DNA from: Haloferax larsenii JCM 13917
GTDB taxonomy: Archaea; Halobacteriota; Halobacteria; Halobacteriales; Haloferacaceae
Assembly (NCBI RefSeq): GCF_000336955.1
Contig: NZ_AOLI01000028.1
Span: forward strand, 1-43,806
DNA: 43,806 nucleotides
Reading direction: 5' to 3'
The notes under the pieces are model-generated. The model was not told the origin of the DNA. It worked only from the letters and a program-made list of their open reading frames with translations, and ran no database searches. The translations under genes and the position numbers were made by a program. Below, piece by piece: positions 1-43,806 of this stretch. Positions within the stretch are counted from its first letter, which is position 1, and the number at the start of each line of letters is the position of its first letter.

Positions 1-18
1 GAACCGCTCTTCCGATCT
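1..18. other. Illumina adapter remnant
   Basis: The first 18 bases match the 3' end of the Illumina paired-end adapter, including the GCTCTTCCGATCT core. Genomic sequence therefore starts near base 19. This is a library artefact at a contig edge and has no biological function. Confidence 0.93.
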
Positions 19-413
19 ACACTGTCGTCGTGTGCGCCGAGTCTGTTCCGCGTCCACTCGGTTGGCAGTGCTGGCGGCGCTCCGGTCTGCATCGTCTCCG
101 GGAGGTCGGTGTAGAGCGAGAATCTGTCGAGCGCGTTCGGAAGGCGGCCGATAGAGCGAACGTCGCGCTTTGCGAGAAAGCCGAGCGCGCGATTCGTAAT
201 CTCGAACTCGTCGCCGACGCGCTTGATGAAGCCCATCGATTCGAGCGCATCGACCGTGATTCGGGCTGCGCGGCGGTCGATAGCCGCTGTCTCGGCGACG
301 GCTTCGACGGTCCCGGCGCTGGTCGTGAGCGCGTCGATGACGCCGCTCTCGCGGGCGGCCCAGAGGAGCGCGAGCGATTCGACCGAGAAACGCGACCGGT
401 CGCGGGTAGGCAT
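3..413 (-). CDS. Class I SAM-dependent methyltransferase, N-terminal part (truncated)
   Basis: The frame opens at an ATG (411-413) with MPTRDRSRFSVESLALLW and runs off the left edge of the window, so only about 130 codons are present, the last few being adapter. The visible part is a winged-helix dimerisation-type domain: an alpha-helical start, then a segment reading RRAARITVDALESMGFI and a short beta wing (VGDEFEITNRALGFL). In haloarchaea this fold precedes a SAM-binding methyltransferase domain, which is not in the window. The assignment rests on the N-terminal domain alone, so a stand-alone winged-helix regulator is the alternative. Confidence 0.72.
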   Translation of the reverse strand, partial: MPTRDRSRFSVESLALLWAARESGVIDALTTSAGTVEAVAETAAIDRRAARITVDALESMGFIKRVGDEFEITNRALGFLAKRDVRSIGRLPNALDRFSLYTDLPETMQTGAPPALPTEWTRNRLGAHDDSVDRKSG

Positions 414-485
414 GTCCGCACCGACGAGGTGCGAGAAGTTAGGTGATTTCGTGTTCCGCGGACGGGCGTCGCCGGAGTCGCCGTC

Positions 486-1142
486 TTACCAGGCGGACCA
501 CGCGGTCGAGGTCTGGTCCCGCGCGTAGACGCGCTTTGCGTCTTTCGCGTACACCATATCGCCGGGGTGGTCGAGTTTGCCGTGGCGGTATTCGGGGGCG
601 TCCTCGCGGACGACCAGCCCTTCGATTTCCACTTCTTCGTCGCCGAAGGACTCGGTCTCGCCGACGACGAACTCGTAGTCGCCGGGGACGTTGACGGTGA
701 TGCTTCGGGTGTCCTCGCGCTTGCCGTCCTTCGGGTGGACGGTCACGTTGACGGCGACGTTGTCGACCACGCGGGTCCAGACCGTCTTCACGTCCTTGAC
801 CTGCGCTTCCTCGGTGCGCTCTTCGGGGCCGACTTCGATGCCCGTGATGCGCACGAGTTGAATCGCCTCGGGCGTGTCGACGATGAACTCCTCGCCTTTC
901 GCAATCTCGGCCTCGGCGGGCGCGGAGACCTTCGTCGAGACGGACGACCCGTCCTGCGAGACGACGACGTTCATGTCGATTTCGTTCGGGACTTCGATTT
1001 TCTCTTTGTGGACGTGACCGCACTCGGTACAGCGGACGGTCGAGTGACCGCCGGGCTTCAGCACCTCGTGGACGGTGGGTTCGTCGGGCGAGCACGTCGG
1101 ACAGGAGAGAGGGACGCGCTCACCGGCGTCGGGTAGGCTCAT
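486..1142 (-). CDS. HVO_0476-like zinc finger protein
   Basis: This is a 218-residue acidic protein. The N-terminus carries a zinc-ribbon pair, CPTC (about residues 15-18) and CTEC (about 37-40). The rest is beta-rich and acidic (for example VDTPEAIQLVRITGIEVG) and resembles a haloarchaeal family known as HVO_0476-family zinc finger proteins. The function is unknown; the ribbon suggests nucleic-acid or protein binding. The ATG at 1140-1142 puts the zinc ribbon close to the N-terminus. A longer in-frame extension to 1433 has low complexity and was rejected. The tryptophan-containing C-terminus ends 72 bases before the start of the partial methyltransferase. Confidence 0.82.
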   Translation of the reverse strand: MSLPDAGERVPLSCPTCSPDEPTVHEVLKPGGHSTVRCTECGHVHKEKIEVPNEIDMNVVVSQDGSSVSTKVSAPAEAEIAKGEEFIVDTPEAIQLVRITGIEVGPEERTEEAQVKDVKTVWTRVVDNVAVNVTVHPKDGKREDTRSITVNVPGDYEFVVGETESFGDEEVEIEGLVVREDAPEYRHGKLDHPGDMVYAKDAKRVYARDQTSTAWSAW

Positions 1143-1208
1143 AGAGGGTGTTACCCCATCAGGCCGTAAAAAGCCGCCTTTCTCCTCGTGCGCGTGGGAG
1201 TCGATGGC

Positions 1209-1269
1209 GAGGAGTGGGTGGTGGTGCTGGTGAGGAGTGGGTGGTGATGCTGGTGAGGAGTGGGCGGGC
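1209..1269. repeat. 23-nt tandem repeat, about 2.6 copies
   Basis: Units beginning GAGGAGTGGGTGGTG start at 1209, 1232 and 1255. The first two differ at one base and the third is cut short. The repeat lies in the intergenic gap between the divergent zinc-finger and propeller genes, about 75 bases upstream of the latter. Confidence 0.85.
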
Positions 1270-1342
1270 GCTGATGCTTGAGGTGGGAACCAGATGGTCG
1301 CGGCCGGTTCGTTTTTCATATTGGATATTCGACTATTTTGCC

Positions 1343-2632
1343 ATGCCCTCCCCATCTCGTCGGCAGTTCCTCGCCACCCTCGGTGCTGCCGGTCTCGCGT
1401 CAACTGCCGGGTGTGTGACCTACGACCGACCATCTCACGAGGGGCGTTGGCCCCCCGAGACGAACAGGTACGTCACCGACGTTTCGGGCCCCGGCTCGGA
1501 TGCCTACATTGCGTGGTCTCGGGAGATGCGGGACGCGTTCCCACCGACGATGCCGGTCGTCGCCGACGGCACAGTCTACCATCTCGATTCTCGCGAGGCG
1601 CGACGTGAGCAGTCCGGTGGGACGTGGCTCGGGGCGTTCGACGCCAAAACCGGCGAGACGCAGTGGGAGACGCGCCTCTGGGAGACAGACGAGTTCTACT
1701 ATCTCTACCACCAGGGCCCGCCGGTCTTCGATGGCGACCGACTGTTCGCCCAGACACACGACGGCGTCAAGGCTGTCTCGACCGACGGTGAACTCCTGTG
1801 GACGTTCCAGAATCTCGGGCCACACCAACCGCTGCCCGACCACGCATCACCAGTCGTCACTGACGACCTCGTCGTTGCCGGTTCGTACGGGACAGAGGAT
1901 AGTAACCAACCCGAGATGATGTACGGAATCGACCGTCATACCGGCGAACACGTCTGGAAACGGTCGTTAGAGAAATTCGATGGGGCTCTCTGGCGACTCA
2001 CACTCGATGGCGACACGTGCTACGCACCGCTCTCCAGCGATGGTCGTGTCCTCGCGCTCGACGCGACGACTGGTGAGCCGATAGAAACGTACGACGCTGG
2101 TCCTATTGGGGCGGTCACCGTCTCTGACAACCAATTACTCGTCCTTTCCGAACACGGAGCGGAGGAACGGTTGTACTCGTTCGATATCGACACTGGAACC
2201 CAACAGTGGAGTGTCGACCTCAACGCCGGGGTGCTCGAAGGGACCATTGTCACGGACGGAACACGGGTCTATCACAACGAATTCCAGTATCTCGTTGCAC
2301 GCCGACTCGACACCGGCGAGGAGGTTTGGCGGGTCGGTGGCACAGACGACCGCTATATTCATCAGTCGACACCCGTCATCGCCGCCGACAAACTATACGT
2401 CAGCGCGTATCGTTCGCTCGGCGAAAACGAAGGCGATGGGGCATTTTTCCTCGTTCTCGACCCCGAGTCGGGAACTGAACTCGGACGGGTGATTCCGTGG
2501 AACGATGGCGCCCCCGACACGTCAACCCCAGCAGTCGCCGAGGGCGCGCTTTACCTCTCGCACAGCTATGGCGAACTCGTCTGCTTCGAAGACTGTGCGG
2601 CGGGCGTCTTCGACCACTGTCTAATCGGGTAA
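1343..2632 (+). CDS. PQQ-like beta-propeller lipoprotein (Tat-exported)
   Basis: The 429-residue protein begins MPSPSRRQFLATLGAAG. The twin-arginine motif is followed by a hydrophobic stretch and a lipobox ending AGC, so it should be exported folded by Tat and anchored by lipid outside the cell. The mature part contains repeated propeller blades of the PQQ/BamB type, with recurring motifs such as TGETQWETRLW, GEHVWKRSL and GEEVWRVGG. No substrate is evident; such proteins are usually scaffolds or binding proteins. The ATG at 1343 was chosen because the signal peptide follows at once. A paralogue lies 82 bases downstream on the same strand. Confidence 0.85.
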   Translation: MPSPSRRQFLATLGAAGLASTAGCVTYDRPSHEGRWPPETNRYVTDVSGPGSDAYIAWSREMRDAFPPTMPVVADGTVYHLDSREARREQSGGTWLGAFDAKTGETQWETRLWETDEFYYLYHQGPPVFDGDRLFAQTHDGVKAVSTDGELLWTFQNLGPHQPLPDHASPVVTDDLVVAGSYGTEDSNQPEMMYGIDRHTGEHVWKRSLEKFDGALWRLTLDGDTCYAPLSSDGRVLALDATTGEPIETYDAGPIGAVTVSDNQLLVLSEHGAEERLYSFDIDTGTQQWSVDLNAGVLEGTIVTDGTRVYHNEFQYLVARRLDTGEEVWRVGGTDDRYIHQSTPVIAADKLYVSAYRSLGENEGDGAFFLVLDPESGTELGRVIPWNDGAPDTSTPAVAEGALYLSHSYGELVCFEDCAAGVFDHCLIG

Positions 2633-2714
2633 TCGAGATGGCCGACGCCCGCACGTGCTGTCCAGCTATTCGACGTTCGACCCTTTTCCGCCTGCGCGAC
2701 CAATACTCTAGGTT

Positions 2715-3986
2715 GTGTCCGGCCCCACCCGCCGCCAGTTCCTCGCAGCCCTCGGCGCGTCCGCACTCTCGGCGACCGCCGGGTGCGTCTCCAGCGACGG
2801 AGCCACCTACGAGGGCACGTGGTCGCGCCCCGGATTCGACGACGCCCGAACCGGGTTCTCACCGGCGACTGGGCCCACTGGCCCCCTCACCGCCGCGTGG
2901 CGTGCGGACGTATTCGACGGGTATCCGACGACCTCACCGGTCGTCGCCGACGGGGTAGTTTACTACCTCCACACGCGCGGCGGGAGGGGAAATCCTCACG
3001 AGTCGGTCGTCTCCGCGTTCGGCGCCGCAACTGGTGCAGAGCGCTGGCGGACCATCGTTTCCGTGGCCGACGACGACGAACTCGCGTATCACCACGACTC
3101 GCTGGTCGTCGCCGACCGCATCTATCTCCGGACGCTCGAAGCCCTCTACGCGCTCTCGCTCGACGGCGACCGCCTGTGGCGACACCCCATTCCGACGACG
3201 GCACAGCCGTACCCGATTGCGGCTCCGCCGGTCGTCTCCGACGGTGTCGCCGTCACAGCCACCTACGGAGAGCGAACGCCGCCGATTGGCGTGGCCGCGG
3301 TCGATGCCGAGACTGGGACCCCACGGTGGCGCGTCGGATTCAACTCCCGGCAGATACCGTGGACGCTCGCGGCCGCCGACGGGGCGGTCTACGTCCCGTT
3401 CTTCAAGGGCGACGCGGGGGTCGTCGCGCTCGACCTCCAGACGGGTGGACGGGAGTGGTCCGTTTCGCTCCCGGTTGCAGGCCCCGTGACAGTCGCGGGC
3501 GACACGCTACTCGTCCCACTCGACGGCGACCCTGAAGCTATCGCGGCGGTCGACCGCCGAACTGGAGCGATTCGCTGGCGAGCGCCGGGCGTCCGACACA
3601 CCGAGGCTGGCGTCGCCGTCGCTCACGACCGCGTCTACTACTGTGCCGACCGAATGCTACTCGCGCGCCGCCTCGACACCGGCGACCTCGTCTGGTCGTT
3701 CGGCCCTACTCCCCGTGTCTCGCTCAGTTGGACGCCGGTAGTCGCCGGAGACGTCGTCTACGCCCTCGCAGAGCATCGTGCGGAAAACAGCCGCCCGCAC
3801 TATCTCTACGCGTTGGATGCGGCCTCCGGGCGGGTCCGCGGGTCCGGGCGAGTCTCCCGCTCTGCGACCGTCTCTGGGTTCGCAGTCGTCGATGGCGCGG
3901 GCTACGTCGCACTCGGGAGCGGCGAACTCCTGTGTCTCGAAGCGTGCGCCGTCTCGGCCCTTGGGCGGTGCGTGAGGAACGGGTGA
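2715..3986 (+). CDS. PQQ-like beta-propeller lipoprotein, paralogue
   Basis: A 423-residue paralogue of the upstream gene. It starts at a GTG (2715) with MSGPTRRQFLAALGASALS, a twin-arginine signal and an AGC lipobox. Propeller-blade motifs recur (GAERWRTIV, GTPRWRVGF, GAIRWRAPG, GDLVWSFGP). Both proteins end in a similar cysteine-containing tail (LVCFEDC in the first, LLCLEAC in this one). The pair is a tandem duplication, probably co-transcribed, and its role at the cell surface is unknown. Confidence 0.85.
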   Translation: MSGPTRRQFLAALGASALSATAGCVSSDGATYEGTWSRPGFDDARTGFSPATGPTGPLTAAWRADVFDGYPTTSPVVADGVVYYLHTRGGRGNPHESVVSAFGAATGAERWRTIVSVADDDELAYHHDSLVVADRIYLRTLEALYALSLDGDRLWRHPIPTTAQPYPIAAPPVVSDGVAVTATYGERTPPIGVAAVDAETGTPRWRVGFNSRQIPWTLAAADGAVYVPFFKGDAGVVALDLQTGGREWSVSLPVAGPVTVAGDTLLVPLDGDPEAIAAVDRRTGAIRWRAPGVRHTEAGVAVAHDRVYYCADRMLLARRLDTGDLVWSFGPTPRVSLSWTPVVAGDVVYALAEHRAENSRPHYLYALDAASGRVRGSGRVSRSATVSGFAVVDGAGYVALGSGELLCLEACAVSALGRCVRNG

Positions 3987-4036
3987 AACAGGAGTCAGCG
4001 TGGCTTGTCAGGGGGCGCGAGGTGTTAGTGTGACTT

Positions 4037-4996
4037 TCAGGGCTGCGGCAGGTCGACTTCTTCGCCGTCGGCGTAGACTGTCGGGTTGCGGACGATACCG
4101 TCGAGGTGGAGCGGCGCGTCGGTGTCGCCGCCGATTCCCGCGTCGTCGCCGATAGCGATGTGGATGGTTCCGGCGGCCTTCTCGTCGAGGAGGACCGAGC
4201 CGACGAGGTTGGTGACGCCGACGTTGGTGCCGATGCCGATTTCAGCGAGGTTGTACGCGTCCTGTCCGACTTCTTCGGCGGCCTCCTCGACCTGCTCGCG
4301 GATGTCGTCGTCCGAGATGTGGGTGACGAAGCCGTCTTCGACCTCGAAGCGGAGTTCCTGCCCTTCGTCGAGGAGGCCGTGGGGCATCATCGTCCCGTCC
4401 ACGACGAAGGTTCCGGTCGCGGATTCGGGACTGAGGAAAATCTCGCCCGCGGGGAGGTTCGAGAACGACCCGGCGTCGGCGATAGAGCCGGTGTCGGCGA
4501 GCCATTCGCGGTCGCCGCGGACGAAGGTGATGTCCGTGCCCTTCTCGGTCGTGACTCGTACCTCGTCGGCGTCGCCGACGGCGTCGAGCATCGCTTTACT
4601 GTGGTCGTAAATCGCGTCGTAGTCGGCGTCGAGGCCCGTGACGAACACCTCTTCGGTGATGCCGGGGAGGGTCGCGCCGCGAGCGCCGGCGTCACAGGCG
4701 TCACCGCGGGCGCGGGTGTGACTGAGGCTCTTCGACGTCGGTGCGAGGAAGGCGTCGGCGTCGGCCATCGCCGCGGCGACCGGTGCGGGTGGTTCCTCAC
4801 CGTGCTGGTTACCCGGCGGGTAGCGGATGATGGAGGCGTCGTCGGTCACTTCGCTTGCGACTTCGTAGAGGGCTTCGCCGATGCGCTGGCGCGTGTCGTC
4901 GGTGACGACGACGAGTGATTCGTCAGCCTGCAGGTCGAGACACTGGTGGACCGCCGTCTCGCTGGCGGCGCGGAGGTCGGAGTCGTCGATTGCCAT
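4037..4996 (-). CDS. M29-family metalloaminopeptidase
   Basis: This 319-residue protein resembles the thermophilic aminopeptidase (M29, AmpT/AmpS) family, which removes N-terminal residues from peptides using two metal ions. The C-terminal third has the expected ligands: Glu in NLAEIGIGTN, Glu and His in LLDEKAAGTIHIAIGDD, and His and Asp in PLHLDGIVRNPTVYADG. It is shorter than bacterial M29 enzymes (about 360-410 residues), a size I believe is usual for archaeal members. The ATG at 4994-4996 is preferred to an upstream one that adds 13 residues. Its upstream region is now occupied by an insertion element that ends about 120 bases away. Confidence 0.85.
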   Translation of the reverse strand: MAIDDSDLRAASETAVHQCLDLQADESLVVVTDDTRQRIGEALYEVASEVTDDASIIRYPPGNQHGEEPPAPVAAAMADADAFLAPTSKSLSHTRARGDACDAGARGATLPGITEEVFVTGLDADYDAIYDHSKAMLDAVGDADEVRVTTEKGTDITFVRGDREWLADTGSIADAGSFSNLPAGEIFLSPESATGTFVVDGTMMPHGLLDEGQELRFEVEDGFVTHISDDDIREQVEEAAEEVGQDAYNLAEIGIGTNVGVTNLVGSVLLDEKAAGTIHIAIGDDAGIGGDTDAPLHLDGIVRNPTVYADGEEVDLPQP

Positions 4997-5134
4997 GGTC
5001 GAACGTGTGATAGCGGTCCGGTTAGGCGTTCCCATCCGCGAGTCAACTGTGGGTTCGTTTCTGCCCGCCGCCTCGCAGTCGGCGAATTTTGCCTGTCAAC
5101 CACCCCGAAATTCACAGAAAAGTCAAGGCGGATG

Positions 5135-5155
5135 CCCCGAGGCTTGACCTCGGGG
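5135..5155 (+). repeat. Left-end hairpin of the IS element
   Basis: Perfect 8-bp stem (CCCCGAGG / CCTCGGGG) with loop CTTGA, followed by AGGAAGCCGACAA. Such subterminal hairpins are recognised by TnpA-type transposases supplied in trans. A similar hairpin followed by GAATCCGACAA occurs near the right edge of the window. Confidence 0.8.
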
Positions 5156-5245
5156 AGGAAGCCGACAACTCGGTACACAAACCACGCTACGATGGTAGCC
5201 TGACTCCCAACTAGTAAATAACCACAGCTCAATATGTGAAACACA

Positions 5246-6454
5246 GTGGAATACCGTCGTACCGCCGTCATCAAACTCGACACACCCGATGGATCCGACC
5301 CGCTCCTCCGCGAGACTGTCGATCAGTTCAAACACTGCGCCAACACCGCTTCGGAGTGGTGCTGGCACGGCGACGACGGATACCACGTTACATCCAAAGC
5401 CAAAGCCGAACGCGATCTGTACGACCAACTCCGCGACGAAACCAACCTCACCGCCAACCTCGTTCAGAAAGGCATCAGGCGGGCCGTCGAAGCCGTCAAG
5501 AGCGGAGTTGAACGTCTCAAACGTGGAGAGAACACGTCACGACCCTACTTCTCAGCGGACAGCGCGGTGTACGACAAACGAAGTGCAACGTTCCACCGCG
5601 ACCACGTATCCCTCTCCACCGTAGACGGACGTATTGAGTGCGACTACATCCTCCCCAACGACTCGGAGACCCCGCCGACAAAGTACGTCTCCGACGAGGA
5701 CTTCGAGTTCAGGATGGCGAACTTACAGTACCGAGACGGCGACTGGTACTTGCACGCTTCCATGCGGAAGGTCGAAGCAGATGAGTCCGAATCCGAGTCC
5801 AAGCACAGAACAGTCCTTGGTGTGGATTTGGGCGTCAACAACATCGCCGTCGCTTCAACTGGGCGATTCTGGTCGGCAGACGAGTTCAACCACTGGCGAA
5901 ACGAGTACGAGAAACGCCGTGGGTCGCTTCAACAGTGTGGCTCGCGTCACGCTCACGAGAACATCGAATCAGTGGGTCGCAAAGAGACTGGACGTTTCGA
6001 GATCTACTTGCACACGGTGGCGAACGAACTCATCACGGAGGCTGTCGAACACGACTGCTCACACATCGTGTTCGAGGACTTGACGCATATTCGGGAGAAC
6101 ATTCCGGAGGCGACGTGGCAACACGTCTGGGCGTTCAGACGCCTCTACGAGTACATCGAATACAAAGTAGAGGAGTACGACGTGGAAGTCGTACAGGTTG
6201 ACCCACGGAACACGTCGAAGCGGTGCTCGACGTGCGGGTTTACCCACCCGGAGAATCGGTCTGGTGAAGCGTTCTGTTGTCAGAAGTGCGGATACGAGAA
6301 CCACGCTGACTACAACGCTTCAAAGAACATCGGTTTGCAGTATCTCCGTCGTCGGCAAAACGCAAACGACGGAGGCGCACCCGTAGATGTGCGCTTGAAT
6401 CGCGGGACGCTGAACGTGAACGGCGAATATTCGCCTACCGTTGTTAACGGTTAG
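5246..6454 (+). CDS. tnpB: TnpB RNA-guided endonuclease (IS605 OrfB family)
   Basis: A 402-residue TnpB protein. The RuvC-like nuclease triad is intact: Asp194 in GVDLGVNNIAVAS, Glu277 in VFEDLTHIRE and Asp355 in NHADYNASKNIG. A four-cysteine zinc ribbon (CSTC and CQKC) lies before the last Asp. TnpB family members use an RNA from the element's right end to cut DNA next to a short target motif, which helps the element persist. The start is GTG at 5246; an ATG just upstream is followed immediately by a stop. Length and motifs suggest a functional protein. Mobility would need a TnpA from elsewhere in the genome. Confidence 0.93.
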   Translation: MEYRRTAVIKLDTPDGSDPLLRETVDQFKHCANTASEWCWHGDDGYHVTSKAKAERDLYDQLRDETNLTANLVQKGIRRAVEAVKSGVERLKRGENTSRPYFSADSAVYDKRSATFHRDHVSLSTVDGRIECDYILPNDSETPPTKYVSDEDFEFRMANLQYRDGDWYLHASMRKVEADESESESKHRTVLGVDLGVNNIAVASTGRFWSADEFNHWRNEYEKRRGSLQQCGSRHAHENIESVGRKETGRFEIYLHTVANELITEAVEHDCSHIVFEDLTHIRENIPEATWQHVWAFRRLYEYIEYKVEEYDVEVVQVDPRNTSKRCSTCGFTHPENRSGEAFCCQKCGYENHADYNASKNIGLQYLRRRQNANDGGAPVDVRLNRGTLNVNGEYSPTVVNG

Positions 6455-6503
6455 AACGGGAGCCCACGCGAAAGCCTCGGGGCTTGACCCCGAGGTAATT
6501 TAC
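6378..6503 (+). ncRNA. Putative TnpB guide RNA (reRNA/omegaRNA)
   Basis: In IS605-type elements the guide-scaffold RNA overlaps the 3' end of tnpB and runs through the right end into flanking DNA. Here the stretch from late tnpB through the 8-bp hairpin at 6475-6495 has that position and structure. The bases directly after 6503 (CCCGGGAGTTGTCC...) would form the guide. The 5' limit is a guess and no transcript is shown by the sequence. Confidence 0.45.
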
Positions 6504-6597
6504 CCCGGGAGTTGTCCAACGACTCACTCACATCGGAGTTAATTTCTACCCACTAACCATCGAAATAACTATGGTCGGCTGCGGCCGTGTTTCAGCC

Positions 6598-7668
6598 ATG
6601 ATACGAGTGGGTGTCAACGGCTACGGTACAATCGGAAAGCGCGTCGCCGACGCGGTCGAGGCGCAGCCCGACATGGAAATAATCGGCGTGGCCAAGACCC
6701 AGCCCAACTTCGAAGCGCACACCGCAGTCAAGCGCGGCTATCCGATGTACGCCGCCATCCCCGAACGTGCTCCGTTGTTCGCCGAAGCCGGCATCGAGGT
6801 CGCCGGTGAAGTCGACGAACTCGTCGCGGAAGCGGACATCATCGTCGACTGCACGCCCTCCGGCATCGGGGAGCAGAACCGAGAACTGTACGAGACCCAC
6901 CACACGCCCGCTATCTTCCAGGGCGGCGAGAGCGCGGACGTCGCGGACGTGAGCTTCAACGCTCGTTCGAACTTCGACGCCGCACGCGACGCCGACTACG
7001 TCCGCGTCGTCTCCTGTAACACGACCGGACTCTCTCGCGTCATCGCCCCGCTCGAAGAGGAGTACGGCGTCGAGAAGGTACGCGCGACACTGGTTCGCCG
7101 CGGCGGCGACCCGGGACAGAACTCTCGCGGACCAATCAACGACATCCTCCCGAACCCGATTAAAGTTCCCTCGCACCACGGTCCCGACGTCAAGACCATT
7201 TTCCCCGACCTCGAAATCGACACGCTCGGACTGAAAGTTCCGGCGACGCTGATGCACGTGCACGCGCTGAACGTCACACTCGGCGACGACGTGACGGGCG
7301 CACACGTCCGCCAACTGCTCGAAGACGAAGACCGCATCTACGTCATTCCGGAAGGCCTCGGCATCGACGGCGCAGGGAAGCTCAAGGACCTCGCACTCGA
7401 CGCCGGCCGTCCGCGCGGTGACCTCTGGGAGAACTGCGTGTGGGGCGAATCCATCGGCGTGAACGGCCGCGACCTCTATCTGTTCCAGGCCATCCACCAG
7501 GAATCCGACGTGATTCCGGAGAACGTCGACGCCATCCGCGCGATGTTCGACCTCGAAGACAAAGAGACCAGTATGCAGCGCACCGACCGCCAACTCGGCG
7601 TCGGTATCTCCGGCGACCCTTCTGGGTTCTCTGAGCAGGCGCGCGCGGAGTTCGCCGACGACGACTAA
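6598..7668 (+). CDS. gapB: Type II (archaeal) glyceraldehyde-3-phosphate dehydrogenase
   Basis: A 356-residue archaeal-type GAPDH, which interconverts glyceraldehyde-3-phosphate and 1,3-bisphosphoglycerate. The N-terminus is a Rossmann nucleotide-binding motif ([16 protein letters not shown]). The catalytic cysteine is Cys140 in [10 protein letters not shown]. The phosphate-binding region contains [13 protein letters not shown] and conserved histidines at VPSHHGPD and LMHVHALN. The ATG at 6598 puts the Rossmann strand at the N-terminus; an upstream ATG adding nine residues is less likely. In Haloferax volcanii the type II enzyme is, as I recall, assigned to gluconeogenesis and the type I enzyme to sugar breakdown. 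An insertion element ends about 95 bases upstream and may affect expression. Confidence 0.95.
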
Positions 7669-7710
7669 TCGGCGAATCGTCTGTTCAGCCTCTTTTCGGT
7701 CGTTTATTGC

Positions 7711-8199
7711 TCACAGCGCTTCGAACGATACGTCCCCCGTCCCGAGGTCGACGACCGCGACGTGGAAGTCGTCGTCAGCACCTGCAATCGGAAGCCCGCC
7801 GGGGTTGAGGTGCGTCGTCTCTCCGTCGTGTTCGACCACCCGCTCGTGGGTGTGCCCGCGGAGGACGTAGTCGTAGGACCCCGCTTCGACGAGTGCGTCC
7901 ACCAGCCCCGCTTCGGTGCCGTGGTAGACGGCTATCTCCTCACCAGCGAGCGTCAGATGCGCGAAATCGTCGTGATAAGTGCCAAACGACTCCACAATTT
8001 CGCGGAGTTTCCACTCACCGTCGTTGTTCCCGCGAACCGCGTGGAAGTCGAAGTCCGCGTCGAACGCGGTCGCAGAGAACGGTGCGACGATGTCGCCGCA
8101 ATGGACGACCACGTCCACGGCTTCTGCTTCGAAGTACGCTACCGCCGCCTCGACGGAGTCGAGGTTGTCGTGCGTGTCGGAGACGACGCCGAGTTTCAT
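7711..8199 (-). CDS. YfcE/MJ0936-family metallophosphoesterase
   Basis: A 162-residue calcineurin-like phosphoesterase. The metal-binding motifs appear in order: SDTHDN at residues 8-13, HCGDIV, GNND, a lone His in AVYHGTE, and GHTHE. These match the small phosphodiesterase family typified by MJ0936 and YfcE, which hydrolyse model phosphodiesters; the natural substrate is not known. The start at 8197-8199 (MKLGVVSDTHDN) is the family's normal N-terminus. It converges with gapB, leaving 42 bases between stop codons. Confidence 0.9.
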   Translation of the reverse strand: MKLGVVSDTHDNLDSVEAAVAYFEAEAVDVVVHCGDIVAPFSATAFDADFDFHAVRGNNDGEWKLREIVESFGTYHDDFAHLTLAGEEIAVYHGTEAGLVDALVEAGSYDYVLRGHTHERVVEHDGETTHLNPGGLPIAGADDDFHVAVVDLGTGDVSFEAL

Positions 8200-8306
8200 A
8201 CCAGTTGGTTTGGTGGCATCGGATATCAACGTTCGCCGACACTTATGTGCCGAGCGCCCGCCGTTGTCGGTATGTCCCACTTCGCCATCCACTCGGAGGT
8301 CGGATT

Positions 8307-8615
8307 ATGAGCGGTGACCCGAATCGCCACCGCGACGATGACCACGATAACCGCGACGACGAGCCACCAAATGAGACTGAATCGGGTGTTCTCGTCCTCG
8401 CAACTGGCGACCGCGGTGCCGTCTTCGTCGGTGCTGTGCTCATCGGAATTTCGTCACACAGCGCACTCCATACGCTTGCGGTCCGTGCGGCTGGTTCCTT
8501 CTCAGATGGTGGATCTCTCGGCGCACTGCTCACGCTCCTCGTCTTCGCAACTGGCGTGGTCTCCCTCGTCGAAGGGGCCGCCAGTCTCGTCACGAAAAAG
8601 AACGCAGACTCCTAA
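8307..8615 (+). CDS. Small two-helix membrane protein
   Basis: The 102-residue protein has a hydrophilic, His/Asp-rich N-terminus (about 25 residues) followed by two hydrophobic segments, GAVFVGAVLIGISS and a longer one around LGALLTLLVFATGVVSLVEG. I do not recognise the family. It ends nine bases before the convergent end of pgk. Codon choice and the clear membrane pattern favour this frame over a competing one that gives a serine-rich, low-complexity product. Confidence 0.55.
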   Translation: MSGDPNRHRDDDHDNRDDEPPNETESGVLVLATGDRGAVFVGAVLIGISSHSALHTLAVRAAGSFSDGGSLGALLTLLVFATGVVSLVEGAASLVTKKNADS

Positions 8616-8624
8616 GCTCGACCG

Positions 8625-9827
8625 TCAGTCCTGCGTCAGCACTTCGACGCCAGCCAGCGGCGCACCCGTCAGTGCACGGATGTAGGCACCGCCAGCGATG
8701 GAGACGTGGCCGAAGTCCTCCTCGTCCATGCCGTACATCTCGATAGCGCGGGAGGTGTCGCCGCCGCCGACGACCGAGAAGCAGTCGGTCTCGGAGATGG
8801 CCCGAAGGACGCCGACGGTCCCGGCAGAGAAGCGTTCGTCTTCGAACAGGCCGAGTGCGCCTTTCACGAAGACGGCCTCGGAGTCGCGGATGACGGGGTC
8901 GTACGTCTCGACCGTCTCGGTTCCCACGTCGAGGTAGGCGCGGTCTTTCTCGTCGATGTCGGAAACGGCGATTTCGGCGCGCTCGTCGTCGTCTTCATAC
9001 GCGAGGTCGGCTGCGAGAGTAATCTGGTCGCCGCGCTCGTCGAGGAGCGATTCGATGGTCTCGCGGTTGGCCTCCCACTGGTCGTCGAAGAAGTCCATGC
9101 CGTCGAGGTCGAAGCCGACATCGTGGCCCGCGGCGCGGAGGAACAGTTCGCCCGCGATGCCGCCGAGGAGGAAGCGGTCGACTTTGTCGCCGAGGTTGTT
9201 CATCACGTCGATGACGTCGGTCGCTTTCGTCCCGCCGACGACCATCGTGACCTGCCCGTCGAACTCGCGTGTCGCGATTGCGGAGTTCGCTTCGTACTCG
9301 GTCTGCATTACGCGACCCGCGTAGGCTGGCAGTTCGAGCGCGAAGCCAACGAGAGAGGCGTGAGACCGGTGGGCGGCGGAGTAGGCGTCGTTGATGTAGG
9401 CGTCGAACAGGGGTGCGAGCGTCTGGACGAACTCGGTGTCGGCTTTGACTTCGGGTGCTTCCTCGGGGAGTTCCTCGTCGCACATCCGGGTATTTTCGAG
9501 GAGGAGAATCTCGCCCGCGGACAGCGACTCGATGGCGTCGATGGCCTCGTCACCGAAGGTGTCGGCGACGAACTGCACGTCGTGGCCGACGTGCTCGGCG
9601 AGGATGGCGGCGTGCTGTTCGAGCGAGACGAAATCGTCGCCGCCGGGGCGACCCTGGTGGGCCATGAGCACGACGCGATGGCCGCCCTCGGCGAGTTCGC
9701 GGACCGTCTCGGCGTGGCGGTCGAAGCGACGGTTGTCCTGTACCTCGCCGTCTTCGACGGGGGAGTTGAGGTCGAGTCGGACGAGGACGCGCTGTTCTGA
9801 GTCGAGGTCGTCGAGGGTGTTGAACAT
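8625..9827 (-). CDS. pgk: Phosphoglycerate kinase
   Basis: A 400-residue phosphoglycerate kinase (1,3-bisphosphoglycerate + ADP to 3-phosphoglycerate + ATP) of normal length. Visible motifs are the N-terminal substrate loop VLVRLDLNSPVEDG, the conserved AHQGRPGG, the hinge-region motif VVGGTKATDVIDV and the C-terminal nucleotide loop SVVGGGDTSRAI. The gene lies downstream of gapA on the same strand. A TATA-like CTAAGTAAC about 25-30 bases before the ATG suggests its own leaderless transcript as well. It catalyses the step next to the GAPDH reaction encoded on both sides. Confidence 0.96.
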   Translation of the reverse strand: MFNTLDDLDSEQRVLVRLDLNSPVEDGEVQDNRRFDRHAETVRELAEGGHRVVLMAHQGRPGGDDFVSLEQHAAILAEHVGHDVQFVADTFGDEAIDAIESLSAGEILLLENTRMCDEELPEEAPEVKADTEFVQTLAPLFDAYINDAYSAAHRSHASLVGFALELPAYAGRVMQTEYEANSAIATREFDGQVTMVVGGTKATDVIDVMNNLGDKVDRFLLGGIAGELFLRAAGHDVGFDLDGMDFFDDQWEANRETIESLLDERGDQITLAADLAYEDDDERAEIAVSDIDEKDRAYLDVGTETVETYDPVIRDSEAVFVKGALGLFEDERFSAGTVGVLRAISETDCFSVVGGGDTSRAIEMYGMDEEDFGHVSIAGGAYIRALTGAPLAGVEVLTQD

Positions 9828-9959
9828 CAGGTGAGAGAACGAAGAGGTGTTACTTAGTGGTGGTCGGGTTGGACCGAAGGCGTGGACTGTGCGGTCGGTG
9901 TGATGGTCGACTCTGAAACGGGTGTCGCGGCCGAGTCGGCGGCCGGTTCGCGGACGTGG

Positions 9960-11012
9960 TTACTGGTGGGTGATGAAGTGTGCGACGTCGAGCATCCGGT
10001 TGGAGAAACCGTACTCGTTGTCGTACCACGTCAGAATCTTGTAGAGACCGCCGTCGTTGACCTGGTTCGTCGTGTTGAGGTCGACGGTGCTGGAGAACGG
10101 CAGGCCGAGGATGTCACGCGAGGTGACTTCGTCGTCCGTGTAGCCGAGGACGCCAGCGAGCGGGCCGGAGTCGGCGGCGTCGCGGAAGGCGTCGTTGATC
10201 TCCTCGACCGAGGGCTTGTCTTCGAGGCGGACGACGAGTTCCGTGAGCGACCCGTTCGGAACGGGGACGCGAATCGCCATCCCGTCGAGCTTGCCGTCGA
10301 GCTGGGGCAGAATTTCGGTCGCCGCCTGTGCGGCACCGGTCGTCGTGGGGACGATGTTCTCGGCGGCGGCGCGTCCGCGACGCTGCTTTGCGTGCGGGCT
10401 GTCGATGAGGTTCTGGCTGCCCGTGTAGGCGTGAACGGTCGTCAGGAGACCGTTCTCGATGCCGAACTCCTCGTCGAGCACCTTCGCGACCGGCGTGACG
10501 GAGTTGGTCGTACAGGAGGCGTTCGAGACGACGTCTTCGCCCGCGTACTCGTCGTGGTTGACACCGTAGACGAGCTGTTTGACCGGCTCGTCGCCCTTCG
10601 GCGGGGCGGAGATGACGACCTTGTCAGCACCGGCTTCGAGGTGCGCAGAGGCGTCCTGCTTCGTCCGGAAGATGCCCGTACATTCGAGTGCGACGTCCAC
10701 GTCGAGTTCGTCCCACGGCAGTTCTGCCGGGCTCTGGACGTTGTAGAGTCCGACGGACGTGCCGCCGATGGTCAGCGAGTCGCCGTCGCGTTCGACGCCG
10801 TCGAGACGACCCATGACGGAGTCGTACTTCGCGAGGTACGCCATGTCGTCGAAGTCCATGACGTCGTTGATAGCGACGAGGTCGACCTTCGGGTTCTCCT
10901 GTACGGCACGGAAGATGTTCCGACCGATTCGGCCGAACCCGTTGAGTGCCACCCGCACCACGTCCGACTCGTCCACGCTCTCGTCCGCGTTGAGGTAAGA
11001 AATTTCACTCAT
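9960..11012 (-). CDS. gapA: Type I glyceraldehyde-3-phosphate dehydrogenase
   Basis: A 350-residue bacterial/eukaryal-type GAPDH. The dinucleotide-binding motif is VALNGFGRIGRNIFRA at about 21-36. The catalytic Cys167 lies in SNASCTTNS and the catalytic His194 in TTVHAYTGSQN; the C-terminal WYDNEYGFSNR is canonical. It catalyses the same reaction as gapB but belongs to an unrelated sequence family. In Haloferax this enzyme serves glycolysis (family knowledge). The ATG at 11010-11012 leaves a 20-residue acidic extension before the Rossmann fold; a longer start at 11048 overlaps the likely promoter. Next on the same strand, 132 bases on, is pgk. Confidence 0.96.
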   Translation of the reverse strand: MSEISYLNADESVDESDVVRVALNGFGRIGRNIFRAVQENPKVDLVAINDVMDFDDMAYLAKYDSVMGRLDGVERDGDSLTIGGTSVGLYNVQSPAELPWDELDVDVALECTGIFRTKQDASAHLEAGADKVVISAPPKGDEPVKQLVYGVNHDEYAGEDVVSNASCTTNSVTPVAKVLDEEFGIENGLLTTVHAYTGSQNLIDSPHAKQRRGRAAAENIVPTTTGAAQAATEILPQLDGKLDGMAIRVPVPNGSLTELVVRLEDKPSVEEINDAFRDAADSGPLAGVLGYTDDEVTSRDILGLPFSSTVDLNTTNQVNDGGLYKILTWYDNEYGFSNRMLDVAHFITHQ

Positions 11013-11047
11013 GTTCGAGTAGTTACCGGCTAGATATCCAGGTGCCA

Positions 11048-11068
11048 ACAGTATATCTGTTTCGGAAA
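11048..11068 (-). promoter_or_regulatory. Probable gapA promoter (BRE/TATA)
   Basis: Read on the minus strand, CCGAAACAGATATAC resembles a purine-rich BRE followed by a TATA box. It ends about 38 bases before the gapA ATG, allowing a short leader. Confidence 0.45.
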
Positions 11069-11228
11069 ACGCAGAGAATCAAGCGGGAGCTGTCGTCCCC
11101 GAACAATCATAAACAAAAACCAATCAAAACCAAACAAATCACTCCGCTCGTCGGGGGACGGCGAAGTGGTCGTCAGCGGCCGTATACTTCCGCCTCGTGC
11201 CGGTTCTCCAAGATGTGACTGTCGCGGA

Positions 11229-11244
11229 CAGAAACGTTATAACC
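11229..11244 (+). promoter_or_regulatory. hsp20 promoter (BRE/TATA)
   Basis: CAGAAACGTTATAACC contains a good haloarchaeal BRE and TATA box. The TATA centre is about 26 bases before the hsp20 ATG, which predicts a leaderless transcript. Confidence 0.65.
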
Positions 11245-11264
11245 TCCCATTCCATAGCGGCCCC

Positions 11265-11627
11265 ATGGTCAGAGACGACCGCGACGACCCGTTCGACAAC
11301 ATCTTCGACGAAATCGAACGGATGATGAACGACATGACGAGAGGCGACGCCGGATTCGCCTCCGAAACCCACATCCACGTGTACGATGAGGGTGACGTGC
11401 TTCGACTCGTCGCGGACCTTCCGGGCGTCGATAAAGACGCAATCGACCTCAAGTGCGACGGTGAAACGTTGACAATCAGCGCCGCCGGAGACCGCCGCGA
11501 GTACGACGAACGTGTCCGCCTCCCCGCACACGTCGACGAACACTCCGCGAGCGCCACCTTCAACAACGGCGTCCTGCAGGTCACGTTCGACCGCTCTGAG
11601 GACTCCGCCGAAATCGACGTCGAGTAA
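11265..11627 (+). CDS. hsp20: Hsp20/alpha-crystallin-type small heat shock protein
   Basis: A 120-residue small heat shock protein. The alpha-crystallin domain spans about residues 35-118 with typical strands (ETHIHVYDEGDVLRLVADLPG, DLKCDGETLTISAAG, RRVRLP-like VRLPAHVDEHSASATFNNGVL cut here into RVRLPAHVD and ATFNNGVLQVTF). It lacks an obvious C-terminal I-x-I motif, though IDVE at the very end could be a degenerate form. Such proteins hold unfolding proteins in a soluble state. The ATG at 11265 lies 26 bases downstream of a strong TATA box, and the gene stands alone between divergent gapA and convergent RimK-like genes. Confidence 0.88.
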   Translation: MVRDDRDDPFDNIFDEIERMMNDMTRGDAGFASETHIHVYDEGDVLRLVADLPGVDKDAIDLKCDGETLTISAAGDRREYDERVRLPAHVDEHSASATFNNGVLQVTFDRSEDSAEIDVE

Positions 11628-11653
11628 CGCGCTCGCCGCCGGAGACGGCCGAC

Positions 11654-12526
11654 TTACGACTTCTTTGCGACCCGTTCGACCAGCGCCGCCAGTCTGTCGA
11701 AAAAGCCCGCTTCGTACTTCGCGTCGTCGTCGATAGTGGGCCGTGCGTTCGTCTCCGAGACGACGACTCGCCCGTCAGATTCGAGGAGATCTACGCCGAG
11801 ATAGCGAATCCCGAGTTCGTCGGCGACCGACTCGGCGAGTCGGCGGTGTCGGTCCGGAACGTCGACGCCGACAGCGTCGGCTCCGCGGTGGACGTTGTGT
11901 TTCCATCGCCCCTCGTCGCGTGCCTCGGCAGGCAATTTGCGCTCGACTGCTCCGACCACCCGACCGTCGAGTACCATCACGCGATAGTCGCGGGCGTCGG
12001 GCAGCCACTCCTGGACGAGATACGACTTGTCGCCGGTGGCTCGATAGTCGTGGACGAGGTTTAGGTGGTCGACGAGACCGAGCAGTGAGTCGGGGTCGTG
12101 GGCTTTCGCGATGCCGACGCCGCGCGTCGTCGAGTTCGGTTTGACGACGACCGGGTAGTCGATATCGGCGTCGGAAACGGCCCGGAGGAGGTCCTCAGCG
12201 TCGGTCGGATTCGAGACGTACACGCTCTCCGGGACCGGCAGCCCGGCACGAGAGAGTCGTGCGATAACGCCCGCCTTGTTCCGCGACATCAACACGTCCT
12301 CGCGGGTGTTCACCCACGGGATGTCGTGCCGGGCGGCGACGACGCCGCCTTCCATCGCGCGCGTGGGAAAGACGAATCCGACGTCGAACTCGTCGCTCGG
12401 GGAGCGACCGAGGTCGAGCGCGAACTGCTTGGCGCGCAGGTGACCCACCTCGATACCGCGCGCCGCGAGTGGCTCGCGCATCCGCTCGAACGTCTCGCTG
12501 CTGGTCGTGACGGCCAGCCGAAGCAT
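11654..12526 (-). CDS. RimK-like ATP-grasp ligase
   Basis: A 290-residue ATP-grasp protein of the RimK/LysX type, which joins an amino acid to a carboxyl group using ATP. It has an N-terminal pre-ATP-grasp domain with LSRAGLPVPESVYV, then the lysine-containing nucleotide strand YPVVVKPNSTTRGVGI, the acidic YLVQEWLPDARDYRVMV and the metal-binding end GVDLLESDGRVVVSETNARP. The substrate is unknown: tail glutamylation of a protein or coenzyme is possible, as in other RimK homologues, but no neighbour decides it. It precedes no obvious partner; rpl10e lies upstream on the same strand, 50 bases away. Confidence 0.85.
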   Translation of the reverse strand: MLRLAVTTSSETFERMREPLAARGIEVGHLRAKQFALDLGRSPSDEFDVGFVFPTRAMEGGVVAARHDIPWVNTREDVLMSRNKAGVIARLSRAGLPVPESVYVSNPTDAEDLLRAVSDADIDYPVVVKPNSTTRGVGIAKAHDPDSLLGLVDHLNLVHDYRATGDKSYLVQEWLPDARDYRVMVLDGRVVGAVERKLPAEARDEGRWKHNVHRGADAVGVDVPDRHRRLAESVADELGIRYLGVDLLESDGRVVVSETNARPTIDDDAKYEAGFFDRLAALVERVAKKS

Positions 12527-12576
12527 ACGCTACGAGGGGCAGCGCCAGGTCAAAAAGTGGCTGGTTCGTGGCGAAC

Positions 12577-13107
12577 TTACGCGACGAGCAGTTCTTCGCC
12601 GCGCTCGACGACGATGCGGCACGGCGGCGACATCTTGTTGTACGCACGGCGGAAGGCGTCCTTCGCGGTCTTGGCGTCTTCGACGTCGCAGTAGATGGTG
12701 AAGACCTTCTCGCCCTTGGGGATGCGAGCGGCGGTCCCGACGACCTTACCGAACGACTGGCGCATCCCGTCGGAAACACGGTCTGCACCGGCACCGGTCG
12801 CCTGCTTGTTCTCGCGGATGACGTGGTGCGGGAACTTGCGCAGGACCATCTTGTACTGCTTCTCGCCGGCGTTCTTGAGCATCGTGCGGTTCGCCGACAG
12901 ACGCGCGGATTCGAGCGAACCGTGGCGAATCTGGACGTCCTCGTCGACGATCAGACTGATCTCGACGGGGTAGTCCTCGGGGTCCGCCTGCAGGTCGCCC
13001 ATGTTGTGCTGTGCGATTTTGGAACCGGGAATGCCCGTGATGTACTCGCGTCGCGTGTACGCCGGGTTCTTGATCTCCCGGTACATAGAGGCGGGTTTGT
13101 CTGACAT
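12577..13107 (-). CDS. rpl10e: 50S ribosomal protein L10e (uL16)
   Basis: A 176-residue archaeal L10e, the homologue of bacterial L16, located near the A-site of the large ribosomal subunit. The start [20 protein letters not shown] is the family hallmark, followed by the conserved [16 protein letters not shown] and the basic core with [20 protein letters not shown] and [12 protein letters not shown]. Length is normal. A TATA-like box and a perfect 14-bp palindrome lie directly upstream. Confidence 0.97.
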
Positions 13108-13137
13108 AGTTACTTGTGAGGTGTGAGGGTCACACGG

Positions 13138-13158
13138 GCTAAAAACGCTTCGAAGCGT
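13138..13158 (-). promoter_or_regulatory. rpl10e promoter with adjacent palindrome
   Basis: On the minus strand a TATA-like GTTTTTAGC lies about 31-40 bases before the L10e ATG. Immediately upstream and overlapping the expected BRE is the perfect palindrome ACGCTTCGAAGCGT (13145-13158), a plausible binding site for a dimeric regulator. Confidence 0.5.
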
Positions 13159-13292
13159 CGTTCGGCCGCCTCGTCGTGTGATTTCCTCACACGCGCATCC
13201 CCGCCGAACCGAATCGGCGTGTTCCTGACACAGCTCGTGGCTCGTGATACCGATGGACAGTCTTATCAGATTTCCACACTTCGCTTCGGACG

Positions 13293-13943
13293 ATGTTGCT
13301 CGTCTGCGACACCATGCCGTCGGACGGTCCGACGTACTTCACGGATGCCCTCGTCACCATGGCGCTCGACGGGCGCGAGGGCGTCGTCCACTCGATACCC
13401 GATGCGGGCCTCCCGGCACTTTCGGGTGTCGACGCAGCTATCGTCAGCGGGAGCACCGCAGGTGTCTACGAGACCGACGACCGGCCGTGGATCGACGGTG
13501 CCAGAAAGCTCGTCCGCGACCTCGCTGCCCGAGAGATTCCCACGCTCGGCATCTGTTTCGGCCACCAACTCGTCAACGACGCCTTCGGTGGCAGCGTCGA
13601 AGCGGGCGACCAACAACGCGGACTGGTCGACGTCGAATTCGACGACGACCCGCTTTTCGACGGCCTCTCCGAACGAACCCCACTCGTCCACGGCGACTAC
13701 GTTGTCGAACCGGGTGACGGCATGGAGACCATCGGCTCGGCAGACTACTACGACCACCTCGCGACCCGACACGAGTCGCTCCCGGTCTGGACCGTTCAGT
13801 ACCATCCCGAGTTTACGGCGTCACTTCTCGACCGCATCGCAGACGACTTCGGCTGGCCGGACACGGACGGCGAACGGGACTTCTCGGACGTGAACGCGGC
13901 ACAGACTATCGATAACTTCGCGCGCGTAGCCGGTCTCGACTGA
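13293..13943 (+). CDS. Class I glutamine amidotransferase
   Basis: A 216-residue triad (class I) glutamine amidotransferase. The nucleophile elbow GICFGHQ holds the catalytic Cys, and the C-terminal QYHPEF supplies the His-Glu pair. It resembles the amidotransferase subunit of GMP synthase and stand-alone relatives. The segment [16 protein letters not shown] forms the usual oxyanion region before the nucleophile. No synthase partner is adjacent, so the ammonia acceptor is unclear. The gene converges with nucS, leaving 17 bases between stops. Confidence 0.87.
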
Positions 13944-13960
13944 TTCTTCGCCCTCTCTGA

Positions 13961-14758
13961 CTACGCTTCGTCGTCTTTCGACCCACCCTCGTCATCGTCT
14001 TTCGACTCACTCTCGTCGTCAGCCTCGGGCGGTCGCTCGCCCGTTTCCGGGTCGAGCGCGACGAACTCTAGCTCCTCTCGTTCGAGTAAGTCCGCGGCTC
14101 GGTCGGTGACCGACGGTGCGACCAGAATGCCGCGAATCGTCTCGCCGTCGCCGAACTCGCGGTGGAACGCGTCTACGTATCGGCGGAGTTGGCTCGCCGC
14201 GGCGGGACCGACCCGCCTACGCTTCAACTCCACGACGACGGGGTTTCCGTCGGCGTCCTCGCCGAAGATGTCGACCGGGCCAGCGTCGCTCTGACGCTCG
14301 GTTTCGAGCGGTTCGAACCCGGATTCGAGGATGTCGGGGTCCGAGAGGATGTGCTGTCTGAGGTCCTCTTCGCTGCCGAACAGTTCGAGGTCGCTTCGGT
14401 CGTCGACGGCGTAGGTCGCACACTGGTCGACGCGCTCGAAGAACACGTCGAGTCGTTCGTCCGGATTCGAGCGCGTGCTTCGAACGCGGAGGCGACCGTC
14501 GCGGACGCTGGCGGTGTGTTCGCACCCCGGCGGTTGCCAGTTGACGGGCGTTCGCTTCTCGTCGGTGTGGACGAGGATGGAGCCGTCCGGCTTCAGAATC
14601 ACCAGTCGGTCGCCGGGGCCGAGTTCGCTCGTCGCGCGACCGTCGTAATCCACCGTACAGCGACCGAACACCGTAATCATGTCTTCGCGCTCGAAGGCGG
14701 CTTCGAGATGGACGAGCGCGTCGCGATGGGTCGGTCGGTGAAGTGTGTTCACCGTCAT
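13961..14758 (-). CDS. nucS: Endonuclease NucS (EndoMS)
   Basis: A 265-residue NucS/EndoMS, the archaeal and actinobacterial endonuclease that cuts branched or mismatched DNA. The N-terminal DNA-binding and dimer domain contains DYDGRATSELGPGDRLVILK. The RecB-like nuclease core carries Asp163 (GPVDIFGED) and the E-x-K motif Glu177-Lys179 (VVVELKRRR). The C-terminal 20 residues are an acidic, Ser/Lys-interrupted tail with no clear PCNA-binding box. The start at 14756-14758 (MTVNTLHRPT) is the usual haloarchaeal N-terminus; a longer reading frame extends far upstream over another gene and was rejected. Confidence 0.93.
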   Translation of the reverse strand: MTVNTLHRPTHRDALVHLEAAFEREDMITVFGRCTVDYDGRATSELGPGDRLVILKPDGSILVHTDEKRTPVNWQPPGCEHTASVRDGRLRVRSTRSNPDERLDVFFERVDQCATYAVDDRSDLELFGSEEDLRQHILSDPDILESGFEPLETERQSDAGPVDIFGEDADGNPVVVELKRRRVGPAAASQLRRYVDAFHREFGDGETIRGILVAPSVTDRAADLLEREELEFVALDPETGERPPEADDESESKDDDEGGSKDDEA

Positions 14759-14865
14759 CCGGATGTCGTCGTGCGGTTCGTCGTCACGGGGGATAAACAC
14801 CGCGTCGTCGCCCGAGCCGTGGGACTCGATGCTACGCTTATGTCGCTTCCATGCGTATATGTGGC

Positions 14866-15321
14866 ATGGCCCCCGAATATCCGGAGAGCAATCGAGTCGA
14901 GATGACCGACTCGGAAATCGACCGCATGCTCCGCGACCACGGCGTCGGCGTACTCTCGCTCGCCGACGAGGGTGTCGCGTACGGGATTCCCATCTCGTTC
15001 GGGTACGATGAAGAGCGAGGCAAGCTCTACTTCGTCTTCCTCCGCCCGGGAGCGTCCTCGAAGAAGTCCGACTTCGCCGAGCAGACCGCACGCGCGAGCT
15101 TCTCTGTCTGGGAAGCCCCGTCGCGGTTCGAGTGGCGGAGCGTCGTCGCCGAGGGTGAACTCCACCACATCGAGGACGACGACTGGGAGCGCGTCAACGA
15201 TATCCTCGAAGACAACGCCTGGTTCCCGAGCCTGTTCTCTGAGACCTCCCCCATGCAGGATATGCTCGGGTGGGAACTCCGTATCGACCACTGCTCCGGC
15301 CTCCAACGTCGACAGGCGTAA
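14866..15321 (+). CDS. Pyridoxamine 5'-phosphate oxidase-like flavin-fold protein
   Basis: A 151-residue protein of the PNPOx-like split beta-barrel family. The pattern GVGVLSLADEGVAYGIPISFGYDEE followed by KLYFVFLRPG (strands split here for length: GVLSLADEGVAYGIPIS and FGYDEERGKLYFVF) and the motif RSVVAEGEL is characteristic of members that bind FMN, F420 or haem; the cofactor is not evident. A paralogue of equal length lies at 17818-18273. The ATG at 14866 was chosen because a TATA-like ACGCTTATG lies about 26 bases upstream; 14851 and 14902 are alternatives. Confidence 0.82.
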   Translation: MAPEYPESNRVEMTDSEIDRMLRDHGVGVLSLADEGVAYGIPISFGYDEERGKLYFVFLRPGASSKKSDFAEQTARASFSVWEAPSRFEWRSVVAEGELHHIEDDDWERVNDILEDNAWFPSLFSETSPMQDMLGWELRIDHCSGLQRRQA

Positions 15322-15391
15322 AGCGCCCGTCTGCGCGGAGCGAACGCACTGCCGCAGTTGTTCTTTTATTTCGCCCCTCGTCGTATCGTGT

Positions 15392-16603
15392 GTGAATCGC
15401 TCGCAGTGGTACGCGCTGACTGTCGTCGCCATCGGGGAGCTATTTGTCATGTCGCTGTGGTTCAGCGCCAGTGCAGTGGCTCCGCAACTAGCAGTCGAGT
15501 GGGGACTGACCCTCAGTCAAGCCGCGTGGTTGACGACGGTCGTCCAACTCGGATTCGTCGTCGGCGCGCTCGCCTCCGCGGCGCTCACCCTCTCTGACGT
15601 CGTCCCACCGCGATATCTCCTCGCGGGGTCTTCGCTGGTCGGTGCTGCCGCGACAGTCGTGCTCGGAACCGTCGTCGAATCGCCAGCGGTGGCGTTGTCG
15701 CTGCGGTTTCTCACGGGTGTCGCACTCGCCGGTGTCTATCCACCCGGAATGAAGCTCGTCGCGGGGTGGTTCCGCGAGGGGAGAGGACTCGCAATCGGGA
15801 CGCTCATCGGCGCGCTCACTGTCGGGTCCGCCCTGCCGCACTTACTCCGTGCCGTCGGCGGTATCGACCGCCCTCGACTCGTCCTCCTCGGGGCGGCGAC
15901 TCTCGCAACTGTCGGCGGGCTTCTCGTCCTTCGCGTTCGCCCCGGTCCGTATCAGTCCCCTGCGGCCCCGTTCGACCCGGCGGCGGTGCGGCGCATCCTC
16001 CGCGACCCACCGACACTCCTCGCCAACACGGGCTACTTCGGACACATGTGGGAACTCTACGCCGTCTGGACGTGGCTCCCGGTGTTTCTCACGCTCGCGT
16101 TCGACGCCTCTTCCCACCCACAGGCGACTCCCGAGGCCGCCGCTCTCACCGCGTTCGGCGCGATTGCCATCGGTGGCGTCGGCGCACTCGTCGCGGGCCG
16201 CGCCGCCGACATCTGGGGTCGGACTACCGTCACGGCCGTGAGCATGGTCGGAAGCGGTCTCGCCAGTCTCCTCGCGGGGCTCGTCTTCGGTGCGTCGCCG
16301 CTCGTCGTCGTCCCCTTCGTCCTCGGGTGGGGATTCGCCATCGTCGCCGACTCGGCGCAGTTCTCTGCGGCCGTCTCGGAACTTGCGGACCCGAGCTACC
16401 TCGGAACCGCGCTCACGCTCCAGACGGCGTTTGGATTCCTCCTGACCGTCGTCTCGATTCAACTCACGCCCGTCGTCGCCGACCTCGTCGGCTGGCAATG
16501 GGCGTTCGCGCCGCTCGCGGTCGGCCCTGCCATCGGCACGTTCGCGATGTTGCGTCTTCGGGGGCACCCCGACGCAGCGAAGTTGGCCGGTGGACGCGGG
16601 TGA
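15392..16603 (+). CDS. MFS transporter
   Basis: A 403-residue major facilitator superfamily protein with about 12 hydrophobic segments. The A-motif-like loop RAADIWGRTTVTA lies between the halves' helices, and the first helices run from ALTVVAIGELFVMSLWFSAS onward. Substrate cannot be predicted from sequence. The start is a GTG at 15392, about 26 bases after the TATA-like TTTTATT at 15364, consistent with a leaderless message; longer upstream starts overlap the preceding gene. Confidence 0.85.
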   Translation: MNRSQWYALTVVAIGELFVMSLWFSASAVAPQLAVEWGLTLSQAAWLTTVVQLGFVVGALASAALTLSDVVPPRYLLAGSSLVGAAATVVLGTVVESPAVALSLRFLTGVALAGVYPPGMKLVAGWFREGRGLAIGTLIGALTVGSALPHLLRAVGGIDRPRLVLLGAATLATVGGLLVLRVRPGPYQSPAAPFDPAAVRRILRDPPTLLANTGYFGHMWELYAVWTWLPVFLTLAFDASSHPQATPEAAALTAFGAIAIGGVGALVAGRAADIWGRTTVTAVSMVGSGLASLLAGLVFGASPLVVVPFVLGWGFAIVADSAQFSAAVSELADPSYLGTALTLQTAFGFLLTVVSIQLTPVVADLVGWQWAFAPLAVGPAIGTFAMLRLRGHPDAAKLAGGRG

Positions 16604-16621
16604 CCCTCCCGAGCGTCGAGC

Positions 16622-16711
16622 ATGCACACTGAACGAACGACGGAGAAGACGACGCTGCGCTCGCGGTTCGAAAAGACATTCGCGGGCATCCCCGAGGAGA
16701 CCCCTAACTGA
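16622..16711 (+). CDS. Possible 29-residue small protein
   Basis: A short frame starting at an ATG 18 bases after the MFS stop and encoding a charged peptide (MHTERTTEKTTLRSRFEKTF followed by AGIPEETPN). Third positions are GC-rich as in the neighbours, and the close spacing suggests co-transcription with the transporter. Evidence is limited to position and composition. Confidence 0.35.
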   Translation: MHTERTTEKTTLRSRFEKTFAGIPEETPN

Positions 16712-16743
16712 ACGCGACGTTCCGCCCTCTTTTCGAACCCCTA

Positions 16744-16768
16744 CTTAAACCACCCCGGATAGCGCGGG
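16744..16768 (+). promoter_or_regulatory. Promoter with shared operator-like element (first copy)
   Basis: A TATA-like CTTAAA is followed by AACCACCCCGGATAGCGCGGG, here noted by its key parts: TAAACCACCCC, then ATAG, then a GGG-rich arm. It lies about 37-60 bases before the winged-helix gene at 16805. A near-identical element precedes the paralogous gene at 19236. Confidence 0.55.
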
Positions 16769-16804
16769 ACTGGATACCTCCGGCATACGGCCGTCAATAG
16801 AAGT

Positions 16805-17182
16805 ATGAACTCGTCGTCTCTGTCCATCGGTGGTGTCGCGGCTCACAACTCCCACAACGCTGACCCTGGCGTCGTCCTCTCCGCCCTCAGCGACGACGAT
16901 AGCCGGCGTATCCTCGCCGCCTGTGACGAACAGGCGATGACTGCCCAAGAGTGCGCAGACGCCTGTGACGTGCCGCTTTCGACGGTGTACAGGAAGCTTG
17001 GCACGCTCTCCGAGGCGTCTCTCCTCGAAGAGAGTCGCCGGATTCAGGCGGCGAACCACCACCCGCGCGAGTACTCGACGAGCTTCGACACGCTGTCGCT
17101 GTCGCTCGCGGCCGGCAGCGACGTCGCCGTCGAGTTCCGAAACGTTGCGACTGACGGTGGGTCGACCACCGAGGAGCGCTGA
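16805..17182 (+). CDS. Winged-helix (ArsR-like) transcription regulator
   Basis: A 125-residue DNA-binding protein. After a flexible N-terminus comes a winged helix: DDDSRRILAACDE, then the recognition region ACDVPLSTVYRKLGTLSEA, then a wing and a short C-terminal beta segment (DTLSLSLAAGSDVAVEF). The same architecture occurs in the protein at 19236-19607. It is followed at six and two bases by two further small genes, so it probably heads an operon ending in a zinc-ribbon microprotein. Ligand or signal is unknown. Confidence 0.82.
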   Translation: MNSSSLSIGGVAAHNSHNADPGVVLSALSDDDSRRILAACDEQAMTAQECADACDVPLSTVYRKLGTLSEASLLEESRRIQAANHHPREYSTSFDTLSLSLAAGSDVAVEFRNVATDGGSTTEER

Positions 17183-17187
17183 GTGAG

Positions 17188-17298
17188 ATGTCTGGCTCCG
17201 AACTCGGTGCGGCCGGCTTCGAACTGATGCGGGACATCTCGGTTACTGTCCGCGAAACGGGGTTCGAAGATGCACACGCGTCACCAGAGGTCGATTAA
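17188..17298 (+). CDS. 36-residue small protein in the HTH operon
   Basis: A frame of 36 codons (begins MSGSELGAAGFELMRDISVT, ends ASPEVD). It starts five bases after the winged-helix stop codon and ends two bases before the zinc-ribbon ATG, strongly suggesting translation as part of one message. I considered that it might be a frameshifted tail of the HTH gene, but that protein already has the complete C-terminus seen in its paralogue. No family is recognised. Confidence 0.55.
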   Translation: MSGSELGAAGFELMRDISVTVRETGFEDAHASPEVD

Positions 17299-17300
17299 TC

Positions 17301-17456
17301 ATGACTGACTCACAACAAGAATACGAATTCACCTGTCCGGAGTGTGGACAACAGTTCGAAGTAAACGGTGGCATGCGAGACGCGCTCTTGGAACGGGGCT
17401 GTCCAGTTTGTACGTCGACAGTCCCGAACGACGCGTTCTCGGCAGCGATGACGTAG
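17301..17456 (+). CDS. CPxCG zinc-ribbon microprotein (first copy)
   Basis: A 51-residue protein with two zinc knuckles, CPECG (FTCPECGQQF) and CPVC (GCPVCTSTV), separated by an alpha-helical GGMRDALLERG. It belongs to the haloarchaeal class of CPxCG microproteins, several of which affect growth, biofilm formation or gene regulation (general knowledge). It is the last gene of the HTH operon and has a paralogue 93 bases downstream. Confidence 0.8.
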   Translation: MTDSQQEYEFTCPECGQQFEVNGGMRDALLERGCPVCTSTVPNDAFSAAMT

Positions 17457-17511
17457 TAGTGTCGGAGCGAGTTTCATTCTTCGCGGAGTTCTCACCGCCG
17501 GAGAAACAGCA

Positions 17512-17524
17512 GACTACATATACT
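17512..17524 (+). promoter_or_regulatory. Promoter of the second zinc-ribbon gene
   Basis: A TATA-like ACATATACT lies about 28-36 bases upstream of the ATG at 17550, predicting a separate, nearly leaderless transcript for the second microprotein. Confidence 0.5.
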
Positions 17525-17549
17525 ACGACTTACCGTACTACAAACTACC

Positions 17550-17696
17550 ATGACCGACAGCGCGGACTACACCTTCGAGTGCCCGGAGTGTGGCGAGTCC
17601 ATGATGGTCAACGCCTCCATGCGGGACGCGCTCATCGACAACGGGTGTGTCATCTGTGGGTCGACCGTCTCACAGCAATCGTTTTCGACCGCGTGA
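17550..17696 (+). CDS. CPxCG zinc-ribbon microprotein (second copy)
   Basis: A 48-residue paralogue of the upstream microprotein with CPECG (FECPECGESM) and CVICG (GCVICGSTV) knuckles and the same central helix (ASMRDALIDNG). The two copies share the start MTDS and helix pattern, so they are a tandem duplication. This one has its own TATA-like box, so the copies may be expressed under different conditions. Confidence 0.8.
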   Translation: MTDSADYTFECPECGESMMVNASMRDALIDNGCVICGSTVSQQSFSTA

Positions 17697-17817
17697 GCAG
17701 TCGGCGCGCTTCTCCTCACTACTTCGGGCGGGTCTGCGGTTTGCTCGACCGGGCTCGTCGCCCGTGACACAAAGATAACAGTGATTACTTGTCACCCCAG
17801 TTTGAGGGGTATAACAG

Positions 17818-18273
17818 ATGTCCTTGGACCAGCAGACTGAACTCTCGTCTGACGCTATCGACGAGCTTTTGGCCCGGCACGAGACCGGTGTGCTGACGCT
17901 CGCCAGGAGTGACGAGCCGTACGCGATTCCTATCTCCTACGGGTACGACCCCGAATCGAAGCGATTCTACCTCCGCCTCGTCTCGACGCCCGAAAGCGAG
18001 AAACGGCAGTTCCTGACTTCGTCGCCGCAGGCGCGCCTCGTCATCTACGAGGAAGCGGGCCGAACCTACCGGAGCGTCATCGCCGAAGGGACGCTCAATC
18101 AGGTCGACCCCGACGAGATGACTGTCGAACACATCGTCCAGTACGGGGATGCAAAACGACCACTGTTCGAAATCTGGGGCGAGACGAAGCGTAACCTCGA
18201 TATCCAGCTCTTCGAACTCGACGCCGAGACGCTGAGCGGCCGTGAGGTCGTCGTCGACGAAGACGAAGAATGA
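17818..18273 (+). CDS. Pyridoxamine 5'-phosphate oxidase-like flavin-fold protein, paralogue
   Basis: A 151-residue split-barrel protein related to the one at 14866-15321. Shared blocks are ETGVLTLARSDEPYAIPIS, YGYDPESKRFYLRLV and YRSVIAEGTL. The C-terminal tail is acidic (REVVVDEDEE). The family includes flavin- or F420-dependent reductases and haem-binding proteins; no cofactor-specific residue could be identified here. It lies between the zinc-ribbon microproteins and a Bat-type regulator on the same strand. Confidence 0.82.
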   Translation: MSLDQQTELSSDAIDELLARHETGVLTLARSDEPYAIPISYGYDPESKRFYLRLVSTPESEKRQFLTSSPQARLVIYEEAGRTYRSVIAEGTLNQVDPDEMTVEHIVQYGDAKRPLFEIWGETKRNLDIQLFELDAETLSGREVVVDEDEE

Positions 18274-18422
18274 GACCCCTGGGTGGGACGACCCACTCGG
18301 ACGGCTCTCCACTCGATACACTCGTCTCCCCACCCGATACATTCGCCTCTCGCGTCCCGACGTAACCACCCGCCGGGACCCGCAAACTCAAGTACGTCGA
18401 CTGCCGACTCGGGCGTAGTGCG

Positions 18423-19073
18423 ATGCCTGCTGGGATACGTGCGACAGTCGAGTTCAACTCGCCATCTATCTGCCCGATTACGGCGGTTGCGTACGCGACC
18501 GACTCGACCGTCCACTCGGTTTCGACGAGTGTCGCACCCACGCCCGACACCGTCAGCATCTCGGAATTCGTCGTCGACTCCGAGGACGTTCCCGACGACA
18601 TCCCCGTCGAATCTGTCTTCTCCTACGGTGACACGCACGTCTACCGAATCGAACACGACGGGAGTGCCAACTGCCCGTGTGAGTGTCTCGGCGAGTTCGG
18701 CTGTCCAATCGACCGCTATTTCACCGCCCGCGGGTCGCTCACGCTCGTCTTTCACGCGAGCGACTACGACCAACTACAGGCGGTCATCGGTGAACTCCGC
18801 GACCGGTACCCCGACGTAGATATCAAGCGACTCGTCCGCTCTCCGACAGGGGAGGCTGCCGAGGACAACGTCTTCGTCAACCGCGGGAAACTCACCGACC
18901 GCCAGTTAGAGGTTCTCCAGACTGCCTACGAGATGGGCTACTTCGAGCGCCCGCGACGGGCCAACGCCACCGAGATTGCCGAGACCCTCGACATCAACCA
19001 ATCGACGTTCGCCGAACACCTCGTCGCCGCCCAGTCGAAACTACTCGAAGATATTCTCGAAGAAGGGTCCTGA
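18423..19073 (+). CDS. Bat-type HTH regulator with cysteine cluster
   Basis: A 216-residue regulator. The C-terminus (about 157-210) is the bacterio-opsin-activator type HTH: KLTDRQLEVLQTAYEMGYFE, then ATEIAETLDINQSTFAEHL. The N-terminal sensor region (about 1-140) has a tight cysteine cluster, Cys84-Cys86-Cys88-Cys94 (SANCPCECLGEFGCPI), plus Cys17. That spacing could bind a metal or iron-sulfur cluster, or form disulfides, so redox or metal sensing is a reasonable inference. The ATG at 18423 gives a normal family length. Confidence 0.85.
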   Translation: MPAGIRATVEFNSPSICPITAVAYATDSTVHSVSTSVAPTPDTVSISEFVVDSEDVPDDIPVESVFSYGDTHVYRIEHDGSANCPCECLGEFGCPIDRYFTARGSLTLVFHASDYDQLQAVIGELRDRYPDVDIKRLVRSPTGEAAEDNVFVNRGKLTDRQLEVLQTAYEMGYFERPRRANATEIAETLDINQSTFAEHLVAAQSKLLEDILEEGS

Positions 19074-19088
19074 CTACACCACACCATA

Positions 19089-19145
19089 TCATGGCATAAC
19101 AGGCCATGACGTACCATACCACTCCACTCTACTCCACTCCACTCT
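19089..19145. repeat. Inverted repeat plus CCACT pentamer repeats
   Basis: A 7-bp inverted repeat (TCATGGC at 19089-19095, GCCATGA at 19103-19109) lies 16 bases after the Bat-type gene and could fold as a transcript-end hairpin. It is followed at about 19119-19145 by low-complexity CCACT/CTACT pentamers. Confidence 0.6.
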
Positions 19146-19170
19146 GTCGTCAGTCGCCGCCTCCACGCGG

Positions 19171-19199
19171 GGTATATAAACCACCCCTGCTATCGGGGA
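19171..19199 (+). promoter_or_regulatory. Promoter with shared operator-like element (second copy)
   Basis: A strong TATA box (TATATAAA, 19173-19180) runs into ACCACCCC, then TGCTATC and GGGG, so that CCCC and GGGG form an inverted repeat. The element matches the one before the paralogous gene at 16805 in sequence and in its position relative to TATA. Confidence 0.6.
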
Positions 19200-19235
19200 T
19201 GACCGTTCGTTCCGGTTTAGCGAGTTCATTGGAGT

Positions 19236-19607
19236 ATGAGTCAGGCAACGCTTCCGCCGTCTGTTCGTTCGCACACTAGTGGGTCTCCCTCCGAAGTCGT
19301 GGTCGACGACCAGGAGACCATCGACGTCCTCTTCGAGACGCTCGACGACCCTGACTCCCGACGTATTCTCGATGCGACTGAGGGGAACCCAATGTCCGCG
19401 AGCGAACTCGCCGAGGCATGTGACTTGCCGCTCTCGACGACCTACCGGAAGCTCGACCGACTCACCGATTCCGACCTCGTATCGAAGGAACTCCGTATCT
19501 GCCGGTCTGGGAAGCACACTGCCGAGTACGAACGCGCTATCGACGACGTGACGGTCTCTGTCTCTCCGTCCGGATTGGAAGTGCGACTCTCGTTTGTCGA
19601 CAACTGA
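19236..19607 (+). CDS. Winged-helix (ArsR-like) transcription regulator, paralogue
   Basis: A 123-residue paralogue of the protein at 16805-17182. Shared blocks are DDPDSRRILDATEG, the recognition region ACDLPLSTTYRKLDRLTDS and a C-terminal beta segment (DDVTVSVSPSGLEVRLSF). The start is 36-60 bases downstream of a strong TATA box carrying the shared operator-like element. The two regulators may control themselves and each other through that element, which is inference from the repeated sequence. Confidence 0.83.
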   Translation: MSQATLPPSVRSHTSGSPSEVVVDDQETIDVLFETLDDPDSRRILDATEGNPMSASELAEACDLPLSTTYRKLDRLTDSDLVSKELRICRSGKHTAEYERAIDDVTVSVSPSGLEVRLSFVDN

Positions 19608-19667
19608 GTTCGCCGTGGGCTGTTGATTGGGCGAAGAAAACGTCTCGACGAGGTCGTTGGAGAGTCG

Positions 19668-20366
19668 TTACGCGATATCGGCGGTACTAGCCGAGCGAGA
19701 GGGCGAGATTCCGGTAACCTTCCCGAACGCGCTGCCGAACATGTAGAACACGGAGACGTTGACGTAGAACTGGACGGTCGGGACGAGAATGATTCCGATA
19801 CCGAACGTGAACGTCACCAGTGCGCTCGTGAGTAGCTGCGCGACGAACGCGATGCCGAACGGGATGAGCCACGCGATGAGGTAGTCGAAGCTCAGAAGCA
19901 CGTCTTTCAGAAGCGAGAAGTCGAACGCTGCGCCGATGCTGTCTTCGACGGCCATGTTCGTGAGCGCAGCAGGGACGAGGTAGTACAGGACGAACAGTCC
20001 GACGAAGCTCGCCAAGAGGCCGATGACACCGACGCCGCCGAGGATGCCTGCAGCGGCGTCGTTTCCGCTCCCCGCACCACCGACGCTGAGTGTGAGACTG
20101 ACACCGATGAGTGCGAAGGGGAGGATTCCATATACCAGTGTGACGACGACTCCCTTGAGGCCATCGACGAACATCTTCCCCCAATCATCGAACTCCGGAG
20201 GCTCCGGTTCGTTGCGTGCAGTCGATTCGAGGACGCGAACTAGATATCCGAACAAGAGGAACATCGGGATAACCAAGATGCTCCCGGCGACGAGCAGTGA
20301 ACCGATAACAATGCGACCGAGTGTGTTGTCCCCAGAGAGGGGGTAACTCAGACCATCTTCTAACAT
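19668..20366 (-). CDS. DUF4013 membrane protein
   Basis: A 232-residue membrane protein with about five or six hydrophobic segments and the DUF4013 signature: GYLVRVLESTARNEPEPPEF followed by a DDWGKMFVDGLKG segment between the first helices. Function is unknown; the family is common in archaea and often present in several copies. The ATG at 20364-20366 is two codons inside a possible TTG start and sits about 32 bases from a TATA-like TTTAAAT. Confidence 0.83.
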   Translation of the reverse strand: MLEDGLSYPLSGDNTLGRIVIGSLLVAGSILVIPMFLLFGYLVRVLESTARNEPEPPEFDDWGKMFVDGLKGVVVTLVYGILPFALIGVSLTLSVGGAGSGNDAAAGILGGVGVIGLLASFVGLFVLYYLVPAALTNMAVEDSIGAAFDFSLLKDVLLSFDYLIAWLIPFGIAFVAQLLTSALVTFTFGIGIILVPTVQFYVNVSVFYMFGSAFGKVTGISPSRSASTADIA

Positions 20367-20393
20367 TTGCAACTGATTGGTTTATTCACACTC

Positions 20394-20408
20394 ATTTAAA
20401 TGTTCGAC
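20394..20408 (-). promoter_or_regulatory. DUF4013 gene promoter
   Basis: On the minus strand CGAACATTTAAATG fits a BRE/TATA pair centred about 32 bases before the ATG, consistent with a very short leader. Confidence 0.5.
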
Positions 20409-20582
20409 TTGCTAGACTATCTTGAGTAATTTACTGTTGGGCGAGGAATAATGGCGATTTCTGTGGAAGGTCACTGCCGTTCTGTGTTGAACAGTCACTT
20501 CGCCACGAAGTCGTCACAAAGTTCCGCTATCGACTTTTTGTGTCCTTCCGTGCAATACGTGCGCTGTCGCTTACAGGACACG

Positions 20583-20735
20583 GCTGCCTCCCAGATTGTG
20601 AACCACGCCCGGAAATGCTCGCTTCGCTCGGTGGTCGGGTTCAGAGAAGTGCCGCCTCCCGGATTTGAACCGGAGGAAGACATGCTCACTCGCTTCGCTC
20701 GTTGCGCGTGCCTTCCAGGGTTCAGAATCCGGTCG
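20583..20735 (-). repeat. Partial tRNA-Phe 3'-end copies downstream of tRNA-Phe
   Basis: The gap of about 400 bases between the DUF4013 promoter and tRNA-Phe has no convincing gene. It holds three partial copies of the tRNA 3' half, in the tRNA's orientation. The clearest (20650-20673) repeats the acceptor 3' strand and T arm almost exactly. A decayed one spans 20583-20612 and a T-arm-like one about 20713-20732. Short palindromes (GCTCGCTTCGCTCG type) lie between them. Confidence 0.7.
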
Positions 20736-20771
20736 CGAGCATTTTCACTGCTCACGTTGTTCGCAGGAAAA

Positions 20772-20845
20772 TGCCGCCTCCCGGATTTGAACCGGGGACA
20801 GCTCGATCTTCAGTCGAGTGCTCTCCCAGTCTGAGCTAAGGCGGC
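20772..20845 (-). tRNA. tRNA-Phe (GAA), first copy
   Basis: A 74-base tRNA starting GCCGCCTTAGCTCAG on the minus strand. The anticodon loop contains GAA, the T arm reads GGTTCAAATCC, and the acceptor 3' strand AGGCGGC plus discriminator A closes the stem. No intron. A near-identical copy lies at 22756-22829. Confidence 0.95.
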
Positions 20846-20892
20846 GCAACTTGGAAGAAGCACAGGGACGAAAAAACGATTTCGAATTCGCC

Positions 20893-21609
20893 CTACGTAT
20901 CGGTCGGTTCCCACCCGGTCACGTCGCTCGGAATCAGCTCACCGTTGACGTGCCAGTCCCGCGGGCGCAACGCCACGACACCGATTGTCGCGTAGAACCC
21001 AGCGACCAGTGCGACGACGACGTTGCCGGGGATACCTCCCACGCCAGCGCTCGCGACCAGACTCGTCTGGTCGGCGTACGCGGTCAGTTGGATGACCCAC
21101 GCGACGAGCATCACGAGAAACAGCGGGAGGTAGACACGCCGGAGTCGGTGGGCGAGCGCCTCCTCGAACGGTATCTTCAGGTTGGGCGTCCGGTAGTCGT
21201 CACCGAGTTTCTGCCGCCAGTTGTCGTCGACGACACCACCCTCGGGGTCGAGCGCGTAGGCGAAGACGTTCTGTTGGAACATGCGCACTCGCGACCGCCA
21301 GATGTCGTACGCACGGAACCGACGCGCCTCGATACAGAGGAAGATGCTCAGCGTCACGACGCCGAGCAGGATGATGTAGTGCGGGTGGTTCTGTGCGGAA
21401 AACGACCACGTGAGGATACCGGCCATCAGCGTGATTGCCCAGTTGCTCGTCCTGTCTAACCGCTCGCGCCAGGACTTCATTCGGTGGATTTCACCGCGAT
21501 ACAGGTGGGCAAACGACGACCCCGGCCCCATCGACTCCTCGAAGACGCCTGCACCGATGTGTGAGTCGGGTGGCGACGGCGGTTCTGGTGACTCCCCCTC
21601 GTCAGACAT
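20893..21609 (-). CDS. DUF2270 membrane protein
   Basis: A 238-residue protein of the DUF2270 family, predicted integral membrane proteins of unknown function. Conserved blocks are FAHLYRGEIHRMKSWRERLD, TTNWAI-like SNWAITLMAGILTWSFS, HYIILLGVV and RRFRAYDIWRSRVRMFQQN. There are about four transmembrane segments: two near residues 60-95 and two near 165-215. The ATG at 21607-21609 follows a TATA-like CATAAATA unusually closely (about 12 bases), so a downstream start is possible. Confidence 0.83.
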   Translation of the reverse strand: MSDEGESPEPPSPPDSHIGAGVFEESMGPGSSFAHLYRGEIHRMKSWRERLDRTSNWAITLMAGILTWSFSAQNHPHYIILLGVVTLSIFLCIEARRFRAYDIWRSRVRMFQQNVFAYALDPEGGVVDDNWRQKLGDDYRTPNLKIPFEEALAHRLRRVYLPLFLVMLVAWVIQLTAYADQTSLVASAGVGGIPGNVVVALVAGFYATIGVVALRPRDWHVNGELIPSDVTGWEPTDT

Positions 21610-21781
21610 TGTTGTTCTATTTATGCACAACTGCCAGCGGATATGAGCCTTCTGCCTTCGCGATGGTCCGACGCACACACTGCACAACTGTTTGGGGTAC
21701 GGTCGCCAAGCGTCGCCACTCGCAGATGTTAGAAAATGTCTCAGAACTCGATACTCCTACCGCTGCGGGAATCTCGGCGAG

Positions 21782-21976
21782 TTACAGTCGCTCGAGGTTC
21801 TTCGCGCGCGGGCCCTTGGGGGCGTCTTCGATTTCGAATTCGACTTCTTGTCCCTCTTCGAGGTCCGGGCCGCCGATGTCTTCCATGTGGAAGAACACGT
21901 CGTCGTCCGCGTCGTCTGTCGAGATGAAGCCGTAACCGCCGGTGTCGTTGAAGAAGTCAACCTTACCTTTCGCCAT
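21782..21976 (-). CDS. Cold-shock-domain protein (first of a tandem pair)
   Basis: A 64-residue single-domain cold shock protein of normal length. RNP1-like GGYGFISTDD and RNP2-like DVFFHMED motifs are present, with the acidic bias of halophiles. It should bind single-stranded RNA or DNA and remodel RNA structure. A paralogue with about six substitutions lies 157 bases upstream on the same strand; both start MAKGKVDFFNDTGG and share the leader AAAGGCA. Confidence 0.95.
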   Translation of the reverse strand: MAKGKVDFFNDTGGYGFISTDDADDDVFFHMEDIGGPDLEEGQEVEFEIEDAPKGPRAKNLERL

Positions 21977-22001
21977 TGCCTTTGTATGGGGGTCCCACGG
22001 A

Positions 22002-22017
22002 CGGTTAATCTTTCCGC
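22002..22017 (-). promoter_or_regulatory. Promoter of the first cold-shock gene
   Basis: On the minus strand GGAAAGATTAACC fits BRE plus TATA, centred about 31 bases before the ATG at 21976, leaving a leader of only a few bases. Confidence 0.5.
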
Positions 22018-22133
22018 ATACTCGACCGTCGGGTCGTGGCTCGGAACGACTCGCGAGCGCCGCCGCTCAGTGGTGTGAAAAACCGAAGAAAGTCCGTTCG
22101 TCTGTGAGAGTACCGCGTGGAACTGAAACCTGC

Positions 22134-22328
22134 TTAGAGGCGGGTGACGTTCTTCGCGCGGGGACCCTTGGGGGCCTGTTCGATGTCGAATTCGATTTCC
22201 TGTCCCTCTTCGAGGTCCGGGCCGCCAACATCTTCCATGTGGAAGAACACGTCGTCGTCCGCGTCGTCAGTAGAGATGAAACCGTAACCGCCAGTGTCGT
22301 TGAAGAAGTCAACCTTACCTTTCGCCAT
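22134..22328 (-). CDS. Cold-shock-domain protein (second of a tandem pair)
   Basis: A 64-residue cold shock protein almost identical to its neighbour. It differs mainly after residue 32 (for example EDVGG for EDIGG, EQAPKG for EDAPKG, and the end NVTRL for NLERL). RNP1 and RNP2 motifs are intact. It has a separate TATA box, so the two copies are independently transcribed products of a recent tandem duplication. Confidence 0.95.
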   Translation of the reverse strand: MAKGKVDFFNDTGGYGFISTDDADDDVFFHMEDVGGPDLEEGQEIEFDIEQAPKGPRAKNVTRL

Positions 22329-22353
22329 TGCCTTTGGATACCCGCACGACGCA

Positions 22354-22370
22354 CTCATAAGTCTTGTGAA
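22354..22370 (-). promoter_or_regulatory. Promoter of the second cold-shock gene
   Basis: On the minus strand CACAAGACTTATGAG fits BRE plus TATA, centred about 32 bases before the ATG at 22328, the same spacing as for the first copy though the sequence differs. Confidence 0.5.
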
Positions 22371-22552
22371 GCTGTGAACGAACGGAGCCAATAACCAGCT
22401 CCGAATCCAAATCTATCGAGGCATCATAATCAGAATTGGATGTGTGTTGTCTTCGACACCTACTGACGACACTCTTTGGCGGTGATTCTGGCTGTTTCTT
22501 TCCTTCCCGAACTTCCAGCCGCCGTCTCCCGAATCTGCACACTGTTTCCGTT

Positions 22553-22699
22553 CACGGGGACGGGGGACAGCTCGACCTTTAGTCGAGACTGATGAATGGG
22601 AATTACGCCGAAAAAGTATGTCGCCTCCCCGATTGTGAACTACGCCCGGAAGTGCTCGCTTCGCTGCGCGTTCCCGGTCTAGTTCAAATCCGGTCGGGA
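22553..22699 (-). repeat. Decayed tRNA-Phe fragments downstream of tRNA-Phe copy 2
   Basis: The gap of roughly 430 bases between the cold-shock promoter and tRNA-Phe holds no convincing gene. It has an anticodon-arm relic (about 22563-22587, anticodon changed to AAA), an acceptor/T-arm relic (22619-22650) and a T-arm-like hairpin (22671-22699). The relic at 22619 closely resembles the one at 20583, showing that both tRNA-Phe loci carry the same repeat set. Confidence 0.65.
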
Positions 22700-22755
22700 A
22701 CAGTTTCACTGCTCACGACTCGGTCGCGTCGCTCCCTCGGTAGTTCGCAGGAAAA

Positions 22756-22829
22756 TGCCGCCTCCCCGATTTGAACGGGGGACAGCTCGATCTTCAGTCG
22801 AGTGCTCTCCCAGTCTGAGCTAAGGCGGC
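22756..22829 (-). tRNA. tRNA-Phe (GAA), second copy
   Basis: A 74-base tRNA with GAA anticodon, differing from the copy at 20772-20845 only in the T stem (GGGGG/CCCC pairing instead of the CCGG-type stem). About 15 bases beyond the 3' end (GCAGGAAAA region) are also shared by the two loci. Confidence 0.95.
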
Positions 22830-22890
22830 TCGCATTCTTCCGAAGCCGGAGCCAGTCAAAAAGACTTTCGAATCGGCCGTCGGCGTCGGG

Positions 22891-23559
22891 TCAGCGATAC
22901 CGTCCGTTCATCGCGGCCGAGCGCCCGCGTTCGACGCGAGTTCGGATGCCTTTCAGCATCTTCCGTTCCATGAGGAACTGTATCGGCTCGGTGACGAGGC
23001 GGTTCATCATTCGCCCGTACAGCGTCTCGGAACGCCCGCGGAATCGAATGACGAGCCTCGTCGCTCCGGGGGCGACCTCGTGCAGTGCGAAGGTCCACGT
23101 CGCGTCACTCTCGCCGGTTTCCCATCCGGGCGCGCTCAACACGAGGCTTTGCCCGGGATTGACGACCGCGACGTGGAACGAGGGGAGACCCGACCCGCGC
23201 GGGCCGAGTCGCACCTCGTCCCCAATGTCGAGTTGCTGCTGATTGGGGCGATTGCCCCCGGCGTCGTCTATCTGCAGTCCGAAGAGGTTCTCCAGTCGTT
23301 CGTAACTGTAGAATCCGCTGCGGCCCTGTCCCATCTGCACCAACCACGGCCAGACCGCCCGCGCTGGTGCGGCGATGGTAATCGCTCGCGTCGATTCCCA
23401 GTCCGCATCGTCGACGAAGTCGTCGCCCGGAAGTGTCTCTGCTGCTTCGTCGTCGGTCGTTCCCCATCGTCTGTGCCACGGCCGCAATGCGAGGAGGTAG
23501 CCCCCCGCGAGGGTTGCGCCCGCAATTCCAAGTGCCCGTGAAAGTCGTTCGATACCCAT
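22891..23559 (-). CDS. SRPBCC-family protein with N-terminal membrane anchor
   Basis: A 222-residue protein with a hydrophobic N-terminal helix (LGIAGATLAGGYLLAL) and then a START/SRPBCC-like lipid- or ligand-binding fold. Typical features are STRAITIAAPARAVWPWLVQ, GRSGFYSYERLENLFG, DIGDEVRLGP and WTFALHEVAPGATRLVIRFR. No ligand is predicted. The protein probably sits at the membrane. It is followed on the same strand, 61 bases beyond tRNA-Phe, with VanZ-like protein upstream. Confidence 0.83.
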   Translation of the reverse strand: MGIERLSRALGIAGATLAGGYLLALRPWHRRWGTTDDEAAETLPGDDFVDDADWESTRAITIAAPARAVWPWLVQMGQGRSGFYSYERLENLFGLQIDDAGGNRPNQQQLDIGDEVRLGPRGSGLPSFHVAVVNPGQSLVLSAPGWETGESDATWTFALHEVAPGATRLVIRFRGRSETLYGRMMNRLVTEPIQFLMERKMLKGIRTRVERGRSAAMNGRYR

Positions 23560-23602
23560 TGTGCCTCTGGTGGACCCACGTTCGGCAGAGGGTATGATAA
23601 TG

Positions 23603-24004
23603 TTACCCCCGAGTATCGAATTCGAAACTATTCACGACCGACCAGAGAAGCCCACCGACCACTGCCCCGAGTGCATTGGCGAGCATATCTGCCACAGAGA
23701 ACATCCGATTCGGTGCCATCACTTGAAAGAGTTCGACGCCCACGCCGTAGGCAGTTGCGATGGCGATGGCTGCGAGGAGGACCGTCGCTCTCTGGGCGCG
23801 CAGGGCGGCCGCGACCCCGAATCCCAACCCCGCGTAGGCACCCGCGTGCAGCCACTTGTCCATGCCGACGAGTCCGAGTGGCCCCAGTGCGGCGAGGTCG
23901 GCCCCGGTTGGCTGTATCGCCGAGGCGATGAAGATGGCTATCGCATAGGTGTAGACGGCGACGACCGAGTACGGGTGTTTGCGGGCGCGGGCTCTGATGG
24001 TCAC
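23603..24004 (-). CDS. VanZ-family membrane protein
   Basis: A 133-residue membrane protein with four hydrophobic helices. The VanZ-like signature appears as GMDKWLHAGAYAGLGFGVA, then ATAYGVGVELFQ, then SVADMLANALGAVVGG. The glutamate in the third helix and the Asp-Lys-His near the second are typical. The cellular role of VanZ-like proteins in archaea is unknown. It lies 43 bases upstream of the SRPBCC gene and may be co-transcribed. Confidence 0.87.
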   Translation of the reverse strand: MTIRARARKHPYSVVAVYTYAIAIFIASAIQPTGADLAALGPLGLVGMDKWLHAGAYAGLGFGVAAALRAQRATVLLAAIAIATAYGVGVELFQVMAPNRMFSVADMLANALGAVVGGLLWSVVNSFEFDTRG

Positions 24005-24063
24005 TAGGTAGGTGTGGTTTCGGTCTCGGGTAAAATGGTTCGTGTTGGTGAGGTTGGGGGTTG

Positions 24064-24090
24064 TGGGGCTCGGGCGGAGTCGAACCTCGG
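24064..24090 (-). repeat. Partial tRNA-Val 3'-end copy
   Basis: Repeats the last 23 or so bases of tRNA-Val (T arm and acceptor strand) about 90 bases beyond the gene's 3' end. Two palindromes lie between: one built on CAGATTTTGTGAC and one on GCAACCCGGAGGGTTGC. Confidence 0.75.
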
Positions 24091-24176
24091 TCGCAACCCT
24101 CCGGGTTGCTCCCTGGCTCGACTCCTTCCTCGCGAACAGATTTGTGACTCACCGTTCGGTTCGTCACAAAATCTGA

Positions 24177-24249
24177 TGGGCTCGGGCGGAGTCGAACCAC
24201 CGATCTCTTCCTTGTAAGGGAAGCGTCATAACCACTAGACCACGAGCCC
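24177..24249 (-). tRNA. tRNA-Val (TAC)
   Basis: A 73-base tRNA starting GGGCTCGTGGTCTAGTGG. The anticodon stem-loop CTTCCCTTACAAGGAAG shows TAC, the T arm reads GGTTCGACTCC, and the acceptor strand CGAGCCC plus A closes it. No intron. Confidence 0.95.
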
Positions 24250-24342
24250 TGCATCTGCAAGCAATCCGCTCGCGCTCATAACGGTTGTTGTTTCGACCAG
24301 ACCCCGGAACCCTTAGACATACGGCACGCTACCACCCAACTA

Positions 24343-24840
24343 ATGACCTCTCGGGCGCGACCCGTCCTCTTCCTCGCTGCCGTCCTCGTTGCGGCCGGAA
24401 GCGTCGTCTATCTCATGAACCCGGCCATCGTCCCCGGGTCGACCTCCGACTACGAGCGAACCACGCTCACCATCGTCGACGACGAAACAGGTGACACACT
24501 CGCGCGCGTGGACGCCCGCGTCGCCGACACCCACGCAAAGCGCTACACCGGGCTGAGCGACACCGAATCGCTCGAAGCGGGCGAAGGCATGTGGTTCGTC
24601 CACGACTCGTCGGGCACCTACGCCTACGTCATGCGTGACATGGACTTCCCGCTGGACATCATCTTCGTCGCCGAAAACGGCACCATCACGACCATCCACC
24701 ACGCCGAACTCGACCCCGAAGGGACGAGCGAGTCGGACCTCACGCGCTATCGCGGGACTGGGACGTACGTGCTCGAAGTCCCCTATGGCTACACCAACGA
24801 GACGGGTATCGAGGAAGGCGACCGAGTCGTCCTCGACTGA
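24343..24840 (+). CDS. DUF192 protein, membrane-anchored or secreted
   Basis: A 165-residue protein with an N-terminal hydrophobic segment (VLFLAAVLVAAGSVVYLM) acting as signal or anchor, then a DUF192 domain: AKRYTGLSDTESLEAGEGMW, FVHDSSGTYAYVMRDMDFPL, DIIFVAENGTIT, YVLEVPYGYTNETGIEEGD. The function of DUF192 is not established. A short haloarchaeal gene follows 39 bases downstream. Confidence 0.85.
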   Translation: MTSRARPVLFLAAVLVAAGSVVYLMNPAIVPGSTSDYERTTLTIVDDETGDTLARVDARVADTHAKRYTGLSDTESLEAGEGMWFVHDSSGTYAYVMRDMDFPLDIIFVAENGTITTIHHAELDPEGTSESDLTRYRGTGTYVLEVPYGYTNETGIEEGDRVVLD

Positions 24841-24879
24841 AAGCGAAACGTCCGAGGGGGCGGGGTGTCTGTCCCCGGT

Positions 24880-25149
24880 ATGGGCGAACACGTCGATGCA
24901 CTGGCGGACCTCGAAGGCTGGCGCGCCGAGGACTTCGCGGCGCGCGTCCACTACCGCGGCGCTGACGACGCCTACAGCATCGAATACTACGAGCCGTCGA
25001 ACTGCGTCCTCTACTGGAAAGTGAAAGGTGACGGCGAGGTAGCTGTCCCCGTCGGCAGAGAGTCCGTGCCCGACCCCCTCCGCAAGCGCGTGCGACAGGA
25101 CCTCGACGACGCGGGCGTCGACCCCGACACCGAAGCCCGTCAGTTGTAG
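24880..25149 (+). CDS. Conserved-looking 89-residue acidic protein
   Basis: An 89-residue soluble protein (MGEHVDALADLEGWRAEDFA ... DDAGVDPDTEARQL) with a beta-rich centre (SIEYYEPSNCVLYWKVKGDG). I do not recognise a named domain. The ATG at 24880 was preferred to a GTG five codons earlier. It lies between the DUF192 and ABC exporter genes on the same strand, 60 bases before the latter. Confidence 0.7.
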   Translation: MGEHVDALADLEGWRAEDFAARVHYRGADDAYSIEYYEPSNCVLYWKVKGDGEVAVPVGRESVPDPLRKRVRQDLDDAGVDPDTEARQL

Positions 25150-25209
25150 AACCGGCGCAGCGCGCCCCCACCCGAGTCCTTTACTGTCGCCGTCCCTTCC
25201 AACACTGGC

Positions 25210-27147
25210 ATGCCCGCTGATTCGGACGACGACCCCTTCGAGGACCAGCGCGAGCGGGTCGACAACCCGATGCGACGACTCTTCGCCGAGTACGGACGGG
25301 AGAACCTCCCGCAGTTCGTCCTCGGCGTCGTCGCTAGCGTCGTCGCTCGCGTCTTGGACCTCCTTCCACCGGTCGTCCTCGGCCTCGCCATCGACGCCAT
25401 CATCCGACAGGAGAAGTCCTTCGCGGCGGCGTTCCCCGTCGTCCCCGAAGCGTGGCTCGCACCATTCGTTCCCGCCGCCAGAAGCGGCCAGTTCTTCTTC
25501 GCCGTCGGCATCATCGTCTTCAGTTTCCTCGGCGGGGCCGCGTTCCACTGGCTCCGTAACTGGGGCTGGAACTCCTTCGCCCAGAACATCCAGCACGCGG
25601 TCCGCACCGACACCTACGACCGGATGCAACGGCTCAACATGGACTTCTTCGCCGACAAGCAGACCGGCGAGATGATGTCTATCCTCTCGAACGACGTGAA
25701 CCGGCTCGAACGGTTCCTCAACGACGGGATGAACTCCTTTTTCCGCCTGTCGGTGATGGTCCTCGCAATCGCGGTCGTCCTCCTCTCGTACAACTGGCAG
25801 CTCGCGCTCGTCGCGCTTGTTCCGGTTCCGCTCATCGCCGTCTTCACGTGGAAGTTCGTCCAAATCATCCAGCCGAAGTACGCCGAGGTTCGCTCGTCGG
25901 TCGGCACGCTCAACTCCCGCCTCGAAAACAACCTCGGTGGCATTCAGGTCATCAAGACGTTCAACGCCGAGTCTCACGAGTCAGACCGCGTCGACGGCGT
26001 CTCGATGGACTACTTCGGCGCGAACTGGGACGCCATCAACACCCGAATCAAGTTCTTCCCGGCGCTCCGCATCCTCGCCGGTATCGGCTTCACGCTCACC
26101 TTCGTCGTCGGTGGCCTGTGGGTCATCGAGGGACAGGGTCCCGGCCCGTTCACCGGCGAACTCGAAGTCGGTGAGTTCGTCACGTTCATCCTGCTCACCC
26201 AGCAGTTCGTCTGGCCGCTCGCCCAGTTCGGGCAAATCATCAACATGTACCAGCGTGCCCACGCCTCCAGCGAGCGCATCTTCGGTCTGATGGACGAACC
26301 CGCCCGCCTCGCCGAGAAAGAAGACGCCCCGGACCTCACCGTCACCGACGGTCGTGTCGAGTACGACGACGTCACCTTCGGCTACGACGACGACGAGACA
26401 ATCGTCGAAGACATCTCCTTCGAAGTCGGCGGCGGCGAGACGCTGGCCCTCGTCGGCCCGACGGGAGCGGGCAAGTCGACCATCCTCAAACTCCTCATGC
26501 GGATGTACGACACGGACGAGGGCACCGTTAGCATCGACGGACAGGACGTGCGCGACGTGACGCTCTCTAGTCTCCGCCAGCGCATCGCCTACGTCAGCCA
26601 AGAGACGTTCCTGTTCTACGGGACGGTCCGCGAGAACATCGCTTACGGGACGTTCGACGCCGACGAAGAGGACATCGTCGCGGCCGCGAAGGCCGCCGAG
26701 GCACACGAATTCATCTCGAATCTCCCGGAGGGCTACGACACGAAAGTCGGTGAGCGCGGCGTGAAACTCTCGGGCGGCCAGCGCCAGCGCGTCTCCATCG
26801 CCCGCGCGATTCTCAAAGACCCCGATATCCTCGTCCTCGACGAGGCGACTTCGGACGTCGACACCGAGACCGAGATGCTCATCCAGCGGTCGCTCGACAC
26901 GCTCACGGAAGACCGGACGACCTTCAGCATCGCTCACCGGCTCTCGACGATTAAGGACGCAGACACCATCGTCGTCCTCGAAGACGGCCGTATCGTCGAA
27001 CGCGGCACCCACGACGACTTGCTGGCGGACGACGGCCTCTACGCTCACCTCTGGGGCGTGCAGGCGGGCGAAATCGACCAACTTCCGGACGAGTTCGTCG
27101 AGCGCGCCGCCCGCCGCCAGGCCGAAGTCGATGCGAGCGACGACTGA
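25210..27147 (+). CDS. ABC exporter, fused membrane and ATPase domains
   Basis: A 645-residue half-transporter of the MsbA/multidrug type. The N-terminal membrane domain (about 30-380) has six hydrophobic helices and the coupling segment MDFFADKQTGEMMSILSNDV. The ATPase domain has Walker A (LVGPTGAGKST, about 414-424), the Q-loop YVSQETFLFY, the signature LSGGQRQRVSIARAI (about 520), Walker B ILVLDEATSDVD and the H-loop IAHRLSTI. All catalytic residues are present, so a functional homodimeric exporter is expected. Substrate is unknown; lipids or hydrophobic compounds are usual for the family. Confidence 0.94.
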   Translation: MPADSDDDPFEDQRERVDNPMRRLFAEYGRENLPQFVLGVVASVVARVLDLLPPVVLGLAIDAIIRQEKSFAAAFPVVPEAWLAPFVPAARSGQFFFAVGIIVFSFLGGAAFHWLRNWGWNSFAQNIQHAVRTDTYDRMQRLNMDFFADKQTGEMMSILSNDVNRLERFLNDGMNSFFRLSVMVLAIAVVLLSYNWQLALVALVPVPLIAVFTWKFVQIIQPKYAEVRSSVGTLNSRLENNLGGIQVIKTFNAESHESDRVDGVSMDYFGANWDAINTRIKFFPALRILAGIGFTLTFVVGGLWVIEGQGPGPFTGELEVGEFVTFILLTQQFVWPLAQFGQIINMYQRAHASSERIFGLMDEPARLAEKEDAPDLTVTDGRVEYDDVTFGYDDDETIVEDISFEVGGGETLALVGPTGAGKSTILKLLMRMYDTDEGTVSIDGQDVRDVTLSSLRQRIAYVSQETFLFYGTVRENIAYGTFDADEEDIVAAAKAAEAHEFISNLPEGYDTKVGERGVKLSGGQRQRVSIARAILKDPDILVLDEATSDVDTETEMLIQRSLDTLTEDRTTFSIAHRLSTIKDADTIVVLEDGRIVERGTHDDLLADDGLYAHLWGVQAGEIDQLPDEFVERAARRQAEVDASDD

Positions 27148-27208
27148 CCGACCGCGCTCGTTCGCCCGAAGCGCCTACCACTAAGGCCGCGCCCCGCTTT
27201 CTCCCGGC

Positions 27209-27931
27209 ATGCGACTCTCCGAGGCCACTTGGACCGAGGTCGCCGACCTCGACACCGACCTCGCGCTCCTCCCGGTCGGAAGCACAGAGCAACACGGCCC
27301 GCACGCACCGCTCGGCACAGACGCTCTCAACGCCGAATCAGTCGCCAGCGCTGGAGCGGAGGCCTTCGACGACGACGTGCTCGTCGCCCCGACGATTCCG
27401 GTTGGCGTCGCCGAGGAACACCGCGCCTTCGACGGCACACTCTGGGTCTCCCCAAATACTTTCCGCGCGTACGTCCGCGAGACCATCGACTCCCTCGCCC
27501 ACCACGGCTTCGACCGCGTCGTCGTCGTCAACGGCCACGGCGGGAACGTCGAAGCCCTCGCAGAATGCTGTCGCCGCCTCTCCCGAACCGGAGACGCCTA
27601 CGCCGTCTCGTTCACGTGGTTCAATGCGGTCGGTGACCACTCCTCGGACATGGGTCACGGCGGACCGCTCGAAACCGCACTCCTCCGACACACGCACCCC
27701 GAACTGGTCCGTGAGGACCGCATCGACGAGGCCCGCGAGGGTGCGGCCGACCGCTGGGGCGAGTGGGTTGCGGGCGTCAATCTCGCCCACGACTCCGACG
27801 AGTTCACCGAAAACGGCGTCGTCGGCGACCCGGCTGACGGCGACGCCGAACGCGGCGCGGAACTGGAGTCGCTCGCCGCTGAATCGCTTGCGAAGTTGCT
27901 GACGGCAGTAAGAGAGAAATCACTCGACTGA
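27209..27931 (+). CDS. Creatininase-family amidohydrolase
   Basis: A 240-residue creatininase-family enzyme with metal-binding motifs GSTEQHGPHAPLGTD, VVNGHGGN and DMGHGGPLETALL. The family includes creatininase and the archaeal formylamide hydrolase ArfB of flavin/F420 biosynthesis. The archaeal context makes an ArfB-like role possible, but sequence alone does not decide. The gene lies 61 bases after the ABC exporter on the same strand. Confidence 0.87.
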   Translation: MRLSEATWTEVADLDTDLALLPVGSTEQHGPHAPLGTDALNAESVASAGAEAFDDDVLVAPTIPVGVAEEHRAFDGTLWVSPNTFRAYVRETIDSLAHHGFDRVVVVNGHGGNVEALAECCRRLSRTGDAYAVSFTWFNAVGDHSSDMGHGGPLETALLRHTHPELVREDRIDEAREGAADRWGEWVAGVNLAHDSDEFTENGVVGDPADGDAERGAELESLAAESLAKLLTAVREKSLD

Positions 27932-27965
27932 GGCGAGGCAGTCGGCGGAGGCCGACCCGATTACC

Positions 27966-28433
27966 CTATTCTTCCTCTTCCTCTTCTTCCTCTTCTTCCT
28001 CTTCCTCTTCTTCCTCCTCACTTTCTTCGTCGGCGTCTGCTGTCTCGGCAGCCTCGGTGAGCGCACCGCGGAGTTGCGGCATCGTGTTGGTGAGTTCGCC
28101 CACGAGTTCGTGTGCGTCCTCGACCATTTCGAGGAGTTCCTGCAGTTCCTCGATGGCTTCTTCGAGGTCCTCGGGGTCGTCGAACGCATCTGCGCGCTCG
28201 CCGATGACGTACCACTTCTTGGCCTGCCGGACGTGCTCTGCGGCACCGTCCACGTCCAGTGACGAGCGGAGGCCGTTGAGGACGCCCAGAACGTTGTCCG
28301 CTTCGGCGTCCCACACGTCGTCCGCATCGGGCAAGGCCGCGCGTGCCTCGCCGAGGTGTTCCTCGACGTCGGCTCGCATCTCCGCTGCCGCCTCTCCGAA
28401 CAGGTCGTCGTCGCCGAGCGTACTTTGACTCAT
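27966..28433 (-). CDS. DUF5790 protein with poly-glutamate tail
   Basis: A 155-residue, mostly helical acidic protein of a haloarchaeal family I recognise as DUF5790. Long amphipathic helices (ANNVLGVLNGLR-type near 45-60 and EEAIEELQELLEMVEDAHEL near 90-110) suggest a coiled-coil or helical bundle. The C-terminus is a run of almost pure glutamate (about 19 residues) encoded by a GAG/GAA microsatellite. Function is unknown. It converges with the creatininase gene. Confidence 0.85.
   Translation of the reverse strand: MSQSTLGDDDLFGEAAAEMRADVEEHLGEARAALPDADDVWDAEADNVLGVLNGLRSSLDVDGAAEHVRQAKKWYVIGERADAFDDPEDLEEAIEELQELLEMVEDAHELVGELTNTMPQLRGALTEAAETADADEESEEEEEEEEEEEEEEEEE
27969..28019. repeat. 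TTC/CTC microsatellite encoding poly-Glu
   Basis: An uninterrupted stretch of TTC and CTC triplets (GAA/GAG on the coding strand) of about 50 bases at the 3' end of the DUF5790 gene. It is prone to replication slippage, which would change the tail length in whole codons. Confidence 0.85.
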
Positions 28434-28453
28434 GCCAGCACATTCGGCACGTG

Positions 28454-28472
28454 GGGGTTTAAAAACAACCCC
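28454..28472 (-). promoter_or_regulatory. DUF5790 promoter inside an inverted repeat
   Basis: The TATA-like TTTTTAAA is flanked by GGGGTT (28454-28459) and AACCCC (28467-28472), a 6-bp inverted repeat. It is about 21-39 bases before the ATG at 28433, so a bound dimeric protein would block TBP. Confidence 0.5.
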
Positions 28473-28522
28473 GAAAGTGAAAGTAAAATCGAGGGACTCG
28501 GTCGCGGTCGCGGCCGATTTAC

Positions 28523-29005
28523 TCAGCGAATGTCACCGAGATATCGCGCCTCTCGATTCGCGGTCTTCACTTGACGCTGAAGCGCGTCTGGCAGTTCACG
28601 CGGGAAAAACCAGTAGTCGTCGAGTTCGTTCACCGCGAGCCACGTGACGCCAACTTGTTTTGCGTCTCTCACCGTGGGCTGGACAGGGTCGTCATCGACG
28701 AGTTCGCACCAGAAGAAGTGGTCTACCCGGTGGTCGTCGTCCTCGGCTCCACCCTCATCCTCGTCTTCGTCCGTGTCGTGATTCGACGGGATGTAGTCTC
28801 GGACGAACGCGAGCGATTCGACCTCGACCTCGTACCCTGTCTCTTCGCGGACTTCGCGGCGGACCGTCTCCGAGAGCGACTCGCCCGTCTGTTGTCCCCC
28901 GCCGGGGGTCAAATACCAACGCTCGCCGTCGCCGGACCCGTATTGGACGGTCAGGAGGGTTCCATCGTAGACAACGAGGCCGCGAGCGGCGATTCGGGGG
29001 CTCAT
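28523..29005 (-). CDS. Nudix hydrolase
   Basis: A 160-residue Nudix protein. The Nudix box lies at about 36-58 (PGGGQQTGESLSETVRREV then REETGYEV) with all catalytic glutamates. An acidic insert (about 73-92) separates it from the rest. Nudix enzymes hydrolyse nucleoside diphosphates linked to another group; the substrate is unknown. Its start overlaps the end of mptD by four bases (ATGA-type), so the two are translated from one message. This suggests a role near pterin biosynthesis, for example dephosphorylating dihydroneopterin triphosphate, but that is inference. Confidence 0.9.
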   Translation of the reverse strand: MSPRIAARGLVVYDGTLLTVQYGSGDGERWYLTPGGGQQTGESLSETVRREVREETGYEVEVESLAFVRDYIPSNHDTDEDEDEGGAEDDDHRVDHFFWCELVDDDPVQPTVRDAKQVGVTWLAVNELDDYWFFPRELPDALQRQVKTANREARYLGDIR

Positions 29006-29346
29006 TCCTCGACCGAGACGAGTTTCATCAGCGGGTAGCCGTCTTCCATCTCCATCTTCGTGCGGACGGTCACGTCCTCGTACTCGATTCGCATCTCGAC
29101 GCGCATCAGCGACCCCGTGAGCTCGGTGTAGTCGGCCGTCGAATCGGCGAGTTTGGCTTCGAGTTCGTCGTCGAGGATGTCCACAGTGACGGACTCGCAG
29201 TGGGGTTGGTTCTCGATGGACTCCGCTATCGCTTCTTCGAGGCTTCGAGCGCTGTCGGGAGACACCGGCGTCCCGGCGAACTGGTGGTAGAGCGAGCCGA
29301 ACTTGATGCCCGCTTCGAAACAGGCAGACTGCGGGTCAGTGACCAT
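29002..29346 (-). CDS. mptD: Archaeal dihydroneopterin aldolase (MptD family)
   Basis: A 114-residue protein of the archaeal MptD family, which splits 7,8-dihydroneopterin to 6-hydroxymethyl-7,8-dihydropterin and glycolaldehyde in pterin biosynthesis. The family signature ACFEAGIKFGSLYHQFAGTP lies at residues 8-27. Length is normal. It is first in a two-gene operon with the Nudix gene. A TATA-like ACTTTAGG (minus strand) about 25-32 bases upstream fits a nearly leaderless message. Confidence 0.87.
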   Translation of the reverse strand: MVTDPQSACFEAGIKFGSLYHQFAGTPVSPDSARSLEEAIAESIENQPHCESVTVDILDDELEAKLADSTADYTELTGSLMRVEMRIEYEDVTVRTKMEMEDGYPLMKLVSVEE

Positions 29347-29407
29347 GTCTGCGAGTCTGTCGCTCGGGCCTAAAGTTCGCCGGTCGGGCCGCTCGCGGGC
29401 GCGAACC

Positions 29408-29420
29408 GGTCCTTACTTAG
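29408..29420 (+). promoter_or_regulatory. azf promoter
   Basis: GGTCCTTACTTAG contains a TATA-like TTACTTAG about 28-33 bases before the azf ATG, leaving a leader of a few bases. Confidence 0.45.
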
Positions 29421-29445
29421 TCCCGCTTGTCGGACGTAGAATCGA

Positions 29446-30234
29446 ATGGACAAGCCGGTTTTGCTGACGGGGGCTGGCGGGCGCGTCGGCCAGGCGATAC
29501 TGGGGCACATCGGCGACGCCTACGACTGGCGATTGCTGGACCGCGAGCCGCTGTCTGACGAGAAGATACCCGAATCCGTCGACCAGACGAACGTCTACGT
29601 CGCGGACATCACCGACGAGACTGCGATTCGAAACGCCATCGAGGGCGTCGGCGCAGTCATCCACCTCGCCGGTGACCCGCGTCCCGAGGCACCGTGGGAC
29701 AGTGTCCTTCGGAACAATATCGACGGCACGCAGAACATGTTCGAGGCGGCTATCGACGCGGGCGTCGAGAAGTTCGCGTTCGCCTCGTCGAACCACGCCG
29801 TCGGTGCGTACGAGACCGACGAACGGACGCCGGAGATGTACCGACCCCACCACGAGTTCCGACTGGACGGGACCGAACTCGCCCGCCCAAGTAACCTCTA
29901 CGGTGTGAGCAAAGCGACTGGTGAGACCCTCGGCCGCTACTACCACGACCACCACGACATCTCCGTCGTGAACGTCCGCATCGGCAACCTCACCCAGCAC
30001 CACCCGCCGAAAGAGTACGAACGCGGCCAGGCGATGTGGCTCTCGTACCGCGACTGCGCCCACCTGTTCGCGTGCTGCATCGACGCCGACTACGACTTCG
30101 AAATCGTCTACGGCATCTCCGACAACGACCGAAAGTACTACTCCATCGACCGCGCCCGTGAGGTCCTCGGCTACGACCCACAGGACAACTCCGCGGAGTT
30201 CACCTTCGAAGGCGAACCGCTGGACGAAGCGTAG
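29446..30234 (+). CDS. azf: NAD-dependent glucose-6-phosphate dehydrogenase (Azf)
   Basis: A 262-residue extended short-chain dehydrogenase. It has the NAD-binding motif TGAGGRVGQAI (8-18) and the catalytic set Ser115 (FASSNHAVG), Tyr152 and Lys156 (SNLYGVSKATGE). Sequence and context match Azf, the haloarchaeal glucose-6-phosphate dehydrogenase that starts the oxidative pentose phosphate pathway and is unrelated to bacterial Zwf. It stands alone, divergent from mptD. Confidence 0.92.
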   Translation: MDKPVLLTGAGGRVGQAILGHIGDAYDWRLLDREPLSDEKIPESVDQTNVYVADITDETAIRNAIEGVGAVIHLAGDPRPEAPWDSVLRNNIDGTQNMFEAAIDAGVEKFAFASSNHAVGAYETDERTPEMYRPHHEFRLDGTELARPSNLYGVSKATGETLGRYYHDHHDISVVNVRIGNLTQHHPPKEYERGQAMWLSYRDCAHLFACCIDADYDFEIVYGISDNDRKYYSIDRAREVLGYDPQDNSAEFTFEGEPLDEA

Positions 30235-30300
30235 GTTTCAGGGCTGGTGCGTTTTTTCGGAACCGACGGATTCCACAGCGACCAGCGTGCCCGCCGCTGG

Positions 30301-30726
30301 TCAGGACGTCCGGGTCTCGGCCCGCCCGCGCTGTGGGTTCGCCCGATTCCAGACCACGTAACTGTACACGACGAGCACGACCGCGAGCGCCGTATCGACG
30401 ACTTCGATAGCGAACAATAGCGGCGGCATCGCGTCCGGCGACGTTGGGAAGATGCCAGCCAAATCGAGGCCGTAGACGACGATGTAGAGTCCCCCGGCGA
30501 CGACCGCAGCGAGTAGCGCGTCAGTACTTCCCGACCAAAGGCGATACGCGGTGGCGAAGCTCCCCAGCCCCAACAGGATGAGAAAAGCGTTGAATCCCCA
30601 GTAGACGGCCGGAGAGAGGTGTTCGAACGACCGCGTCTCGATTGGTCCCCACGGCGCGAGCGAGACGAGAAGCAGGGTGACGACGGTCAACAAGAGTGCG
30701 ATTCGTCGAGCGGCGGTTGCTGCCAT
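30301..30726 (-). CDS. Four-helix membrane protein
   Basis: A 141-residue membrane protein with four hydrophobic segments (LLLTVVTLLLVSLAPW, AVYWGFNAFLILLGLGSFAT, ALLAAVVAGGLYIVVYGLDL, LLFAIEVVDTALAVVLVVYS). It has an Arg-rich C-terminus facing the cytoplasm by the positive-inside rule. I do not recognise a family. It is divergent from the HTH gene at 30838 and shares the short upstream region, in which ATTATAAATAC reads as a TATA box on either strand. Confidence 0.72.
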   Translation of the reverse strand: MAATAARRIALLLTVVTLLLVSLAPWGPIETRSFEHLSPAVYWGFNAFLILLGLGSFATAYRLWSGSTDALLAAVVAGGLYIVVYGLDLAGIFPTSPDAMPPLLFAIEVVDTALAVVLVVYSYVVWNRANPQRGRAETRTS

Positions 30727-30837
30727 AGCTACACTTTCGTCCACTGACGAGATGTGGCTGACTCCGAGCATACGAGGTGTATTTATAATCTCAGTCTACC
30801 CACTCTGCGCCAGCACCGCCGCCGCCGAACTTGGACG

Positions 30838-31512
30838 ATGAGATACACCACACTGCGACTCGGCTGGGACGACACCGAACTGCACCCGTTGACAGCAGCG
30901 TTCACCGACGACGCGGGTGTCTCCATCGAGTCACTCCACTACGTGAACTCGGTCGGAGACGGCGGCTACACCGAACTGAGTCGCCTCCGGGGCGACCTCG
31001 ACGCGGCGCGGGATATCCTCGATTCGATTTCCGAAGTCCGGGCGTTCGACGTCTCTGCTGCTGGTATCGCGTACATCCACTACGAGTCGTCGCCGCTCAT
31101 GGACCGACTGCTGGCGGTCGTCTTCGACCACGCAGTCGTCCTCACGTGGCCGGTCACCTTCGCCCGGTCGAACGGGAACCTCTCGGCACAACTCACCTTG
31201 CTCGGCACCGAGGACGCACTGAGTCAGGCTATCACAACTATCCCGGCCGAAATCGACGTCTCGCTCGTTCGCACCGGCCGATACGAGGCGTCTGCCCACG
31301 ACCCGCTGTCGTCGCTCACAGACCGCCAGCGCGAGGTTCTCGACGTCGCAGTCCGGGCTGGCTACTACGAGGTCCCCCGAGAAGCGACACACCGGGACAT
31401 CGCCGCCGAACTCGCCGTGGCACCCGGCACTGTGAGTGAGCATCTGCAACGAATCGAAGCCAACCTCGTGTCGGCACTGGTCGGTGCGCCCGGAACCGAC
31501 GGCGAGCCGTAA
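30838..31512 (+). CDS. Bat-type HTH transcription regulator
   Basis: A 224-residue regulator. The C-terminal HTH of the bacterio-opsin-activator type lies at about 160-215 (LSSLTDRQREVLDVAVRAGY, then ATHRDIAAELAVAPGTVSEH). The N-terminal 150 residues are a variable sensor-like region without the cysteine cluster seen in the relative at 18423. The ATG at 30838 gives the typical start MRYTTLRLGW; a longer start would overlap the promoter. The divergent membrane protein is a candidate target or partner. Confidence 0.83.
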   Translation: MRYTTLRLGWDDTELHPLTAAFTDDAGVSIESLHYVNSVGDGGYTELSRLRGDLDAARDILDSISEVRAFDVSAAGIAYIHYESSPLMDRLLAVVFDHAVVLTWPVTFARSNGNLSAQLTLLGTEDALSQAITTIPAEIDVSLVRTGRYEASAHDPLSSLTDRQREVLDVAVRAGYYEVPREATHRDIAAELAVAPGTVSEHLQRIEANLVSALVGAPGTDGEP

Positions 31513-31516
31513 CGAG

Positions 31517-32134
31517 TCACTCGAACAGTCCGGTCACGTCGTCCTCGCGTCGTCGCTTCCGGCGGACGTGTTCTGCCAGCCGCTGGTAGACCAGCCCTCG
31601 TTGGGCCTCGTTTTGGACGAAGTCGAACATCTGTGCGGTGTACTGCGTCTGTGTTCCGTCTGCGACCTCCTCGCGGGCGTAGGCAATCGCGTCCTCGACG
31701 ACCGACTCGTCGAAACCCGCTCCTTCCTCGGCGAGCGTCTCGGCCGCGACGACAATAGCGTCGAAGTCGAGGTCGTCGTACGTAAGCACCTGCCCGTCGT
31801 GGCGGAGCGCGACCGGCCCGTCGCGGAGTGCGGCAGCAGGGTCAGCTTCGAGCGTGGAGAGAAAGTTCCGAACGTCGCCGAGGTTGACACCCCGGTAGTC
31901 GTCAGCTAACCCGTCGAGATACGCCTGTGCGCTCTCGGCCAACCCCGTCGCACCGGAGTAATTCTCTTCTCGCGCGTGGTGGACGGCCGCCGTGAACTGG
32001 ATGAGTCCGTGGAGAAACCGCTCGTCGGCGCTGCCGTCCGGGAGGTCGAGCCACCGCGACTCCCACGCGCCGTGGGCCGCCCGGAAGGCACCGGCGTTGT
32101 AGATGGCGAGACCGGCGCGAAGCGAATCGTCCAT
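31517..32134 (-). CDS. DUF309 protein
   Basis: A 205-residue protein. The first 100 residues carry the DUF309 signature: NAGAFRAAHGAWESRWLDLP, then FLHGLIQFTAAVHHARE. The fold is helical with conserved His and Trp-Glu; the function is unknown. The C-terminal half is helical and acidic. It converges with the Bat-type regulator, with only four bases between stop codons. The ATG at 32132-32134 was chosen over a start 23 codons upstream with an Arg-rich low-complexity lead. Confidence 0.84.
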   Translation of the reverse strand: MDDSLRAGLAIYNAGAFRAAHGAWESRWLDLPDGSADERFLHGLIQFTAAVHHAREENYSGATGLAESAQAYLDGLADDYRGVNLGDVRNFLSTLEADPAAALRDGPVALRHDGQVLTYDDLDFDAIVVAAETLAEEGAGFDESVVEDAIAYAREEVADGTQTQYTAQMFDFVQNEAQRGLVYQRLAEHVRRKRRREDDVTGLFE

Positions 32135-32279
32135 GGTCGTCGTTTGCCGGCGACGAGTAAAGATTCCGCGGGAACCGGCTCCCTCGATAGGTAGGGTGTA
32201 CATGCTTATCCCTCTTCAGAACATATGTGATATGGTAGCACATGAATGCCCTCTCCTCCCTCAGCCGAGGTGTCGATTA

Positions 32280-32501
32280 ATGACCCCCTCTCCAGTCTGC
32301 ATCAGCTGTGGAGACGCGTACCTGTTCTCCAGAGCCTACAAGGGCAACTACTGCCCCGACTGCAACGAAGAGTGGTCGTCGAAACCTCGGACTGAGAATG
32401 CCCCCCGTCCCCGCCCACAGAGCCCCGCTTCCGTCTCGTCGGTCACGCAGCCCGACGAAGACGACGCACCACACCTCGAACCACCGTACGACGACGAGTA
32501 A
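32280..32501 (+). CDS. Small zinc-ribbon protein
   Basis: A 73-residue protein. The N-terminus has a two-knuckle zinc site, CISCG (residues 7-11) and CPDC (about 25-28), and the rest is a disordered Pro/Glu/Asp tail. An ATG 16 codons upstream (32232) lies about 26 bases after a TATA-like TGCTTATC and may be the true leaderless start; 32280 is kept because the zinc site then begins near the N-terminus, as in other haloarchaeal microproteins. Confidence 0.62.
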   Translation: MTPSPVCISCGDAYLFSRAYKGNYCPDCNEEWSSKPRTENAPRPRPQSPASVSSVTQPDEDDAPHLEPPYDDE

Positions 32502-32615
32502 CACTCACTTTTTGCCGGACTGGCCGCTGAGCGACTGCGCCGTACCGTGGGACTGAGTTAGAGTTACGACCGAGAGACACAGCTGTCTCTCGAAGATTAG
32601 TGTTCGGAAGGAAAA

Positions 32616-32688
32616 CGTCCTGACGGAGATTTGAACTCCGGTCCCTGGCTCCGCAAGCCAAGAGGATAGTCCACTACCCTACCAGGAC
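32616..32688 (-). tRNA. tRNA-Arg (GCG)
   Basis: A 73-base tRNA starting GTCCTGGTAGGGTAGTGG. The anticodon stem-loop TTGGCTTGCGGAGCCAG shows GCG, reading CGC codons. The T arm reads GAGTTCAAATCTC. The acceptor stem includes a G-U pair at its base. No intron and no 3'-end copy nearby. Confidence 0.93.
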
Positions 32689-32867
32689 TGTCTTGCTGCA
32701 TCCTTCGGTACTCGACGGTTACTTAAGACGGTTACGATGTTGACTCCCAGTGAACCGCGGGACCACGGCACGGAGAAGCACGGAAATAGCGGGGCGGGCG
32801 TCTCCTCGGTCCGTCTGCGACGTGTCCCGACACAAGGACTTTTTTCCGCCCCGCTGTACCTTTGGTC

Positions 32868-33365
32868 GTGAACCGACGCGCCCTGCTCACCGGGACCGCA
32901 AGCCTCTGTGCAGCCCTCGCAGGGTGTACGAGCGACGACGCAACCGACGACGGCACAGAGACCACAACCACCGAATCGACGCCTACGCCGACTCCGACGG
33001 AACCACGATTGGTCGACAAATCACTCTCGCCGCGGCACGACCCGGATTGTCCGCAGGGCGGCGCTGCACGGGCGACGTACGTCTCGACTGGCGTCCTCGT
33101 CGAGGGCTGTCTCTGGGGTGCAAACGGGTGTGCTATCGCTCGACTCGGCGGGGTGGCCTACGACCCCGAATCCGACGTGGCGTCGCTTCTCGTCGAGACG
33201 GTCGAGGACCGAGACCCCGACGAGGCGTGTACCGAGGCGCTCAAGCCTGTCGGCTACGAGGCCCGACTTCAGTTCGCGAATGGCCTCCCCGGCGAGGTCG
33301 TCGTCGAGCACGACGACGTGGACGGTCGCCGGGAGATTGCCCGCATCGACTTCGACGACGCCTGA
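32868..33365 (+). CDS. Tat-type lipoprotein of unknown function
   Basis: A 165-residue lipoprotein starting at GTG 32868. The signal MNRRALLTGTASLCAALAGC has a twin-arginine pair and a lipobox Cys. A Thr/Pro-rich linker (about 21-48) follows, then a compact beta domain with four cysteines (CPQGG, EGCLWGANGC and ACTEAL) that could form two disulfides outside the cell. I recognise no family. Confidence 0.78.
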   Translation: MNRRALLTGTASLCAALAGCTSDDATDDGTETTTTESTPTPTPTEPRLVDKSLSPRHDPDCPQGGAARATYVSTGVLVEGCLWGANGCAIARLGGVAYDPESDVASLLVETVEDRDPDEACTEALKPVGYEARLQFANGLPGEVVVEHDDVDGRREIARIDFDDA

Positions 33366-33485
33366 CGACTTCTCGCAGTCGCCCCTTTCGACGGCCCACC
33401 GAAGGTTCATCACGGAAGACGGCTCCACCCCCGCTATGTCACTCGATTCGAGGGGGCTTTTCGAAGCCCGAATCACGAGGAAAAC

Positions 33486-33498
33486 AACGCTTAAGCGC
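33486..33498 (+). promoter_or_regulatory. Promoter of the small-ORF/rpa2 operon
   Basis: AACGCTTAAGCGC holds a palindromic CGCTTAAGCG with a TATA-like TTAAGC. Its centre is about 27-30 bases upstream of the ATG at 33523, which predicts a leaderless start on the small ORF, not on rpa2. Confidence 0.55.
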
Positions 33499-33522
33499 CG
33501 GCCTTCCCTGTTCGTGCATAGA

Positions 33523-33582
33523 ATGAGTACGACGTGTGTTCTGCGACGCGGTGCGTCTTTCGTCGATGGAGGTGACGCCTGA
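33523..33582 (+). CDS. 19-residue leader ORF coupled to rpa2
   Basis: The frame encodes MSTTCVLRRGASFVDGGDA. Its stop codon TGA (33580-33582) overlaps the rpa2 ATG by one base. The ORF begins where the mRNA should start if the TATA box at 33491 is used, so ribosomes would first load on this leaderless start. It contains the Shine-Dalgarno sequence of rpa2. It may act as a translation coupler or attenuator, or encode a peptide. Confidence 0.55.
   Translation: MSTTCVLRRGASFVDGGDA
33568..33574 (+). promoter_or_regulatory. Shine-Dalgarno site for rpa2
   Basis: GGAGGTG lies seven bases before the rpa2 ATG and inside the leader ORF. Strong Shine-Dalgarno sites are uncommon in this window, where most genes appear leaderless. 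Confidence 0.65.
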
Positions 33583-35051
33583 TGGGCGTCATCGAAGACG
33601 TCTACGACGACCTCGACACGGATGTCGAGTTCGAGAAGTTCGAGGCCGCGGTGAACGACAAAGTCGAGCAGATGGGCGGTCTCGCCGACGAGGAGACGGC
33701 GGCGATGCTCATCGCTCACGAACTCCGCGACGAGGAGGTAAACGGCATCGCCGACATCGAACCGGGCATGGAGGACGTGAAGTTCCTCGCCAAGGTCGTC
33801 AGCGTCGGCGACGTTCGAACCTTCGAGCGCGACGGCGAGGACGAAGACGGCAAAGTCCTCAACATCGAAGTCGCCGACGAGACGGGTCGCATCCGCGTCT
33901 CGCTGTGGGACGAGATGGCCGCCGGCGCGGAAGAGAACCTCGAAGTCGGCACTGTCCTCCGCATCGGTGGCCGCCCGAAAGACGGCTACAGCGGCGTCGA
34001 AGTCAGCGCGAGCAAGGTCGAAGAGGACCCCGACGCCGAAGTCGACGTCAAGGTGCTCGACACCTATCGCGTCGAGGACCTCGCACTCGGGCTCTCGGAC
34101 GTGAACCTCAAAGGGAAGATTCTGGACGTCGGGACCGTCCGCACGTTCGACCGCGACGACGGCTCCGAAGGCCGCGTCTCGAACCTCTCTGTCGGTGACG
34201 CCACGGGTCGCGTGCGCGTCACCATGTGGGACGAGCGCGCCGACCTCGTCGAGGAACTCGACGCCGGGCAGTCGGTCGAAGTCGTCGACGGCTACGTCCG
34301 CGAGCGCGACGGGTCGCTCGAACTCCACGTCGGGTCGCGCGGCGCTGTCGAAGTCATCGACGAAGACATCGAGTACGTCCCCGAGACGACCGACATCGGT
34401 GCCCTCGAACTCGGCCAGACCGTCGATATCGCCGGCGGCGTCATCGAATCCGACTCCAAGCGAACGTTCGACCGCGACGACGGCTCCGAAGGACAGGTTC
34501 GGAACATCCGCGTCCGCGACGACACGGGTGACATCCGCGTCGCCCTCTGGGGCGAGAAAGCCGACACGGACGTCGACCTCGCCGATTACGTCGTCATCAC
34601 CGACGTGGAAATCAAAGACGGCTGGCAGGACGACCTCGAAGCGTCCGCCGGCTGGCGCTCGTCTGTAACCGTCATGGACGACGCACCCGCAGGCGCGGGT
34701 GGCGACAGCGACGCTGGCGCAGACCAGACGAGTTCCCAAGGTCTCGGCGCGTTCTCGGGCGAGTCGAGTGGGTCTGACGCATCGACCGACTCGACTACCT
34801 CGACTACCGCGGCCACCTCGTCCAGTCAGTCGGCCGACGACACAACGACCTCCAGCGGCGAAGTCGTCGAGTTCACCGGCACCGTCGTTCAGGCCGGGAA
34901 CCCGGTCATCCTCGACGACGGTTCGGAGACCAAAACCGTCGAGACCGACGCCGACCTCGGTCTCGGTGACGAAGTAACCGTCAGCGGCCCCGAGACCGAC
35001 GGTCGAATCAGTGCCGACTCGGTCGAAGTCCACACCGGCGCGAAGCGGTAA
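33582..35051 (+). CDS. rpa2: Replication protein A, multi-OB-fold ssDNA-binding protein
   Basis: A 489-residue RPA that should coat single-stranded DNA in replication and repair. After a helical N-terminus (1-60) it has three related OB folds, about 63-150, 172-260 and 272-365. The second and third share RTFDRDDGSEG (187-197 and 294-304). A Ser/Thr/Asp-rich flexible linker (about 370-425) leads to a smaller fourth OB-like domain (427-489). It corresponds, by memory, to the essential Rpa2 of Haloferax. Translation probably depends on the overlapping leader ORF and its internal Shine-Dalgarno site. Confidence 0.93.
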   Translation: MGVIEDVYDDLDTDVEFEKFEAAVNDKVEQMGGLADEETAAMLIAHELRDEEVNGIADIEPGMEDVKFLAKVVSVGDVRTFERDGEDEDGKVLNIEVADETGRIRVSLWDEMAAGAEENLEVGTVLRIGGRPKDGYSGVEVSASKVEEDPDAEVDVKVLDTYRVEDLALGLSDVNLKGKILDVGTVRTFDRDDGSEGRVSNLSVGDATGRVRVTMWDERADLVEELDAGQSVEVVDGYVRERDGSLELHVGSRGAVEVIDEDIEYVPETTDIGALELGQTVDIAGGVIESDSKRTFDRDDGSEGQVRNIRVRDDTGDIRVALWGEKADTDVDLADYVVITDVEIKDGWQDDLEASAGWRSSVTVMDDAPAGAGGDSDAGADQTSSQGLGAFSGESSGSDASTDSTTSTTAATSSSQSADDTTTSSGEVVEFTGTVVQAGNPVILDDGSETKTVETDADLGLGDEVTVSGPETDGRISADSVEVHTGAKR

Positions 35052-35146
35052 CGAGCGTCCACTCTAACGGGTGTGTTCGTCACACCCCGATACCAATCGT
35101 GGGACTCGGGTGAGCCAGCGGTCTGTAAAATCCAATGGACGCCGCT

Positions 35147-35163
35147 ACGGAAAGGATTATACG
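35147..35163 (+). promoter_or_regulatory. Histone operon promoter (BRE/TATA)
   Basis: CGGAAAGGATTATACG has a purine-rich BRE and a TATA-like ATTATAC, centred about 28 bases before the histone ATG. A leaderless mRNA is predicted. Confidence 0.65.
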
Positions 35164-35186
35164 CCGGTCGGACCCGATATGTGGGT

Positions 35187-35618
35187 ATGAGTGTCGAGCT
35201 ACCGTTCGCCCCGGTAGACGCGATTATCCGGCAGAACGCGGGCAACCTTCGCGTCAGCGCAGGTGCCGCAGAGGAGCTCGCGCGCCGGATTCAGGAACAC
35301 GGCGCCGAGTTGGCAATCGACGCGGCCGAGCGGGCGACTGAAGACGGTCGCAAGACGTTGATGGCCGAGGACTTCGGTGTCGAACAGGTCGTCGAGCGCG
35401 ACGACCTCGAACTCCCCGTCGCACCAATCGACCGCATCGCTCGCCTCCAAATCGACGACCGCTACCGGGTCGCGATGGATGCTCGAATCGCACTGGCCGA
35501 TATCCTCGAAGATTACGCGACCAACGTGGCGAGTGCCGCCGTCAAGCTCACCCACCACGCCGGTCGCCGAACCGTGCAAGCCGAGGACATCGAGACCTAC
35601 TTCTCCCTGTTCGAATAA
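35187..35618 (+). CDS. hstA: Fused double histone (archaeal)
   Basis: A 143-residue protein made of two histone folds in tandem, about residues 4-66 (LPFAPVDAIIRQNAGNLRVS ... LMAEDFGV) and 76-139 (LPVAPIDRIARLQIDDRYRV ... VQAEDIETYFS). Each has the LP-x-AP-x-x-R/I start and the R-T/K-V/L-x-A-ED end typical of archaeal histones. Unlike DNA-packing histones the surface is acidic, as in other haloarchaea, where a transcription-factor-like role has been proposed. Its stop codon overlaps the start of the deacetylase gene (TAATG), so the two are translationally linked. Confidence 0.95.
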   Translation: MSVELPFAPVDAIIRQNAGNLRVSAGAAEELARRIQEHGAELAIDAAERATEDGRKTLMAEDFGVEQVVERDDLELPVAPIDRIARLQIDDRYRVAMDARIALADILEDYATNVASAAVKLTHHAGRRTVQAEDIETYFSLFE

Positions 35619-36628
35619 TGCGCTTCGGCTACAACGAATCGTGTCTCGACCACGATACCGGGGCCCGACACCCAGAGACTGCCGACCGACTCCGTGCGAT
35701 TCGGCGCGGGTTGGCGAAGCGTCACGGCGTCGAATACGTCGAAGCCGCGCCTGCCGTGAAATCCACCGTCGCGGCCGTCCACGACGACGACTACGTGGAC
35801 GAATTCCACGACTTCTGTCGCGGCGGCGGCGGTAACTGGGACCCAGACACCGTCGCCGTCGAGGAGACGTGGGTCGCTGCACTCGCGTCTGCGGGACTCG
35901 CGGAGTGGGCCGCTCGCTCCGCACTCTCCGGCGACGACGGCCGTCGGACGCCCTTTTCCTTAGGCCGCCCGCCGGGCCACCACGCTGTCGAAGACGACGC
36001 GATGGGGTTCTGCTTTTTCAACAACGCGGCCGTCGCGGCACAGGCAGTCATCGACGACGACCTCGCCGAGCGCGTCGCCATCTTCGACTGGGACGTCCAC
36101 CACGGAAACGGCACGCAGGACATCTTCTACGACCGCGACGACGTCTTCTACACGTCGATTCACGAAGACGGTCTCTACCCCGGGACTGGCGAGGTTGACG
36201 AGACGGGCGTGGACGGTGCCGAAGGGACGACGCTGAACATCCCGCTTCGCGCTGGCGCGGGCGACGCCGACTACGTCTACTCGTTCGAGGAGACTATCGC
36301 CCCCGCAGTCGAGCGATTCGACCCCGACCTGTTCATCGTCAGCGCTGGCTTCGACGCCCACCGCCACGACCCAATCTCGCGGATGCGCGTTTCGACTGAG
36401 GGGTACGCGATGCTCACAGAACGCGTCCGCGACCTGTGTGACGACACCGACACTGCGCTCTCGTTCGTTCTCGAAGGCGGTTATGGGCTTGACACGCTCT
36501 CGGAGGGCGTCGCTATCGTCCACGAGACGTTCGACGGCCGACTCGCGATGGACCCCGACGAGGACCCAGAGCAGAAGAATATCGACTTAGTCGACGAGAT
36601 TCGCGACGTTCACGGTCTCGGGGCGTAG
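35618..36628 (+). CDS. hdaI: Histone deacetylase-family protein
   Basis: A 336-residue class II-type deacetylase. The active-site features are present: the catalytic His pair His121-His122 (RPPGHHAVEDDAMGFCFFNN), zinc ligands Asp159 and His161 (IFDWDVHHGNGTQDIF) and Asp246 (SAGFDAHRHD), and the late GGY motif (VLEGGYGLD). It should remove acetyl groups from lysines on proteins; polyamine or small-molecule substrates are possible in archaea. It shares one base with the histone stop codon. The 3' end overlaps the convergent cca gene by 19 bases. Confidence 0.94.
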   Translation: MRFGYNESCLDHDTGARHPETADRLRAIRRGLAKRHGVEYVEAAPAVKSTVAAVHDDDYVDEFHDFCRGGGGNWDPDTVAVEETWVAALASAGLAEWAARSALSGDDGRRTPFSLGRPPGHHAVEDDAMGFCFFNNAAVAAQAVIDDDLAERVAIFDWDVHHGNGTQDIFYDRDDVFYTSIHEDGLYPGTGEVDETGVDGAEGTTLNIPLRAGAGDADYVYSFEETIAPAVERFDPDLFIVSAGFDAHRHDPISRMRVSTEGYAMLTERVRDLCDDTDTALSFVLEGGYGLDTLSEGVAIVHETFDGRLAMDPDEDPEQKNIDLVDEIRDVHGLGA

Positions 36629-37971
36629 AACCGACCTAACTCGGCGCCGAACGTCTCGGCGAGGGTGGCCACCTCGTCGCCGACGAACACCTCGTAGCCG
36701 TCTTCTCGTAGCGTCGATTCCACGTGCTTTCCGAGCGCCACGTCGAACAGCGCGTCGCTCGTCACGAAGTCGGTTGCGGACGTGAACTCCCGGTCTCGCT
36801 CGACCACGTAGCGGTCGCCGTCGAGGAACGGCCCGTAGTGGTCGTTGCCCTCGGCGTACGCCCCGTAGAAGCCTTCGGCATGTTGTCGAACGTGCACGGG
36901 CGGCCCAACGTGGCGTTCGACTGTGGGTCGCTCGGACACCGCGAGTTCGACGAACAACACGGCCTCGTCGGCGGCGAACGTCGTCGCGCGGAACACGTCG
37001 AACCCGCGTCGGTCGAGCCCGTCGGCGACCCCCGAAATCGACTTTCTGAGTTGCGGATACAGTTGGTCGTCGACGAGGTCCGGCGCGTCGAAGACGATGG
37101 CGAGCGGCGTGGTTCCGCGCCGGTCGATGTGCTTGCGGACGCCGTCGGCGTCGAGTGCGGGCGGCGCGGAGTTGAAGAAGAGCGATTCGCGCGGGTTCGA
37201 CAGCAGGTCGCGGGCGTAGTGCTGGAGGCGGGCGACGTTTTCTGCCGAGCAGACGGCCGCGACGTTTCGCTCGGGGTCGGTCGGGTCGATGACGACGAGT
37301 GGGTCCGAAAACGACCGTGTGCCGTGGTCTTCCGGGTCGAACTCGACGGGCGGGTGCCAGTCGGTGGCGGCGCGGAGAAGCGGTTCGAACCCATCGTATT
37401 CGAGGATGAGCAACTCCGCGAGATAGCCCGAAAAGCCCTCGGTACGGAGGTCGCTCCCATACGCGCCGATGCCTTTCAGGAAGCGCTTGAAGACGCGCAC
37501 GTCGGCCGCGAGGTCGTCGTCGAGGTGTTCGACGAGATATTCGTTGTGGAAGGGTGTGCGGTCGACCGCCGAGCGAATATCGGGGGCGGTGGGCACGTCG
37601 TAACAGGGCACGAGGTCCACGTCGAACCCGTCGTAGTCGCCTTTCACGTAGGGGTGTTCGGCGTACTCTTCGTGGCCGTCGGGGAGGACTGCGTGGCCGA
37701 CGTCGAGGCCGTAGGACTCCAGTTCGTCTCGCGGGAGGTCCTCGGGAAACCGAACGAAGAGGTCGATGTCGCGGTCGCCGGAGAGCCACGTCCCGCGGGC
37801 GGTGCTGCCGACTTGGAGCACGTCGGCGTCCACCGGCAGGTCGTCGAGGGCGTCGTAGACGCGTGACTCCAACTCCGCCGCCGCATCTGCGAGCGCCCGA
37901 CGCTCCTCCTCGTCGGGGTCGATGCGCTCGCGGACCGCGGCGACGACTGCATCGAGGTCCGAATTCGTCAT
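36610..37971 (-). CDS. cca: CCA-adding tRNA nucleotidyltransferase (class I)
   Basis: A 453-residue archaeal CCA-adding enzyme, which builds or repairs the 3' CCA of tRNAs. The nucleotidyltransferase motif VGSTARGTWLSGDRDIDLFV lies at 54-73 with catalytic Asp68 and Asp70. A third carboxylate lies in GFDVDLVPCY (Asp117/Asp119). The remaining domains follow normal order and length. None of the tRNA genes in the window encodes CCA, so this enzyme is required for all of them. It is divergent from the tRNA-Asn pair. Confidence 0.95.
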   Translation of the reverse strand: MTNSDLDAVVAAVRERIDPDEEERRALADAAAELESRVYDALDDLPVDADVLQVGSTARGTWLSGDRDIDLFVRFPEDLPRDELESYGLDVGHAVLPDGHEEYAEHPYVKGDYDGFDVDLVPCYDVPTAPDIRSAVDRTPFHNEYLVEHLDDDLAADVRVFKRFLKGIGAYGSDLRTEGFSGYLAELLILEYDGFEPLLRAATDWHPPVEFDPEDHGTRSFSDPLVVIDPTDPERNVAAVCSAENVARLQHYARDLLSNPRESLFFNSAPPALDADGVRKHIDRRGTTPLAIVFDAPDLVDDQLYPQLRKSISGVADGLDRRGFDVFRATTFAADEAVLFVELAVSERPTVERHVGPPVHVRQHAEGFYGAYAEGNDHYGPFLDGDRYVVERDREFTSATDFVTSDALFDVALGKHVESTLREDGYEVFVGDEVATLAETFGAELGRFYAPRP

Positions 37972-38107
37972 GGGCGACGCTTCCGCGCCTGCGGGCGAAA
38001 GCGTGACGGTGCTGCCGCGGCCGCGTGAGACGATGGCACCCGACAGCCGTCGTGCGGAAACGAAAGCCCTATCAAGAAACGTCGAATACGAAGGAGTGCA
38101 GACGAAA

Positions 38108-38211
38108 GCCGCCGTAGCTCAGTTGGTAGAGCACCTCGCTGTTAGGGAATTCAGTTCCGGCTGTCTTCCGCAGCCACGAGGTGGTCCCAGGTTCGAGTCC
38201 TGGCGGCGGCG
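38108..38211 (+). tRNA. tRNA-Asn (GTT) with 31-nt intron, first copy
   Basis: Exons are 38108-38144 and 38176-38211 (73 bases when joined), with a 31-base intron at 38145-38175 between positions 37 and 38. The precursor folds into a canonical bulge-helix-bulge: anticodon stem CCTCG/CGAGG, a 4-bp helix CTGT/GCAG, 3-nt bulges TAG and CCA, and inner stem GGAA/TTCC. The tRNA splicing endonuclease EndA should remove it. Anticodon GTT; acceptor GCCGCCG/CGGCGGC. Confidence 0.93.
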
Positions 38212-38337
38212 CTTCTCTCACTTTCAACGCCTTCGAGTGACACGTCTCTTTCGTGACGCTCTCGTGGTTCGACAGTCGTACTTCTCCGAAGCGAAACGAA
38301 ATCCACTTCAATCAGTCGTCGGTACACAGAAATGAGA

Positions 38338-38441
38338 GCCGCCGTAGCTCAGTTGGTAGAGCACCTCGCTGTTAGGGATTGCAGTTTCGGCTGCCGTCCG
38401 CAGTCACGAGGTGGTCCCAGGTTCGAGTCCTGGCGGCGGCG
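38338..38441 (+). tRNA. tRNA-Asn (GTT) with 31-nt intron, second copy
   Basis: Exons 38338-38374 and 38406-38441 are identical to the first copy; the intron (38375-38405) is diverged but of equal length. The inner intron stem is GGAT/GTCC, where the first copy has GGAA/TTCC. The changes on both strands keep the bulge-helix-bulge pairing. Confidence 0.93.
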
Positions 38442-38541
38442 CTTCTTCGTTTCTCGCGTCCTGAGCCGGTGGACTGTCGAGTACCTTTCGGCGACGCCTT
38501 CTGATAAGACATAAGAGGCACGCCGGAAAAGAATCGACCGA

Positions 38542-38616
38542 GGGCCCCTAGCTCAGTCTGGTCAGAGCGCTCGGCTCATAACCGGGTGGTCATGGGTTCG
38601 AACCCCATGGGGCCCA
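38542..38616 (+). tRNA. tRNA with CAT anticodon (Met or Ile2)
   Basis: A 75-base tRNA starting GGGCCCCTAGCTCAG. The loop CTCATAA shows CAT; the T arm reads GGGTTCGAACCCC and the acceptor strand GGGGCCC plus A closes it. No intron. It could be elongator Met or the Ile2 tRNA whose C34 is modified to read AUA. In Haloferax volcanii elongator tRNA-Met is known to carry a long intron, which tilts this one towards Ile2, but the sequence alone does not settle it. Confidence 0.88.
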
Positions 38617-38716
38617 TGTAAGTGCCCGAGCGACAGCGAGGGCCGAACACGCCCCGATGGGGTTCGAATCAGGGAGCAGCTCTGCTGCGACCGTGGTTCG
38701 AACCCCGTGGGGCCCA
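38617..38716 (+). repeat. Partial 3'-end copies downstream of the CAT tRNA
   Basis: After the tRNA come a palindrome (GAGCGACAGCGAG-like), a decayed T-arm copy (about 38655-38674), a second palindrome (GCAGCTCTGCTGC) and a near-exact copy of the T arm and acceptor strand ending GGGGCCCA (38692-38716). The same pattern follows tRNA-Val and both tRNA-Phe genes. Confidence 0.72.
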
Positions 38717-38806
38717 TAACCTTCTGTTATCGACTCGGCTGTGGCCGAGTGTGGGCGAGACAGTGACACCAAAGACACATGTCACTTCATAGAATGTTTG
38801 GGGACG

Positions 38807-39319
38807 ATGTCTCGCTACTCGTCCCTCCTCGACCCCTATCGAGACCGGAACGTCGCAATCACGCTCGGGGTAATCGCTCTCATCCTGTTTTTTCGCGGGT
38901 TCACTGCGACGTACGGAGTCTACCTCAACGGTGTGCAATCTCACACGTTTAGTCTCTCGTTGTTCGAGTGGATTGTATTCGTGCTGGGTGCCTTTCCGTT
39001 TGACCCGGTTACTCTATTTATCGTCTTGTTTGTCGCCGCTCGCCGATTCGACACGCCACTCGACGTACAATCTATTCTCCCCGGAGTCGTCGTCGCCATA
39101 CTTACTGGGTCGCTTCTTGGACAGGCCACTGGATTCTTCGTCTTTCGGACGATCAAGTGGAATCTTTTGCTGGCACTGGTCACCCGGTCCGAATTTTGGA
39201 ACGTCGCTTCATTCCATCCGTTCCTCGTTTTACTTTGGAGGTTGGCACTCGAATCGGTCACGGCCGACCTCTTGACCGTCGTCGCGGCACTCTCCTTCGG
39301 AACGCTCACCCGCGACTAA
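38807..39319 (+). CDS. Multi-pass membrane protein, unknown
   Basis: A 170-residue membrane protein with about four hydrophobic segments (NVAITLGVIALILFF, LFEWIVFVLGAFPFD with FDPVTLFIVLFVAARR, ILPGVVVAILTGSLLGQAT and LLALVTRS ... FLVLLWRLALES). Codon use is richer in T at third positions than the neighbours, which hints at acquisition from elsewhere. No family is recognised. It lies between the tRNA cluster and the convergent CcdA operon. Confidence 0.68.
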   Translation: MSRYSSLLDPYRDRNVAITLGVIALILFFRGFTATYGVYLNGVQSHTFSLSLFEWIVFVLGAFPFDPVTLFIVLFVAARRFDTPLDVQSILPGVVVAILTGSLLGQATGFFVFRTIKWNLLLALVTRSEFWNVASFHPFLVLLWRLALESVTADLLTVVAALSFGTLTRD

Positions 39320-39330
39320 CACTAACCGAA

Positions 39331-39996
39331 TCAGAGCGCGACCACGACCTGCCAGATTCCTGCGCCGACGAGCACCACGCCAGCGACTGCATCGAGATAC
39401 CGTTGTCGACGACCGAGCCAGTCCAGAAGCCCTCTGTGGCCCACCGCGATAGCGACAGTCGTACCCAGAAGGAGTCCGCCGAAGCCGACCGTGTACGCGC
39501 CGAGGACGACGAGTGCCGGACCGGGCGGGAACGTCACCGCTCGAAGCACAATCGCCAGAAACACGGGTGCGACACAGCCAGCGGCGGCGATAGCGTAGCC
39601 GCCACCGAACAGCACGAAGCCGAGTTTCGACGCCCGGCGCTCTGGTAACTGGACGTGGATATCCGGGCTGTAGCCGACGAGAACTGCGACACCGAGAGCG
39701 AGTAAGCCGACGCCGACGAGCGGTTCGAGGACGCCGAGGACGGGTTCGATTGACCGTCCCAAGAGCAGTATCCCTGCCGATAACACGGCGAAGACGACGA
39801 CCACGCCGAGGAATGCCGCTGCGCCGCGGACGGTGGCACCGACGACCGGCGTATCGGCGTCTGGTTCGTCTTCGACGCTCGATACGTAATAGCCGACGTA
39901 CCCCGGCAGGAGGGCGTACGCACACGGCGAGAAGAACGTCGCCACGGACGCGCCGAGTGCGAGCGTGGCCGCGCCTGCGGTCTCCGGGCTAATCAT
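39331..39996 (-). CDS. ccdA: CcdA/DsbD-type thiol-disulfide membrane transporter
   Basis: A 221-residue, six-helix protein of the CcdA family, which carries reducing power from cytoplasmic thioredoxin to the outside of the membrane. The key cysteines are Cys25 (FFSPCAYALLPGYV) and Cys141 (AAAGCVAPVF), each in a helix as expected. It is the last gene of a four-gene operon and overlaps the TlpA gene by eight bases, so the two very likely work together. Confidence 0.92.
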   Translation of the reverse strand: MISPETAGAATLALGASVATFFSPCAYALLPGYVGYYVSSVEDEPDADTPVVGATVRGAAAFLGVVVVFAVLSAGILLLGRSIEPVLGVLEPLVGVGLLALGVAVLVGYSPDIHVQLPERRASKLGFVLFGGGYAIAAAGCVAPVFLAIVLRAVTFPPGPALVVLGAYTVGFGGLLLGTTVAIAVGHRGLLDWLGRRQRYLDAVAGVVLVGAGIWQVVVAL

Positions 39997-40531
39997 CGTG
40001 TCCTCCGCGGGCCTCGTCGATGCGAGAGACGAGTGTCTCCGCCGAGTGCTTGCCTTTCGCGGTCCACGTGACGACGTTGTCGGCGTCGAGGACGACGACC
40101 ATCGGAACGGCGCTGGCACCCAGCGCCTCTGTGAGCGCGAGGTCTTCGTCGGGTGCCACGGGCCACGCTCCGTCGTGTTCGACCCACCACTCACGAATCT
40201 CGGCGCGGGTGATGGCGTGGCCGAGCGGTTCGTTGGTCACGGAGACGAACTGCACGTCGTCGCCGACGCTGTCGGAGGCCTTCCCGAGCGGTGCCATCGA
40301 TGCGGCACAGACGTCACACCACGTGGCGAAGAACTCGACAAGTGTGACGCGACCCCGCTCGGGAACCGTCAGCGTCTCTCCGTGACTTCCCGGTGCCTCG
40401 ATGGCAGTCAACGCGACTGGCTCGACACCTTCGGGTTCATCACCGAACCCGTTGCCCCCGCTGACGGCGTAAGCGCCAGCCCCCAGTGTTGCCGCACCGG
40501 CGAGTCCGGCGAGGAGGTCGCGGCGGCGCAT
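39989..40531 (-). CDS. TlpA-like thioredoxin, Tat-exported
   Basis: A 180-residue TlpA/ResA-type thiol-disulfide oxidoreductase. The N-terminus has a twin-arginine signal (MRRRDLLAGLAGAATLGAG). The active site is Cys72-x-x-Cys75 (FFATWCDVCAASM) and the cis-proline motif ASAVPMVVVL follows. Outside the cell it would pass electrons from CcdA to protein or copper-chaperone cysteines, such as those of the SCO protein encoded just upstream (three bases between genes). Confidence 0.93.
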   Translation of the reverse strand: MRRRDLLAGLAGAATLGAGAYAVSGGNGFGDEPEGVEPVALTAIEAPGSHGETLTVPERGRVTLVEFFATWCDVCAASMAPLGKASDSVGDDVQFVSVTNEPLGHAITRAEIREWWVEHDGAWPVAPDEDLALTEALGASAVPMVVVLDADNVVTWTAKGKHSAETLVSRIDEARGGHDD

Positions 40532-40534
40532 CGT

Positions 40535-41224
40535 CTACACCCCCACGAGTGCTTCGACGTCGTCGAGAACTGTGGTGGGGTTCGGTGGGTCGCCGGCGTA
40601 CGAACGCTCCACTACGCCTTCGTCGTTGACGAGGAGGATGAGACCGCTGTGGAGAAACGGCATCTCGGCTCCTTCCTCGTGTTTGTACGCCTCGCCGAAG
40701 GTGTCCTCGACGACGGTTCTCGCTCGCGTTGGTGACTCGGGGCGCAGGAGATAGCAGTTCCCGAGGTCGTACTCGAGGCCGCGTTTCGCACCCCACGTCC
40801 GGAGTCTGGTTGGCGTGTCGTGTTCCGGGTCGAACGAGATGCCAGCGACGGCGATTTCGTCGGTGAAACCGGCGTCAGCAGCGTGGGCTTGCACGTGGAC
40901 GAGGTTCTGTCCGAGATTGAGACAGATGCCGTCACACCGGGTGTAGACGAACGTCAAGAGCAGATGACGCTCGCCGACGAACTCCCGGGTCGAGACCGGT
41001 CGGTCGTGGACGACGCCGGGGACGGTGACGGCCGGCAGTTTCTCGCCGTAGATTGGATACGGCAGGTCGGCTTCGACGAGTTTGTCATAGTTCTCCGGCG
41101 GGTCCAAGGTGACGTTTGCTGGTCGGTCGCGTCCGGAGAGGCACCCGGCGACGCCGATGGTTGCAGCGACGCCAGCCGCCCGCAGCACTGTTCGTCGGCT
41201 GACGGGGCGTGATGGTGTAGTCAT
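40535..41224 (-). CDS. SCO1/SenC-family copper chaperone lipoprotein
   Basis: A 229-residue SCO protein. It has a Tat signal with a lipobox (VSRRTVLRAAG ... VAGC, Cys28). The copper and thiol site is Cys97-x3-Cys101 (FVYTRCDGICLNL) plus the distal His192 (MPFLHSGLILLV). SCO proteins load copper into the CuA site of haem-copper oxidases or act as thiol reductases. Its ATG overlaps the cupredoxin stop codon by four bases. Confidence 0.93.
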   Translation of the reverse strand: MTTPSRPVSRRTVLRAAGVAATIGVAGCLSGRDRPANVTLDPPENYDKLVEADLPYPIYGEKLPAVTVPGVVHDRPVSTREFVGERHLLLTFVYTRCDGICLNLGQNLVHVQAHAADAGFTDEIAVAGISFDPEHDTPTRLRTWGAKRGLEYDLGNCYLLRPESPTRARTVVEDTFGEAYKHEEGAEMPFLHSGLILLVNDEGVVERSYAGDPPNPTTVLDDVEALVGV

Positions 41225-41832
41225 GATTCTTCTGTGGGTGTGGTGCTCTCGTTCGACAGCAACGAGTGCGTCTGGTCGTTCAACTCCTCGATTCTGGTTC
41301 GCGCGATTCGCGGGAGTTCAGACTGCGGCGGTCGAAGCGCGGGCTGTGCCTCCGGGTCGAGTTCCGGCCATCCGACGACGACGCGGCCGACGTTTCCAAT
41401 CTGCTCGTGGGCCGTACAGACAGCCTGTGTGTCGACGTAGTCGTACACCCCCGGAGTGTCGAAGGTCCGTTCGAACGTCTCGCCCACGGAACTCATCGTG
41501 TCGCTGGCCCACGGTTCGGTGCCGGGTGGGAGACGGTCCGGACCGTAGGTGTCTGGATGGTACGCCGTCGAGTCGTGGTCGCCGGAGTGGAGCGTCCAGA
41601 CGACGGTCCCACCGACTGCGACGTGGGCCAGACGGGGTTCGAACTTCGGCGTCGGTCGGGATGTCATCGTGACCTCCACCCGCGATGGGAGGCCCGAGTC
41701 GCTCGCTTTGGGAGCAGCCCCGTCGCCGCCCGGCTTCGACCCTCCGAGGCAGCCTCCCAGTACGCCCGTGACGAGGACGCCCCCAGTTGTCGAGAGTAGT
41801 CGCCGCCGTGTGGTGGGTGAGATGGAGGTCAT
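41221..41832 (-). CDS. Cupredoxin-like lipoprotein with Asn at the axial ligand position
   Basis: A 203-residue protein with a twin-arginine signal and lipobox (Cys28 in GVLGGC), then a cupredoxin fold (about 55-155). The likely type 1 copper ligands are His86 (LHSGDHDSTAY), Cys139 and His142 (QAVCTAHEQIGNVG). The axial position eight residues after the Cys, normally Met, is Asn147. The C-terminal 45 residues are an extra tail. It is first in the SCO-TlpA-CcdA operon and probably accepts copper or electrons outside the cell. The ATG at 41830-41832 directly precedes the signal peptide. Confidence 0.87.
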   Translation of the reverse strand: MTSISPTTRRRLLSTTGGVLVTGVLGGCLGGSKPGGDGAAPKASDSGLPSRVEVTMTSRPTPKFEPRLAHVAVGGTVVWTLHSGDHDSTAYHPDTYGPDRLPPGTEPWASDTMSSVGETFERTFDTPGVYDYVDTQAVCTAHEQIGNVGRVVVGWPELDPEAQPALRPPQSELPRIARTRIEELNDQTHSLLSNESTTPTEES

Positions 41833-42016
41833 CGGTACAGCTAGCCCTTCGCGAGCACGTTCGATTAAGAGACGCAGCGATTCCGAGGGTGGAAGAACGG
41901 TATCGAATATGTTCGTCCTCCACAACATTGAGAGACATTATCTAGCAAGCATTCTATATATGTTATGAATAACGAAACTGGTATGAATACGACCACGCAT
42001 ATTACTACCTAGAACC

Positions 42017-43264
42017 ATGAGCGTGAGCCTTCAGAACCTCAAACAGGCCGACGTATCAGCGCTCGCGACGACGCTCAAGAACGCTGGTATCGCCGGGGCG
42101 GGCGGTGCTGGGTTCCCGACGCATGCGAAGTGGGAGCGTATCGACGAGGTGTCGTCCCTCTTGATGAACCACCAGGAGAGCGAACCGAACTACTACATCG
42201 ACAAATGGCTCGGCGACGCGCACGCCGAACTGTACGCCGAGTTCTTCGAGTTACTTCTGGAGAACACGGTCGACCTCGTCGTCGTGTGTGCGAAAGAGTC
42301 GAAGCGAGACGACTGGATGGAGAACTTCGAGGCCGCGGCCGACCCGACGGTGTACCTCCCGGATGACCTGCCGATAGACGCCTCCGAGGAGTCGGGAATC
42401 GTCGTCGCGTACACCGACGATAGATACGAGTACGGAATGGAGAGCGTGCTGCTCCGCATCGTGGCTGGCGTCGCCTTACGCGACGAGTTGCCGATGGACA
42501 AGGGCTGGCTCGTCCAGAACACCGAGACGGTGTTGAACATCTACCGGGCGCTGGAGAGTGGGAAGTCGGTGACGCACAAGTACGTCCACGTGGACGGAAA
42601 CGTGCCCCACCATCGCTTCCTGAAGGTTCCGGTCGGAACTCCGGCGTCGGCCCTGCTCGAAGCCGCCGGGCGGTCACCTGACGACCTCCGGGATGACGAG
42701 GTTCTCGCCGACGGTGGGCCCGGGTGGTGCTTCGAAATCGAGGAGTCCCCGGACGAGTTCGGCATCACCAAACGCACCAACTGTCTGCTCGTCCTCGACG
42801 AAGACGAGGCCGAAGAGAACACGCTGGGCAACGAACGAATCAACGTCCTCAAGGCACGCGATTGGCCCGGAAACCACGAGACTGAGCCGACTACTCTCGA
42901 ACCCGACGAGGCCCGCGTCCCGCTTCTCACCAACCCGAACTTCGGGTCACTCGTCGACCAGAGCCGACCAATCGTCGACGTCGGCGACACGGTCGAAGCG
43001 GGAGAGATGATTTCCGTTCCGGGACAAGCGGGCATCAGCAACGCCCAGCACGCGCCGTTCGACGGAACGGTCACGGAAGTAACTGAGACGCACGTCGTCG
43101 TCGGCCGCGACGCGGCGGACGTGGGTGCCTCGGGTGGTCGCATCCTCGAACACGACCACAAGGTCTACTGGACCGCGTGCGCGGAGTGCGGTGCATACAT
43201 CGCACGTCCCGAGTGGGAACACCTCGGAGCGAGCACAGAGTACGTCTGTCAGGACTGCCGCTGA
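42017..43264 (+). CDS. RnfC/NuoF-like protein with C-terminal zinc ribbon
   Basis: A 415-residue protein related to the NuoF/RnfC/PduS group. The N-terminal flavin-site glycine motif is GIAGAGGAGFPTHAKW (24-39). The later ESEPNYYIDKWL matches the family's ECEP block but with Ser for Cys. A SLBB-like part follows (VPVGTPASALLEAAG) and then a biotinyl-like sandwich (RPIVDVGDTVEAGEM, PFDGTVTEVTETHVVVG). There are no CxxCxxC iron-sulfur motifs. Instead the end has CAEC and CQDC, a zinc ribbon. It may bind FMN and serve in electron transfer, but partners are not evident; the divergent redox operon is the closest hint. Confidence 0.8.
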   Translation: MSVSLQNLKQADVSALATTLKNAGIAGAGGAGFPTHAKWERIDEVSSLLMNHQESEPNYYIDKWLGDAHAELYAEFFELLLENTVDLVVVCAKESKRDDWMENFEAAADPTVYLPDDLPIDASEESGIVVAYTDDRYEYGMESVLLRIVAGVALRDELPMDKGWLVQNTETVLNIYRALESGKSVTHKYVHVDGNVPHHRFLKVPVGTPASALLEAAGRSPDDLRDDEVLADGGPGWCFEIEESPDEFGITKRTNCLLVLDEDEAEENTLGNERINVLKARDWPGNHETEPTTLEPDEARVPLLTNPNFGSLVDQSRPIVDVGDTVEAGEMISVPGQAGISNAQHAPFDGTVTEVTETHVVVGRDAADVGASGGRILEHDHKVYWTACAECGAYIARPEWEHLGASTEYVCQDCR

Positions 43265-43332
43265 GCCGAGTCGCTCTCGATGGCTCTCACGCTGAAGGCG
43301 TCACTGTGTGCCCGCCGTCGTCAGTGCAGCCG

Positions 43333-43491
43333 TCAGTCCGAGACCGGTCGCGTCTCGTCGGAGCGAATCCACGCGTTCGGATTCTTCGTGTCGCAGATGA
43401 CGAACGCGCGGCCGTCTTCATAGCCAGTCAAGTCGTCGAACGTGGAAACCGACTGCAGGTCGGTCACCGATTCTCGTGATTCAGTACGCAT
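43333..43491 (-). CDS. 52-residue haloarchaeal small protein
   Basis: A 52-residue protein reading MRTESRESVTDLQSVSTFDD then LTGYEDGRAFVICDTKNPNA and WIRSDETRPVSD. The central GRAFVICDTKNPNAWIRSD resembles short haloarchaeal proteins that end in a conserved N-A-W-I-x-S-D block; I recall the family but not a firm name. Function is unknown. It converges with the RnfC-like gene. Confidence 0.68.
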   Translation of the reverse strand: MRTESRESVTDLQSVSTFDDLTGYEDGRAFVICDTKNPNAWIRSDETRPVSD

Positions 43492-43612
43492 TGATAGATG
43501 TGTCCAGAGTGTCCTGTGACGGACGGTCTGGCGGGTATCACGTTCGAATCAACTCTGACAGAAAAACACTGTGACTAGGGGTGTGTAAGGAGATTATACG
43601 AAATCGAGGAGA

Positions 43613-43651
43613 ATACCTGACTCTTTAGGGTCAGGATGAATCCGACAAAAT
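43613..43651 (+). repeat. Hairpin resembling the left end of an IS605-type element
   Basis: An 8-bp stem (CCTGACTC / GGGTCAGG, one G-T pair) with loop TTTA at 43616-43635 is followed by ATGAATCCGACAA. The complete element at 5116 has an 8-bp hairpin followed by AGGAAGCCGACAA at its left end. The region is also AT-richer than the rest of the window. Confidence 0.5.
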
Positions 43652-43725
43652 CCTACACGAACCCCCTTCGATGGCATTCCTGAGTTTCCAAAATCCGCAG
43701 TTCCAAGTATTGTAACTTCATATCA

Positions 43726-43806
43726 ATGAGTAAGGTCAGGTCGGAACGGAGCGATTCCGAACTGCCTTCGGAGGCGGTCTACCCGCCACTAATGAGACAG
43801 TATCCG
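43726..43806 (+). CDS. Partial frame at the right edge, possibly IS-encoded
   Basis: An open frame of 27 codons (begins MSKVRSERSDSELPSEAVYP) runs off the end of the window. Its start is about 90 bases after the left-end-like hairpin, the same distance as tnpB in the complete element. Too little is present to name a family, and the frame may be a chance opening. Confidence 0.35.
   Translation, partial: MSKVRSERSDSELPSEAVYPPLMRQYP

Follow-up and report, generated by a model that had tools for sequence, protein, structure and literature searches.

The window, by which the whole stretch of DNA analysed is meant, is one entire contig of 43,806 bases and includes four tightly packed genes, encoding a cupredoxin lipoprotein, a SCO protein, a TlpA-like thioredoxin and a CcdA protein (Table 1). 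The SCO and cupredoxin genes overlap by 4 bases and those of CcdA and TlpA by 8 bases, while a gap of 3 bases lies between SCO and TlpA. The location, overlaps and gap given in the original prediction were all reproduced, and the gene identities it had assigned (a copper-binding-type lipoprotein, a SCO protein, a thioredoxin and a membrane electron carrier) were borne out by Pfam matches and, for CcdA, by comparison of a profile with the solved structure 5vkv.

Table 1. Features of the four-gene locus and its upstream region
Feature	Position	Strand	Remarks
Cupredoxin lipoprotein	41221-41832	-	203 aa, ATG start
Cupredoxin domain, within the lipoprotein gene	41221..41832	-	pseudoazurin/plastocyanin-like, residues about 50-155, then C-terminal helix
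SCO	40535-41224	-	229 aa, ATG start
TlpA-like thioredoxin	39989-40531	-	180 aa, ATG start
CcdA	39331-39996	-	221 aa, ATG start
Denitrification-type operator CGAATATGTTCG	41904..41915	.	matches published CGAAYATDKTYG on both strands

The N-terminus of the cupredoxin, read by eye, is of the twin-arginine type with a lipobox-like sequence. Copper-bind (PF00127) matched this protein at 22.7 bits (cut-off 21.2) and was its only Pfam match at E 0.1; a PCuAC domain was found by Pfam in none of the four proteins. Alignment with pseudoazurin identified the His, Cys and His ligands of a type 1 copper site as H86, C139 and H142, the first of which is replaced by Asn in two of the 24 aligned cupredoxins, both from Halorubrum. 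None of the 24 sequences has the axial Met usual in cupredoxins; the position is taken by Asn, Ala, Gly or Ser, and in the window protein by Asn147. A five-residue insertion lies ahead of Cys139, and the loop 140-143 was modelled with a pLDDT below 50. Among the structural matches listed the top ones were pseudoazurins (Z 15.6). The protein shares the cupredoxin fold with pseudoazurin and halocyanin; it differs from them in the missing axial Met, in the extra residues before the Cys and in scores below the curated cut-offs, namely 19.7 bits against 109.85 for the pseudoazurin sequence model and 29.7 against 93.8 for halocyanin TIGR03102. The sister halocyanins at loci L142 and L143 keep the Cys, possess the Met and lack the insertion, and the 6.4 kb around each contain no annotated SCO; the line separating the cupredoxin group from them (239 bits and up) was set after the match list had been viewed. 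The cupredoxin is possibly an electron donor or a copper relay.

The second protein is a predicted SCO1/SenC copper chaperone, matching PF02630 at 37.7 bits (cut-off 22.8) and carrying the C97-x3-C101 motif and distal H192 of the SCO1/SenC thioredoxin fold, invariant in 20 aligned sequences. Its N-terminus looks lipoprotein-like and twin-arginine by eye, the TAT model scoring below cut-off. The SCO profile matches structures of Blr1131, which we take to be ScoI, and in a quick tree the cupredoxin-linked SCOs form one group (SH-aLRT 97) in which 24 of 26 rows are linked to the cupredoxin. The thioredoxin matched Redoxin (PF08534) at 52.8 bits (cut-off 26.6) and contains the W71-C72-x2-C75 motif and Pro143 typical of TlpA/ResA, with C72, C75 and P143 kept in every one of 19 aligned sequences; its N-terminus is twin-arginine-like, as read by eye only. 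CcdA alone gave no Pfam or NCBIfam match at E 0.1, and DsbD_TM of Pfam was found in just one of 24 members, but the profile of these members matched the solved CcdA 5vkv at E 2.8e-9, and the membrane residues Cys25 and Cys141 together with P24 and P144, as in CcdA, are invariant among them. The twin-arginine N-termini (read by eye), the SCO CxxxC with its distal His, the WCxxC of TlpA, the Cys pair of CcdA and the kept gene order together give good support to the extracytoplasmic copper/thiol module that had been predicted.

Conservation of the gene order had been proposed as a check, and the order cupredoxin-SCO-TlpA-CcdA does recur in haloarchaea: of 23 named loci fetched with the cupredoxin (locus L102 being read from its twin L034), 17 have all four genes side by side in this order, which exceeds chance. 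At 31 of 41 cupredoxin-group loci nirK lies directly upstream on the same strand, with 14-120 bp between match ends, and at 37 of the 41 SCO follows within 2 kb downstream. The sets of 23 and 41 loci overlap and are not independent (G025 is L102, and G289, G371 and G265 share coordinates with L104, L103 and L105). A partial, broken cupredoxin copy in G006, scoring 200.8 bits and so falling between the group and the sister halocyanins, is not counted in the 41 loci, while its genome was kept among the 37 searched for NosZ and oxidases. By genome, nirK was found in 35 of 36 with the cupredoxin group versus 174 of 355 without it (Fisher p 1.5e-9, uncorrected for kinship). The values 35/36, 17/23 and 32/37 and the site totals 17 and 11 were counted by eye from tables. 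The cassette is missing from 174 of 209 nirK genomes, and therefore NirK in general does not require it. In the window genome and in H. elongans nirK is present away from the cassette, and in the former it adjoins a two-domain halocyanin with its own operator. The cassette genome G265 holds nirK as fragments only; in G184 and G190 it reads in two pieces and is perhaps frameshifted. In many relatives, genes close by encode NirK, a copper ATPase and a heme-copper oxidase/NO-reductase-like set that includes a subunit of the CuA type (families tested for examples). The statement that no oxidase subunit is encoded nearby holds for the window, but not for the many relatives in which nirK and the CuA-type set adjoin.

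The site CGAATATGTTCG, which has the form CGAAYATDKTYG and the promoter-near position of the haloarchaeal denitrification regulon, lies 71 bases ahead of the cupredoxin ATG and 101 bases ahead of a divergent gene at 42017. It is the one strict site of the window, matched on both strands; shuffled sequences averaged 0.06 matches, and one shuffle in 100 reached two. For the looser CGAA-N4-TTCG the window showed no enrichment, with 1 occurrence against an expected 2.1. Genome-wide the strict operator occurs at 17 sites, against none for the reversed-pattern control, and 7 of 10 other palindromic copies fall within the nirK/nor clusters of the window genome, where they adjoin qNor, nirK, halocyanin, multicopper oxidase, radical SAM, DUF2249 and HTH_10 genes. 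The spacing of 71 resembles those given in PMC10062603 for Haloferax mediterranei, where the operator precedes nirK by 79 nt, nor by 66 nt and nosZ by 69 nt; according to the same paper, mutation of the operator caused no significant change in the H. mediterranei nirK promoter. Among 22 cassette loci (L115, in which no SCO was called, and L124 being left out) only 7 have the strict operator, in four cases ahead of SCO rather than the cupredoxin, compared with 0 of 18 other SCO operons, a comparison slightly favouring the cupredoxin-type loci because more of their upstream stretches were tested. The site lies between two divergent genes and may control either of them; its control of the operon is putative. 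A link between the cassette and the divergent RnfC/NuoF-like gene was considered: of 15 Haloferax genomes the same two carry both, but the gene did not appear around 22 other cassette loci, in stretches of at most some dozen genes each. Its H. mediterranei homologue is located on plasmid pHME505, beside a transposase.

In H. mediterranei an operon encoding these four functions in identical order (E6P09_05575-05560) is reported to be strongly induced in denitrification, with log2FC values of 7.35, 7.56, 6.51 and 3.05 (PMC11218638, Table 4); its presumed orthology with the window operon is based on gene order and annotation rather than sequence, and the searches yielded no match from that chromosome. 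The operon listed before it ends with a gene annotated as a multicopper oxidase. HFX_RS02445, two tags from the SCO HFX_RS02435, is called a copper nitrite reductase in PMC9240420. It was not counted as a nirK neighbour of SCO, since in PMC7754194 a similarly annotated protein is only 23.3% similar and another copper oxidoreductase is preferred.

It is proposed, with a probability of roughly 0.6, that the four genes constitute a cassette of the denitrification regulon which serves to assemble copper sites at the external face of the membrane, with NirK as the client. The role in copper loading of NirK is suggested because nirK is the next gene in many relatives and because the operon carries the denitrification operator; in the best reading NirK is the most constant partner of the cassette in denitrification. 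CcdA would pass electrons from cytoplasmic thiols to TlpA, which would hold the CxxxC of SCO in the reduced state, and reduced SCO would then help to load copper into NirK, the cupredoxin possibly joining SCO as a copper partner or acting as an electron donor. In relatives with the CuA-type heme-copper oxidase/NO-reductase-like enzyme, copper would probably be loaded into that enzyme too. A more specific version is tempting, although it must be regarded as tentative: the pseudoazurin-fold lipoprotein, devoid of the axial Met and in Halorubrum of one His ligand, may have been turned from an electron carrier into a partner to which SCO is joined in handing over copper, with CcdA and TlpA doing the recharging; cupredoxin and SCO would then form a metallation pair dedicated to NirK.

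Parts of this scheme have counterparts in bacteria. PMC6696091 describes the reduction of ScoI and COX II by Bradyrhizobium TlpA, a membrane-anchored thioredoxin that reduces SCO before metallation as in the proposed relay. The client there is COX II, whereas the window operon includes a cupredoxin and bears a denitrification operator, and a search of its genome found no copy of the linked CuA-type enzyme. Neisseria AccA, according to PMC13006917, is a metallochaperone delivering copper to the copper nitrite reductase AniA, and resembles the proposed system as a dedicated extracytoplasmic chaperone for such an enzyme; AccA, however, is a PCuAC protein, and that domain was found in none of the four window proteins. 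No copper chaperone for an archaeal nitrite reductase was named in the paper lists and passages covered; the maturation and Tat export of H. mediterranei NirK are the subject of a 2013 paper.

The original prediction had considered the cupredoxin itself as the client. This is probably wrong in view of nirK upstream at most loci, the denitrification operator and the H. mediterranei induction, but it survives within an unlikely alternative, in which the cupredoxin is a pseudoazurin-like halocyanin donating electrons to NirK, as pseudoazurins do in denitrifying bacteria, and SCO, TlpA and CcdA mature its own copper site. The pseudoazurin matches, the adjacency to nirK at 31 of 41 loci and the retention of H86, C139 and H142 agree with this. 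The replacement of the axial Met throughout the aligned members and of the first His in both Halorubrum members does not, nor do the sister halocyanins, which keep the Met, lack the insertion and stand apart from any annotated SCO; moreover, the nirK of the window genome already adjoins a two-domain halocyanin under its own operator. A general copper-stress or disulfide-repair module with no dedicated client is hardly credible, since this type of cupredoxin goes together with nirK and with the denitrification operator, whose strict form was seen at none of 18 other SCO operons, even if four of the five annotated haloarchaeal plasmid regions viewed carry SCO-TlpA-CcdA with no annotated cupredoxin or nirK alongside, the fifth has SCO-TlpA with a hypothetical protein, and potassium or metal transport genes are close to some plasmid sets.

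The best known role of SCO concerns CuA, which NirK does not contain. The CuA subunit of a heme-copper oxidase or NO-reductase-like enzyme is nevertheless an improbable client. Subunit II with the CxxxCxxxH motif (by eye) and subunit I are encoded no more than a few kb away from several cassette loci, and subunit I (66-100 percent identity) occurs in 32 of 37 genomes, which makes it nearly as good a partner as NirK. The remaining five of the 37 genomes searched, those of the window, H. elongans, G289, G265 and G006, yielded no copy of the linked enzyme (best matches 28-30 percent identity), and as sole client it was rejected. An ordinary heme-copper oxidase is present in the window genome (29 percent match) and in H. 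elongans (28-29% matches for the two), but a second SCO and TlpA/CcdA set, with no operator ahead of its SCO, exists in the mapped genus members G023, G031 and the window genome and could serve that oxidase. Maturation of the CuA site of nitrous oxide reductase NosZ, which was suggested for the H. mediterranei operon in PMC11218638, whose authors state that there is no evidence for it, appears very unlikely here. NosZ is encoded in the window genome (C15:24919-26763), but it was not found in 13 of the 37 cassette genomes, H. elongans included, and the 24 genomes that do encode it never have it close to the cassette, the nearest on one contig being about 0.7 Mb away (G277).

The assignment of NirK as the probable client would move the published guess for such an operon from NosZ (PMC11218638) to NirK, and makes one operon, one operator and one client testable in cultured haloarchaea. 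H. elongans is suited to this, as it separates NirK from the other copper enzymes of denitrification: the cassette and nirK are kept, and the searches found no NosZ and no copy of the linked CuA-type enzyme there. If the cupredoxin and SCO indeed act as a metallation pair, nitrite respiration would have its own redox-gated copper line.

The cupredoxin lipoprotein, SCO, TlpA and CcdA genes, each with an ATG start codon, lie on the minus strand of the window, a complete contig of 43,806 bases from a haloarchaeal genome of 3.7 Mb, and the coordinates confirmed the packing described in the original prediction, with overlaps of 4 and 8 bases and a gap of 3 bases. The SCO motif C97-x3-C101 and H192 is invariant among 20 aligned relatives, the TlpA motif W71-C72-x2-C75 and P143 among 19 (W71 nearly so), and C25 and C141 of CcdA among 24. 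CcdA alone was recognized by neither Pfam nor NCBIfam; its profile matched the solved CcdA 5vkv (E 2.8e-9).

Scanning the contigs of named genomes with an alignment of four cupredoxin sequences yielded 23 haloarchaeal loci, and the anticipated conservation of gene order was borne out at 17 of them, where the four genes are adjacent and complete (18/23 counting L117, with one inserted gene). At 15 of the 23 the immediate upstream neighbour, in the same orientation, is the copper nitrite reductase gene nirK, the others being L102 (order taken from its twin locus L034), L104, L105, L109, L110, L111, L119, which ends at a contig edge, and L124, whose cupredoxin is broken. The TIGR02376 cut-off was passed by all four neighbouring nirK genes tested (L122, L103, L113, L116) and by the window genome's own nirK.

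In an even class-wide draw of 391 genomes, the cupredoxin group (at least 239 bits) comprised 41 loci in 36 genomes; nirK was directly upstream at 31 (14-120 bp between match ends), SCO within 2 kb downstream at 37, and both at 27. nirK was found (E 1e-80) in 209 of the 391 genomes and in 35 of the 36 with the group, the sole exception (G265) having nirK fragments only, while in G184 and G190 it reads in two pieces; the co-occurrence gave a Fisher p of 1.5e-9, uncorrected for kinship. The cassette is absent from 174 of the 209 nirK genomes. Signs of decay run in both directions: the cupredoxin of G006 is broken and this genome gave no nirK match, G007 keeps nirK alongside a cupredoxin remnant, and in G107 the middle of the cassette seems to have been deleted between nirK and a truncated CcdA. 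Three genomes (G222, G376, G218) have two nirK-cupredoxin pairs a few kb apart.

Within the genus the cassette is an accessory gene set. Its SCO was found in 2 of 15 genomes, the window genome (100%) and Haloferax elongans (94% identity), the closest relative judged by this locus; the remaining SCO matches in the 15 genomes are at most 40% identical. Another SCO and TlpA-CcdA set sits elsewhere in the mapped members (G023, G031 and the window genome); in the window genome it is interrupted where contigs C8 and C9 end, and its SCO gene seems to be split over the two. In an SCO tree (quick search, SH-aLRT support only) the cupredoxin-linked proteins form one group of 26 rows (SH-aLRT 97), 24 of them linked; the unlinked rows are G007, with its decayed remnant, and the plasmid locus L054, whose printed map has no cupredoxin. 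The window SCO clusters with Haloarcula salina and Natrarchaeobius, apart from its family member Halorubrum, a pattern suggestive of lateral transfer.

Features in the window and at related loci
Feature	Location	Strand	Remarks
Strict operator, single in window	window 41904-41915		71 bases before cupredoxin, 101 before divergent gene
RnfC/NuoF-like gene	window 42017-43264	+	divergent from operon, promoter region in common
Two tandem 104-base tRNA genes, nearly identical	window 38108-38211, 38338-38441	+	Rfam tRNA, 62.3 bits each
Two tRNA-Phe and two cold-shock-like genes	window 20772-22829		within about 2 kb
Near-identical 64-aa cold-shock-like genes	window 21782-21976, 22134-22328
Second SCO and TlpA/CcdA set, window genome	L045 1-4086, L046 13811-14866		includes thioredoxin-like lipoprotein, DUF7405 and DUF7350 genes
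Tandem duplication, cupredoxin and SCO genes, behind nirK	L113 8338-11176		Natronomonas sp. LN261
nirK, immediately followed by CcdA matching only residues 64-221	L093 9236-10812		genome G107
Two-domain multicopper oxidase	L130 276-1400		near qNor and HTH_10 regulator, adjoining same operator
Heme-copper oxidase superfamily set beside nirK cassettes	L103 11843-14879, L111 11977-15081, others

The 104-base tRNA genes, missing from the ARAGORN output, are probably intron-bearing; a tRNA-Met follows at 38542.

According to two papers (PMC10062603, PMC11218638), H. mediterranei promoters of denitrification genes contain CGAAYATDKTYG; the former reports it 79 nt upstream of nirK, 66 nt upstream of nor and 69 nt upstream of nosZ, and its mutation significantly lowered nosZ and nor promoter activity, but not significantly that of nirK. 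H. elongans has the same operator site as the window. The window genome contains 17 strict sites, 11 matching on both strands, versus 0 for a reversed-pattern control; the window shows no enrichment of the relaxed CGAA-N4-TTCG (1 found, 2.1 expected). Five both-strand sites on contig C14 surround qNor, HTH_10 regulator, two-domain multicopper oxidase (scoring far under the NirK cut-off), radical SAM, DUF2249 and halocyanin genes, and two on C15 precede nirK and a two-domain halocyanin. Strict sites lie no more than 200 bp upstream of cassette genes at 7/22 cupredoxin-type loci versus 0/18 other SCO operons (p 0.011), four of the seven having the site in front of SCO, and relaxed sites at 10/22 versus 1/18 (p 0.011); the operator is therefore common to some cassettes, not all. 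The divergent RnfC/NuoF-like gene occurs in 2/15 genus genomes, with a homologue on H. mediterranei plasmid pHME505. Table 4 of PMC11218638 lists an H. mediterranei operon of cupredoxin-domain protein, SCO, thioredoxin and cytochrome c biogenesis protein, with denitrification log2FC of 7.35, 7.56, 6.51 and 3.05, respectively. Its gene order is that of the window cassette; no match on its chromosome surfaced in our searches.

A link of that operon to NosZ is offered in PMC11218638 as speculation, by its authors' own account without evidence. Here NosZ occurs in 24 of 37 cassette genomes, in none near the cassette, the closest on one contig being about 0.7 Mb away. A linked heme-copper oxidase/NO-reductase-like subunit I is more frequent (32/37, 66-100% identity), adjoined in the loci read by a CuA-type subunit II (CxxxCxxxH, by eye). 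The sets beside nirK cassettes comprise this subunit II, a third subunit and a subunit I that scores well below the CtaD cut-off, accompanied in several loci by a copper ATPase and a gene of heme o synthase type. Subunit I, judged by eye, has no tyrosine motif of oxygen reductases and is presumably NO-reductase-like; the set is possibly an NO reductase of a proposed family. Searches for the linked subunit I in the window genome and H. elongans gave only an ordinary oxidase-like match (28-29%), and H. elongans has nirK with neither NosZ nor the linked subunit I found. NirK is therefore the most constant partner across the set.

The AlphaFold model of the window cupredoxin (mean pLDDT 80) matched pseudoazurins best (Z 15.6, 120 aligned, 1.9 A). 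The axial Met is absent from all 24 aligned members (Asn, Ala, Gly or Ser instead), the first His is missing in both Halorubrum members, and a five-residue insertion precedes the Cys; two sister halocyanins keeping the Cys have the Met and lack the insertion, a third being aberrant. These features are compatible both with an electron donor of unusual type and with a protein that hands copper on; the second is slightly favoured because a two-domain halocyanin already sits next to nirK in the window genome. Reduction of SCO by TlpA is established in Bradyrhizobium, as described in PMC6696091, and so is, in Neisseria (PMC13006917), a chaperone from a different family that serves a nitrite reductase. 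In the mechanism proposed here, electrons would flow from cytoplasmic thiols through CcdA and TlpA to SCO, which, once reduced, would bind copper and help to metallate NirK outside the cell.
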